A stretch of 39,882 bases of DNA from a virus, in the IMG/VR virus record IMGVR_UViG_3300044547_000562, positions 1 through 39,882 of that record; one strand, written 5' to 3'. The position numbers and the translations under genes are program-made. Under the pieces are notes generated by a model. That model was not told where the DNA came from, made no database searches, and saw only the letters and a list, made by a program, of their open reading frames with translations. Shown here piece after piece: positions 1-39,882 of this stretch (its first letter is position 1; every line of letters starts with the position of its first letter).

Positions 1-127
1 GAAATCGGTTAAAGCTGTTGTCGAAGGAGCGGATGTCGTTCGTGGTTTTCAAGTCCACGATGCACGTCTCGCCGTTGATAGTGGCAATCATGTCAGGCCG
101 GCCCTTGCACTTGATCCCGTCACGCTC
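1..127. repeat. Terminal direct repeat, left copy (circular genome overlap)
   Basis: These 127 bases are identical to 39756-39882. The nuclease reading frame continues in phase across the junction (490 + 260 coding bases = 250 codons), so the contig closes into a circle of 39,755 bp. The length 127 matches a common maximum assembler k-mer, so this is probably an assembly overlap and not a biological terminal repeat. Confidence 0.95.
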
Positions 128-490
128 CCAGAACATGCTGGTCTCAATATTGTCGCTGTCGTAGGCACAGTGCTCCATCAAGGGCTCGCAAGCCTTGTAG
201 CAGCCGATGACCACTTGAGCCTCGGCTTCAGTAATGATCGTCTTGCCCAGGTTCTCCTCACAGAAGAGTGCCCACTCTTCCTTGCCGGCCTTGGTGCGCT
301 TGTCCACGTCCGGCCCCACTGCGTAATCCACGCGGCCCTCAAGGACCAGGCTGTGGATGAGCGTGCCCATTTCCATGGAACGGCTGGGCTTCCATTCCTG
401 TTTTTTACGGTGGACGTAGTAGGCCGGCGCAACTGCAAAGTTGTCCAGCTCGTGCTTCGATAGGCCCTCCATGGCCCGGTACTCCTGCAT
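1..490 (-). CDS. RecE-like PD-(D/E)XK exonuclease, N-terminal part (crosses contig ends)
   Basis: The gene starts at the ATG at 490, runs off the left end and continues on the circle from 39755 to a stop at 39496, giving 249 aa. The N-terminal region has the GTLIHSLVLEG block (residues 42-52) typical of RecE/DUF3799-type phage exonucleases. The nuclease core follows as GRPDM (D133) and IVDLKTT (D146, K148). Family knowledge: these enzymes resect dsDNA 5' to 3' for phage recombination, usually with an ssDNA-annealing partner; no annealase is recognisable here, although the OB-fold protein at 4481-5158 could help. It lies just downstream of the dNMP kinase (17-nt gap). Fold is confident; exact family less so. 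Confidence 0.85.
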   Translation of the reverse strand, partial: MQEYRAMEGLSKHELDNFAVAPAYYVHRKKQEWKPSRSMEMGTLIHSLVLEGRVDYAVGPDVDKRTKAGKEEWALFCEENLGKTIITEAEAQVVIGCYKACEPLMEHCAYDSDNIETSMFWERDGIKCKGRPDMIATINGETCIVDLKTTNDIRSFDNSFNRF

Positions 491-507
491 TGGTATGTTC
501 CTGTGTA

Positions 508-963
508 TCATTTAATTAAATTTCTGATTTTGTTGTGTAGGTCTTCGATGGTGCCATCATTGGCTAGTTCTATATCGGCAGGGATCTCGCACTGCTTTAG
601 CTCTGATTCGTGGTTTTCTGAAATAATTCCGGGACGCACGATGCGGACGATGATGCCACCCTTGGAGCGAATGTAGTCAGCCTCGTTCTGGAAGCGGACG
701 TCAGTGTAGACCAGCTTGCAGTCCTCTTCCAAAAACTGCACAAACTCCACCCAGGTGTCTGGGTTGTACCGGCGCCCTGCCATGCCCAAGTCTTGCAGCA
801 GCGCCCTTCCACGCTCATCCTTTTTGCCGTCCCAGCCAAAGGAACGTGCCAGCATTTTCACACGGTCAGCAAATGCCACCCGATAGTAGCCCAATTTGTA
901 CAGAGCACCTGCCGCGGTGTCCTTGCCTGATCCTGCCAGACCAATGAGTCCGATGTGTTTCAT
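508..963 (-). CDS. Deoxynucleoside monophosphate kinase-like protein
   Basis: 151 aa starting at the ATG at 963, which overlaps the upstream stop in an ATGA. A P-loop (GLAGSGKDT, residues 8-16) lies at the N-terminus, followed by FADRVK, which resembles the FADPLK block of phage dNMP kinases, and a YTDVRFQNEAD segment typical of the lid/substrate region. Known role: phosphorylates dNMPs to dNDPs to feed phage DNA synthesis in the cytoplasm. It sits in a replication operon next to the recombination exonuclease, which fits. An adenylate kinase-like activity on another nucleotide cannot be excluded. Confidence 0.85.
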   Translation of the reverse strand: MKHIGLIGLAGSGKDTAAGALYKLGYYRVAFADRVKMLARSFGWDGKKDERGRALLQDLGMAGRRYNPDTWVEFVQFLEEDCKLVYTDVRFQNEADYIRSKGGIIVRIVRPGIISENHESELKQCEIPADIELANDGTIEDLHNKIRNLIK

Positions 964-1826
964 ACGCCACAAAGTCCTTCACATTCGTTTCCAAACATAT
1001 CAAGTTGCCCAGCATCTGTTTCTGTTGAAAAATCAACTTCTTCCAAGGGCTTGCAGGATCTATGCAACCAAGGAACTGATTTTTTTCTATCTGTTTCCGC
1101 CTTAGTTCGTTGTAATTCTTTTTCTACTTTTATGGCTTCTGCAAACGCTTTTGGCTCGTTCTCTTTAAGATTTCTCCATTCCTTATTTGAGTGAAATGGG
1201 CAGTAAAAACATGCACTGCGAGGTGGTTCTGGAAATCCGTGCTTTTTAAGCCACGCAATACAATCATGTCTTCGCATTTCGCGCTCTATCAGCGGCCACC
1301 TATGTTGAGTCCAAGCATCTCGGCTTGGCTTCATGCGATGGATTTCATCATAGCTAATTCCAATCCACTGTGTGATTTGTAGCTTCTTTTCACCGCGCTT
1401 AATTGCACACAACTTCCTTAAATTTTTAAGAATTGGCGCAATTTTATAAGTTGATGTGCACGATCTTCCTAGCAAACCAATGGTTCCATCTATTGCCTGC
1501 ATAAATGCAGGAATCATGCTTGCTGTGTACAATCTACCATCATTTGCTTTGCGTATTTCAAGCATGTGATCTGTCATATTTCCCCGCGTGACACGATGCA
1601 CAGGAAATGGCAGTTGTTTTTCCAGCCAGTCTAGCCACTGATAAACGCTTTGTGGCTCGGCTTGAGTGTCCGCAAATATAGCAAAGTCTGGCATTGGAGT
1701 GATTGCGCCAGTTGCAGCCATTAGTGCTAGTGTTGACGATTGCACTCCAGCCCCAAGGTTAAGCACGTTCCACTTAGTATCAATTTCAGGAGAAAATCCA
1801 CTAAGTGATGCTTGTATCGCGTTCAT
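960..1826 (-). CDS. PP-loop ATPase of the phage PAPS-reductase-like family
   Basis: 288 aa; the ATG at 1826 overlaps the upstream stop (ATGA). The N-terminal NLGAGVQSSTLAL (residues 23-35) is the pyrophosphatase PP-loop. IFADTQAEP (50-58) is the second nucleotide-binding block, and SACFYCPFHSNKEW (204-217) carries a C206/C209 pair with the CPFHSN signature common in phage members; C123 is a further candidate metal or sulfur ligand. Family knowledge: relatives include PAPS reductase, DndC and tRNA thiolases, which adenylate a substrate. The phage members are functionally uncharacterised. No DndA/B/D/E or sulfur-relay partner is visible, so the substrate is unknown. Confidence 0.8.
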   Translation of the reverse strand: MNAIQASLSGFSPEIDTKWNVLNLGAGVQSSTLALMAATGAITPMPDFAIFADTQAEPQSVYQWLDWLEKQLPFPVHRVTRGNMTDHMLEIRKANDGRLYTASMIPAFMQAIDGTIGLLGRSCTSTYKIAPILKNLRKLCAIKRGEKKLQITQWIGISYDEIHRMKPSRDAWTQHRWPLIEREMRRHDCIAWLKKHGFPEPPRSACFYCPFHSNKEWRNLKENEPKAFAEAIKVEKELQRTKAETDRKKSVPWLHRSCKPLEEVDFSTETDAGQLDMFGNECEGLCGV

Positions 1827-2134
1827 GGATTCACCTCCAAGGCACCACAGGCCACAACGGCACCGTGTTCGTTGCGGATCATCTTGCTGGGTGATACCAG
1901 GTCCTTCCGGTCTGGCAACTGGATGCGCAGCAGGCCGGCCACAATGAACATCGTGTCAGGCTGTGGGTCTGGCACGTTCGATAGGCCCAGCATCTTGCTG
2001 GTCATGAGCGGGACTCCGTTGACGGTGCCCACCTGCTGGAGCTGCGTGTTGACTCGGGCGATGTAGCCGGACGGTTCTACGTCTGGATGCCCGCTGATTT
2101 TAATGGTATGAGGAGTGAGATTAACGAGTTTCAT
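1823..2134 (-). CDS. Conserved phage hypothetical protein (MKLVNLTPHTI type)
   Basis: 103 aa. The ATG at 2134 lies inside the last codons of the helicase N-half gene (14-nt overlap) and the stop overlaps the next ATG (ATGA), so the gene is translationally coupled on both sides. The opening MKLVNLTPHTIKI, an EPSG turn and the GCGALE-like end (ACGALEV) resemble a small protein widespread in phages and some bacteria with no assigned function. The composition suggests a compact beta-rich fold without transmembrane segments. Its neighbours are replication genes. Confidence 0.75.
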   Translation of the reverse strand: MKLVNLTPHTIKISGHPDVEPSGYIARVNTQLQQVGTVNGVPLMTSKMLGLSNVPDPQPDTMFIVAGLLRIQLPDRKDLVSPSKMIRNEHGAVVACGALEVNP

Positions 2135-2783
2135 TGAGTATGTTTGCGACGATGTTGATTGCCAGCATGGTCTTGCCGGACTTTTCTGGGCCACCGATGA
2201 CCAAGAAGTCACCGTAACGGATGGGAGTCAGGTTATCGAGCTTGTCGTACCCAGTGCGGATACGCTGCGTCTGGTCATCACCTTCCTGATAACGGGTGAT
2301 GGCGTCCATGATGAGCGCCTGAGTGTCCAGCCGAATGGGGGGAGTCATCTCACCGCGGATGCGCTCAATCCCGGTGGCCAAGCCGTTGACTAGCTCAGGA
2401 GTGCTGACATCAGCGGACTCGGCAAACTGCATCCCCTCGGCCAGCACGGCTACTACTGCCCTCCGCTTGCTGGCGTTCTTGACGATCTCCATGAGCCCCT
2501 TCAAGGCCCCGGCAATCGGCATGAGTGTGTAGAGTTCAGTGACCTCGTGGAACTGCACGTTTTCATTCCGCTCACGCAACTTCTCAAAGATGATGCGCAC
2601 GTCACACACAGCCCGTCTGGACACCTGGTCCAGCACGATCTCAACTATGTCTCGACTAAGCCGGTCATAGATGAATGTCGGGTTGAACGCAGCGTCACTG
2701 ATTGAGTTGAGAACAAGCTCAGGATGGTTGAGCGTTATGCTAGCAATGCCACGCTCAGCCTCAACCGGGGTTGGAATCTTCAT
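2121..2783 (-). CDS. DnaB-family replicative helicase, N-terminal half (split gene)
   Basis: 220 aa from the ATG at 2783 (TAATG overlap with the upstream gene). Residues about 10-115 read as the helical DnaB N-terminal domain, followed by a linker helix and the start of the RecA-like domain (TGYDKLDNLTPIRYGDFLVIGG). Walker A is GGPEKSGKT (197-205). The protein stops at NILNETR, right after the Walker A helix and before the strand that should carry the catalytic glutamate. The missing part (GVLIVSLEM onwards) is encoded alone at 37325-37906, about 4 kb downstream on the circle. No intein sequence is present. It presumably acts as a fork helicase only with the other half. Confidence 0.85.
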   Translation of the reverse strand: MKIPTPVEAERGIASITLNHPELVLNSISDAAFNPTFIYDRLSRDIVEIVLDQVSRRAVCDVRIIFEKLRERNENVQFHEVTELYTLMPIAGALKGLMEIVKNASKRRAVVAVLAEGMQFAESADVSTPELVNGLATGIERIRGEMTPPIRLDTQALIMDAITRYQEGDDQTQRIRTGYDKLDNLTPIRYGDFLVIGGPEKSGKTMLAINIVANILNETR

Positions 2784-3352
2784 TACCAACCTTTCTGCGA
2801 ACTGGGTGCGGAATCAAGCAGGGAGCCAGTGCGTCCCTTCAGTGCTTGCCGCTTCTCTCCTTGAGACCGGCACAGCCAGGCATTCAGGAAGCGTCCCATA
2901 CCGCGGCGAGTCTTGCGCTTGGTAGGGTTGCTCTTGATCCAGAGACAGGCCAAGGTCAACTCACGGTCTACCATTGTTTGACCGAATGCAGAACAGAAGT
3001 CTGAGTAAAGATTCGGCGGGATCGAGTAGAACCCATCCTGACAGGGAAATTGGTCGCCTGTTTCCTGTGGCGGTTCTGGCTCAGGAAGCAACTCTTCCTT
3101 GAGAGCCTCCAGCACTTCCGGTCCATAGAAAGCACTATTTGCTTCAACCATTTCAACAACGGACTTATACCGCTTGCCGCTGGGCTTTAGGTCTTCGGCT
3201 GTCACAACCTCATCGTCGCGCATGGCAGGCGATTCCTCTGCCACGGGAGCCGGTTGCGGCGCCTCAACAGGCTTGGGTGTCTCAATGGAAACAGGAATGC
3301 AGACATCCATAACGGTGCCGCCCCAGTAGGTAATTTTGATCGTGATGTTCAT
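2783..3352 (-). CDS. Putative replisome protein (helicase loader/initiator-like C-terminus)
   Basis: 189 aa; the ATG at 3352 has a strong Shine-Dalgarno (GGAGGTGA) that lies inside the last codons of the upstream gene. The first 60 residues are Pro/Glu-rich and probably disordered. The C-terminal block ACLWIKSNPTKRKTRRGM followed by RFLNAWL resembles a short module found at the C-termini of many phage replication proteins. It sits directly upstream of the helicase N-half, which suggests helicase loading or replisome assembly. That role is inferred from position and motif; no enzymatic motif is visible. Confidence 0.55.
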   Translation of the reverse strand: MNITIKITYWGGTVMDVCIPVSIETPKPVEAPQPAPVAEESPAMRDDEVVTAEDLKPSGKRYKSVVEMVEANSAFYGPEVLEALKEELLPEPEPPQETGDQFPCQDGFYSIPPNLYSDFCSAFGQTMVDRELTLACLWIKSNPTKRKTRRGMGRFLNAWLCRSQGEKRQALKGRTGSLLDSAPSSQKGW

Positions 3353-3366
3353 TTCGTCACCTCCTT
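3349..3366 (-). promoter_or_regulatory. Stop/RBS/start coupling cassette, distant copy
   Basis: AAGGAGGTGACGAAATGA ends the coiled-coil gene as KEVTK and gives a GGAGGTGA ribosome-binding site for the ATG at 3352. Its pattern matches the three cassettes at 38617-39022, on the other side of the circular junction. Confidence 0.6.
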
Positions 3367-3924
3367 CGCTGCTGCGATGAGTGCGTCTGCCCCATCAAGT
3401 GCGTACTTAATCCAAGTGCCCTTAACCTCCGTCACATACACCGTGTTGGAGAACCTGCCAGCAACGAGCATCGCCGCAATCTCAAGGCGGGAGGGTTCTA
3501 GGCGCGTGGGCACCTTCATTGTGACAACCGCATGGTTTATCTCCATCTGGTTCGCAACATCTCCTTTTAGTCGCTCCACCTCTTCGCGAGCCTCATCACG
3601 CTCTCTGGCGACAACATCAATGCGCTTGAGCATCTCGCAGTAGCTTTCGTAGTGAGCATCTGAAATGCTCTTTTGCACCCTGATATGTTCGTGAAGGGCC
3701 TGAACTGCGGAATCGGAGCCAATCTTTACCTGCTCTACCTCGGCGCTGGCTTCGTCGCGCAACTTAACAAGATCGTTGATGATCCCATTGTAGTGGTTGG
3801 TTGAGTCGGAAAGTTCCTGCTTCAGTCGCTCCACCTCAGCCCGAAGCTCCTGAACTGCGGGGTCGGATTCAGCCATCTCGCGGCCATACTCAGCAAGTGC
3901 TGCTACTACTTTTTCAATGTCCAT
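3349..3924 (-). CDS. Coiled-coil protein of unknown function
   Basis: 191 aa from the ATG at 3924, chosen because upstream in-frame codons run into the structured RNA copies. Residues about 15-125 are rich in Glu/Lys/Leu heptads (ELRAEVERLKQELSD and similar), predicting a long coiled coil. The C-terminal 60 residues look globular and contain no known motif. The last codons (KEVTK) contain the ribosome-binding site of the next gene, with an ATGA overlap. It is the first gene after the two-copy RNA motif cluster at 3979-4141. Confidence 0.7.
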   Translation of the reverse strand: MDIEKVVAALAEYGREMAESDPAVQELRAEVERLKQELSDSTNHYNGIINDLVKLRDEASAEVEQVKIGSDSAVQALHEHIRVQKSISDAHYESYCEMLKRIDVVARERDEAREEVERLKGDVANQMEINHAVVTMKVPTRLEPSRLEIAAMLVAGRFSNTVYVTEVKGTWIKYALDGADALIAAAKEVTK

Positions 3925-3978
3925 ATCAGTGTTTGGTTTGTTTGTTGGTCTGCGTGTTGACAGATGCGCAGCCCCTGA

Positions 3979-4055
3979 CCGATCTCTCCTCGGCAAGTCA
4001 CGCCTAGCATGGCGGCGTTCCCAGTGTTGCAATCATTTTATGTGCAGGCAACACT
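3979..4055 (-). ncRNA. Three-hairpin GAGAGA RNA motif, copy A2
   Basis: In RNA orientation (minus strand): P1 hairpin AGUGUUGC/GCAACACU (4048-4055 with 4023-4030), then GGGA, P2 hairpin ACGCC/GGCGU (4014-4018 with 4100-4104 reversed, i.e. 4000-4004), then GAC, then P3 CCGA/UCGG closing a GGAGAGA loop (3979-3993). It lies between the resolvase-like gene and the coiled-coil gene, next to copy A1. The same architecture recurs at 22661-22936 with different stem sequences. Function unknown. Confidence 0.65.
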
Positions 4056-4077
4056 CGCACACTCTGGCCGAGTTCTT

Positions 4078-4141
4078 GCCGGTCTCTCCCGACTGTCACG
4101 CCCATTGACTCTTGGCGGCGTTCCCGATCTGGCGTCCCAGA
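4078..4141 (-). ncRNA. Three-hairpin GAGAGA RNA motif, copy A1
   Basis: Minus-strand order: P1 UCUGG-GACG-CCAGA (4128-4141), a UC spacer, GGGA (4122-4125), P2 ACGCC/GGCGU (4117-4121 with 4098-4102), GAC (4095-4097), P3 GUCGG-GAGAGA-CCGGC (4078-4093, one U-G pair). It begins 2 nt after the stop codon of the resolvase-like gene. The 37 bases at 4094-4130 are identical to those in copy C1 after the capsid gene (22888-22924), including the P2 loop, which indicates fairly recent copying between the two sites. Confidence 0.7.
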
Positions 4142-4142
4142 G

Positions 4143-4487
4143 TTACTTGGGCAACTTGTTTAGCCCATCCATGCCGTCGCGCAAGAGCTTGAAGAACAAC
4201 TCGCTGCTCATTGTCACGCGCCATGGTTTACGATCTTTCTTGTGGGCGACTACCCAGTCCTTGAGTGTGCCAGCGTCTCGCTTGGCTTGGTCGATGGCAC
4301 CGTCAAGGTTGAGGGCCTGCACACACTTCACTTCAAAGTGAAGACCAGCAAGCTCCTCGCAGATCACGTCCGGGCTGTCGGTGCCCCCGGCGAACTGCTG
4401 GCCCCTGCGAGCAGTGAAGCCAGCCTCGCGGAGTTCATCGCGCCAGAGACGCTCGCCACGAGCACCCTTTTGGCGTGAGTTTACCAT
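4143..4487 (-). CDS. Holliday-junction-resolvase-like PD-(D/E)XK nuclease
   Basis: 114 aa, ATG at 4487, overlapping the upstream stop by 7 nt. The QKGARGERLWRDEL start supplies E12, followed by a basic stretch. TDSPDVIC (D40) and HFEVKC (E52, K54) complete the E...D...ExK pattern of Hjc-type archaeal/phage junction resolvases. Known role of the family: cleaving four-way junctions during recombination or resolving branched DNA before packaging. The neighbours (ssDNA-binding protein, helicase, exonuclease) agree. A generic repair endonuclease of the same fold is the main alternative. Confidence 0.75.
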   Translation of the reverse strand: MVNSRQKGARGERLWRDELREAGFTARRGQQFAGGTDSPDVICEELAGLHFEVKCVQALNLDGAIDQAKRDAGTLKDWVVAHKKDRKPWRVTMSSELFFKLLRDGMDGLNKLPK

Positions 4488-5158
4488 CCGGCTTCAGCTT
4501 CGAGTTCATCGACCACCTTGCCCATCGGGATCTCATCCTCAACCTCAACAGGAGCAGGCTTGGCAGCGGCAGTCGGAAAGCAGTTAAACAGGTTAGCCTT
4601 GTCTGCGCTGATAAAGAGCGAAGCACGCACAGCCTGAATCTCTTCCGCTGCTGTGATGCCAGCCTGCTCGGCGGCCCACTTGGCAGCAGCAGCGCACTGG
4701 ACGTACAACTGCGCCCTCTGAAATACGAGACGCTTAGCGTCAGCCGGTGTGCCTGCTCCCTGACCGGAAGCCAGTGAGGCGTTGGTCTTCACAGCCTGCT
4801 CGTACTGCTTCTCGGCGCCGCGGACGCTATCAATGATCGCAGCCTTCTCGGAGATATTCAACTCGTTACTGTCGGAATGCTTCGAGTACTTCACGGACAA
4901 GCCCTGCAAGCCCTTGTTGGTAGGCTGAGACTTGATCGTGATCGTTTGACCGATGAGGTCCTTGATCTCGTCATTGGTCCAGAAGGACGCACGCACTTCG
5001 CCGGTGCTGTCTTTAAGAATGGCAGCAACTACGCGCCAAGGTCCAAACTTGCCTTCGCCGGTCTTAGGTGGGAAGGCGGCCTTAACCTGCACGGACATCT
5101 CTCCGATGATGGAACCGTCAGCGAGGTTTGTAAGGTCAGAGATTTTAGCAACTTTCAT
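4481..5158 (-). CDS. OB-fold single-stranded DNA-binding protein (SSB-like)
   Basis: 225 aa from the ATG at 5158. Residues about 1-95 (MKVAKISDLTNLADGS..., VVAAILKDSTGEVRASFWT, GQTITIKSQP) read as an OB-fold nucleic-acid-binding domain of the RPA/SSB type. Residues 100-190 are an Ala-rich helical region. The end is acidic (VEVEDEIP...DELEAEAGW), as in SSBs that recruit partners through an acidic tail. It lies upstream of a resolvase and helicase genes. It is not a close match to bacterial Ssb, so SSB-like function is inferred from fold and tail. Confidence 0.65.
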   Translation of the reverse strand: MKVAKISDLTNLADGSIIGEMSVQVKAAFPPKTGEGKFGPWRVVAAILKDSTGEVRASFWTNDEIKDLIGQTITIKSQPTNKGLQGLSVKYSKHSDSNELNISEKAAIIDSVRGAEKQYEQAVKTNASLASGQGAGTPADAKRLVFQRAQLYVQCAAAAKWAAEQAGITAAEEIQAVRASLFISADKANLFNCFPTAAAKPAPVEVEDEIPMGKVVDELEAEAGW

Positions 5159-5256
5159 GTTTTCGTTTTGGTGTCTTCAGCAAGTGGGCAGGAGCAACAG
5201 CCCCCGCAGCAACCACCGCTGGTTGGCAGACAACTAGAGATTCGGTTGGAGGTCAA
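5155..5256 (-). CDS. Possible 33-aa cysteine-rich microprotein (TTG start)
   Basis: A TTG at 5256 preceded by AAAGG at good spacing opens a 33-codon frame. It contains GGCCGGCCSC (five cysteines in ten residues) and its stop overlaps the ATG of the SSB-like gene (ATGA), the arrangement used throughout this operon. The Cys cluster suggests metal binding. The non-ATG start and small size make it tentative; it could equally be a spacer between genes. Confidence 0.35.
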   Translation of the reverse strand: MTSNRISSCLPTSGGCCGGCCSCPLAEDTKTKT

Positions 5257-5263
5257 TAGACCT

Positions 5264-5416
5264 TTAGCGTTTTTTTGCGGCAGCCTGCGCTTTGGCTGCT
5301 TCCTTCTGCACGGAGTAGGCAATGGCAGCAGCCTGCTTGGGTGGCTTGCCTGAGGCAATCTCGGCCTTGATGTTCTGGACGAAAGCCTTCTCGGTTGGTG
5401 AGTGCTTGATTGGCAT
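5264..5416 (-). CDS. Small conserved basic phage protein
   Basis: 50 aa from the ATG at 5416 (MPIKHSPTEKAFVQNIKAEI) ending in a Lys/Ala-rich tail (KEAAKAQAAAKKR). Short proteins opening with M-P-x-K-H-S and containing SGKPPKQAAAIAYS are frequent in tailed phages and have no assigned function. It lies 4 nt after the stop of the large ejection protein, so it is probably cotranscribed with late genes. The helical, basic character suggests nucleic-acid contact, which is inference only. Confidence 0.7.
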   Translation of the reverse strand: MPIKHSPTEKAFVQNIKAEIASGKPPKQAAAIAYSVQKEAAKAQAAAKKR

Positions 5417-5420
5417 GGTG

Positions 5421-7736
5421 TTATTTACGTTTTCTGTGTTCTAGTTCTGCCCGGTTGCGAGCACGCTCAAAGTCATCAAAGATTCCAATGCGCTTGTTAT
5501 CAGGAGCATGGAGGATGTACTTCTTGTTGTCTCTGGAAATTATCCGGTAGCCAGTGCTGTTGTCGGTGACGATGGTTCCATTTCCAAGCTGCTCAGAAAC
5601 AATGTTTTCTGCAATAAACGTAAGTTGTTTGTTGCGAATGCGCTCCTTCTCGTAGTTGCCGGCTTCCGCTGTGATGGCTTCTGAGATTCGCTTGATCGCT
5701 GCAATTTGTTCGTCACTGTTGTTCTTAAGTCTGGGAAACTCCGTCAAAAGCTTGCGTATAACTGACGACTCATACGCCCTGGCAAGCAGGCCGGCAGTTC
5801 CCATTGATGCTACTGCCATTGCCTTTCCAGCGGCGTTGACAAGCATTGCGACCCCAAGTGGTGCAAGTAATCTTGCTCCAGTTCTTGGGTCTACGTTGAA
5901 GCTTTCAGCGCGCTTGGTCAGATTGAGGTAGTTTGCAAGACCCTCAACAGCCTTCAGATCGTCTCCAGAAAAGAACACGCCTGTTTGCTTTGAGAGCTTT
6001 CCAAGAGCAGTAGAGAACTTGGCTGTGGACAACTCTCCGGTTGCTTCGATGACCGCCATCTCTGCCGCTCTTGAGAGAATCGCTGCTCTGGCAACTGATC
6101 TGCCATTTGCATCAAGGTTTTTGTAAAGCAGCCGTATTTCACTTGGCTTCTTTGAGAACAGAGCAGTGTTGATTTGCTCCGGGGTTACATCGGCCTTGCG
6201 AAAGATGGCACGCAAAGCAGTGGACTCAAGGTCTTTAATGCCTTCCTTAAGCTTGGCCTTTGCAATGGTGTACTGGTCAACTGCCGGCTGCCCTTCAGCG
6301 TTGCGGATGGCTCCCTTGATGTCTTCTGACAGAGCACCATAAAGCTTGTTGCCAATCTTTTGCAGTGGGCTTTTAACGGAAGCCAGAGATTGGTCGCTTG
6401 TCAAAAACGGCTTAATAGCCTGAAGATTTTGCTCAACTGCCTTTAGTGTTAGGCCATTGTATCCAAGCACGTTTCCGGTAGCCGGATCAAGAATCGCGTC
6501 ACCAAGAAGACCCTTTCCGAATGCCTCCAGCTTGGCAACAATCGGGGCATACAATTGCCTGTTGGTTTGATTGAGCGCATCAATCTCTTCTTTCAAGGCA
6601 ATGAATGTCCTCGCAAGTTCTGGTGACTTCAGAGACGGAATGCCAAATGACACTCGATCAAGGACACTGTTCTTTTGCCCGCTCCAGTGAGCAATGTAGT
6701 CAGATTTTGTTTTATTAACATTTTGGGCAATAGACGCAGCCAACTCTTTATCTGCGCCTGCGCCAAATAAATTCAGCACTTCGTCAATAGCTTCCAGCCT
6801 GGCAGCTTGCTGCGCATCACGAGCAGCAGCGGTGCCCAGCAGGGTGCCTTCACTGAAGTCTTGTGCTCTTTTGCCAAAAGTTGTTTTTGGTGGCAAAACA
6901 TCAGAAGTAAATACCGGCCTGCCTGCCTTTCTGGCCTGCTCAACGGTTTCCCTGATTGCTGCATCATTTAGCCCAGGCACCTGCAACTCAGGCAACGCAA
7001 ACGAACGCGGAGCAGCCATTCTCGATCCAGCAACGCCGCCCATACCTCCGCCAATTAAGCCACCAACAATTTGGCCTGCATCTTCAAATCCAAGCGCACC
7101 AGCAGTCTCCGATCCAGCCTGTGCTCCAAGCTCGGACATCGCTCCACCAGCAACTTGCTGCATGGGCTGCGATGCAAAAGCAGTGCCAATTGCTCTGGCA
7201 ATAGGCGAAGCCATCTGCTTAAGAAGCGCAGCAGCGCCAATGGTGCTCAAAGAGCTTGCGCCACCTCTGGCAATAGCCTCAAGCAGCTTGTCGTGTTCAG
7301 TCGAAGATTCACGAATGCCGGCCTGATCCATTATATGGGTCCAAGCTTCTGTGGGCGTACTCATTCGAGTGCCAAACAGCTTGTTGACGCCAAGCACCAA
7401 CGGGTCCCCAACCATGTCAGCAATTGCTCCAGCAGAAGCCCCAAGTGCTGCGCCAGGAATACCACCAACCATGCCGCCCAAAACAGTACCAGCAGCCATG
7501 TTGGCTAATGGCGGCACAGCTCCACGAATTACTGGAGCAGCAGCCGCGGCGGCCTGCTCAGCCATGCCAGGCTCATTGCCTAGAGGAGTCTGTAGCCTTT
7601 GAGTGTCTTCAACTGGCACCGGAGCGGCAGTTGCAGACTGTTGGTGAGTATAGTTAGCATACTCCCAAGCCTTTGTCTCGTCTGGGGCATCAACCTCGTA
7701 ATCAACACCGCCAACAGTAACATCGTAGGTAGGCAT
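5421..7736 (-). CDS. Large internal virion / DNA-ejection protein
   Basis: 771 aa, ATG at 7736. The N-terminus (MPTYDVTVGGVDYEVDAPDE) resembles the short beta domain seen at the start of some phage internal proteins. Residues about 60-130 and 195-235 are Ala/Gly-rich and hydrophobic (GTVLGGMVGGIPGAALGASAGA; QIVGGLIGGGMGGVAGS), like membrane-inserting segments of ejection proteins. The remainder is mostly helical, with another hydrophobic stretch near 625-655. It is the last and largest of four consecutive virion proteins after the tail genes, the place where podoviruses encode the ejectosome. No lytic transglycosylase motif was seen. Confidence 0.65.
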   Translation of the reverse strand: MPTYDVTVGGVDYEVDAPDETKAWEYANYTHQQSATAAPVPVEDTQRLQTPLGNEPGMAEQAAAAAAPVIRGAVPPLANMAAGTVLGGMVGGIPGAALGASAGAIADMVGDPLVLGVNKLFGTRMSTPTEAWTHIMDQAGIRESSTEHDKLLEAIARGGASSLSTIGAAALLKQMASPIARAIGTAFASQPMQQVAGGAMSELGAQAGSETAGALGFEDAGQIVGGLIGGGMGGVAGSRMAAPRSFALPELQVPGLNDAAIRETVEQARKAGRPVFTSDVLPPKTTFGKRAQDFSEGTLLGTAAARDAQQAARLEAIDEVLNLFGAGADKELAASIAQNVNKTKSDYIAHWSGQKNSVLDRVSFGIPSLKSPELARTFIALKEEIDALNQTNRQLYAPIVAKLEAFGKGLLGDAILDPATGNVLGYNGLTLKAVEQNLQAIKPFLTSDQSLASVKSPLQKIGNKLYGALSEDIKGAIRNAEGQPAVDQYTIAKAKLKEGIKDLESTALRAIFRKADVTPEQINTALFSKKPSEIRLLYKNLDANGRSVARAAILSRAAEMAVIEATGELSTAKFSTALGKLSKQTGVFFSGDDLKAVEGLANYLNLTKRAESFNVDPRTGARLLAPLGVAMLVNAAGKAMAVASMGTAGLLARAYESSVIRKLLTEFPRLKNNSDEQIAAIKRISEAITAEAGNYEKERIRNKQLTFIAENIVSEQLGNGTIVTDNSTGYRIISRDNKKYILHAPDNKRIGIFDDFERARNRAELEHRKRK

Positions 7737-7737
7737 A

Positions 7738-8916
7738 TTAGCGTTTCTTGATTCTTACTGCCCCGGCTGGAGGCGCACCAAACGGAGAAGCGGCAGGCGC
7801 CTGCGCTGGCATCTGTGTTGAACCGGATTGAGTAGGTTGCTGCCGGAATGTCGTGCTGCCAAACGGCATGGTGGCTTCGTCTGCCTGCTTGTTTATGGCT
7901 TCACGCTCATCAGCAAGCTGTCTGATGTTTTTTACAGGACCAATCGTGAATGCTCCAAGCTCTCTGGCGATGCCTGGGCTTGTGGCAGAAATGATCCTAG
8001 ACTGCACATCATTGTTGTATGCGTTCGAGGCGCCATTAAGGCTGTACGTTGCAATGTTGTAGAACCGTTCCGGGTCTGCTTCTGCTTTCTGAAGCAGTTT
8101 AGTTACAAAGTTTTCCCGGTCTTTTAAGGGAACATTTCCAAGTGCTGTAGCAAGCCTTGTTTTGTCCTCTTCAAGAATCGGGTCTTTGTTAATTATTTTG
8201 GTGAAAAATGGAGTAACACTTCCAAAAAAGGAATTGCCCCTAAGTTGGTTAACTTCTCCTGCGCTTAGAAGCTCAGGGTAACGAATGAGCAACTCACCAA
8301 TCTGCACAGCATCTGGAGAGATGATGCTGTTGATGCCCTTCATTACAGTCTGCTTAAACAAGCCAAGAGCACCGTCACGATCTCCCTTCATGAGAAGATC
8401 CTGCCCTTGCAGTAGCTGCTCTTTTACGGTGCTAATAACACTGCCGCGCTTTTGGATTTCTCCCCAATTCTCTTTTGCAGAATCATATCCTTTAGTCTGC
8501 TTGTAGCTCTTTAAGTCTTCTCCGTATCTGTCCTTAAAAGAGTCCTCAACCATTTTGATTTCCCTGTCAGCAACCTGTGCAGGAAATCCGTATGTATTGA
8601 GCTTGGCCATGTTCTTGGCGTAATCCAACTCAGCAAGCAGTCGCTCCCTGTTTAGATCATGCCTGACCGCTGGAAAGTTTAACGTCTCCTGATCAAGCTC
8701 CTTGGCTTCGGCATCAATGCCAGCCAGGGCAATCATCCTTTGCTTTTCCAGCGCAGCCTTATTTTGCTCAATTTGCTGCTGAAAAGCGGACTGCGCTTCA
8801 AGCATTTGCTGCTTTTTCTCTATGTCGCGTTGTTGACGAAACTGCATTCCAGCTTCAGCCATAGGCCGAACACTCTGTGGAATGTAATCAAGCAGTGCTG
8901 GTGGAAGGTTTGCCAT
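7738..8916 (-). CDS. Internal virion protein (coiled-coil, helical)
   Basis: 392 aa from the ATG at 8916, one base after the upstream stop. Residues about 20-75 are Gln/Glu/Lys-rich heptads (QQRDIEKKQQMLEAQSAFQQ) predicting a coiled coil, the centre is helical, and the C-terminal 45 residues are Pro/Gln/Ala-rich and disordered before a basic end (RIKKR). Its place between two other virion proteins and its composition suggest a component injected with DNA or lining the head-tail channel. No family was recognised. Confidence 0.6.
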   Translation of the reverse strand: MANLPPALLDYIPQSVRPMAEAGMQFRQQRDIEKKQQMLEAQSAFQQQIEQNKAALEKQRMIALAGIDAEAKELDQETLNFPAVRHDLNRERLLAELDYAKNMAKLNTYGFPAQVADREIKMVEDSFKDRYGEDLKSYKQTKGYDSAKENWGEIQKRGSVISTVKEQLLQGQDLLMKGDRDGALGLFKQTVMKGINSIISPDAVQIGELLIRYPELLSAGEVNQLRGNSFFGSVTPFFTKIINKDPILEEDKTRLATALGNVPLKDRENFVTKLLQKAEADPERFYNIATYSLNGASNAYNNDVQSRIISATSPGIARELGAFTIGPVKNIRQLADEREAINKQADEATMPFGSTTFRQQPTQSGSTQMPAQAPAASPFGAPPAGAVRIKKR

Positions 8917-8917
8917 G

Positions 8918-9574
8918 TTATCGTTGCTCTGGACGTTGACTATGAATAGAGAACTTCTTTGGCACAGCAAATGTGTTCTGCGGCTGTGGTGAGTACATAG
9001 TAGGCTGCTGTGGAACCTGCATGGGCCCAAACAGCGAGGTCGGCGCGCTTGGTTGCCGCTCTTCTGGGAACATGTATCCTGCCACAGCTTGTCTCATTGG
9101 CTGCCCTTCTTGTGAAGCAATCTGCGCTGCTGTGCGCCCGGTGGCAGCGCCTTCGCTAAATTGTGTCCGCGCCAACGCAGCATCTAGCTCTGCCTTCTGC
9201 TTCTCCAATGCCTGCTTTTGCTGCTGAGAAGCACCCAGATACTGCATGAGCGTTGGAGCAAGCGCGTTCTTCTCCCTGACTGACATGGACGTATCAGCAA
9301 AGATTTCATCAATGCCTTGCCGCTCTTGCTCGTTAAGAGAGCCACTAAATGTCTTAAACATTTTCTTGGTGGCATCAAACTTGGCTTGGTCTTCCTTGTA
9401 CTGCTTATACGCATCGGCAGCAGCAGTAATGCCACTAGCAATGCCCTTGCCCATGGACTCGTAACCGCCTTGAATGGTGCGTCCGATGTTTGCGCCAGCC
9501 TCAAGGAGTCCTGCGCCCATCTGGCTCATGGCTGCTGGAGCCGGACCTTGGTAGGGATTAATTGGTTTTGCCAT
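8918..9574 (-). CDS. Internal virion protein, small, Ala/Gln-rich
   Basis: 218 aa from the ATG at 9574. A glycine-rich amphipathic start (NPYQGPAPAAMSQMGAGLLE, then ANIGRTIQGGYESMGKGIASG) precedes a helical KQYKEDQAKFDATKKMFKTF region and a Pro/Gln-rich tail. Similar N-termini occur in podovirus internal proteins translated beside ejection proteins. The 3-nt gap from the upstream gene and 1-nt gap to the downstream gene show a tight late operon. The function is inferred from location. Confidence 0.55.
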   Translation of the reverse strand: MAKPINPYQGPAPAAMSQMGAGLLEAGANIGRTIQGGYESMGKGIASGITAAADAYKQYKEDQAKFDATKKMFKTFSGSLNEQERQGIDEIFADTSMSVREKNALAPTLMQYLGASQQQKQALEKQKAELDAALARTQFSEGAATGRTAAQIASQEGQPMRQAVAGYMFPEERQPSAPTSLFGPMQVPQQPTMYSPQPQNTFAVPKKFSIHSQRPEQR

Positions 9575-9577
9575 AAA

Positions 9578-11092
9578 CTAGGAGATTTTAGAGTCCATCC
9601 ACGCCTTTACAAGCTGCTTCAGCTTTGGTTTGTCTGAGATGAATTTGGCAAACTCTTCACCATGCTCAATGTAGGCATCAAGCAATTCGGGGCTGCTGTT
9701 TGTTAAAATCCATCTCCTAAACTCAAGCCACTTTGGATTCTCGCTGCCGTACACCTCGCGAGCCACCCAGCAAAATATACCGCCAATTGCGCCAAGAGCG
9801 CCGCCAATAATGCTTCCTGTCATGCTGCTCTTCCCGGCAGACCTGCTCGCATTAGCCTGAGCCTGAGCCCCTGCAAGGTTCATCTGCGCGTTGTAGGCGC
9901 CATAGATCGAGCCCATGCCAGTCTGACTCTCCGGGTTGAATAGCTGTGGCCCGGCAGCCTGGCCCATGTTGTAGCCCATTTGCTGTGCAGCATTGGCTGA
10001 TCCCTGAAGGATGGGCTGCTTGTAGAATGCTTGCAACACGGGAGCCTGAGCAGCCTGAAGTTGACCAAGGGCGCCGGCACCAAGCTGAGCCTGACCAGCC
10101 TGAATGGCAGTGCCAGCTTGCATGCGCTGCTGCTCTGCTTGACCACGAGCCAACGCCTGCTGAAAAGCAGTTTCCTGCGCACCCATGCCAAGCTGTTCCC
10201 TTTGCAGAGCTTGACCAAAAGCCTGCTGCTGTGCGCCCAAGCCATACTCAAGACCAGCCTGCTGACGTTGCAGTGACTGAGCCAGAGCGGGCTGGTAGAT
10301 TGCCTGAATAGTGCCCGCGGCCGCGGCTGAGTTCTGAAGGCGCTGCTGGTAGCGTTGGTTCTGAACAGAAGCACGATTCAAGATCTCGGCGTTTGCTGCT
10401 CGACCACCAAGCGCGGTTCCACGAGCGGCAAAGGCTGAACGAGCAGACTGGTCGGCAAGACGCTGCTCTTCAGCGGTGAGGTTTCTGCCGGCGGCCAGTT
10501 CAGCTTGGGACTGCTGCGCCAGCAAACTGGCATAGTCCTGCATCCCTGGCATTGTGTTCAGGTATTGCTGAACGGTATCCTGGTTAATCTGTCCCAGGCC
10601 AGATTGCATCTGTGGCCCGCGGACCCTGCCAATCATGCCGCCTACTTGCGGTCCACCAACGCCCTGCTCAAAAGCGGTAAGCTGTGGCGCCTGCAAGGAG
10701 CGAGCCATCGACTGCTGTGCAAGCTGGCCGGCAGATCCAAGGGCTTCTTGGTAGCCCGGAGTCAGTGTAGAAAACGCCTTCTGATACTCGGGAAGGGTAG
10801 TTTGAAGTTGCTGAAGCTCTGCTGCTCGATTGGCTGCACCGTATTGAGCTTCAACCTGCGCAATCTGAGGGTACATCCTCGCCGCTTGTTGCAGCGACTG
10901 TTCTCCCAAATACGCCTGAGTCTGCGCTTGAAGTTGGGCGTACTTAGGCTGGTACTCAGATTCACGAGCGTACACCTCAGGCGCCATTTCTACCTGGCCC
11001 TTAAGAATGTCTCGCATCGACTCCTGATAATTAGGAGCCGCTGGTGCTTGCACTACTGTTGTTCCGCCGCCTCCGCCTCCGTACATTCCCAT
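9578..11092 (-). CDS. Internal virion protein with CWVAREVYG C-terminal domain
   Basis: 504 aa, ATG at 11092 (a second ATG two codons later is possible). A Gly run (YGGGGGGTT) opens a long Gln/Ala-rich helical region with repeated QQ...LAR/QAQ units (residues about 30-390), probably extended coiled coil. A hydrophobic glycine-rich segment (GSIIGGALGAIGGIFCW) leads into a conserved C-terminal domain (CWVAREVYGSENPKWLEF) found in many uncultured podophage virion proteins. The TM-like segment before a compact domain suits a protein that enters the host envelope on ejection. Confidence 0.6.
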   Translation of the reverse strand: MGMYGGGGGGTTVVQAPAAPNYQESMRDILKGQVEMAPEVYARESEYQPKYAQLQAQTQAYLGEQSLQQAARMYPQIAQVEAQYGAANRAAELQQLQTTLPEYQKAFSTLTPGYQEALGSAGQLAQQSMARSLQAPQLTAFEQGVGGPQVGGMIGRVRGPQMQSGLGQINQDTVQQYLNTMPGMQDYASLLAQQSQAELAAGRNLTAEEQRLADQSARSAFAARGTALGGRAANAEILNRASVQNQRYQQRLQNSAAAAGTIQAIYQPALAQSLQRQQAGLEYGLGAQQQAFGQALQREQLGMGAQETAFQQALARGQAEQQRMQAGTAIQAGQAQLGAGALGQLQAAQAPVLQAFYKQPILQGSANAAQQMGYNMGQAAGPQLFNPESQTGMGSIYGAYNAQMNLAGAQAQANASRSAGKSSMTGSIIGGALGAIGGIFCWVAREVYGSENPKWLEFRRWILTNSSPELLDAYIEHGEEFAKFISDKPKLKQLVKAWMDSKIS

Positions 11093-11095
11093 AAA

Positions 11096-11527
11096 TTACT
11101 CCTTATCGTAAGTTCTGAATTTTGAGTCAACGTATCTCATGTGATCCCATCCTCCAACAAGAAAGGCTACATGAGAATAAATGTTAAAATCGCTGCACTT
11201 TAAAACAGGCGCATATTCTTTGCCGCTTGCCTCTTCTCCGGCAACCCAGCCATTGCAGGCGTTAAGAATCATCGGAAGCAGGCTAAATTTGTTTTGCTGG
11301 AAAAACGGGTTTAAGGCAATTGTCTGAGTAAATAGAAACAGCTCTCTGGCTGCTTCAGTAATTGTGACAGGCTTGTCCTTGTCGATCAAGTCGTCTAACA
11401 GGTGGAAGAAGTTCCAGCACCTCCAGATGAGATCAAATGCCGCTTCATTGCCATTAGAAATGAGCGCCATCAAGCCAAGGGCCTCTGGGTTTTGAGCTAC
11501 TTCTTCTGGCTTGCTACAGTAGTCCAT
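11096..11527 (-). CDS. Helical protein with a DDxxD motif, function unknown
   Basis: 143 aa; the ATG at 11527 overlaps the methyltransferase stop (TAATG). The protein looks all-helical. NFFHLLDDLIDKDKP (residues 39-53) contains DDLID (45-49), like the first aspartate-rich motif of isoprenyl/terpene synthases. At 143 aa it is about half the size of such enzymes and no second motif (NSE/DTE) is seen, so catalysis is doubtful. It is coupled to a small-molecule-type methyltransferase and sits between tail-fibre and ejection genes. It may simply be a virion or chaperone protein. Confidence 0.6.
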   Translation of the reverse strand: MDYCSKPEEVAQNPEALGLMALISNGNEAAFDLIWRCWNFFHLLDDLIDKDKPVTITEAARELFLFTQTIALNPFFQQNKFSLLPMILNACNGWVAGEEASGKEYAPVLKCSDFNIYSHVAFLVGGWDHMRYVDSKFRTYDKE

Positions 11528-12303
11528 TATTTTTCGTACAAGAATTCAGCGATCTTAAACGGAGACGAGTGCGCGGCTTCCTTGTGAAACTCGGCCAACC
11601 CGGCGCCCATTAGGCTCTCCCACGGACTCAAGTCCATTATCAGGCTGATGTTGGGATTGTGCTCCACAAGTTTGAACCCAAACAATTCCGCGGTTTTTAA
11701 GTGATACCAGCTTGGGTAAAACATGTACTTCCAGATGTCTTGCACCTTCTTGACGGACTGCGCCTGCTGTAGGTCAGGATCGTCAATTGAGCAAATGTCA
11801 GAGATAAGCAGCTTCCCGCCTGGCTTTAAGACCCTGTGTACTTCTTTTAAAACATCCACAAGCGGTCTGTATCCGATGCTCTGGTAAAAGTAGATGAAGT
11901 TAAACTCGTTGTCTGGAAACGGAATGGCATCAAATGATCCAAGTACAAACTCTGCGTTGCTTGGCGCGGCCTGCTGTGCCTGATCAACCTGATCCTTGGA
12001 TATGGTCAGCCCAACAAACGAACTTTCTGGATGTTTAGCCGCAAAGTAGTTGGCAACAGATCCGATACCACACCCGGCATCCAGCACTCTCTTTGAGCCA
12101 TCCTGCCAGTGCCGGCTGTACAAGAAATCAAGGTGCTCTTCAAAGTTGCTTGAGAACAAGCCAGCTTGAAATACGGGATAGTCGTTATTGACGTAAATTG
12201 ACGTACAATCCTCCCAGTACCGCTCAATCTCTCCGTGCGGCTTGCATTTATTTTTATAGTATATTGAGTGCGCCAAAAACGCAGAAAACTTTGATGGGCT
12301 CAT
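11527..12303 (-). CDS. Class I SAM-dependent methyltransferase (small-molecule/lipid type)
   Basis: 258 aa, ATG at 12303 overlapping the tail-fibre stop. Motif I is VLDAGCGIGS (73-82), followed by VGLTISKDQVDQAQ, which resembles the post-I block of sterol, ubiquinone and geranyl-diphosphate C-methyltransferases, and by LKEVHRVLKPGGKLLISD (motif III region). It has no DNA-methyltransferase signature (no DPPY, PCQ or ENV). An enzyme in the middle of the tail/ejection genes is unusual. Possible roles are modification of a fibre-bound glycan, a lipid or a virion protein; none can be chosen from sequence alone. Confidence 0.8.
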   Translation of the reverse strand: MSPSKFSAFLAHSIYYKNKCKPHGEIERYWEDCTSIYVNNDYPVFQAGLFSSNFEEHLDFLYSRHWQDGSKRVLDAGCGIGSVANYFAAKHPESSFVGLTISKDQVDQAQQAAPSNAEFVLGSFDAIPFPDNEFNFIYFYQSIGYRPLVDVLKEVHRVLKPGGKLLISDICSIDDPDLQQAQSVKKVQDIWKYMFYPSWYHLKTAELFGFKLVEHNPNISLIMDLSPWESLMGAGLAEFHKEAAHSSPFKIAEFLYEK

Positions 12304-13394
12304 TACGTTTTAATGCAGTACATCAACGCAATATTTTTGGGACGGGTTTCTGATGCTGTTCTTGGAGTTCCACTAGATCCATCTGTAATAGGCTCAGCAA
12401 CAGTTCCACTTGACTGTAAGAAATTTTTAGCTCTTACATTTCTTCCACCTCCACCGCCTGCTGTTTGTTCTGAATCAGAGTAAAAATTATGGTAATGGCC
12501 TTGAAATGCATCAGCCTGTGACGTGCCAAGCGCACGCCCTGGATCAGTGCCTTTGCCATTGTCCCACCCACGGATAAACTCACCTCGCAGATCTGGCGCA
12601 GCAATAATTCCAAGCGCAACAAGATTGGGATACGCAGTCGTGCTCTGTCCATTACACTCCAGCCAGCCTGTAGGAGGTGTGCTCCGGTAGAATGCCATAA
12701 CGGCCCCAGCAGGAACAGCAGAGGCTCCAGCAGACGCAACCTGAGTGTCTACATAAGCTTTTGTCGATGCCTGTAGGGAGCTGACAGGATCTGCTGCCAG
12801 TGTGAGCGTGTTTCCCGCTCCGATAGTCAGCGATCCCACTCCAGTGTCACCGGCCTTGTTAATCGGAGTAAACCCTAGGGATGCCTGCTTGGTGGCAAGG
12901 CCAGTGTCAACGTACTGTTTTGTGCTGGCCTGAAGGGCAGCGGCTGGGTCAGCGGCAAGCGTAAGCGTGCTTCCTGCAAGCAAAGCCAGTGAGCCGATAC
13001 CCGTGTCGCCAGCCTTGTTCACTGGCGTAAAGCCCAGAGAAGCCTGCTTGGTTGCCAAGCCAGCGTCCACATACTGCTTTGGCGCGGCAGACAAGGAACC
13101 GGCCGGAGTTGCGCTAGACAAGGTCAACTCGGCAGTCATGGCAACTGAGCCGTTCTTGTTGATGTACGGAGTCAGATCCGGGGCAATGGCAGTCTGTACC
13201 TGAGAGATAGTACCCTTCCTGAGCTGGCCAGACTGCAAAATAAGTAGCGAGTCAGCGCCTGTGCACGAGGCCACCGCAATCTGATCGCTGATTGCCCCAG
13301 GCACAAGCACAGCATTGTTTACATGCGCGTTCAAGTTGGTGGCAGTTACCTGCGCGCCATCGGCGTATGTTGTTCCTGATTGAATTTGTGCCAT
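12303..13394 (-). CDS. Tail fibre with collar domain
   Basis: 363 aa. The middle carries two near-identical units (QASLGFTPxNKAGDTGxGSL followed by LTLAADPxxxLQASTKxYVD), a common beta-helical fibre repeat. The C-terminus has the phage tail-collar signature: VPAGAVMAFYRSTPPTGWLE, CNGQ, APDLRGEFIRGWD and a final IALMYCIKT. Collar domains form trimeric fibre tips or attachment collars. It is the third fibre gene of the genome and is followed by the methyltransferase with a TAATG overlap. Confidence 0.85.
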   Translation of the reverse strand: MAQIQSGTTYADGAQVTATNLNAHVNNAVLVPGAISDQIAVASCTGADSLLILQSGQLRKGTISQVQTAIAPDLTPYINKNGSVAMTAELTLSSATPAGSLSAAPKQYVDAGLATKQASLGFTPVNKAGDTGIGSLALLAGSTLTLAADPAAALQASTKQYVDTGLATKQASLGFTPINKAGDTGVGSLTIGAGNTLTLAADPVSSLQASTKAYVDTQVASAGASAVPAGAVMAFYRSTPPTGWLECNGQSTTAYPNLVALGIIAAPDLRGEFIRGWDNGKGTDPGRALGTSQADAFQGHYHNFYSDSEQTAGGGGGRNVRAKNFLQSSGTVAEPITDGSSGTPRTASETRPKNIALMYCIKT

Positions 13395-13395
13395 A

Positions 13396-15618
13396 TTATT
13401 CTTCGGTGATCATTCCCCTGTTCGAGGTGATAGCATAGATACTAGCCCCCTTCAATGCTGGTCTTCCCTTGTTGAAGGCAACCTCAACGTCAATGCCAAC
13501 GCCTTTCATTGCAACTCGCGGTCTTATTGTCCCGTCAATTTGCGCTGATCCAGTAAAAACGTACCGCAACACTTCTTCCGTTGAATCTGGATCGTGAACG
13601 GTTGCGTAAATAGACACATCGTCACCAGCAGTGTTGTTGAAGTTAAACTCAGCCCGGCTGAAGCGTTTGGTTGCCTGAGTGTCAAACGTGTACTCTCTGG
13701 AGCGAATGCTGGCAACAACCGGAATGGAGACGTATGAAGTGGTGCTCAGTGTAGCAGGAAGGGCAAACGGAAGCAGCGGCGTCCCAGTAATTCCCAGAAA
13801 CTCGTCCCCGCCTTCCAACTCTTCTGCTAGGAATATGCCACCATACTTTCCGTAAAGTACATTTACTGGAGTTGTTGTTCCAAATGGAGTTACAGAAACA
13901 TTAACAGGATTTCCTATGTTTGAACAAATAAACAACCTGCGCTTGTTGTTGTAAAAAGCAGGAACAAAAGCATCAATCGTTAAACCATCGGGATAAGTAT
14001 CAATACTTTCCCATGCTTGATTTAGCGTGTTGTAAACCAAGATTGAATTATTGCTTGTTGCCAAATTGGTTGGAAATGCAATAAAGAACCTGTTGTCAAA
14101 ATAACAGCCTTGAACGCTACTGGCGTAGTCAAAGTTGACATCATCAAAGTAGTCATCAATTGGCTCGCTCAGCGGCATCGTGTTGCCAAGCAGCTTTAGG
14201 TCAAGTTGTGGCGTTAGCATGTGCACGCCTTTGCCGCTAAAGAAGAACACAAACTGGCCTGCCGGGACAATGCTGTGACGTGCCAAGCAGCCCACTTCCG
14301 TGGTGACTACGGTTATCTGGCTTTGATCTGCCGCAAGAGGATCGTGCCTAGGATCAATGTAAGCCACATAGATGGACTTCTGCATGAACACCAAGAACTG
14401 ATTTTCAATCCACGGCAGGAATCCAATAACCCTGTCATTACCACCCTGGTTGACATCAAATACGTTTAGCGGGTCGTACCTGTCACTGAGGATGTCAGTA
14501 GCGATAATCTCTGTGTTGCCCGTCTTGACGATTATTCTGTTCTGAAAGTACAGGCCAAACTCCCCAGGCGGCAGCGGGTAGGTGCCGTCAATGTTTACGC
14601 CAGTCTGGTCAATCAGAGTGAGCGAAGCAGATGTGCCATCCCACACAAGCGGAGGATTGGCTTGCTGCACCTTAAAGCCAGTGATGTTTGTGTGCGACTG
14701 AATTGTTGACCCAGTCGTGTTGGTGTACAGAAACGTAAATTGCGTGCTGGTTGCAAGAGTGCCTATGACAGTGGCTACAATGAAATTCCTATGGAAATAG
14801 GCATGTTGATACGGAGTGGTTGTATCAATGATGTTAACCTCTGAGCCAACGCGCAAACCATGTGCTGTAGCAGTGGTAACTGTAACCGTTGCTGTAGCTC
14901 CATTTGAAATTTGAGGATTGGTAACCGTAGCAACGATCTCTGGCCCGGCTTGTCCTCTAAAGATGTACAGGCTATTTAGCGCCTGAACAATTTCTGGAAC
15001 AAATGAAGTAGTCTTAAGAATTAAGATAACATCATTCGTAAAGTAATCTGGAAATGGATAAGTGCTTTTGTGAAAAACAATAGTGGTATCAGTTAATTCC
15101 AATACAGAAACATCTCTGTACTGTATCAAAGTGCCGTTCACATATTCAGGAAGAGTAAATCCAACCCTGATTTGGTCCCCTACGCTTATTCCAATTGTAG
15201 ATTGAACATTTACAAAAACCGTATACAGCCTAGAGGGTCCTGACCCAGTAGTGATTTTGGTGTATGTCTGCTTTGTTGTTTGCCCAATTGGCAAATAGCG
15301 ACCAGCAGGAAACGTGTACTTTTGAGAAAATGTATTTGCCTGTGTGTTGTACAGGACAATTCCATCCGTAAACAACATCACAACATTATCCTGACCAGCA
15401 GAATTAACGTAGTAACCAGACCCAGACTGGATGTTGGAATTTAGCGTGTCATCGGTCATCCGCTCACAGCCCTTCCGCGGCTGCGCAGTGCCCCGCTGAA
15501 GCCGCATGTTCCTTGAAGACTGGGAGAACCCAGGCTGCAAATTTGACGGATCAAGACGCGAAGAGAAGCCGATAAAGTTATTATCGCTCTCCACTCCAAT
15601 CTGGCTGTCTTCAGGCAT
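13396..15618 (-). CDS. Tail nozzle-like beta-propeller protein
   Basis: 740 aa, ATG at 15618 overlapping the upstream stop. It is rich in beta-strands with several WD/Kelch-like blades (for example NRIIVKTGNTEIIATD, FVFFFSGKGVHMLTP, NNSILVYNTLNQAWESID). The size and propeller-like pattern match podovirus tail-tube/nozzle proteins of the T7 gp12 and P22 gp10 type. The N-terminus begins with a GFSSRLDPSNLQPGFS segment, and GTAQPRKGCE is typical of proteins that dock on the connector ring. It lies upstream of the collar fibre. Confidence 0.7.
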   Translation of the reverse strand: MPEDSQIGVESDNNFIGFSSRLDPSNLQPGFSQSSRNMRLQRGTAQPRKGCERMTDDTLNSNIQSGSGYYVNSAGQDNVVMLFTDGIVLYNTQANTFSQKYTFPAGRYLPIGQTTKQTYTKITTGSGPSRLYTVFVNVQSTIGISVGDQIRVGFTLPEYVNGTLIQYRDVSVLELTDTTIVFHKSTYPFPDYFTNDVILILKTTSFVPEIVQALNSLYIFRGQAGPEIVATVTNPQISNGATATVTVTTATAHGLRVGSEVNIIDTTTPYQHAYFHRNFIVATVIGTLATSTQFTFLYTNTTGSTIQSHTNITGFKVQQANPPLVWDGTSASLTLIDQTGVNIDGTYPLPPGEFGLYFQNRIIVKTGNTEIIATDILSDRYDPLNVFDVNQGGNDRVIGFLPWIENQFLVFMQKSIYVAYIDPRHDPLAADQSQITVVTTEVGCLARHSIVPAGQFVFFFSGKGVHMLTPQLDLKLLGNTMPLSEPIDDYFDDVNFDYASSVQGCYFDNRFFIAFPTNLATSNNSILVYNTLNQAWESIDTYPDGLTIDAFVPAFYNNKRRLFICSNIGNPVNVSVTPFGTTTPVNVLYGKYGGIFLAEELEGGDEFLGITGTPLLPFALPATLSTTSYVSIPVVASIRSREYTFDTQATKRFSRAEFNFNNTAGDDVSIYATVHDPDSTEEVLRYVFTGSAQIDGTIRPRVAMKGVGIDVEVAFNKGRPALKGASIYAITSNRGMITEE

Positions 15619-15854
15619 TAGTCTTTGGCGATGATTCGGCCAAGTTTCTCAACGAGCTTCTGGAGGTCGTCCCGGATGTCCATGATGGCTTGAAGATCAG
15701 GACCCTCTTCCTCTTCTTCCATGTCGTCAGCTTCCTCTTCACCATAGCCGCACTCAGGGCAGGTGCCGTTTGACTTCATGTCACAGCCACAGTCCGGGCA
15801 GTAGTCCTTGCTGCCTCCCATGAAGGAACCAAGTGCGATAGTTAGCTTGCTCAT
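15618..15854 (-). CDS. Small zinc-ribbon acidic protein
   Basis: 78 aa. Two CxxC knuckles (YCPDCGCDM and TCPECGYG, residues about 18-36) form a zinc ribbon, followed by an acidic run (EEEADDMEEEEEGP) and a C-terminal amphipathic helix (DIRDDLQKLVEKLGRIIAKD). It overlaps the endolysin stop (ATGA at 15851-15854). The function is unknown. The mix of zinc ribbon and acidic segment could bind a protein or nucleic acid. Confidence 0.75.
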   Translation of the reverse strand: MSKLTIALGSFMGGSKDYCPDCGCDMKSNGTCPECGYGEEEADDMEEEEEGPDLQAIMDIRDDLQKLVEKLGRIIAKD

Positions 15855-16387
15855 GCGATGTACTTTTTAAGTTTCTCCAACCGATTATCCCAGCCTTTAC
15901 TGAAGGATTTTTGCGTTTCATCCAGCTTCGCCAGCAGCTCATAGAAGCCGTCACGCTGCACGATGATGTCAGCACACACAGCATCCACGCCAATGTCGTT
16001 GATCTTGGCTTCCATGGCCAGAATGGTCTTTGCTCCAATGGCACCATCATCCTTGGTGCCTACTGCTCGCTGGAGGAACTTGGCAGCCTGCCCAACGCCT
16101 GTGTTCACGCAGCCGTCAAAGTGTACCACACAGAGCGGCCAAGGCATTTTAAAGCACTTCCCGCGCACCCAGTAGTCGTTGTAGTAGATGTCTTCAACCT
16201 CCTCGTCGGAGATCTCTTTCACGCAGCGGCGATCTTCCTGCCGGTCATCCCGGTACTTGTCGTACTCCCGTTGCAGGATGCCGCGGTTCGTCTTGCCCCC
16301 AGAGTCGTGCCGGTGGTTGCTAAAGCCTCCTTCAGCGTCTAGCACGAAGGCTAGAGACCGCTCAAAGTTGGGGTTTGCGGGCTTCAT
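15851..16387 (-). CDS. Endolysin, glycoside hydrolase family 108 (muramidase)
   Basis: 178 aa from the ATG at 16387; an ATG at 16399 is also possible, neither with a clear ribosome-binding site. FERSLAFVLDAEGGFSN contains the catalytic glutamate of the GH108 EGG signature, and DSGGKTNRGILQREYD is the following conserved loop. DGCVNTGVGQAAKFLQ and DGAIGAKTILAMEA match the C-terminal peptidoglycan-binding part. It cleaves the glycan backbone of the host wall at lysis. There is no signal peptide, so release needs a holin; two one-TM genes sit immediately upstream. Confidence 0.88.
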   Translation of the reverse strand: MKPANPNFERSLAFVLDAEGGFSNHRHDSGGKTNRGILQREYDKYRDDRQEDRRCVKEISDEEVEDIYYNDYWVRGKCFKMPWPLCVVHFDGCVNTGVGQAAKFLQRAVGTKDDGAIGAKTILAMEAKINDIGVDAVCADIIVQRDGFYELLAKLDETQKSFSKGWDNRLEKLKKYIA

Positions 16388-16538
16388 TGCGGATGACATC
16401 GATGAGCCCAAACAACGAGACAATAGCTGTCGAAACAGCACCGCTAATGTCCATGGAATAGATCCCCGCTGCCGCGCCGATTTTAGCCAGTCCAAGCCAG
16501 GTGGAAGGTTGACGTAGGTAGGTTTTAAAAATGCTCAT
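16362..16538 (-). CDS. Small membrane protein, holin candidate
   Basis: 58 aa, ATG at 16538 overlapping the previous stop (ATGA); its end overlaps the endolysin start. A basic N-terminus (MSIFKTYLRQPSTW) precedes a hydrophobic span (residues about 17-50, broken by an SMDIS turn) that may form one or two membrane passes, then a charged tail (RNEARKPQL). The position directly before the endolysin makes a holin or holin partner likely. Confidence 0.6.
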   Translation of the reverse strand: MSIFKTYLRQPSTWLGLAKIGAAAGIYSMDISGAVSTAIVSLFGLIDVIRNEARKPQL

Positions 16539-16699
16539 TTGGATTCAGTGTGTTCTAGCAGACGCTCCCAAAGGGCTTTGCGATCAAACTCGCATTCCTT
16601 GATCTTGCCGTACAGATACCAGACGGCAACAATTGTAAATGCCATGGACAAGCCTTGGCCGGCTGCCTGATCAAGAATGTGATTGATGAACTTTTCCAT
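16535..16699 (-). CDS. Small one-TM protein of the lysis cassette
   Basis: 54 aa from the ATG at 16699. Residues about 17-32 (GLSMAFTIVAVWYLYG) form a short transmembrane helix followed by a charged helix (KIKECEFDRKALWERLLEH). It sits 3 nt after the upstream stop and overlaps the 58-aa membrane protein by an ATGA. It could be the holin, an antiholin or a pinholin, and the sequence does not say which of the two neighbours is which. Confidence 0.6.
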   Translation of the reverse strand: MEKFINHILDQAAGQGLSMAFTIVAVWYLYGKIKECEFDRKALWERLLEHTESK

Positions 16700-16702
16700 A
16701 AA

Positions 16703-16963
16703 TTAGCATTTCCACCGTTTCATGCTGGCCTTGGCTCGTTCAGCCGGACCTTTGGCATTAGCTACTACACCAGCCATGCGAGCACAGAAAGACTTTTTGC
16801 GGCCAGCGTCAGCCTTGGTCTTAGGATTCGGAGCAGGAGCCTTGAGGTTGCTGCCAGTGGCCTTGTTTAGCTTTGCGCGGCCCTTGGCAGTTAGGCCGGC
16901 ACCCTTAGAGACAGGCAGTTTCTCGCCGCGGCCAACGGATAGGGATGGAGTCTTTTTAGGCAT
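16703..16963 (-). CDS. Basic phage protein, DUF6321-like
   Basis: 86 aa, ATG at 16963. The sequence MPKKTPSLSVGRGEKL..., the central KAPAPNPKTKADAGRKKSFC and the C-terminal MKRWKC match my recollection of a short basic phage protein annotated DUF6321. It is strongly positively charged and has two conserved cysteines (in KSFCARM and at the end). The function is unknown, and a DNA-binding or virion role is plausible. Its start overlaps the upstream gene by 8 nt. Confidence 0.75.
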   Translation of the reverse strand: MPKKTPSLSVGRGEKLPVSKGAGLTAKGRAKLNKATGSNLKAPAPNPKTKADAGRKKSFCARMAGVVANAKGPAERAKASMKRWKC

Positions 16964-17153
16964 TTGCAGGGGGCACAAACTGGCCGTTGATGTAGCTCCA
17001 ACCTATGCCCGCACCTGAATCGCCAATTGGCTCAACGTAGTAGGCTGGGTCAATGTAGTAACCACTCTCAGGAGGCGCCCACGGAGGAGGCACATCACAA
17101 GGAACGCAGCTTGCAACGATGTTGGTGACAGAATCAATGATTGCGTAGTTCAT
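16956..17153 (-). CDS. Small fibre-associated protein (tail-fibre chaperone-like)
   Basis: 65 aa. The opening MNYAIIDSVTNIVASCV, a Pro-rich centre (PPPWAPPESGYY) and the ending GWSYINGQFVPP follow the pattern of short domains of phage tail-fibre assembly proteins (I-x-x-G-x-V-x-N ... P ... G-W-x-Y-x-x-G-x-F-x-P-P). It lies just downstream of two fibre genes, which fits a chaperone or a fibre-tip peptide. Two cysteines (SCVPC) are unusual for that family. Confidence 0.55.
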   Translation of the reverse strand: MNYAIIDSVTNIVASCVPCDVPPPWAPPESGYYIDPAYYVEPIGDSGAGIGWSYINGQFVPPANA

Positions 17154-17155
17154 GG

Positions 17156-17290
17156 CTATTCAGACAAGTCTCTTTGAAGCTCTTGGATCTCACAGCCAGC
17201 ATGGTGCTCGTTGCGATATGCCTCTGCTTCTGCTTGGTCAATAAACTCAACCCAACCAGATGGATGAACAATGCGGTAAACTGTATTCAT
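17156..17290 (-). CDS. Small hypothetical protein, 44 aa
   Basis: An ATG at 17290 opens a 44-codon frame (MNTVYRIVHPSGWVEFIDQA ... GCEIQELQRDLSE). It sits 3 nt after the stop of the second fibre gene and 2 nt before the next ATG, so it fills the gap exactly. The RIVHPSGWVEF strand pair and acidic helix suggest a compact alpha/beta peptide. The function is unknown. Confidence 0.65.
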   Translation of the reverse strand: MNTVYRIVHPSGWVEFIDQAEAEAYRNEHHAGCEIQELQRDLSE

Positions 17291-17293
17291 TGG

Positions 17294-18376
17294 TTAGAAA
17301 AATGGCGTGTTGGGAGTGATTCGCAAGTATATGGAATCAAGATTTGCAATAACAGCCGTTCCAATTGCCGCTACACGGTTGATGTGAGCAAAGAAAATTA
17401 GCCTTCCAACCGGAATATTTGTTGTGTGAGTGGCAACTGTGGTCCCGTCAATTTTTGCAATGACCTGTGTGCCAGTGCTGTTGATCAAGATCTCCAAGTT
17501 GCGAAACACTCCATCAGCAAATGAAACGCCTGTAGATGTTAGTGTTTCAACATTTCCTGATTTGGTTACAAAATCAATTCCCTGCCCGTTTTGGGAGCGG
17601 AAATAAATTGCATTTGAAGATTCCCCAGTGGTTGAGTCTCCCCAGCCGCAACGTAATGCTCCAGTTAATGTTCCGTCAAACCAAGTTGCTCCATTCTGTG
17701 CAAAACGGAAAATTGCCCTTGCTTCCCCACTTCCTGCAATTGCGTTGTTTGCAGCTTGATTTAACCTTGCTTGTTGCCCTGTGGCGGCTGCTGATCCAGT
17801 GGACATTGCAATAATGCCAAGTCCAGCGTTTACAATTGTGTTAGACCCACCAGTTACCGCAAGAGCTATATTTCCAGACAGTGATGACGTGGACATGAAG
17901 TGCTCAAAAAACTCAAGATAAGCACCAGCAGTCAATCCAATAGAAATGGACCCATTTCCGTTCGTAATCGCAACATTGTCTGTGCCAGTCAAAGTAGCTT
18001 TAGCCAACGTGTTGCCAGTGCTATTCCCAATAAGAAGCTGCCCATCCGTGTAGGATATTTGCCCGGTGCCACCAAGGCTAAGTGCCAACGGCGCCGAGGT
18101 AGTCAGCGCAGCTTGAGCGCCAAGTTCCCCAAGTGTGGGAAAGATGTGCCTGTGATCGGCCCTAGCAGCAAAGGTGCTGAGCCCGATGACAGCAGAGGTC
18201 GAGAGTGCAGCAGGAGCGGTGGTGGACAGCCCGGCGATCTGGGCAGTCGTGAGAACACCGGCCAGTGCCTGAGACACGGTAGCCTTGCGTGTGGTAACAC
18301 CCTGGTTAACCACCAACACATCCGTTGTTGCTACGGATGCTGCTGCTGGCAGTTCGGAGATCTTGATGTTCGGCAT
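17294..18376 (-). CDS. Tail fibre protein 2
   Basis: 360 aa. The N-terminus (MPNIKISELPAAASVATTDV, VVNQGVTTRKATVSQALAG) matches that of the upstream fibre (KISALPAATSVDGTELIPIV) and is probably the tail-attachment module. ARADHRHIFP corresponds to ARADHQH in the other fibre. Residues about 150-360 form a beta-sandwich-like domain (AYLEFFEHFMSTSSLSGNIA ... GRLIFFAHINRVA) resembling a carbohydrate-binding lectin fold. It is likely a receptor-binding fibre that shares its base with fibre 1. Confidence 0.8.
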   Translation of the reverse strand: MPNIKISELPAAASVATTDVLVVNQGVTTRKATVSQALAGVLTTAQIAGLSTTAPAALSTSAVIGLSTFAARADHRHIFPTLGELGAQAALTTSAPLALSLGGTGQISYTDGQLLIGNSTGNTLAKATLTGTDNVAITNGNGSISIGLTAGAYLEFFEHFMSTSSLSGNIALAVTGGSNTIVNAGLGIIAMSTGSAAATGQQARLNQAANNAIAGSGEARAIFRFAQNGATWFDGTLTGALRCGWGDSTTGESSNAIYFRSQNGQGIDFVTKSGNVETLTSTGVSFADGVFRNLEILINSTGTQVIAKIDGTTVATHTTNIPVGRLIFFAHINRVAAIGTAVIANLDSIYLRITPNTPFF

Positions 18377-18379
18377 AGA

Positions 18380-20626
18380 TTAAGAATTGGAGAATGCGGC
18401 AGTGGCGACATTAAATGAACTTGTGTATCGCGCAAATCCGTTAGTCACACGAAACTCGTCAATTTTTCCGTAAAATCCCTGTAGGCCAGCAATTGTTCCG
18501 GGCATCCCTATTGCAAATGCAGTAGTTGTTGAAAAGTTATTACTTATGGCTGCGCTTCCATTAAGTATTCCATTAGTAAAAATCCTAAGCGTGTTTGATG
18601 CTCTTGTAATTGCAATATGAGTCCATGTATTAAACAAAATTGAAGCTGTGCCAGTAATTGTAAAATTGGCAGATCCTGATTGAAATGCGAGCAGGCCGCC
18701 AGAGGTAATGGACGCAGTGTAATTTGTCGCTAAAGATGTGGTAACATTTCCAAATACATAACACGCTCCATTTGCTCTATTTACCCAACACTCAATTGTA
18801 AAATCTCCAGTTCCAAATGCAAACGGCGTGCCGTTAGAGCATGAAACATAATTTCCTGCTGTTGACGGAAACAGCAAAGACGCAGTTCCAAATTTCGGAT
18901 CTGTTGTTGTTAAAACAGGGTTGGCGTTATTCCCAGCAAACGTCAGCGCGCCAGGGCCATTGTCCGTAAATACCTGCGTTCCATTTACTCCATCTAGATG
19001 CAGCAGTGCAGAAATCTGAGAATAATTGGGATCAGTTGCAAGCAAGCTGCCTTCAATGTGCCATGTGTCAGTAGCAATCTTGGACAAGATATTGCTGAAG
19101 TATTGGCCTGCGCTTGAAACTTGGTTCGATGGAGACAAAACAGTGACTCCATTTGAGGCCTGGTAATTAATCCTTCCAGCACCTACTTGAATAACATTTA
19201 CAACTGAGCCAACAGGGAGCGCCACTGATGCGTTTGTTGGTATCGTAAGGTTTACGCCAGTCGCAGAGTTGACTGGGCAAATTGTCTGAGCATCTGTCAG
19301 CGCCAACGTGCTGGATGCAGTTTTGTCAGCAGAAACAGTGTAAAACAACGATGAGCCACCAGCGGCAGCAACAGTCGTAAGCGCAGTAACCTGCCCTTTG
19401 GCGTTTACCGTGATGACTGGGATCAGCGTAGAGCTTCCAACTGCTGTTTGAGCAGTAGTGACAGCAGCCAATGTTGGATTGGGATAATTTCCAGTCAGGT
19501 CACCCCCGGCAGTTGCCGTTGCACCTAGGGCGCCAACTTGAGCCGCAGTGGGAAACACATGCTGATGATCTGCACGAGCCGCTGCCGTGGATAGACCAAT
19601 GACAGCCGCCGTTGCCAGTGCTGCCGGAGCCGTGGTAGCAAGAGGAGCGCCGCTGCCTCCCGAAAAAGCTACAGAAGAAAGCGCAGTAACTTGTCCTTGC
19701 GCATTGATAGACAGCACAGGAATTTGGCTTGTGCTGCCAACATTAATCTGGGCAGTCGTAATGTCTGCCAGAGCAATCGTTCCGCTTTCGATGATCGTGC
19801 CTCCAGACAACCCCGTGCCGGCCGTAATGCTGGTGACTGTGCCTCCGGCCTCGCTGGTGATTGGGACAGATCCAAGGCTCGTCACGCGGCCCTTGGCGTC
19901 AATACTCAAAACAGGAACAGCGGTGCCGCTGCCCACGTTGCTCTGGGCTGTCGTGATGGAAGCCAAGGTGGCCACGGCTGCTCCAGGTCCAACGGCAGTA
20001 ACATCTCCTGTGAGCGAAGTAATCTCTGAAGTGCTTCCGGCCGAAATTGCCACTGTAGTCAACGCAGTGACGCGACCCTTGGCGTCAATGCTGATCCTTG
20101 GAACCGCAGTTGCACTGCCTACGTTACTCTGTGCAGTTGTGATTGCCGCAAGAGTCGGGTTCGGATAATTTCCAGCCAAGTCTCCACTAGCCGCGGCTGT
20201 GGCACCAAGTGCGCCAACATTGGCAGCGGTGGGGTAGGCGTGCTGATGGTCAGCTCGTGCTGCAAAAGCAGATGAGCCAGCAGCGCCAGAGGGAGCGAGC
20301 GCAGATGCTGCCGTAGAAGACAAACCAGCAATCTGGCTGGTTGTCAGCGCAGGGTTGGCTGCTGTAGCCAGTGTAATAACACGTCCTTTAGCATCAACCG
20401 TGAGCACCGGAATAACCAGGCCAGAGCCCACTCCAGTCTGTGCGGTGGTGACAGAAGCTAGTGTTGGGTTAGGGTAGGTTCCAGTCAGATCGCCGCCAGC
20501 AACGCCAGCCGGGTTGCGGAGAATGAGCCCGGTGACCTTCTTGGTAGCGCCACCCTGGACGATTGGAATGAGTTCCGTTCCGTCTACTGATGTTGCCGCT
20601 GGAAGTGCAGAGATTTTGTCGCCCAT
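18380..20626 (-). CDS. Tail fibre protein 1 with repeats and LamG-like C-terminus
   Basis: 748 aa. After the ISALPAATSV attachment module, the shaft has three GDLxGxYPNPTLA units (first two near residues 45 and 150) and several TTAQxxVGS...IDAKGRVT units, all typical of phage fibre shafts. ARADHQH occurs twice. The C-terminal about 200 residues (SALLHLDGVNGTQVF, FTIECWVNR, INNFSTTTAFAIG-like strands, KIDEFRVTNGFARYT) form a LamG/concanavalin-like carbohydrate-binding domain. It probably recognises a surface polysaccharide. Confidence 0.85.
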   Translation of the reverse strand: MGDKISALPAATSVDGTELIPIVQGGATKKVTGLILRNPAGVAGGDLTGTYPNPTLASVTTAQTGVGSGLVIPVLTVDAKGRVITLATAANPALTTSQIAGLSSTAASALAPSGAAGSSAFAARADHQHAYPTAANVGALGATAAASGDLAGNYPNPTLAAITTAQSNVGSATAVPRISIDAKGRVTALTTVAISAGSTSEITSLTGDVTAVGPGAAVATLASITTAQSNVGSGTAVPVLSIDAKGRVTSLGSVPITSEAGGTVTSITAGTGLSGGTIIESGTIALADITTAQINVGSTSQIPVLSINAQGQVTALSSVAFSGGSGAPLATTAPAALATAAVIGLSTAAARADHQHVFPTAAQVGALGATATAGGDLTGNYPNPTLAAVTTAQTAVGSSTLIPVITVNAKGQVTALTTVAAAGGSSLFYTVSADKTASSTLALTDAQTICPVNSATGVNLTIPTNASVALPVGSVVNVIQVGAGRINYQASNGVTVLSPSNQVSSAGQYFSNILSKIATDTWHIEGSLLATDPNYSQISALLHLDGVNGTQVFTDNGPGALTFAGNNANPVLTTTDPKFGTASLLFPSTAGNYVSCSNGTPFAFGTGDFTIECWVNRANGACYVFGNVTTSLATNYTASITSGGLLAFQSGSANFTITGTASILFNTWTHIAITRASNTLRIFTNGILNGSAAISNNFSTTTAFAIGMPGTIAGLQGFYGKIDEFRVTNGFARYTSSFNVATAAFSNS

Positions 20627-20627
20627 A

Positions 20628-20831
20628 TTAGCCTGTGGTCAGAATGTCGCCGCTTTCGTTTGTGAGTGTAAATCCAGCTTCAGTAGTGAGCAAGTCTCCG
20701 CCGCCTTGTGTAATGGCGATCTTCTTGAACTTGAAGGTTTGATTGCTACCAGAAACTTGAATTCTCGCAAAGTTTTTATTGAACGCCTTTGCTTGGTCTT
20801 GATTACGTTTCCTTATGTATTTGGTAATCAT
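20628..20831 (-). CDS. Small fibre-proximal protein, 67 aa
   Basis: A basic N-terminus (MITKYIRKRNQDQAKAFNKN) precedes a beta-rich half with two similar short units (GGGDLLTTEAGFTLT and ESGDILTTG). It lies between the connector/tail protein and the long fibre with 1-2 nt gaps. It may be a fibre adaptor or virion decoration. No family was recognised. Confidence 0.65.
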   Translation of the reverse strand: MITKYIRKRNQDQAKAFNKNFARIQVSGSNQTFKFKKIAITQGGGDLLTTEAGFTLTNESGDILTTG

Positions 20832-20833
20832 GT

Positions 20834-22030
20834 CTAGTAAGTGTAAACCATATTCATCCGTTGAATCTGGCCCTGCTGACGAATCAACACATCAATCTGC
20901 TGCTGCACTGCAAACTCAGCCATGCCTTCAAGCGAGTCCGCTTCAGATGCACGCCCTTCTGAGCGCAGGAAGTCAGCACTCACAGCGTTAACAAGGTAGC
21001 TCTTAAACCGGAACGGAAGCTCGACCAGCCTCCAGGCAAAGCTGGGATTGGATGGCAGCACACCGATTGAAGCAGTCGAGTAGGCGTTCCAGAAGTTGCC
21101 GGCTACAGGGAGCGTTTTGTTTGGCGGAAGGTACGCAGAGCTTCCTTGATTTGGGTCGTAGTAAACCTGAGATCCCGCAGAGTAGGCCAGTGTTGGATCG
21201 TACTTTGTGCCAAACAAGAATGGTGCGGTTGCTCGAAGCAGGACGAACTTGGCGTTAAAGTTGGCAAACCTGAGCACAAACAGGTCCTGGCTCAAGATCT
21301 CCGTGGACACAGTTGTGTTTGTGTCCAGATTGGGCATGTTCTCCACAACATAGGATTCATCCCTGTTGCGAGTGCCCTTGCGAGGATCGCCAGTCCAGCA
21401 GCCGATGGCTTGCCCAGCTACCATTGCAATCGGCTGGGGATTACTCACAAACTCCAGAGTGGAGCCGCTGATCGGAGTCCACTGAGGCGTGCCCCACTCC
21501 ATCTGCGCGGTCACCGTAGTGATGTACGGATCTGTTGTGGGATCACCAACAGTGTACTCAAACGTGTACTGGTTCTTGGCAGAGGAAACCAGATTGCCCT
21601 CTTCATTCAAGATGAAGAACGGGTTGATGACGTTAATGTACGAATCGCCAATCGTCCCCTTCTGCCACGCCTGCTCAGAGAAGTCCCTGAGGTATATCCG
21701 CGGATAGTTTGGATCAAGCGTGATAACTACAGGGATCGTATTCTCTGCATTCTGAAAATACAGAGACTCGCCGTTTTCCTGAAGCAACTCATTGCCATTT
21801 TCCAACAAAACAGCAATAGGAGCAGCAACAACATTGGTGATGGCAGTGCCAGGCCACAGTTGCTGGATCTCCTGAATATCGGGCCAGTCTTCCCGATCCC
21901 AGATCATGCTCAACCGGCGATTTGTGAAATCGCGGATGGCAGCAAACGACTTGTCATTTAGCGTGTTTCTATCGAGGCCAATAAGCTGGCATGACTCTGC
22001 TAGAATTGCGCTAAATGGTACTGTCTTCAT
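20834..22030 (-). CDS. Head-tail connector / tail tubular protein
   Basis: 398 aa. The N-terminal helical part (FSAILAESCQLIGLDRNTLN, FAAIRDFTNRRLSMIWDRED, WPD) is the pattern of podovirus adaptor/tail tubular A proteins (T7 gp11 class). A long beta-rich insertion follows, and the C-terminus returns to helices (SYLVNAVSADFLRSEGRASE ... QQQIDVLIRQQGQIQRM). It is about twice the length of gp11, so it carries an extra domain. It lies between the capsid and fibre genes and probably forms the ring below the portal. Confidence 0.65.
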   Translation of the reverse strand: MKTVPFSAILAESCQLIGLDRNTLNDKSFAAIRDFTNRRLSMIWDREDWPDIQEIQQLWPGTAITNVVAAPIAVLLENGNELLQENGESLYFQNAENTIPVVITLDPNYPRIYLRDFSEQAWQKGTIGDSYINVINPFFILNEEGNLVSSAKNQYTFEYTVGDPTTDPYITTVTAQMEWGTPQWTPISGSTLEFVSNPQPIAMVAGQAIGCWTGDPRKGTRNRDESYVVENMPNLDTNTTVSTEILSQDLFVLRFANFNAKFVLLRATAPFLFGTKYDPTLAYSAGSQVYYDPNQGSSAYLPPNKTLPVAGNFWNAYSTASIGVLPSNPSFAWRLVELPFRFKSYLVNAVSADFLRSEGRASEADSLEGMAEFAVQQQIDVLIRQQGQIQRMNMVYTY

Positions 22031-22350
22031 TTACTTGGAGGCGTCCAACCTACACTGATTTCTTTAACGCCGCCACTATTTACTCTGCATTCAGGATTGT
22101 CACGCAAGAACTCAGCCAGAAACTCCTTATCGTCCCAGCATCCAAATCCAAGTTTGTGCCCCCAAAAATAATAGGCAGCGCCGGGAATGCGATGAGTAAG
22201 CTGGCCAAGTCCTTCAACTGATTTGTGCCGAGCTTGATTGATTTTGCCAATTTTCTTGGCCTCTAAAGCAGCTTCAACTTTGTTGCGCTCCCAGCCTGCA
22301 CGCAGCTCCTTCTCAAGCTGCCCAATCATGTTTTCAGGAATGCTGATCAT
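22027..22350 (-). CDS. Conserved phage protein of unknown function
   Basis: 107 aa, with overlaps at both ends. The block KINQARHKSVEGLGQLTHRI followed by PGAAYYFWGHKLGFGCWDDK and EFLAEFLRDNPECRV recurs in many uncultured phage genomes next to capsid or connector genes. The aromatic/histidine-rich centre suggests a small folded domain. No catalytic role is evident. Minor virion protein or head-completion factor are the likeliest options from position. Confidence 0.65.
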   Translation of the reverse strand: MISIPENMIGQLEKELRAGWERNKVEAALEAKKIGKINQARHKSVEGLGQLTHRIPGAAYYFWGHKLGFGCWDDKEFLAEFLRDNPECRVNSGGVKEISVGWTPPSK

Positions 22351-22583
22351 ACACGCGCCATAAAAGTTGTGCCGGGACCGGGAACGCGGGGCAGTTTGCC
22401 CTGTGCGTCATAAATGCCACTGTAAGGGCTAATCTTGTCTGATGGCATTGCTGAGCCATTTGTGCCCTCTGGGCCGCTGCTGGCGGGCTTCCTGTCGGCT
22501 AGGGCCACCAAGTTAGCAGGGGCCTGCACCCCGGTGTAGCGTTGAATCAGTTCTGGAATTATTGGTATTGGAAGTACAGTCAT
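22347..22583 (-). CDS. Small Pro-rich late protein
   Basis: 78 aa from the ATG at 22583, the first gene after the three RNA motif copies that follow the capsid gene. It starts MTVLPIPIIPELIQRYTG and continues with a Gly/Pro/Ser-rich, probably disordered region. Its stop overlaps the next ATG. The function is unknown. Confidence 0.6.
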   Translation of the reverse strand: MTVLPIPIIPELIQRYTGVQAPANLVALADRKPASSGPEGTNGSAMPSDKISPYSGIYDAQGKLPRVPGPGTTFMARV

Positions 22584-22660
22584 AAAAATTGACTGCTTAC
22601 GGCAGTCAGTCGGAATCTAGTTGGTTAAAGACTCAATGTTCTTCGTCTGGATGAAAGTGT

Positions 22661-22704
22661 GCCGTCTCTCCGGCTGTCACACCACTGCATCGACCGAGTA
22701 TCCC
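22661..22704 (-). ncRNA. Three-hairpin GAGAGA RNA motif, copy C3 (divergent)
   Basis: P3 GCCG-GAGAGA-CGGC is perfect (22661-22674), preceded by GAC (22676-22678) and a weaker P2 AUAC/GUGU (22698-22701 with 22679-22682). The GGG joining P1 and P2 lacks its free A, and no clear P1 is visible; GACCG/CGGUC can pair instead. It is the last and most decayed copy of the cluster, ending about 80 nt before the next gene. Confidence 0.5.
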
Positions 22705-22757
22705 GGTCCGCGCTCGCCGGCATGGAGCCAGCATGGCAGGTGTCGCTAAACTGAAGA

Positions 22758-22845
22758 AATCGTCTCTCCGATTAGTCACGTCTTAGTCGTTGCAGGGACG
22801 TTCCCGTCTGGTTTTACGCCTTTTAACTTGGGGCCACGCTCCAGA
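22758..22845 (-). ncRNA. Three-hairpin GAGAGA RNA motif, copy C2
   Basis: P1 UCUGG/CCAGA (22841-22845 with 22807-22811, 29-nt loop), GGGA (22802-22805), P2 ACGUC/GACGU (22797-22801 with 22778-22782), GAC (22775-22777), P3 AAUCG-GAGAGA-CGAUU (22758-22773). Compared with copies A1 and C1, the P2 and P3 stem bases have changed on both sides while pairing is kept. That is the covariation expected of a functional RNA structure. Confidence 0.68.
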
Positions 22846-22871
22846 TCGCGCACCTCGCGCTGCGAAGATAT

Positions 22872-22936
22872 CTCTGTCTCTCCAGAGTGTCACGCCCATT
22901 GACTCTTGGCGGCGTTCCCGATCTCGCGTCCGAGAT
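22872..22936 (-). ncRNA. Three-hairpin GAGAGA RNA motif, copy C1 (adjacent to capsid stop codon)
   Basis: P1 AUCUCG-GACG-CGAGAU (22921-22936) starts on the last base of the capsid stop codon. GGGA (22916-22919), P2 ACGCC/GGCGU (22911-22915 with 22892-22896), GAC (22889-22891) and P3 CUCUG-GAGAGA-CAGAG (22872-22887) follow. Tandem copies C2 and C3 come next. The position suggests a role in capsid mRNA stability, processing or termination, but there is no U-tract. Confidence 0.7.
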
Positions 22937-24012
22937 TAAGCAGCGTTGTAGTCGAACTTGCCGAGACCCAGCGGGTTCCCAACAACCAGACCAGCAACAG
23001 CTTCCACAAGGCGTCCGGGTCCACCACCGTTGTCGGTAAGCGGAGTGACCTGAGCCACGTTGCCGCCATAACGCACTTCGATGAGGTTCATGTCAAGCAC
23101 AAGGCCCTTGAACGCCGTGGGCGTGTAGGTCGTGCCAGACACAGTCCCGATGAACGTGGTCGGATGCAAACGCACCGTGCCGAAGTCACCCTGAAACACG
23201 TCCAGCGACTGGATGTAGGTGTCAGCAGCGGCATCACGCTGGAAGGTCTGCACCTTCGTTGCGCCTGCGCCGGTCACGCCCACAGTGGAAGTGGTGGTCA
23301 GGCTGGTCGTCCCAAGCAGGCCGGTGAAAGCGCGTTTCAGGTCGGTGCCCACGATGCAGTCAAAGCTCGTGTAGTGACCAGTCTGGTCGAAGATCGACTT
23401 GAGCAAGCCCTGCACAACAGAGTCCGTCAGGGACGTTCCAAGCGCGGCGCCCGTGCCCACGATGGAAGTCGTAGGAGTACGGAAGATGGAAGGAATGTCT
23501 CCAGGAGTCGGAGTGCCCGTGCCGGCGTTGCTGATCCAGGTCTGCGCACCAGCGGTACGGTAGGCCTGGGTCTGGTTGCCGGTGTCAACCTGCGAAACCT
23601 GATTGGAGGTCATCGTGACTTCCATGTCCCGCTTGATCCCGGTGATCGCCTTGGCCACGTTGTCAGCCAGTTCGTCACGCACGCCAGCGACATCAGCGAT
23701 GTCCTGAGTGAGCTTGGAAACGCGGACTGCGCGCCGGTAGATCTGGGCGTAGTTGGCAAGTTCGGAACGATAGTTAACAACGTAGTTGCTAACGCCGCTC
23801 GTGAGGTTCACGTCAAGACCGTCCGGCACGCCGCCAACTTCAGGAGTCGGAAGGCTGTCGGACTGCCAACGGAAGAACATGTTGCCGGGCTTGGAGCCCT
23901 TTTTGGCCATAGACGTGAAGGGCGTGTCCTTGGCGTCAACCAAGGCGATCATGTCCATCAAGTCTTCGCGCTTACCGCGGCCGGAGAGATTAGGTTCTGT
24001 AAGAACAGGCAT
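22936..24012 (-). CDS. Major capsid protein (DUF5309-like)
   Basis: 358 aa, ATG at 24012. Segments such as REDLMDMIALVDAKDTPFTS and FFRWQSDSLPTPEVGGVPDG, and RRAVRVSKLTQDIADVAG..DELADNVAKAITGIKRDMEVTM, match the N-terminal and spine-helix pattern of DUF5309/SU10-like HK97-fold capsid proteins. The C-terminal VLDMNLIEVRYGGNVAQVTP strand leads to a short end. It lies directly after the scaffold gene, as usual. Three structured RNA copies begin at its stop codon. Confidence 0.88.
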   Translation of the reverse strand: MPVLTEPNLSGRGKREDLMDMIALVDAKDTPFTSMAKKGSKPGNMFFRWQSDSLPTPEVGGVPDGLDVNLTSGVSNYVVNYRSELANYAQIYRRAVRVSKLTQDIADVAGVRDELADNVAKAITGIKRDMEVTMTSNQVSQVDTGNQTQAYRTAGAQTWISNAGTGTPTPGDIPSIFRTPTTSIVGTGAALGTSLTDSVVQGLLKSIFDQTGHYTSFDCIVGTDLKRAFTGLLGTTSLTTTSTVGVTGAGATKVQTFQRDAAADTYIQSLDVFQGDFGTVRLHPTTFIGTVSGTTYTPTAFKGLVLDMNLIEVRYGGNVAQVTPLTDNGGGPGRLVEAVAGLVVGNPLGLGKFDYNAA

Positions 24013-24047
24013 ATGATTAAGAGAGTTTCTGCGTTTTACTGAGTGAA

Positions 24048-25025
24048 CTAAACAAAGTTCATTGCTTTTACTAGGTCCGTCAAACCATCACGGCTGCCAC
24101 CAGCTTTTGCAAACTGCTGTTTGGCCTTTGTCTGATCTCCATTAGAATTGCTCATTGGCGGAGCCTTTGCTGAACTTGGCTGTACCGGCGCCCTGCGAAT
24201 CGGCTGGCTTTGGGATTTGCCCTTTGCCTTTGCCTCTGCGTAGGTTTTTGCACCAAGCACCATCAAGCCTGTCAAATGCTTCCAATCAGGTCTGCGTTTC
24301 ACTTCAGGGAAATCGCGAACAACCTGCTGAGCAACTTGGTACTCTTCAGATTCTTTCTTTCCCCACCAAGGAAAGTCAGCGGTTACCTGAGCGTCTGCCT
24401 GGGCCTGCTGTTGCAGGTAGCTCAGACGAGCCGGTAGCTCAATCTCCTTGCGCTTCATTGCGGTTCGCCTCATTGCTCTGACATCCTTGTCTGAAAGCTC
24501 GTGCTCCGTGCCATCTGGCAAAGAGATTACGCCTCCATCCATGTTGTCTTCGCACCACAACAAAACCTCTACTGCTTTATCGTATTCGCTTTTTACCTGT
24601 TCAAAGGTATTGAGCTTTTCCGAGAACTCAGTTTGATCTTGTTGCTTTGCAGGAACAGAAGACTTTGCAGTCTCAAGTTCTTGCTGAAGCTCAGCCAAAC
24701 GCGCCTTATGCGACTCTAATTCGGATTGGGCAGCCTTCTTCGCGGCAACTAATTTGTTGATGCGCTTCTGGACACCCTTGGTCAAAGAACTGCTGTCGTG
24801 ATGTTCGGAGTCATCATCAGCCTGCTGATCGTCCTCTGAAGAGGAATCCACCGCTTCTGATTCATCCTGCCCCTGTGTGGCCGGAGCTGCCTCCCCCTCG
24901 TCAAGGAAGCTGGTTTTCAAGAGATGGCTAAGATCTCTCTCATCCATTAAACCGAGTTTCTGAGCAACGGGACTTACTTCTGCCTCCTGATTCCCGGAAT
25001 CAGGCTGTGCTTCGTTTTCGTTCAT
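24048..25025 (-). CDS. Capsid scaffolding protein
   Basis: 325 aa. The first about 95 residues are highly acidic and Ser/Gln-rich (DSSSEDDQQADDDSEHHDSS). Residues 95-160 form a coiled coil (NKLVAAKKAAQSELESHKAR). A helical middle and a basic, disordered C-terminus follow, ending in LTDLVKAMNFV, a likely capsid-binding helix. This layout is standard for phage scaffolds, and it sits between the portal and capsid genes. A 7-bp hairpin (25064-25092) lies in the gap just upstream. Confidence 0.8.
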   Translation of the reverse strand: MNENEAQPDSGNQEAEVSPVAQKLGLMDERDLSHLLKTSFLDEGEAAPATQGQDESEAVDSSSEDDQQADDDSEHHDSSSLTKGVQKRINKLVAAKKAAQSELESHKARLAELQQELETAKSSVPAKQQDQTEFSEKLNTFEQVKSEYDKAVEVLLWCEDNMDGGVISLPDGTEHELSDKDVRAMRRTAMKRKEIELPARLSYLQQQAQADAQVTADFPWWGKKESEEYQVAQQVVRDFPEVKRRPDWKHLTGLMVLGAKTYAEAKAKGKSQSQPIRRAPVQPSSAKAPPMSNSNGDQTKAKQQFAKAGGSRDGLTDLVKAMNFV

Positions 25026-25063
25026 GCGGTTAAGGTCGCAAGTTCCTTATTATTACAAACCAG

Positions 25064-25092
25064 TAACGCTGGCAGGCCCGTTATTAGCGTTA
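25064..25092 (-). other. Hairpin overlapping the stop codon before the scaffold gene
   Basis: TAACGCT (25064-25070) and AGCGTTA (25086-25092) form a perfect 7-bp stem with a 15-nt loop. The stem contains the TAA stop of the upstream small gene, and the scaffold start is 38 nt further on. There is no U-tract, so it is more likely an mRNA stability or processing element than a terminator. Confidence 0.4.
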
Positions 25093-25341
25093 TGCCAAAT
25101 CTTTTTCATCAGTCAAGCCATTTAGTTTTAGTGCTTCTTGTCTTAATGTTAAGAGTGTTGAGTAAACCAGATTAACGCCATCGGCCTGGCCACAAGCGTG
25201 GACGCGGTCTTCACCCTTGTTGTTATTGCCAACCGCTCCCATCCAAAGCTGTTCCTGCATCTGTTGGATTGTCTCAATGATCTGATCCCACATGTGGTTC
25301 TTGCCGGCAAAGCCGTAAGCTGCGCGTTCGCTTTGTGTCAT
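25090..25341 (-). CDS. Small conserved protein between portal and scaffold
   Basis: 83 aa, ATG at 25341, one base after the portal stop. The IIETIQQMQEQLW helix, the central DRVHACGQADGVNLV block and the C-terminal LRQEALKLNGL suggest a small helical protein. The conserved-looking HACGQADGV loop holds a Cys/His pair. The function is unknown; position suggests head assembly. Confidence 0.65.
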   Translation of the reverse strand: MTQSERAAYGFAGKNHMWDQIIETIQQMQEQLWMGAVGNNNKGEDRVHACGQADGVNLVYSTLLTLRQEALKLNGLTDEKDLA

Positions 25342-25342
25342 A

Positions 25343-27460
25343 TTACTGCCCCGGTTGCTGCTGCATTGGAGTTACGCCAAGCCTTCCAATCTGAGCGTTC
25401 TGCTGCTGCATGATGCTCATCTGAAGGTTTTTCACATAGTTCTCAAAGAGAGCTTGGAAGTTAGGATCAGACTGGAGCGCTTGCTGGGCCTTGGGATTGC
25501 TCTGCATGACCTGCTGGGCAAACTGCATCTTGGTTTGCGCCGCGGGATCGTTCTCCTGATACAGGGCTTCGTTTCCTAGCAACATCATCCCGATGTCCGT
25601 CTGCACGTCCTTGAACATCTTCTGAGAAGCCTGCTCCTGATTAAGGATTAGTTCACCTGCCATCTCAGGAGCAATAGCCTGAATGAGCATCTCCGTGATC
25701 CGGTTAGCGTTGAGCACGCCACCTGTATCCATCTGTTTGATCTTGGTCAGGAAGTCCACCTTTTGTGCGATGTACTCCTTGTCCAAATTCATCACGTCAA
25801 ATCGGACATTGATGTCAAATTCGTTGTGGATCTCAGACAGGTTTTGCGGCAGTTGCCCGCCAGTGATGCGCTGGATCTCCTGCGCCGGCATGTACTGGCA
25901 GCACAGAGAGAACATCTGCCGGAACACAGAACGCCAGGATAGGAGCCACGAGTTGACCAATGCCTGCTGAAGCATCTGGGTGGTCATTGGCATCACGTTG
26001 GGGTTTGCCGTCCCAAAGTAGGCTGCGTGCTGCTGCTCAACGCGCTGGATCAGGTTAAACGCTACGGTAGGTTCACGAGCTGGCGGCTCCATGAAGCTGT
26101 AGTCGTTCTGATTGGTCACCGGCAGCGACACGCCTGGGCCGATCTTGTTGATCGCGCCAACACGCTTAACTACCTTGATCGGCGGCAGTGTCGAGAATGC
26201 TGTGTGGTCGCGGATTGAGTCATGCTGGGCCTTGATCTCGTCCTGATCGGTGGTCGCCAACTCCGGGATGCCGCGGGTGTCCGTAATAGCGCGGCGAATC
26301 TGCTCCCGGCGGAACTCCACAAAGGGATACTCGCCATGGGCGTAGTCAAGACGCTCGTGAATGGCCCAGGAATCACCATCGGATTGCCGATTAGACGCAG
26401 CCTGAGGGCAAATAACAGTGTAGAAAATAGCCGGAGCATCGCCATCAAGACTTTTGGTGTAGCAGTAAACGATCTCCACCATGTTCATGTAGTTTACACC
26501 GTTGTAGACCATCATGGTGGTAGTCGGGAGCAGGTTAATGTTGTAATAGCTGCTCGATTTACCCAACTGCTGCAACGCACGCTCAACCCAGTCTGGATTC
26601 CAGCCTTCTGTCGTGATTTTTTCACGCAACTCAACCTCAGACATCCAAGTCCGGCGAAAGATTACCCGAGACCGTTGTAAGTCCGCGGTTTCAGGAGGAA
26701 AGATAATTTCATCCCACGGCTTAAGGGCTACGATCTCGGGCAAATTCTTGCTGACGTACTCCTCATCCATCGAGGTTACGCCGGTAGCCGCCAACTCACG
26801 CACCATGCGCTTGGCATCAGAAGCCTTCAGGGTAGGCATGGCAGTCAGCATGATTTCTGCCGCTTGCTCCGGGGCGCTCACAATCAATTGAGGCAACTCC
26901 ATGAGTACCTGGCTGCCTGATTGCTGCGCCAAACCCATGATCTGCTCCATCGAGATCTCTTGAGTACGGACACTGATGTTCTGCTGCCAACCCACAAAGA
27001 AGGCGCTCCAGCCGTACTGAAGTGCGTACTGGGCGCCCAAAGTAGCCTCCTTGTAGAGTTGCTGGGGCATCTTGCAGTCGCGAATCCAACGCAGTAGGGT
27101 CGTCCCAATCTGGGAGACCGGCATGTCGGTAAGTTCCGTGCCGTTGGCTCGAAGCTCAGCCTTCTGAAAGGCGCCTACAAGCAGGGAAGTAAGCTCGTTA
27201 CAGGTAGCGTCGATTAGGCGCGCCCGCACGTCAGAAGCACCTTCAAACGGCCAAGCTGGGTCACCTTCGGAGCGGTTCTCAGAGTGCTTCTTGCCGTCAT
27301 CGGTCTGACCGGGCCACCGGCAGAAGCGGATATTGTCAAACTTGGTCACCAGATTGCCCTGGCTGGAGTTAATCATCGCACGATTATACTCGCTCAAAAG
27401 CTCCCCAACATGTGGCTTGGCAGAGGCAATTGCCAGAACGTCTGTGTTTGTGTTCAACAT
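25343..27460 (-). CDS. Portal protein
   Basis: 705 aa. The N-terminal RFCRWPGQTDDGKKHSENRS...DPAWPFEGASDVRARLIDAT and the long helical middle, with LKPWDEIIFPPETADLQRSR, FVEFRREQIRR and GIPELATTDQDEIKAQHDSI, are characteristic of large podovirus-type portals. The C-terminus is Gln/Met-rich and helical, like a barrel extension. It forms the dodecameric DNA channel at one capsid vertex. It lies immediately after large terminase, with a 4-nt gap. Confidence 0.88.
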   Translation of the reverse strand: MLNTNTDVLAIASAKPHVGELLSEYNRAMINSSQGNLVTKFDNIRFCRWPGQTDDGKKHSENRSEGDPAWPFEGASDVRARLIDATCNELTSLLVGAFQKAELRANGTELTDMPVSQIGTTLLRWIRDCKMPQQLYKEATLGAQYALQYGWSAFFVGWQQNISVRTQEISMEQIMGLAQQSGSQVLMELPQLIVSAPEQAAEIMLTAMPTLKASDAKRMVRELAATGVTSMDEEYVSKNLPEIVALKPWDEIIFPPETADLQRSRVIFRRTWMSEVELREKITTEGWNPDWVERALQQLGKSSSYYNINLLPTTTMMVYNGVNYMNMVEIVYCYTKSLDGDAPAIFYTVICPQAASNRQSDGDSWAIHERLDYAHGEYPFVEFRREQIRRAITDTRGIPELATTDQDEIKAQHDSIRDHTAFSTLPPIKVVKRVGAINKIGPGVSLPVTNQNDYSFMEPPAREPTVAFNLIQRVEQQHAAYFGTANPNVMPMTTQMLQQALVNSWLLSWRSVFRQMFSLCCQYMPAQEIQRITGGQLPQNLSEIHNEFDINVRFDVMNLDKEYIAQKVDFLTKIKQMDTGGVLNANRITEMLIQAIAPEMAGELILNQEQASQKMFKDVQTDIGMMLLGNEALYQENDPAAQTKMQFAQQVMQSNPKAQQALQSDPNFQALFENYVKNLQMSIMQQQNAQIGRLGVTPMQQQPGQ

Positions 27461-27464
27461 ACCT

Positions 27465-29186
27465 TTAATAGCTTCCGCACTTATTAAATTTTTGCCACTG
27501 ATTCTTTGATGACACTGTGTGGCTAGGTTGCATTACCACAAGGTAGCCGAGAGCGTCAATTGGATCTTTGCAGGCGCCCTTCTGACCGTCATGCCCTGTC
27601 CACTCCCTTAACGAATAAATAAGGTTGTGGCAGTTTTCATGCACCATTAACCGTGGATGGTTCTTTTCCACATCAATATCAGCGTCCCTATCGTAGCAGA
27701 GTAGGTCGTTAATAATTAAAACACGCTCATCCACTGATACACTAGCAGCAGGGAGGAAATAAAGAGGTTCAGTAGCGTCCAAAAGAAGATCCAACAGTGT
27801 AACGCCACCCTCTTTGCTGGTGGTCTCTGTGCCTGCGCTTCTTGGGTCAATGTAGCGTTCTGCGATCTCCTCACGTTTGTCATCATGTGTTTCCAGGCTC
27901 CAGACAAGTTCAGTGTACTCGTTAATTCCGCGGCCAGAACCGCTTCTCTGTGCAGGGCCGGGCCTACCGTCAGCCTTGTCACTTGGTAGCGCCCACTCTC
28001 CGTAGCTTTGATCCGGCCACTCACGGTAGACCCACACTGTACCATGAGCGTCCACTCTGGCCCAGAGCATGAACCAGTTCCGGGCGCCAGCAGGATCAGC
28101 CACCATGTAGTTGGTCCCCTCAGGACAGTGGTCCGTAACGCTATCGGTGAAGATGTTCCGATCCCCAAACATGGGAAACTGACTACCGGCAGTCTGTTCT
28201 GCCCAGCCGTAAGCGCGGATTTTAATGTCGTGAGTGCTGCGTCCCTTGAGGGTCTGCTGCATCCGTTCCCAGTTGTTGTAGGGATTGAGCTTGGAGTGAA
28301 ACCAGATGCAGGCGTGCTTCCCGTAGACGCCTTCCGCGGTGTAGGGCATGTGCCCTTTGGGTACGCCGATAACATTGTTGTGCGGCAAAAGCTCACTCTC
28401 CTTCCAGGTCTTAATCCGGCTGGTCGAGATGAACTCTTTTACGGTCTGCGTGTAGCCGAGGATGGGCGTGAAGGTCACAAGCAGCTTTCCGTTACGGGTA
28501 ATCAAGCGGTACTTGAGCGTCTCCAGCCAGTCTGCCGGTACAAGCTCGTCACACCAGACAAAGTCCACCTCGCCGCCCTCGACTACCTTGATGTCCTGGC
28601 TGTAGTTTAGGAACCAGATCTGGTTGCCGTTGTAGACTGCGGTATTGTCGGAAAAACCGTTCTTCTGGGTCCAGCTCACTTGAGTACTCTTGCTGCGTTT
28701 GGCTTCTTTAAGTTCCGGTGGCAGGTACTTCTGAAAGACGTTTTGCTGCATGGACACGCTCGTCATGTTGGTCGTGTGCAGGCACCAGATGTTGAGGCCA
28801 CGCTTCTTAAATTTGTCCTTGATCCAGTCCGGGGCAAAGCCGTTTAAGTCAGCGCCCACAAACGCCTGGGCGATCCGTTTGGCAGCGTACTCAGTCTTAC
28901 CAGCGCGGTTGCCACCGAGGATGAGCATTTCGGAGTGTGTGTTGAGTAGGTTGTCAGCGTCCTTCCAAGACTCCAGCTCCGTTCCGTACCTGTGAGGGTC
29001 AGATTGCTCAGCCCTGACACGCTGCTCCCGCATGAGAAAGAGCCGCATGACTTCCTCTGCACCCACGTTGTCGATCATCTGCCTGCGCTGCTCCTCGTCA
29101 GGCGCCGGCATCAGGGGATGCTCGATTAACGGGTAGGTGAGAATCTTCTGGAAAAGTTTAGCTTTCTGCTCGTCAGACGTTGACAT
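27465..29186 (-). CDS. terL: Terminase large subunit
   Basis: 573 aa, ATG at 29186. Walker A is GGNRAGKT (91-98), Walker B VDFVWCDE (207-214, with catalytic E214), and the coupling motif VTFTP is at 237-241. The C-terminal RNase-H-like nuclease starts at YMVADPAGARN (D364) with further acidic residues downstream. It pumps DNA into the prohead through the portal and cuts concatemers. No convincing small terminase lies beside it; the HTH protein at 35650-36195 is a candidate. A 447-nt structured non-coding stretch precedes it. Confidence 0.93.
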   Translation of the reverse strand: MSTSDEQKAKLFQKILTYPLIEHPLMPAPDEEQRRQMIDNVGAEEVMRLFLMREQRVRAEQSDPHRYGTELESWKDADNLLNTHSEMLILGGNRAGKTEYAAKRIAQAFVGADLNGFAPDWIKDKFKKRGLNIWCLHTTNMTSVSMQQNVFQKYLPPELKEAKRSKSTQVSWTQKNGFSDNTAVYNGNQIWFLNYSQDIKVVEGGEVDFVWCDELVPADWLETLKYRLITRNGKLLVTFTPILGYTQTVKEFISTSRIKTWKESELLPHNNVIGVPKGHMPYTAEGVYGKHACIWFHSKLNPYNNWERMQQTLKGRSTHDIKIRAYGWAEQTAGSQFPMFGDRNIFTDSVTDHCPEGTNYMVADPAGARNWFMLWARVDAHGTVWVYREWPDQSYGEWALPSDKADGRPGPAQRSGSGRGINEYTELVWSLETHDDKREEIAERYIDPRSAGTETTSKEGGVTLLDLLLDATEPLYFLPAASVSVDERVLIINDLLCYDRDADIDVEKNHPRLMVHENCHNLIYSLREWTGHDGQKGACKDPIDALGYLVVMQPSHTVSSKNQWQKFNKCGSY

Positions 29187-29633
29187 GATGTGTGGTTTTT
29201 GAGAAGTTACCTGTGCCTCCTAAGATAAGGGGGCCGTGTAGCCACTGGTCAACCTGAAAGACGGACCCACTGGATGAAGACATGGTTCCGGGTATTCCTC
29301 TTGACCCGGATTAAAGATCACTGATGTTCAAGAATCAGTGAGTGCTGCATAGTCACCCACGATAGAGGTAATGCTAGGCTGAACGGGTAGCCATGGGCAA
29401 AGACTATGATATGCGATGCGATATGGTGACTTTTATACGGAAGTACCTCCTTCACTTTGAGCACTACCCCCAATTCTAGGTGGCTAACACTCAGTCTTGG
29501 GGGTACTATGCTCAGCTCAAGGCTCCTATTACCGGAAGTGGTTGGTATTCCCGAAGGGTCGGGCCGACGGCCCGAAGGGAATACAGGTAGCAATACAGGC
29601 TAGCATGGCTACCTATACAGGTTAAGAACGTCC
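29187..29633 (-). ncRNA. Structured non-coding region upstream of terL (candidate RNA)
   Basis: There is no credible gene in these 447 nt. At least four strong perfect inverted repeats are present: GTATTCCC/GGGAATAC enclosing CGGGCC-GAC-GGCCCG (about 29546-29584), TACCCCCAA/TTGGGGGTA (about 29464-29507) extended by TGAGCA/TGCTCA, CACTGAT/ATCAGTG (about 29319-29340), and CCGGGT/ACCCGG (about 29287-29310). A long-range pair GGTAGCCATG/CATGGCTACC (about 29386 and 29604) could close the region. It may be a structured leader, a packaging RNA or the pac/cos site. Confidence 0.45.
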
Positions 29634-30140
29634 TTAGTGATTAAGTACGTTGCCGATTCCTTGGCCGATGTCTCCCAAGAACAGGCTGCCATTCTGTACC
29701 GGGATAAATTGGTTTACTTTGATTTGGTTGCCCTTCTGGCCAACAAAGACTCTACCCAGAGTATCCGTCTCCACGAACCGCTGGTTCTGGTGCTTCTTCA
29801 CCACCCTGGCCTGCCTGACTGTGTAGTCGATGGTTGCCGGCCTGATTATGATCGGCGCCATATCCTGCTTGTGTTCCACAAGACTGGGATCAACCACGCT
29901 TAAAGCGATATGATCGGCGTTTAAATCGTTAAGATCGCTTTTAACCGCGGCTTTAGCGTTAAGATCAGCACTTGGATTGCACTTAAAAGAAGATGCATCA
30001 ACTATGTCAGCCCTAAACATGACCCGGCTGCCAAATCCAGTCTTCTGCCGCCTGTAGTCCACGCCTTCCGTGTACTTGGCCAAGTCATACGCAGCACCCA
30101 ACTGCGCCTTCATCTGCTTTTCATGCACTGTGAATTTCAT
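29634..30140 (-). CDS. First gene of the late block, function unknown
   Basis: 168 aa from the ATG at 30140 (MKFTVHEKQMKAQLGAAYDL). The N-terminal helix is followed by a basic region (RRQKTGFGSRVMF), a middle with SADLNAKAAVKSDLNDLNAD, and a beta-rich C-terminus (FVETDTLGRVFVGQKGNQIK). It has no recognisable domain. It is the first minus-strand gene after the divergent control region, with a TATAAA box 36 nt upstream and a small hairpin between. It could be an early regulator or a packaging factor. Confidence 0.65.
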   Translation of the reverse strand: MKFTVHEKQMKAQLGAAYDLAKYTEGVDYRRQKTGFGSRVMFRADIVDASSFKCNPSADLNAKAAVKSDLNDLNADHIALSVVDPSLVEHKQDMAPIIIRPATIDYTVRQARVVKKHQNQRFVETDTLGRVFVGQKGNQIKVNQFIPVQNGSLFLGDIGQGIGNVLNH

Positions 30141-30149
30141 ACGATTTGC

Positions 30150-30181
30150 GGTCCTACGGACCAAAGTGTTCAATTTTTATA
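30150..30181 (-). promoter_or_regulatory. Candidate promoter for the late block with leader hairpin
   Basis: On the minus strand TATAAA (30176-30181) sits about 36 nt upstream of the ATG at 30140, in a GTGTGTATAAAAATTG context. No good -35 box lies 17 nt upstream. A GGTCC-GTA-GGACC hairpin (30150-30162) falls in the predicted leader close to the start codon and could modulate translation. Assignment rests on sequence inspection only. Confidence 0.35.
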
Positions 30182-30570
30182 CACACCTGTAGCAGCAGAA
30201 AGGACGCCCAGTCTGCACAAGCAAACCAGCTGTACACGATGCTGTACTGGCACTCCCGCCAAGGTGTAGACAGCAGCTTCGCACACAGGGCCAATATGGC
30301 CGCGTCCCTTTCCAACAGCTCACCGGCATGTGTAGCGGCCCTGTGTAGCGGCGTCAAGCAGGTGTGTGGCTAACCGGCCAGGCACAGAGAGGACGGGGCG
30401 CTGGAGCGGGGCAGGCTGCGTAGCAAGCGGGGGCGCACAGAGAGAGGGGCCAGTTGCGGAGAAAATTTTCAGGTGGGGGGATGAGTTGTAGCGAAAGTTC
30501 TCAGACAGAGACAGACCCCCTCCCCCCCTATCGGTTCCGGTCTGACACCGGCCGCGGCCGTCTCTGTGCA

Positions 30571-30601
30571 GCCTTGGGCCGGTTGGAGCCTTGGGCCGGT
30601 T
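30571..30601. repeat. Tandem 14-bp repeat
   Basis: GCCTTGGGCCGGTT occurs at 30571-30584 and again at 30588-30601, a 17-bp period. It lies in the divergent control region beside the ACAGAGAG motifs. Tandem iterons can bind initiators or regulators, but two copies alone do not prove this. Confidence 0.5.
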
Positions 30602-30771
30602 TACAGAGAGAACTCTTTATTACTAGTCTTGTGTGACGTTATTAAACGCGCAAAGTGAGCGGCCGAGCACGGGGGTGGGGACGGGCGGTGGAGGGTGGAG
30701 AGGACCGGCCGGGGAGGGTTGCGCGGGGTTGCTGTGGAACAAGCGCACCTGGACGCATTGCCCACCCAATA

Positions 30772-30789
30772 GGTGAAGTAAACTTCACC
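30772..30789. promoter_or_regulatory. Inverted repeat, operator-like
   Basis: GGTGAAGT-AA-ACTTCACC is a perfect 8-bp palindrome with a 2-nt centre, located 124 bp upstream of the first plus-strand gene. Its symmetry fits a dimeric HTH repressor; small HTH proteins are encoded at 32841-33062 and 36614-37012. As RNA it would need a larger loop, so a DNA site is more likely. Confidence 0.45.
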
Positions 30790-30912
30790 CTTTCCCCGCA
30801 CCCTCTCCACCAGGCACGCACCCGCTGCACCCTTCGCACCCTGCTTTCGCGCACCCTCACCTTTTTTTATCTTTTCGCTAAAGCTGCGCGCAACCTTTGC
30901 CGATACTCTAGC

Positions 30913-31134
30913 ATGACCGCAACATCTCAGCTCCCATCCCGTATCGCAAACAAACTAGCCAGCATCACCGACAAGGCCACCCTTAACACTATTCGCGACA
31001 ATCGTTTAGCCCGCAAGAATGGCAGCTTCGCGCTGCACATCCGCCGACATCACATTTTCCTAGCCTGTATTGATCGCCGTGTGCAGCTCTTTAGCGACCG
31101 CCGCGCTGCATTCCGTGTTGAAATGGGCCTCTAA
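30913..31134 (+). CDS. First gene of plus-strand cassette, hypothetical
   Basis: 73 aa from the ATG at 30913. MTATSQLPSRIANKLASITD is followed by a basic alpha/beta region (NTIRDNRLARKNGSFALHIR, then FLACIDRRVQLFSDRRAAF). No family was recognised; the basic charge suggests nucleic-acid contact. There is no Shine-Dalgarno, and the start context ACTCTAGCATGACC recurs at the start of the gene at 32060. Confidence 0.6.
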   Translation: MTATSQLPSRIANKLASITDKATLNTIRDNRLARKNGSFALHIRRHHIFLACIDRRVQLFSDRRAAFRVEMGL

Positions 31135-31146
31135 TCCTCTCCCACT

Positions 31147-31192
31147 CTGCTCCTCTCTACACGGGGGGAGCAGTAGGGAGCGGATTCCCCGT
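31147..31192 (+). ncRNA. H-type pseudoknot candidate upstream of the GP88-like gene
   Basis: Stem 1 is CTGCTCC (31147-31153) with GGAGCAG (31167-31173); stem 2 is ACGGGG (31161-31166) with CCCCGT (31187-31192). The stems interleave, stem 2 starts inside the stem 1 loop and the two abut without a spacer, which is the geometry of a compact H-type pseudoknot. It ends 26 nt before the ATG at 31219. It could be a translational control element or riboswitch-like; there is no U-tract. Confidence 0.5.
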
Positions 31193-31218
31193 TTCACTTA
31201 ACAACCTAAAAAACCCAT

Positions 31219-31857
31219 ATGCGACACCTTCAAGAAAACCTACCCTCCGTTCCCTTCACCCTTTCGGCTCCCTCAAAAATGCCTTGCCGCTCTTTCTCTC
31301 TGCCGCTCTCCGTGTGCACGGTAGGAAGCAAGCTTGCCAAGCAACCCGGAACAATCTGTTCCCTTTGCTACGCTGCAAGCGGAAACTACCGATTCGGCAA
31401 CGTGCAACGCGCACTAGATGCTCGCCTAAGCGCTTTCAACTCGCCTTCCTTCGTCCCTGAAATGATCGCAAAGATTAAGAAGGAAGAGAAGAGCGGATAT
31501 TTCCGCTGGTTTGATTCTGGGGACGTCCCTTCGTGGAAGGGGCTTCTTAAGATTGTGCAGATTGCCCTAGCGTTGCCGGATATCCGCTTCTGGCTTCCCA
31601 CTAAGGAGTACGCCCTAATTCAACGCTACGTTTCTACCGTTGGCGCCTTCCCTAGCAATCTCACTGTGCGCCTTTCGGCCTACATAGTGGACGGTCCCGC
31701 ACCTGTTGCGCTTGCTTCCCGTCTGGGGGTCGTCACTTCTACAGTGACAAGCGCACCTGAAGCCGCAACTTGTCCCGCACCTAAGCAGGGTAACCAATGC
31801 AAAGACTGTAGGGCATGCTGGAAAAGCGCTTCAAACGTTGCGTATCTTCTACACTAA
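31219..31857 (+). CDS. GP88-like phage protein
   Basis: 212 aa. SKMPCRSFSLPLSVCTVG and GTICSLCYAASGNYRFGNVQ (residues about 19-63) give a cysteine pattern followed by CxxCYA, then SGYFRWFDSGDVPSW and DIRFWLPTKEY. These blocks match my recollection of the phage gene product 88 (GP88) family, whose biochemical role is unknown. Further cysteines (CPAPKQGNQCKDCRACW) at the C-terminus suggest a metal or Fe-S site. The gene lacks a Shine-Dalgarno and has a pseudoknot candidate in its leader. Confidence 0.7.
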   Translation: MRHLQENLPSVPFTLSAPSKMPCRSFSLPLSVCTVGSKLAKQPGTICSLCYAASGNYRFGNVQRALDARLSAFNSPSFVPEMIAKIKKEEKSGYFRWFDSGDVPSWKGLLKIVQIALALPDIRFWLPTKEYALIQRYVSTVGAFPSNLTVRLSAYIVDGPAPVALASRLGVVTSTVTSAPEAATCPAPKQGNQCKDCRACWKSASNVAYLLH

Positions 31858-31875
31858 CCTTTGCACTCCCTAATC

Positions 31876-32058
31876 ATGAACACCCAAAAACACACCCTCG
31901 CCATTCGTGCCGCTTCCCTTGCGCTTGTCGCTTTGGATTGCTGGCTTCCCTCTCAGTTTCCAGCCTGTTTTCCGGCCGCCATGCTTGTCTTTTGGACGCT
32001 TGGCAGTCTTGCGCTTGTCCTTTGCGTTGTTCCAACCAAATCCCGTTTCTCACTCTAG
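31876..32058 (+). CDS. Small membrane protein of the plus cassette
   Basis: 60 aa from the ATG at 31876. Two hydrophobic spans (AIRAASLALVALDCWLP and AAMLVFWTLGSLALVLCVV) predict a two-pass membrane protein with a short basic C-terminus (PTKSRFSL). It sits in an operon with GP88-like and two small proteins. It might be involved in superinfection exclusion or envelope modification, but that is a guess from topology. Confidence 0.55.
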   Translation: MNTQKHTLAIRAASLALVALDCWLPSQFPACFPAAMLVFWTLGSLALVLCVVPTKSRFSL

Positions 32059-32059
32059 T

Positions 32060-32257
32060 ATGACCCTTCAAAAAATCTTATCGGATCATGCCAGGCTTGC
32101 GATTGCGTTTGGCCGGTTCGGCCGGCTGGATGCTAACGGGGCTTGTTGCGTGGCAACTGATATTCTCGAGGCAGCCGCGGATGGGTGCTTTGACGCTGAC
32201 AAGCTGGCGGATGAGTTGCTGGCCGATTGTGAGCGGATGGAAAAGGGGGGGGAATGA
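32060..32257 (+). CDS. Small acidic helical protein
   Basis: 65 aa. MTLQKILSDHARLAIAFGRF precedes a helical, acidic C-terminus (ADKLADELLADCERMEKGGE). The start lies one base after the previous stop and is preceded by ACTCTAG, the same context as the gene at 30913. No family was recognised. Confidence 0.6.
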   Translation: MTLQKILSDHARLAIAFGRFGRLDANGACCVATDILEAAADGCFDADKLADELLADCERMEKGGE

Positions 32258-32337
32258 CCTTCCCAGAGCCCCGAGAACTAGCGCAACTCATTGCCTTCGC
32301 AATCGTGCTTAGGCTGCTCGGCTTCTTCTTCAACTAA
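32254..32337 (+). CDS. 27-aa hydrophobic peptide
   Basis: The ATG at 32254 overlaps the previous stop (ATGA) and reads 27 codons: a short polar start (MTFPEPRELAQ) and a hydrophobic helix (LIAFAIVLRLLGFFFN). The Shine-Dalgarno-like GGGGGGG run just upstream and the 4-nt overlap favour translation. It would be a single-pass membrane peptide. It ends 17 nt before the terminator. Confidence 0.45.
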   Translation: MTFPEPRELAQLIAFAIVLRLLGFFFN

Positions 32338-32353
32338 CCCACCTAAACCAAAG

Positions 32354-32382
32354 GGGCGCCCCCACAGAGGGCGCCCTTCTTT
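32354..32382 (+). terminator. Rho-independent terminator of the plus cassette
   Basis: GGGCGCCC (32354-32361) and GGGCGCCC (32369-32376) pair perfectly around a 7-nt loop and are followed by TTCTTT on the plus strand. It closes the plus-strand cassette before the converging minus-strand genes. Confidence 0.8.
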
Positions 32383-32631
32383 GTGCCCTAATCCGGCGCC
32401 CTACCCTTGCCACCCTAGGCAAGCGGCCGGCCGAGCTGGCCAACCCGCCCAAGCCAACCCGCCCGAGCACCCAAGGCACCCAAGCCTGCTCACGAGCTGG
32501 CTATGTGTCCACCCATATACACACATATGGGCGCCAGCCGTTCCAATCTCATATTTTGATTTTGATTTCTAGTTAAAGAAACTTTTTTGATTTTGAATTT
32601 TGATTTCAGATTTGAATTTTGGATTTCAATT
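32383..32631. other. Convergent intergenic region with hairpins and low-complexity AT stretch
   Basis: No gene is seen. The first half is C-rich with a CTTGCC/GGCAAG hairpin (about 32405-32422) and a perfect CCCATAT-ACACAC-ATATGGG hairpin (32512-32531). The second half (about 32548-32636) is a slippery T/A-rich sequence of repeated TTTTGATTT and GAATTTTG units on the plus strand, reading into the 3' end of the acidic-tail gene. It probably insulates the converging transcripts. Confidence 0.55.
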
Positions 32632-32844
32632 TCAATCGTCATCCTCATCGACTTCCAAGTCAGCAGGCTCCTCACTCCAGCGCATAGCCTGATACAGTCT
32701 AGCATACAGGCTGCCACTGCCAGCCTCGAAGGTCTGGTAGGTATCCGTGTCACTGTCATGTGCCAGCACCTGGACGCAGTCAAAGTGCTCGCCTATCTCG
32801 CGAGCCATCCTCTCTATGTACGCCTGCTTTTCTTCAGCCGTCAT
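32632..32844 (-). CDS. Small acidic-tailed protein, last early minus-strand gene
   Basis: 70 aa, ATG at 32844 overlapping the upstream stop (ATGA). A helical N-terminus (MTAEEKQAYIERMAREIGEH) precedes a mixed region and an acidic end (EEPADLEVDEDDD). No domain was recognised. The acidic tail could be a DNA mimic or partner-binding element. Confidence 0.6.
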   Translation of the reverse strand: MTAEEKQAYIERMAREIGEHFDCVQVLAHDSDTDTYQTFEAGSGSLYARLYQAMRWSEEPADLEVDEDDD

Positions 32845-33062
32845 AGTTTGCCGGTGTGATAGTGATAGGACACGATCACCTTGTTGTCCCTGGTGGTCGT
32901 CCTAAACTTCCTTCTCTCCCACTGCTTCCGCTCTGCCAAGCTCTGCGCTGCACCGCGTTTGACTCCCAGCTTCTCAGCTAACTCTACCAAGGTGTACCAG
33001 CCTTCCGGGGGGAGTTCACCCAACAACTCAGCCTTCAGTAGTTCGAGTAGCGTTTTCTTCAT
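32841..33062 (-). CDS. Small winged-HTH-like protein
   Basis: 73 aa from the ATG at 33062 (overlapping the phosphoesterase stop). GWYTLVELAEKLGVKRGAAQ forms a helix-turn-helix, followed by a basic wing (ERRKFRTTTRDNKVIVSYHY). A DNA-binding regulator is likely. Coupling to a metallophosphoesterase is noted, but the target is unknown. Confidence 0.65.
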   Translation of the reverse strand: MKKTLLELLKAELLGELPPEGWYTLVELAEKLGVKRGAAQSLAERKQWERRKFRTTTRDNKVIVSYHYHTGKL

Positions 33063-33805
33063 ACGGGCAGTTTGAAATCCCCAGCCTTCGTTTCCTTCGC
33101 CAACCACACCATCGTCTCGTCAGTACAGTACTCTCCCCAGGCAAAGCCGCGGCTCCAGCTAGTTGTCGCCCTGCGATTCGCGGCGTAACCCATCGCGTCA
33201 CGGTCACCCAGCCAGCCCACACAGTAGCCTGTAGGATGCGCCCTGTTGCGTCCCTCGGCCTGCGTTACGCGGTGCAGGTGTGCGATCACCACTTTGGACG
33301 CAGTACCGCCGCACACAGCCTCGGCGTGATCGCGGACGGCCTGCTCATTAACCATGTAGCCGTGGCCGAAAAGACAGTCGCCAAGCTGGCGCCAACCGTT
33401 CTGGAAGTTGTAATCCACGACTTCACACTTCATGCGCTTGGCCTGGTCCGTAATCTGGCCCATGACTCTGGCCGCAAGTGCGCTGACTATGGCCTTTGGC
33501 GACTCCATGAGCACGTTGAGTCTGGCCTCGTGGTTGCCAAGAAAGTACAACCTAGGCTCAAGTTGGCTCAAAAAGGACAGCCCATCCTGCAAGTCACCTT
33601 CCGGGTCTGCGCTCTCATCGGCTGTCCCGGCAGCACCGTTGCGAAGACAGGCCAAATCAATGGCATCCCCCAGATGGATCGTAGTCGCCGGTTTCCACCT
33701 AGCTTTGAATGCCAACACCCGCCTAAGCAGCGCCTGATCCGCGTGGTGGCCGTGTGAGCAACCAACGGCGAGAAACCGCTTCCATGTGCGGACGATGTTA
33801 GCCAT
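33059..33805 (-). CDS. Metallophosphoesterase (calcineurin-like)
   Basis: 248 aa, ATG at 33805. The metal-binding motifs appear in order: VGCSHGHHAD (DxH-like position, here SHGH, residues 14-23), HLGDAID (GD motif, 44-50), FLGNHEARL (GNHE), CLFGHGYM and VVIAHLHRV (final GHxH-like, here AHLH). The first motif is a variant of D-x-H. Family members cleave phosphomonoesters, phosphodiesters or nucleotides; phage members include DNA-repair nucleases. The substrate is not predictable. Confidence 0.8.
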   Translation of the reverse strand: MANIVRTWKRFLAVGCSHGHHADQALLRRVLAFKARWKPATTIHLGDAIDLACLRNGAAGTADESADPEGDLQDGLSFLSQLEPRLYFLGNHEARLNVLMESPKAIVSALAARVMGQITDQAKRMKCEVVDYNFQNGWRQLGDCLFGHGYMVNEQAVRDHAEAVCGGTASKVVIAHLHRVTQAEGRNRAHPTGYCVGWLGDRDAMGYAANRRATTSWSRGFAWGEYCTDETMVWLAKETKAGDFKLPV

Positions 33806-33850
33806 TCATCTTGAGATATCTCGCCAAGCCTGCACAATTTCAATCTTAAA
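33787..33850 (-). pseudogene. Remnant resembling the C-terminus of the 34259 gene
   Basis: On the minus strand a frame reads GFKIEIVQAWRDISR and stops at a TGA adjoining the ATG of the phosphoesterase. The same segment occurs near the end of the intact gene at 34259-34504 (RVEIVQAWKESAK), and the DNA agrees over GAAATTGTGCA followed by GC/TTGG. No in-frame start is visible before a stop, and the terminator stem lies just upstream. It is probably a decayed duplicate. Confidence 0.35.
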
Positions 33851-33853
33851 ACC

Positions 33854-33882
33854 AAAAAGCCGGCCCCATTTCTAGGGCCGGC
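33854..33882 (-). terminator. Rho-independent terminator on the minus strand
   Basis: GCCGGCCC (33859-33866) and GGGCCGGC (33875-33882) form a perfect 8-bp stem with an 8-nt loop, followed on the minus strand by TTTTT (33858-33854). It would end transcription from the methyltransferase operon before the phosphoesterase unit, which therefore needs its own promoter or readthrough. Confidence 0.8.
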
Positions 33883-33953
33883 CTCTTCAAGGTGTCAGCG
33901 CCGGGTAATACGATGACTCTGCTTTTGTGCCACCTTTCTGTTTACACCGTCAA

Positions 33954-34223
33954 CTAGAAAGTACAGCAGCCACAGCAGGGTGCGTCCTCGCACCGGCCAC
34001 CGCGGTTGCGGAAGCCTACCCAGCCTGTGCTGGTCACCACTCCGTAGCTGGTCTCGTTGCCGCGGCTGATGGCCAGAGCACGCTCAGTGTCTGCACTCTG
34101 CACTCCGGCAGCACAGTCAGGGCACTCTACACGCCAGCCACGGCCAGCACGGCTAAGGACACCAGCACGAGCTGGGACGTGTGTATCGCAGCGGTCACAA
34201 TTGGAAGGGTACTTGTTGCTCAT
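33954..34223 (-). CDS. Zinc-finger-like protein with Cys-rich tail
   Basis: 89 aa from the ATG at 34223. CDRC (residues about 9-12) and CPDC (about 34-37) form a rubredoxin-type zinc knuckle pair, and the C-terminus is Cys-rich (CEDAPCCGCCTF). It is a possible small DNA- or protein-binding factor. It precedes the terminator. Confidence 0.65.
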   Translation of the reverse strand: MSNKYPSNCDRCDTHVPARAGVLSRAGRGWRVECPDCAAGVQSADTERALAISRGNETSYGVVTSTGWVGFRNRGGRCEDAPCCGCCTF

Positions 34224-34258
34224 AGTATAGTTTGTTGGCACCGCGGTATTGCGGCGTG

Positions 34259-34504
34259 CTAACCTAATCGGCCGGCCAGGGCAGCAGCTTTAGCACTTTC
34301 TTTCCACGCTTGCACAATTTCCACGCGGATCTCATCCGGGCAGCCCATTAGCCGGACTTCACGCCAGTCCTGACTTGGATGCTTCTCTCCTACATGCGTG
34401 GTTAGCCGCTGCTTGTTCGGTAGCTCAGCCACCCTGTGGACCACACAAGTGCCATCCCGGCTAAGCTGTGCTATGTAGCCGTGCTTCTCGAAGATGATCT
34501 TCAT
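34259..34504 (-). CDS. Small hypothetical protein, 81 aa
   Basis: The ATG at 34504 overlaps the stop of the gene above (ATGA). A beta-rich start (MKIIFEKHGYIAQLSRDGTC) and a C-terminal helix (VEIVQAWKESAKAAALAG) are visible. No family was recognised. A fragment like its C-terminus lies at 33787-33850. Confidence 0.65.
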   Translation of the reverse strand: MKIIFEKHGYIAQLSRDGTCVVHRVAELPNKQRLTTHVGEKHPSQDWREVRLMGCPDEIRVEIVQAWKESAKAAALAGRLG

Positions 34505-34740
34505 AGCAGCAAGTCCTCGATCTCATCGTGCAACTCATCGTTCATGGCATCCTGCTCTTCCATCACCTCCCGCGCTTTGTCGTCAGCGTGCTTCTGGCTG
34601 TACGCAATAATCAGGCCGGCGTCCGTGTCATACACCCAAGCATTGCGCCAGTCAGCCCGGCAGCGGATGCCTGATGCAGCGTGTCTCCACTGTGGAGCAG
34701 CCCAATTAACCGGCTGTGGTGGCAGTTGTTTGGCTTTCAT
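34501..34740 (-). CDS. Small hypothetical protein, 79 aa
   Basis: The ATG at 34740 overlaps the methyltransferase stop. A Trp-rich N-terminal half (NWAAPQWRH, ADWRNAWVYDT) is followed by an acidic helix (DAMNDELHDEIEDLLL). It is coupled to the DNA methyltransferase, so it may be an accessory factor, but nothing in the sequence shows that. Confidence 0.65.
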   Translation of the reverse strand: MKAKQLPPQPVNWAAPQWRHAASGIRCRADWRNAWVYDTDAGLIIAYSQKHADDKAREVMEEQDAMNDELHDEIEDLLL

Positions 34741-35648
34741 TGTGTAAGTTCTTTGAGCAACGTGCGGAACGCTAGGGCTGCTGTGGCTGGAACGACTCCG
34801 TTGCCAAGTAGGCGCAATCTGTCCACCCGATTGGAAGACCCATCATTACCTCCACAAACTGTGGGTTCAATGGGCCACGTTGCTGAGTTACTCCAGCTTG
34901 GCCAGTCTGTTCCACATGTGGCACATGCGTCTTTTGGACTCCACACAAATGGGTATGTCCACTCGCCACACTGAGCACATTGAGATTCAGCATGGTCGCA
35001 TGAGCAGCCGTTAAAGACAGGCAACTCACATTTATTGCACTCCCAATCGTCTTCAGTTCTCCTCGCCGTGCTTTGGCCTCCAGTGTTTTGGATTGCTGCG
35101 AATTGCCGTTTAACCGAAAGCTGTCCTCGTTCGCACACGGAGTGGGCAAGTATGAATAATCGCTTTCGCTGGTGTGCCGCGCCACATTCAGCCGCGCTGA
35201 ATATTCCCCACGTCGATCTGTAACCCAACTCTCCCAACTGTTGCAGTACGTCACGGAGCCCAAGGGTAACGTGACCTTCGACATTTTCAAAGAAGCAGAG
35301 GCCTGGTCGCAGAATGGCAATTCCTTTTGCAATATGGGGCCACAGGTGCCTTTCATCTCCGGCCCCCTTGCGTAATCCCGATGCGGAGAAGGGCTGGCAA
35401 GGGTAGCCTCCACTAAGGATGTCCACCATGTCGTGAAAGGCTTCCCAAGGGAAGGACTTGAGATCGCTCCAGATCGGAGCCGCATCAAGTTGCCCGCCTT
35501 CCATTCTCGCAAGTAGGTTTTCGCAGGCGAAGGCTTCGATCTCCGCATAAGCGACTGTGCGCAGGTTTGGGAGCACTCGCCTGAGTCCAAGGTCAATGCC
35601 TCCGTATCCTGAGCAAAGGCTGATATGAGTTGTTTCGGTAGTATCCAC
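34737..35648 (-). CDS. C5-cytosine DNA methyltransferase
   Basis: 303 aa from a GTG at 35648, one of the few non-ATG starts here. Motif I (SLCSGYGGIDLGL), the catalytic GGYPCQPFSASG (C84), ENV (121-123), QRKRLFIL and the C-terminal LRLLGNGVVPATAA are all present, so the enzyme should be active. The target-recognition region contains four CxxC-like pairs (CNKC, CSC, CAQC, CATC), suggesting a zinc module. No cognate restriction enzyme is nearby, so it most likely protects phage DNA from host restriction. Confidence 0.92.
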   Translation of the reverse strand: MDTTETTHISLCSGYGGIDLGLRRVLPNLRTVAYAEIEAFACENLLARMEGGQLDAAPIWSDLKSFPWEAFHDMVDILSGGYPCQPFSASGLRKGAGDERHLWPHIAKGIAILRPGLCFFENVEGHVTLGLRDVLQQLGELGYRSTWGIFSAAECGAAHQRKRLFILAHSVCERGQLSVKRQFAAIQNTGGQSTARRTEDDWECNKCELPVFNGCSCDHAESQCAQCGEWTYPFVWSPKDACATCGTDWPSWSNSATWPIEPTVCGGNDGSSNRVDRLRLLGNGVVPATAALAFRTLLKELTQ

Positions 35649-35649
35649 A

Positions 35650-36195
35650 TCATTTCGGCTTCATCGCTTGCATGAAAGCATCCCCCACTTCCGCGGTGGT
35701 GTGGACGTGCACATGCTGGTGTAGACTGTCTACGCTCCGGTTGCGGTCCATGGTAGCCAGCTTGTCTGTGGCAATCCCCAAAGCCAGCACAGAGTCCTTA
35801 GCACTCATCTCAGGCATCAACTCAATCACCCTGTCTGCCGCACCGTCAGCGACTTTCTGTAGCTTCTCCTTGAGACTGGCAGCGTACATCTTCTCGCGGA
35901 ACTGGCTGTCATGATCCAGGCCACTTGTTTTGATCTCATGCACAACACTCTTGCTGATCCCGGTGCGCTCCTCGATGGCTCGCACACTCAAGCCCTGGCA
36001 GTACAGCTCGATGACTTGCTTCTTCATGTCATCTGACACGGAGGCCATACGGCCCAGTCCGTTGACCTTCTCCACGTTGGTGCCCATGACATGGTCCTCG
36101 ATGCGCACCCCCGATAACCCGGCAAGTTGCCGGGCTCGACTCTCTGCGGACTTATAGACCTTCTTCTTGGCCGGTGGTTTCTTCTCTGGTTTCAT
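35650..36195 (-). CDS. HTH DNA-binding protein, candidate small terminase
   Basis: 181 aa, ATG at 36195 inside the end of the upstream gene (44-nt overlap). A Lys/Pro-rich start is followed by QVIELYCQGLSVRAIEERTG and ISKSVVHEIK (residues about 60-90), a clear helix-turn-helix. The C-terminal half is helical with SAKDSVLALGIATDKLATMD, a block seen in phage small-terminase-like proteins. It may recognise the packaging site; a transcription regulator is the alternative. Confidence 0.6.
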   Translation of the reverse strand: MKPEKKPPAKKKVYKSAESRARQLAGLSGVRIEDHVMGTNVEKVNGLGRMASVSDDMKKQVIELYCQGLSVRAIEERTGISKSVVHEIKTSGLDHDSQFREKMYAASLKEKLQKVADGAADRVIELMPEMSAKDSVLALGIATDKLATMDRNRSVDSLHQHVHVHTTAEVGDAFMQAMKPK

Positions 36196-36532
36196 ATGTT
36201 TCGTATGTGAGTTTCAATATGTCTATCTTCAGATCGCCGTGGTTCAGCGTGAGTGGAGCGTTGCTGCCGTGGTTGTCGCCAACGAGCAGCCCTGAGCCCA
36301 CAAACTTAGTCTGTCGTCCCTTGTAGGTGAGGAGGAAGCCGGTCTTGTACTGCTTGTAGAAGGCTTCATCATCCACAAATACAATGTGCTTGCGGTCAAG
36401 CCGGATAGTATCAACCAGATCAACGTCCAGCAGAGTACGAAGCGTATCAAGCTCGCCATCGTACGGCACAAAACGTGCAACCTCATTCTTGTGATCCAGC
36501 AGGAGAGCTGTGTCGTGCGCTGTCGCGATCAT
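36152..36532 (-). CDS. DUF3846-like protein
   Basis: 126 aa from the ATG at 36532. The layout, a strand-rich N-terminus (DTALLLDHKNEVARFVPYDG), ELDTLRTLLD, then GSGLLVGDN followed by DLKIDILKL, resembles small phage proteins annotated DUF3846. The function is unknown. Its last 44 bases overlap the following gene in another frame. Confidence 0.5.
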   Translation of the reverse strand: MIATAHDTALLLDHKNEVARFVPYDGELDTLRTLLDVDLVDTIRLDRKHIVFVDDEAFYKQYKTGFLLTYKGRQTKFVGSGLLVGDNHGSNAPLTLNHGDLKIDILKLTYETYETREETTGQEEGL

Positions 36533-36656
36533 CTTTTAGTTGTGCAATAATTTGTTCGAGATGTTTGATCCGGTTTGTGAGCCGAATGATTGTGTCCTCG
36601 TACTCAGGAAGGACTACCTCACAAAGGAGGCAATTGCGGTTTTGATCCGGTTCCAT
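36483..36656 (-). CDS. Possible small CxxC coiled-coil protein
   Basis: A 57-codon frame from the ATG at 36656 (MEPDQNRNCLLCEVVLPEYE ... LTNRIKHLEQIIAQLKDDRD) contains a CLLC pair and a heptad helix. It overlaps the HTH gene by 43 nt and the DUF3846-like gene by 50 nt, and no Shine-Dalgarno is visible. It fills the gap between these two genes well, but the evidence is thin. Confidence 0.35.
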   Translation of the reverse strand: MEPDQNRNCLLCEVVLPEYEDTIIRLTNRIKHLEQIIAQLKDDRDSARHSSPAGSQE

Positions 36657-37012
36657 AGTGTTGGTTTTGTTGGTGTATTAGTTGTTGTGCGCTTGCTCCA
36701 GTGCGGCTTGCTGACCACCGGGTTGCTACGGATGAGCATCTCTACCTGCTCAAGGCTGTAGTACTTCCGGCGACCAATTCTAATCCCCGTAAGATCACCC
36801 TTCTTTTCGCGATAGATTACCGTTTGCCAGTGGCACCCCAGCCGTTCCGCTGCCATTTCCCGCGTTAGCAGCAGCTTTTTTGGCCCGCTTGAAATCTCGG
36901 TTTCTACGCAAGATTTCGGCCTTTTGCTCTGGAGTGAGTTTGGCTCTCCACTCTTTTGAGCGAGCCTTGGCTGCTTCGCTGTTCTTGAGACGATACTGTT
37001 TGTTGTTTTCAT
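36614..37012 (-). CDS. Excisionase/MerR-type HTH protein, start uncertain
   Basis: The domain LLLTREMAAERLGCHWQTVI followed by GIRIGRRKYYSLEQVEML is a typical excisionase-like wHTH. The only ATG that keeps the whole domain is at 37012, overlapping the Lys-rich gene by 218 nt in another frame. An ATG at 36856 would cut off the first helix. A one-base difference in the A6 run at 36876-36881 would instead fuse the domain to the Lys-rich protein. The protein is 132 aa if it starts at 37012. A regulator of phage transcription is likely. Confidence 0.55.
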   Translation of the reverse strand: MKTTNSIVSRTAKQPRLAQKSGEPNSLQSKRPKSCVETEISSGPKKLLLTREMAAERLGCHWQTVIYREKKGDLTGIRIGRRKYYSLEQVEMLIRSNPVVSKPHWSKRTTTNTPTKPTLWNRIKTAIASFVR

Positions 37013-37322
37013 TTTTTCTCTGTCTTCTTTCTTCTGCGGTAAACTCTCTTCTGCGCCCCGGCTTGCCTGGTGTCCGCGGCACTACTATGGGTCGGCCAGC
37101 CGTTGGTTTGGCTTTAGTTTTTTCTTTGTTATCTTCTGTTTTTTTTGAGTTTGAACAAAGGAACTTCCCCTTGAAGGAGAAGCTCAGGCCGCGCTTCTTC
37201 TCCCAGGCTTTCAATGCATCCATCATGGATGTCATCTTGTTGTCCATGTTGCACATGTAGATACTCCCATCCGCTGGAAGGTTGTCCTGCATGGCCATTG
37301 TTCTCTGTGCTGCGTGTCTCAT
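36795..37322 (-). CDS. Lys/Arg-rich protein of unknown function
   Basis: 175 aa from the ATG at 37322. The N-terminus (MQDNLPADGSIYMCNMDNKM ... AWEKKRGLSFSFKGKFLC) looks globular. Residues about 90-150 are extremely basic and helical (EERRQRKNENNKQYRLKNSE, EILRRNRDFKRAKK), suggesting nucleic-acid binding. The last 28 residues (AAANAGNGSGTAGVPLANG...) are an out-of-frame reading of the HTH domain, so the natural end may be near the A6 run at 36876. It starts 2 nt after the helicase C-half stop. Confidence 0.6.
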   Translation of the reverse strand: MRHAAQRTMAMQDNLPADGSIYMCNMDNKMTSMMDALKAWEKKRGLSFSFKGKFLCSNSKKTEDNKEKTKAKPTAGRPIVVPRTPGKPGRRREFTAEERRQRKNENNKQYRLKNSEAAKARSKEWRAKLTPEQKAEILRRNRDFKRAKKAAANAGNGSGTAGVPLANGNLSRKEG

Positions 37323-37324
37323 GT

Positions 37325-37906
37325 TTAGGAATTTAGGAATGATGCTGTTCTGCCGTTGAACCTGAGGTGCGTACTCACACCACACGGTCCGTTTCGCTGG
37401 AAAGGTATACTCACCTTTCGAGACTCTTCGCCATCAATTTCGATGGCCATGATACAGGTGGCATCCTGCTGGATTGCGCGGCTCTCACGAGCCTTTCCTT
37501 GCTCGTTAAGCTGGGTAATGCCGATCACTAGGCAACCCAGTTCTAGGCCCAGCAGGCGCAGCGAGCGGGACACTTCTGCTACCTCTCGCTCACGGGTGGC
37601 ATCCTTGCCTAACTCACATCTCACCAATTGGATGTAGTCCACGAACAACACACGCAGGCCCATGGTAGTCTTGCTCATAGCCCGCGCCACAGAGCAGATG
37701 CTACCAATGTCGTACAAGTCGTCCCGGATGATCAAGTCAGACTTGTGCAGCACGTTGAGCGCCTTCTGCATGCCTAGCATCTCACCCTCAGTCTTCACTC
37801 CTTCAGCCAAGGACCGCAGTGACACGTTGCCAATCCGTGCCACTAGCCGGTCAATGATTTGACTGGCCGGCATTTCTAACGAGACAATCAGTACACCAGT
37901 TTTCAT
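37325..37906 (-). CDS. DnaB-family helicase, C-terminal half (split gene)
   Basis: 193 aa; the ATG at 37906 overlaps the upstream stop (ATGA). It begins MKTGVLIVSLEM, exactly where a DnaB RecA domain continues after the Walker A helix: catalytic E11, Walker B VLFVDYIQL (D90), sensor ITQLNEQ (Q132), ESRAIQQDAT and the arginine-finger loop FQRNGPCG (R171). There is no Walker A in this gene; that is in the N-half at 2121-2783. The two halves together give a 413-aa helicase. Activity would require non-covalent assembly, or an unseen joining event. Confidence 0.85.
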   Translation of the reverse strand: MKTGVLIVSLEMPASQIIDRLVARIGNVSLRSLAEGVKTEGEMLGMQKALNVLHKSDLIIRDDLYDIGSICSVARAMSKTTMGLRVLFVDYIQLVRCELGKDATREREVAEVSRSLRLLGLELGCLVIGITQLNEQGKARESRAIQQDATCIMAIEIDGEESRKVSIPFQRNGPCGVSTHLRFNGRTASFLNS

Positions 37907-38163
37907 TTCTTAAACCTCTTTCCGTTGTCCTTGCGCAGTTCCTTGCTGTTATGGCTTTTGTGTCCCTTGTACTTTGTCACCAAGAAGTCTACGAAGACTT
38001 CCTCTGTGCTGAAGTGCATGGGTTGCGTAGCCAACTCATCAATCAGACTCTGGCAGTTCTCCTTGCTGCCAATGAGTAGGACCTCTTGCACGATCTTTGG
38101 CCGCGGCAGATGCTCGTAGCCTTCATTGGTTATGCTGCGGCGTAGTGCTACGAATTCGCTCAT
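37903..38163 (-). CDS. Small hypothetical protein before helicase C-half
   Basis: 86 aa from the ATG at 38163, overlapping both neighbours by ATGA. MSEFVALRRSITNEGYEHLP, a middle LIGSKENCQSLIDELAT, and a basic C-terminus (RKDNGKRFKK). No family was recognised. Its tight coupling to the helicase C-half could help co-production. Confidence 0.65.
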   Translation of the reverse strand: MSEFVALRRSITNEGYEHLPRPKIVQEVLLIGSKENCQSLIDELATQPMHFSTEEVFVDFLVTKYKGHKSHNSKELRKDNGKRFKK

Positions 38164-38426
38164 TCCAGTGCCTCCCGTGCTATTTGCCGCATGCTGAGTG
38201 CCCAGTTGCCGTGGTAGTCGCGGATGCGCTGCAGTGCTTCCTCTAACTTGTGGATTCGGTGATGTCTTGGCGTGCCTTTGTTCCAAGCCAAAGTTGCAAA
38301 CTCTGCTGAGTCTTCCTCTGGGCCAAGTGTATCACAGTTGTCGCACTTGGCTGACCAAGCTCCGACAAGGATCTCGGACACTTCAATTTCTGTAGACCCG
38401 CAAAACGGGCATTCTTTGATGTTCAT
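38160..38426 (-). CDS. Lar-like restriction-alleviation zinc protein
   Basis: 88 aa. CPFCGSTEIEV and KCDNCDTLGPEE followed by FATLAWN give the CPFCG...CxxC...AWN pattern of the Lar family. Lar modulates type I restriction in its known hosts, which fits with the phage C5 methyltransferase nearby. The C-terminal helix (LEEALQRIRDY ... IAREALE) is shared with the next gene upstream, suggesting duplication. Confidence 0.7.
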   Translation of the reverse strand: MNIKECPFCGSTEIEVSEILVGAWSAKCDNCDTLGPEEDSAEFATLAWNKGTPRHHRIHKLEEALQRIRDYHGNWALSMRQIAREALE

Positions 38427-38449
38427 AGTTCTAGTGCCTCCCGTGCTAT
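38163..38449 (-). repeat. Duplicated 22-bp coding/RBS segment
   Basis: The minus-strand sequence AATAGCACGGGAGGCACT followed by (A/G)GAA occurs at 38429-38450 and 38163-38184. Each copy encodes the C-terminal IAREALE of its gene and carries GGGAGG, the ribosome-binding site of the next gene. The two host genes also share LxEALQRIRD, so gene duplication is likely. Confidence 0.7.
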
Positions 38450-38620
38450 TGCCCGGACAGCGTCCATGCGGTCAGGCAGGGTGATAGTAAAGTTGCAGTC
38501 CCGGATGCGCTGGAGGGCTTCGCGGAGCTTTTCAATATGATCCGCAGCCTCAAGCATTAGGCAGTCTTCATCAGACACACCCATTTTTGCCGCGTCTTGC
38601 AGTTGTTTAATCAGCTTCAC
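38423..38620 (-). CDS. Small helical protein paralogous at its C-terminus
   Basis: 65 aa from a GTG at 38620 (MKLIKQLQDAAKMGVSDEDC ...), overlapping the upstream stop as GTGA with GGAGGTG upstream. The C-terminal LREALQRIRDC...AVRAIAREALEL matches the end of the Lar-like protein. No domain was recognised. Confidence 0.6.
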   Translation of the reverse strand: MKLIKQLQDAAKMGVSDEDCLMLEAADHIEKLREALQRIRDCNFTITLPDRMDAVRAIAREALEL

Positions 38621-38634
38621 CCCTGCACCTCCTT
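38617..38634 (-). promoter_or_regulatory. Stop/RBS/start coupling cassette, copy 1
   Basis: AAGGAGGTGCAGGGGTGA joins the end of the 38617-38799 gene (KEVQG) to the GTG start of the next gene. The same 18-bp element, with small changes, occurs at 38796-38813, 39005-39022 and 3349-3366, each time ending one gene as KEVxx and starting the next. Confidence 0.7.
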
Positions 38635-38799
38635 CTTTAGTTTTCGTACTTTCGCTTTCCATTCAGCCAGTGTCTTTCGGAGTTCCTGATTAGTTTCGAT
38701 CAAAGTATTAAGGTGCAATTTGACGCACTTAACATCGTTTTCGAGTCGGTCATTTTCTTCTGCCAGATCACTTAAGAACTGCATAAGTCGCTTGTTCAT
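38617..38799 (-). CDS. Coiled-coil peptide, 60 aa
   Basis: MNKRLMQFLSDLAEENDRLE continues as heptads throughout (DVKCVKLHLNTLIETNQELR) to KKEVQG. A single amphipathic helix or coiled coil is predicted. The gene is coupled on both sides by 4-nt overlaps. The function is unknown. Confidence 0.65.
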   Translation of the reverse strand: MNKRLMQFLSDLAEENDRLENDVKCVKLHLNTLIETNQELRKTLAEWKAKVRKLKKEVQG

Positions 38800-38813
38800 T
38801 CCTGCACCTCCTT
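38796..38813 (-). promoter_or_regulatory. Stop/RBS/start coupling cassette, copy 2
   Basis: AAGGAGGTGCAGGAATGA encodes the KEVQE end of the upstream gene and supplies a near-perfect Shine-Dalgarno (GGAGGTG) for the ATG at 38799. Confidence 0.7.
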
Positions 38814-39008
38814 TTGATCTGCCGAGGATTCCTCGGTAGTTGCATTGTGAATGGCCACAAACTCGAGCACTTGGCGCAATTCGCCATCAAGCTCTACACA
38901 TCCTCCAGCTCGGATATATGTTTTTTCTGGAGCTGCATCTACCAACTCTGTCAGCGTAGAAACAGGAACCGGAGTTAAAACTTTAAGCCAAATAGTTTCG
39001 GCGCTCAT
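38796..39008 (-). CDS. Small hypothetical protein, 70 aa
   Basis: ATG at 39008 in an ATGA overlap. MSAETIWLKVLTPVPVSTLT, a Gly/Cys turn (RAGGCVELDGELRQ) and the C-terminal ...DQKEVQE. It resembles a compact beta domain. A longer frame continues upstream from here to 39503 without a stop, but the strong RBS shows that this start is used. Confidence 0.6.
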   Translation of the reverse strand: MSAETIWLKVLTPVPVSTLTELVDAAPEKTYIRAGGCVELDGELRQVLEFVAIHNATTEESSADQKEVQE

Positions 39009-39022
39009 TCCTGCACCTCTTT
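39005..39022 (-). promoter_or_regulatory. Stop/RBS/start coupling cassette, copy 3
   Basis: AAAGAGGTGCAGGAATGA differs by one base from copy 2. It ends the 39005-39196 gene as KEVQE and starts the gene at 39008. Confidence 0.7.
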
Positions 39023-39196
39023 CTCCTTCTCTATCTCGCAGCGGATCTTTTGTCTGAGCTGGTTCATCTTCACGCTGAAGTGTGTCCAGCAATCCCGCTG
39101 GATCATCTGTGCCACTGCATCCCTGTCCTGAACCGCAGTGTAATGGCGAGGAAATGCCTCGATCAGGCTGTCTAGCTCTTGCAGAAGTTTTGTCAT
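39005..39196 (-). CDS. Small charged helical protein, 63 aa
   Basis: MTKLLQELDSLIEAFPRHYT ... NQLRQKIRCEIEKEKEVQE. It is all-helical and strongly charged at the end. Its ATG at 39196 overlaps a TGA of the preceding frame that would be used only after a one-base shift in the upstream gene. The function is unknown. Confidence 0.65.
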   Translation of the reverse strand: MTKLLQELDSLIEAFPRHYTAVQDRDAVAQMIQRDCWTHFSVKMNQLRQKIRCEIEKEKEVQE

Positions 39197-39503
39197 TGCT
39201 TTCTAATTTTACATTTTTTGATTCTAGGTACTTAACAAAGTCATCGTTTATCTGCTGGGCAAACCAAGCAGAGTCCGATTTTGGCATCTCAAAATGAGAT
39301 TCAAGTATCCAACGAATTTCCCTCTTTAGATGCCCATCTAAAATTGAATCTCTAGCCGCTTGGTTCTTCCAATCTTCCTCATGCCCAAACCTCCTGCCTA
39401 TGACATAAGGAATCTTGCCCTCTGAAGTGAGATGAATCCCAAACTGGCCCAGTCTGTACATGTACACTCCATGATACTGGAAGGAGTACTCAACGTTAGT
39501 CAT
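39193..39503 (-). CDS. Hypothetical protein with apparent frameshift near its end
   Basis: ATG at 39503 (MTNVEYSFQYHGVYMYRLGQ). The sequence as given has no stop until 38796, reading out of frame through the next gene. If one base is added in the A6 run at 39214-39219 (or ribosomes slip -1 at A-AAA-AAT), the frame ends at the TGA at 39193-39195, which overlaps the next ATG as all neighbours do. The protein would be 103 aa with an aromatic-rich start and a helical WFAQQINDDFVKYLESK end. Confidence 0.55.
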
Positions 39504-39882
39504 TGTAGCGGGGCAGGATAAGTTTGAACTCCGGCAGACCGGGCCACTCTTGGCCCTGCTGGCAGCGCTTGAAGTGCGCCAGCTCTTCCTCGATGCGGGC
39601 GTTGGCATTTGCCAGCAAGTCCGTAGAGGGTCGCATAAACTGAGCCAAATGTGGTGCTTCCGTATCGACGACGAGAAACCAAAAGCCTGGCACTTCCTTC
39701 ATGCCAGAAGCCTTGCGGTAACCGTACTGGTACCACGCGGCCTGCACATCGTACCGAAATCGGTTAAAGCTGTTGTCGAAGGAGCGGATGTCGTTCGTGG
39801 TTTTCAAGTCCACGATGCACGTCTCGCCGTTGATAGTGGCAATCATGTCAGGCCGGCCCTTGCACTTGATCCCGTCACGCTC
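39496..39882 (-). CDS. RecE-like PD-(D/E)XK exonuclease, C-terminal part
   Basis: This is the continuation of the gene starting at 490; bases 39756-39882 repeat 1-127. It contains the metal-binding core (IVDLKTTND, D146 and K148 of the full protein), then helices (RFRYDVQAAWYQYGYRKASG), FLVVDTEAPHLAQF and the C-terminal LPEFKLILPRYND. The stop at 39496 lies 8 nt inside the next start, so the operon continues. Confidence 0.85.
   Translation of the reverse strand, partial: ERDGIKCKGRPDMIATINGETCIVDLKTTNDIRSFDNSFNRFRYDVQAAWYQYGYRKASGMKEVPGFWFLVVDTEAPHLAQFMRPSTDLLANANARIEEELAHFKRCQQGQEWPGLPEFKLILPRYND
39756..39882. repeat. Terminal direct repeat, right copy
   Basis: Identical to 1-127; see the left copy. 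It marks where the circular assembly was opened, inside the exonuclease gene, and is not a natural end. Confidence 0.95.

Follow-up and report, generated by a model that had tools for sequence, protein, structure and literature searches.

A small folded RNA of about 60 bases, unmatched by any of the 4227 families in Rfam 15, lies between genes in phages of very different bacteria, often near the start of an operon or right beside tRNA genes, and it may be a signal that keeps phage transcription going past stop signals, although we hold this function only tentatively. The element was first noted in a 39,882 bp phage sequence (IMG/VR record IMGVR_UViG_3300044547_000562, referred to here in its full length as the window), which has an exact 127 bp direct terminal repeat (positions 1-127 and 39756-39882) and is probably a complete, circularly mapped genome. 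Of 51 gene calls in the window 48 are on the minus strand, and the element lies on the minus strand also. A preliminary description from the sequence alone reported three tandem copies of a three-hairpin RNA after the major capsid gene, with constant linkers and a constant GAGAGA loop but with stems changing on both sides. That observation is confirmed, and the element is more widespread than was reported; its interpretation is partly supported, in that a selected RNA structure that is no known ribozyme or riboswitch is upheld, whereas the general structure is a pseudoknot followed by a hairpin and not three hairpins in a row, and the position after the capsid gene is a feature of one lineage.

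Five copies are present in the window, three after the capsid gene (22661-22936) and two after a RusA gene (3978-4141). The pattern GGGA-N-GTGAC-N-GGAGAGA matches five times (22877-22919, 22763-22805, 22665-22704, 4083-4125 and 3983-4022) and not at all in 100 dinucleotide shuffles, such that none is expected by chance. All five match a covariance model (R2) at E-values of 9e-27 to 9e-17, although values from the short calibration are rough, and copies 2, 3 and 5 were rows of the seed alignment; copies 1 and 4 were not, but share most of their P2 loop with seed rows. A first covariance model (R1) had mis-set pairs and was not used. Minimum free energy folding of the 300-nt stretch is unremarkable (z -0.94), and the evidence is thus comparative rather than energetic.

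The major capsid gene (22936-24012; PHROG 1328 major head protein, E 8e-38) ends in a TAA codon at 22938-22936, and copy 1 (22872-22936; 54.7 bits, E 2e-24) begins on position 22936, as had been described. Its P1 hairpin is AUCUCG (22936-22931) / CGAGAU (22926-22921), followed by GGGA (22919-22916), the S2 stem (P2 of the preliminary description) ACGCC (22915-22911) / GGCGU (22896-22892), GAC (22891-22889), and P3, in which CUCUG (22887-22883) and CAGAG (22876-22872) close the GAGAGA loop (22882-22877). Copy 2 (22758-22805; E 6e-21) has GGGA, S2 ACGUC (22801-22797) / GACGU (22782-22778), GAC (22777-22775), and P3 AAUCG (22773-22769) / CGAUU (22762-22758) around GAGAGA (22768-22763). Copy 3 (22661-22746; E 9e-17) was described with AUAC/GUGU as its second stem, which is probably incorrect: relatives of this subclass pair GCG-ACACC (ACACC at 22743-22739) with GGUGU (22683-22679), enclosing an internal hairpin GACCG (22708-22704) / CGGUC (22696-22692) whose loop is GGGAUAC, and these are followed by GAC (22678-22676) and P3 GCCG (22674-22671) / CGGC (22664-22661) around GAGAGA (22670-22665). 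The 5' arm of this GCG-ACACC...GGUGU subclass lies about 65 nt upstream of GAC. A small gene (22347-22583, minus strand, ATG at 22583), called by coding score, lies downstream of copies 1-3.

Copies 4 and 5 follow a RusA-like resolvase gene (4143-4487, minus strand; PHROG 244, E 5e-18). Copy 4 (4078-4141; E 9e-27) lies directly after the RusA stop codon (4145-4143), and has P1 UCUGG (4141-4137) / CCAGA (4132-4128), S2 ACGCC (4121-4117) / GGCGU (4102-4098), GAC (4097-4095), and P3 GUCGG/CCGGC around GAGAGA (4088-4083). Copy 5 (3978-4055; E 4e-17) has P1 AGUGUUGC (4055-4048) / GCAACACU (4030-4023), S2 ACGCC (4018-4014) / GGCGU (4004-4000), GAC (3999-3997), and P3 GCCGA (3994-3990) / UCGGU (3982-3978) around (G)GAGAGA (3989-3983). 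The gene downstream of these copies (3349-3924, minus strand) is inferred to start at an in-frame ATG at 3924, as the longer open reading frame starting at 4032 would run through copy 5. P1 is convincing in copies 1, 4 and 5, doubtful in copy 2 (where it has a 29-nt loop) and absent from copy 3; across the GGGAACG subfamily it is only modestly enriched (at least 6 bp in 25% against 8.5% shuffled), and P1 is thus real in this lineage but is rejected as a general feature.

To ask whether the RNA structure is selected, two scans of viral contigs were performed, each fixing a different part of the element so that the free part could be judged; these recovered at least 118 and at least 120 stretches, so that the abundance is a lower bound. 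When GGGA...GUGAC...GGAGAGA was fixed and P3 left free, 58 of 77 distinct P3 sequences form at least 4 contiguous pairs, compared to 8.8 (maximum 16) when partners are swapped. When only the P3 hairpin was fixed, 47 of 98 non-redundant hits have a perfect 5-bp complement to the bases immediately before GAC, compared to 7.8+-2.6 for shuffled upstream sequence; this Watson-Crick test replaced a longest-stem test of S2, which was weak because short GU-rich stems are common. A MAFFT alignment of the broad set misaligned the 5' arm and was not used for counts. Covariation is strong: a formal count on 64 distinct sequences gives 96.5% paired cells with changes on both sides in 8 of 9 pairs, reached by none of 500 shuffles, although this alignment was fitted to the model and so leans to the structure. 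The constancy of the linker and loop with changing stems holds in the window and across more than two hundred other copies.

The conserved core consists of S2 (ACNNN / NNNGU), GAC, 0-2 nt (usually A), P3 (4-5 bp) closing the purine loop GAGAGA, and an 8-nt G-poor tail of the type ACCNWWU. The bases preceding S2 pair with the start of its loop to give an H-type pseudoknot in the order S1a, 1-2 nt, S2a, 1-2 nt, S1b, loop, S2b. In these registers 14 of 60 sequences have at least 4 S1 pairs, compared to 2.2 on swapping (maximum 7 in 300 swaps). Of five control registers three are at the swapped level and two, (0,0) and (3,3), are mildly above it for short helices, but none has an excess of helices of 4 or more pairs. 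A free-register search was not significant, and the fixed registers were chosen after seeing it, so that S1 is well supported but not beyond doubt. The P3 portion (GAC-N-stem-GAGAGA-stem) provides an annotation handle for many unexplained phage intergenic regions.

All 30 capsid-lineage loci searched, which were fetched by capsid protein and not by motif, carry the element on the strand of the capsid gene and just after it. It is also present in 18 contigs of GTDB genomes from several phyla, with Myxococcota and Clostridia among the genome assemblies in which it is found, and in cultured phages of Gordonia, Planktothrix, Microcystis, Rhodobacter, Phaeobacter, Sinorhizobium, Cronobacter, Pseudomonas, Morganella and others, such that it is shared by phages of Alpha- and Gammaproteobacteria, Actinobacteria and Cyanobacteria; the weakest of the BLAST matches to cultured phages were checked by eye for S2 and P3 pairing. 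No hit was found in 5,426 E. coli genomes searched with a set of P3 variants. Outside the window lineage most phages have a single copy, and copies occupy one strand per genome except in one 360-kb record. In the capsid lineage the two element sites are roughly half a genome apart (about 18-23 kb each way), as seen in the window and in four loci (L161, L124, L016 and L064, in records G036, G037, G039 and G043).

Of 260 copies with an S2 stem (not made non-redundant), 215 lie in gaps between predicted genes, 178 of these between two genes transcribed in the same direction as the element, and one is antisense inside a gene; gene calls outside annotated records rely on a hexamer score that we devised. 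In one cultured phage, Rhodobacter phage RcCWillis, the element is antisense to its neighboring genes. Away from the capsid lineage the element follows SSB or Cro-like genes or directly precedes tRNAs, and the genes just upstream include ssDNA-binding proteins and major head proteins more often than one would expect, although these tallies derive from 76 non-redundant proteins without a formal background. The strongest positional signal is an asymmetry in which an antisense gene is met upstream but not downstream of 17 copies within 1 kb and the reverse in 3 (binomial p 0.003), and in 11 against 1 within 4 kb (p 0.006), noting that the windows are nested and are not independent tests. Where such a strand switch is present, the divergent gene often belongs to repressor families and the intervening genes to repressor/regulator families of the CI/Cro type, with CII-like genes downstream three times, and this is the layout of nutR and putR. 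Separately, a tRNA or tRNA-like gene begins 1-11 nt after P3 in 19 of 156 copies, compared to 1.8% of random positions (p 1e-10).

The explanation that we favor, although we consider it somewhat less likely than not, is that the element is an RNA-encoded processive antiterminator, working like HK022 put (PMC9378689) but without sequence similarity to it in the HK022 stretches examined. In this view the RNA folds as it leaves the polymerase, binds the elongation complex directly or with a host factor, and lets transcription pass terminators, Rho sites and untranslated tRNA stretches downstream, and would do for these phages what lambda nut/N or HK022 put does for lambdoid phages; the several copies in the window lineage would be reload sites about half a genome apart. 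The fold itself is shown by sequence comparison and transcription in sense with the surrounding operon is inferred from strand, whereas binding to RNA polymerase and antitermination are inferred and not shown; whether the element, like put, acts through the RNA polymerase beta' zinc-binding domain and suppresses termination was not tested here. A cis role follows from the sense orientation and the close spacing to tRNAs, and the nutR-like position, the usual single copy and the spread across phyla, which fits a universally conserved target such as RNA polymerase, favor an RNA that modifies the polymerase. Several findings weigh against this: intrinsic terminators are not enriched downstream, the element is not biased to the start of tRNA arrays, in the window lineage the copies are about 6 and 25 kb into a single-direction operon and not at its start, the copy in phage RcCWillis is antisense to its neighboring genes, and no sequence similarity to put was found in the HK022 stretches examined. 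If antitermination is correct, then protein-free antitermination by an RNA acting alone on RNA polymerase would be a common phage strategy and not a lambdoid oddity; failing that, a new ribozyme class maturing phage tRNA 5' ends is not excluded. The element makes it possible to ask directly whether phages outside the lambdoids use RNA alone to control polymerase processivity or to process tRNA operons.

Among the alternatives, a transcript-processing and insulation element is unlikely but the closest competitor. A host nuclease would cut in the G-poor tail after P3, leaving a pseudoknot-protected 3' end on the upstream capsid or SSB mRNA and a short leader on the downstream tRNA or mRNA, similar to REP/xrRNA-type stabilizers. 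Processing, with or without self-cleavage, accounts for the tRNA and capsid/SSB contexts better than antitermination does, and the G-poor tail and the tandem copies after capsid also speak for processing, but it does not explain the bias to operon starts and repressor/Cro neighborhoods, and no single nuclease is common to all hosts. A new self-cleaving ribozyme that trims tRNA 5' leaders and splits polycistronic RNA, a mirror image of the theta ribozymes at tRNA 3' ends (PMC10879173), could work in any host and would fit the pseudoknot, the invariant GAC and GAGAGA, and the tRNA adjacency. However, no Rfam ribozyme family matches, most copies are not next to tRNAs and no candidate cleavage site stands out; self-cleavage was not assayed, and we regard this as improbable. 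Equally improbable is a trans-acting RNA or decoy for a host enzyme or defense protein, embedded in abundant phage transcripts and released by processing. The usually single copy in unrelated gene contexts, the frequent position downstream of genes expected to be highly expressed and the extra copies in some lineages are consistent with this, but the tight spacing to tRNAs and the operon-start bias point to a cis role and no target is known. Least likely is a translational element in which the GGAGA of P3 acts as a ribosome-binding or regulatory site for the next gene. In some relatives AUG follows P3 by 6-20 nt without another obvious ribosome-binding sequence, but the distance to the next start codon is broad (median 92 nt), copies preceding tRNAs have no adjacent open reading frame, and GAGAGA is conserved beyond what GGAG pairing needs. 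Some other function is also possible.

Small cis-acting phage RNAs are a known kind of element, but this family appears undescribed within what could be searched. Searches at both gathering and relaxed thresholds found no Rfam family, including the known self-cleaving ribozymes, overlapping any copy searched; a literature search, which did not extend to bioRxiv or to most subscription papers, found no description of the motif. The relation to Mu-gpT-DE (RF03012) suggested by the preliminary description, also a short RNA downstream of a phage head gene, was examined by name, with no match in the window at E<=10 and none at the motif positions in the named phage records searched, where all hits were under the cut-off and lay elsewhere. 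STAXI (RF01728; PMC2864571) similarly comprises short pseudoknots, often tandem and near SSB genes in mobile elements, but has no match in the window and gave no hit in the Rfam searches; our copies lie about 100 nt apart and are usually single, and have the conserved GAC and GAGAGA hairpin. Theta (HDV-like) ribozymes are likewise small pseudoknotted phage RNAs next to tRNAs, but have a nested double pseudoknot and a cleavage site at tRNA 3' ends, whereas this element has a single pseudoknot and lies at tRNA 5' ends.

HK022 put is a cis RNA of about 70 nt with two adjacent structured arms, and many copies of our element have a nutR-like position, but put lacks sequence similarity to it in the stretches examined. 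The R2 model gave no hit above noise in HK022 21.0-26.6 and 26.5-33.5 kb except 13.5 bits inside the IS903 transposase gene, and a scan of 26.5-33.5 kb for a hairpin of this type was negative; in the absence of exact put coordinates, coverage of both put sites is likely but unproven. The element has the H-type pseudoknot and GAGAGA hairpin and occurs far beyond lambdoid phages. Whether it shares with put a location a short way downstream of an early promoter is left undecided, as the operon-start bias and the repressor/Cro neighbors argue for it but the window lineage does not conform. The lambda nut site shares an early-operon position after a cro-like gene and a small purine-loop hairpin, but our element has an additional conserved pseudoknot, and the words enriched after P3 (AATTT, GATCGG, GCGTGG and the like) are not boxA; only the 3' side was examined in this way, and no N-like gene was sought.

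Among other features, we note that at ten loci (L237, L304, L306, L312, L232, L202, L284, L164, L185 and L149) there are tRNA-like structures just downstream of the element with intact acceptor and T arms but a missing, very long or odd anticodon arm, several with a D arm like GGCGUGGNNGGUGACACGC and several escaping ARAGORN; these are possibly tRNA-like decoys or processing signals. In a Thiocystis contig (L216) a C4 antisense RNA (RF01695; 4198-4281) is located about 2.8 kb downstream of an element copy. The window itself encodes a phosphoadenosine phosphosulfate reductase (960-1826), an auxiliary metabolic gene. Its longest stretch with few convincing genes (29187-32631) has some weak plus-strand open reading frames and TTTTGATTTTGA repeats near 32554, and may hold the main promoter or origin region.
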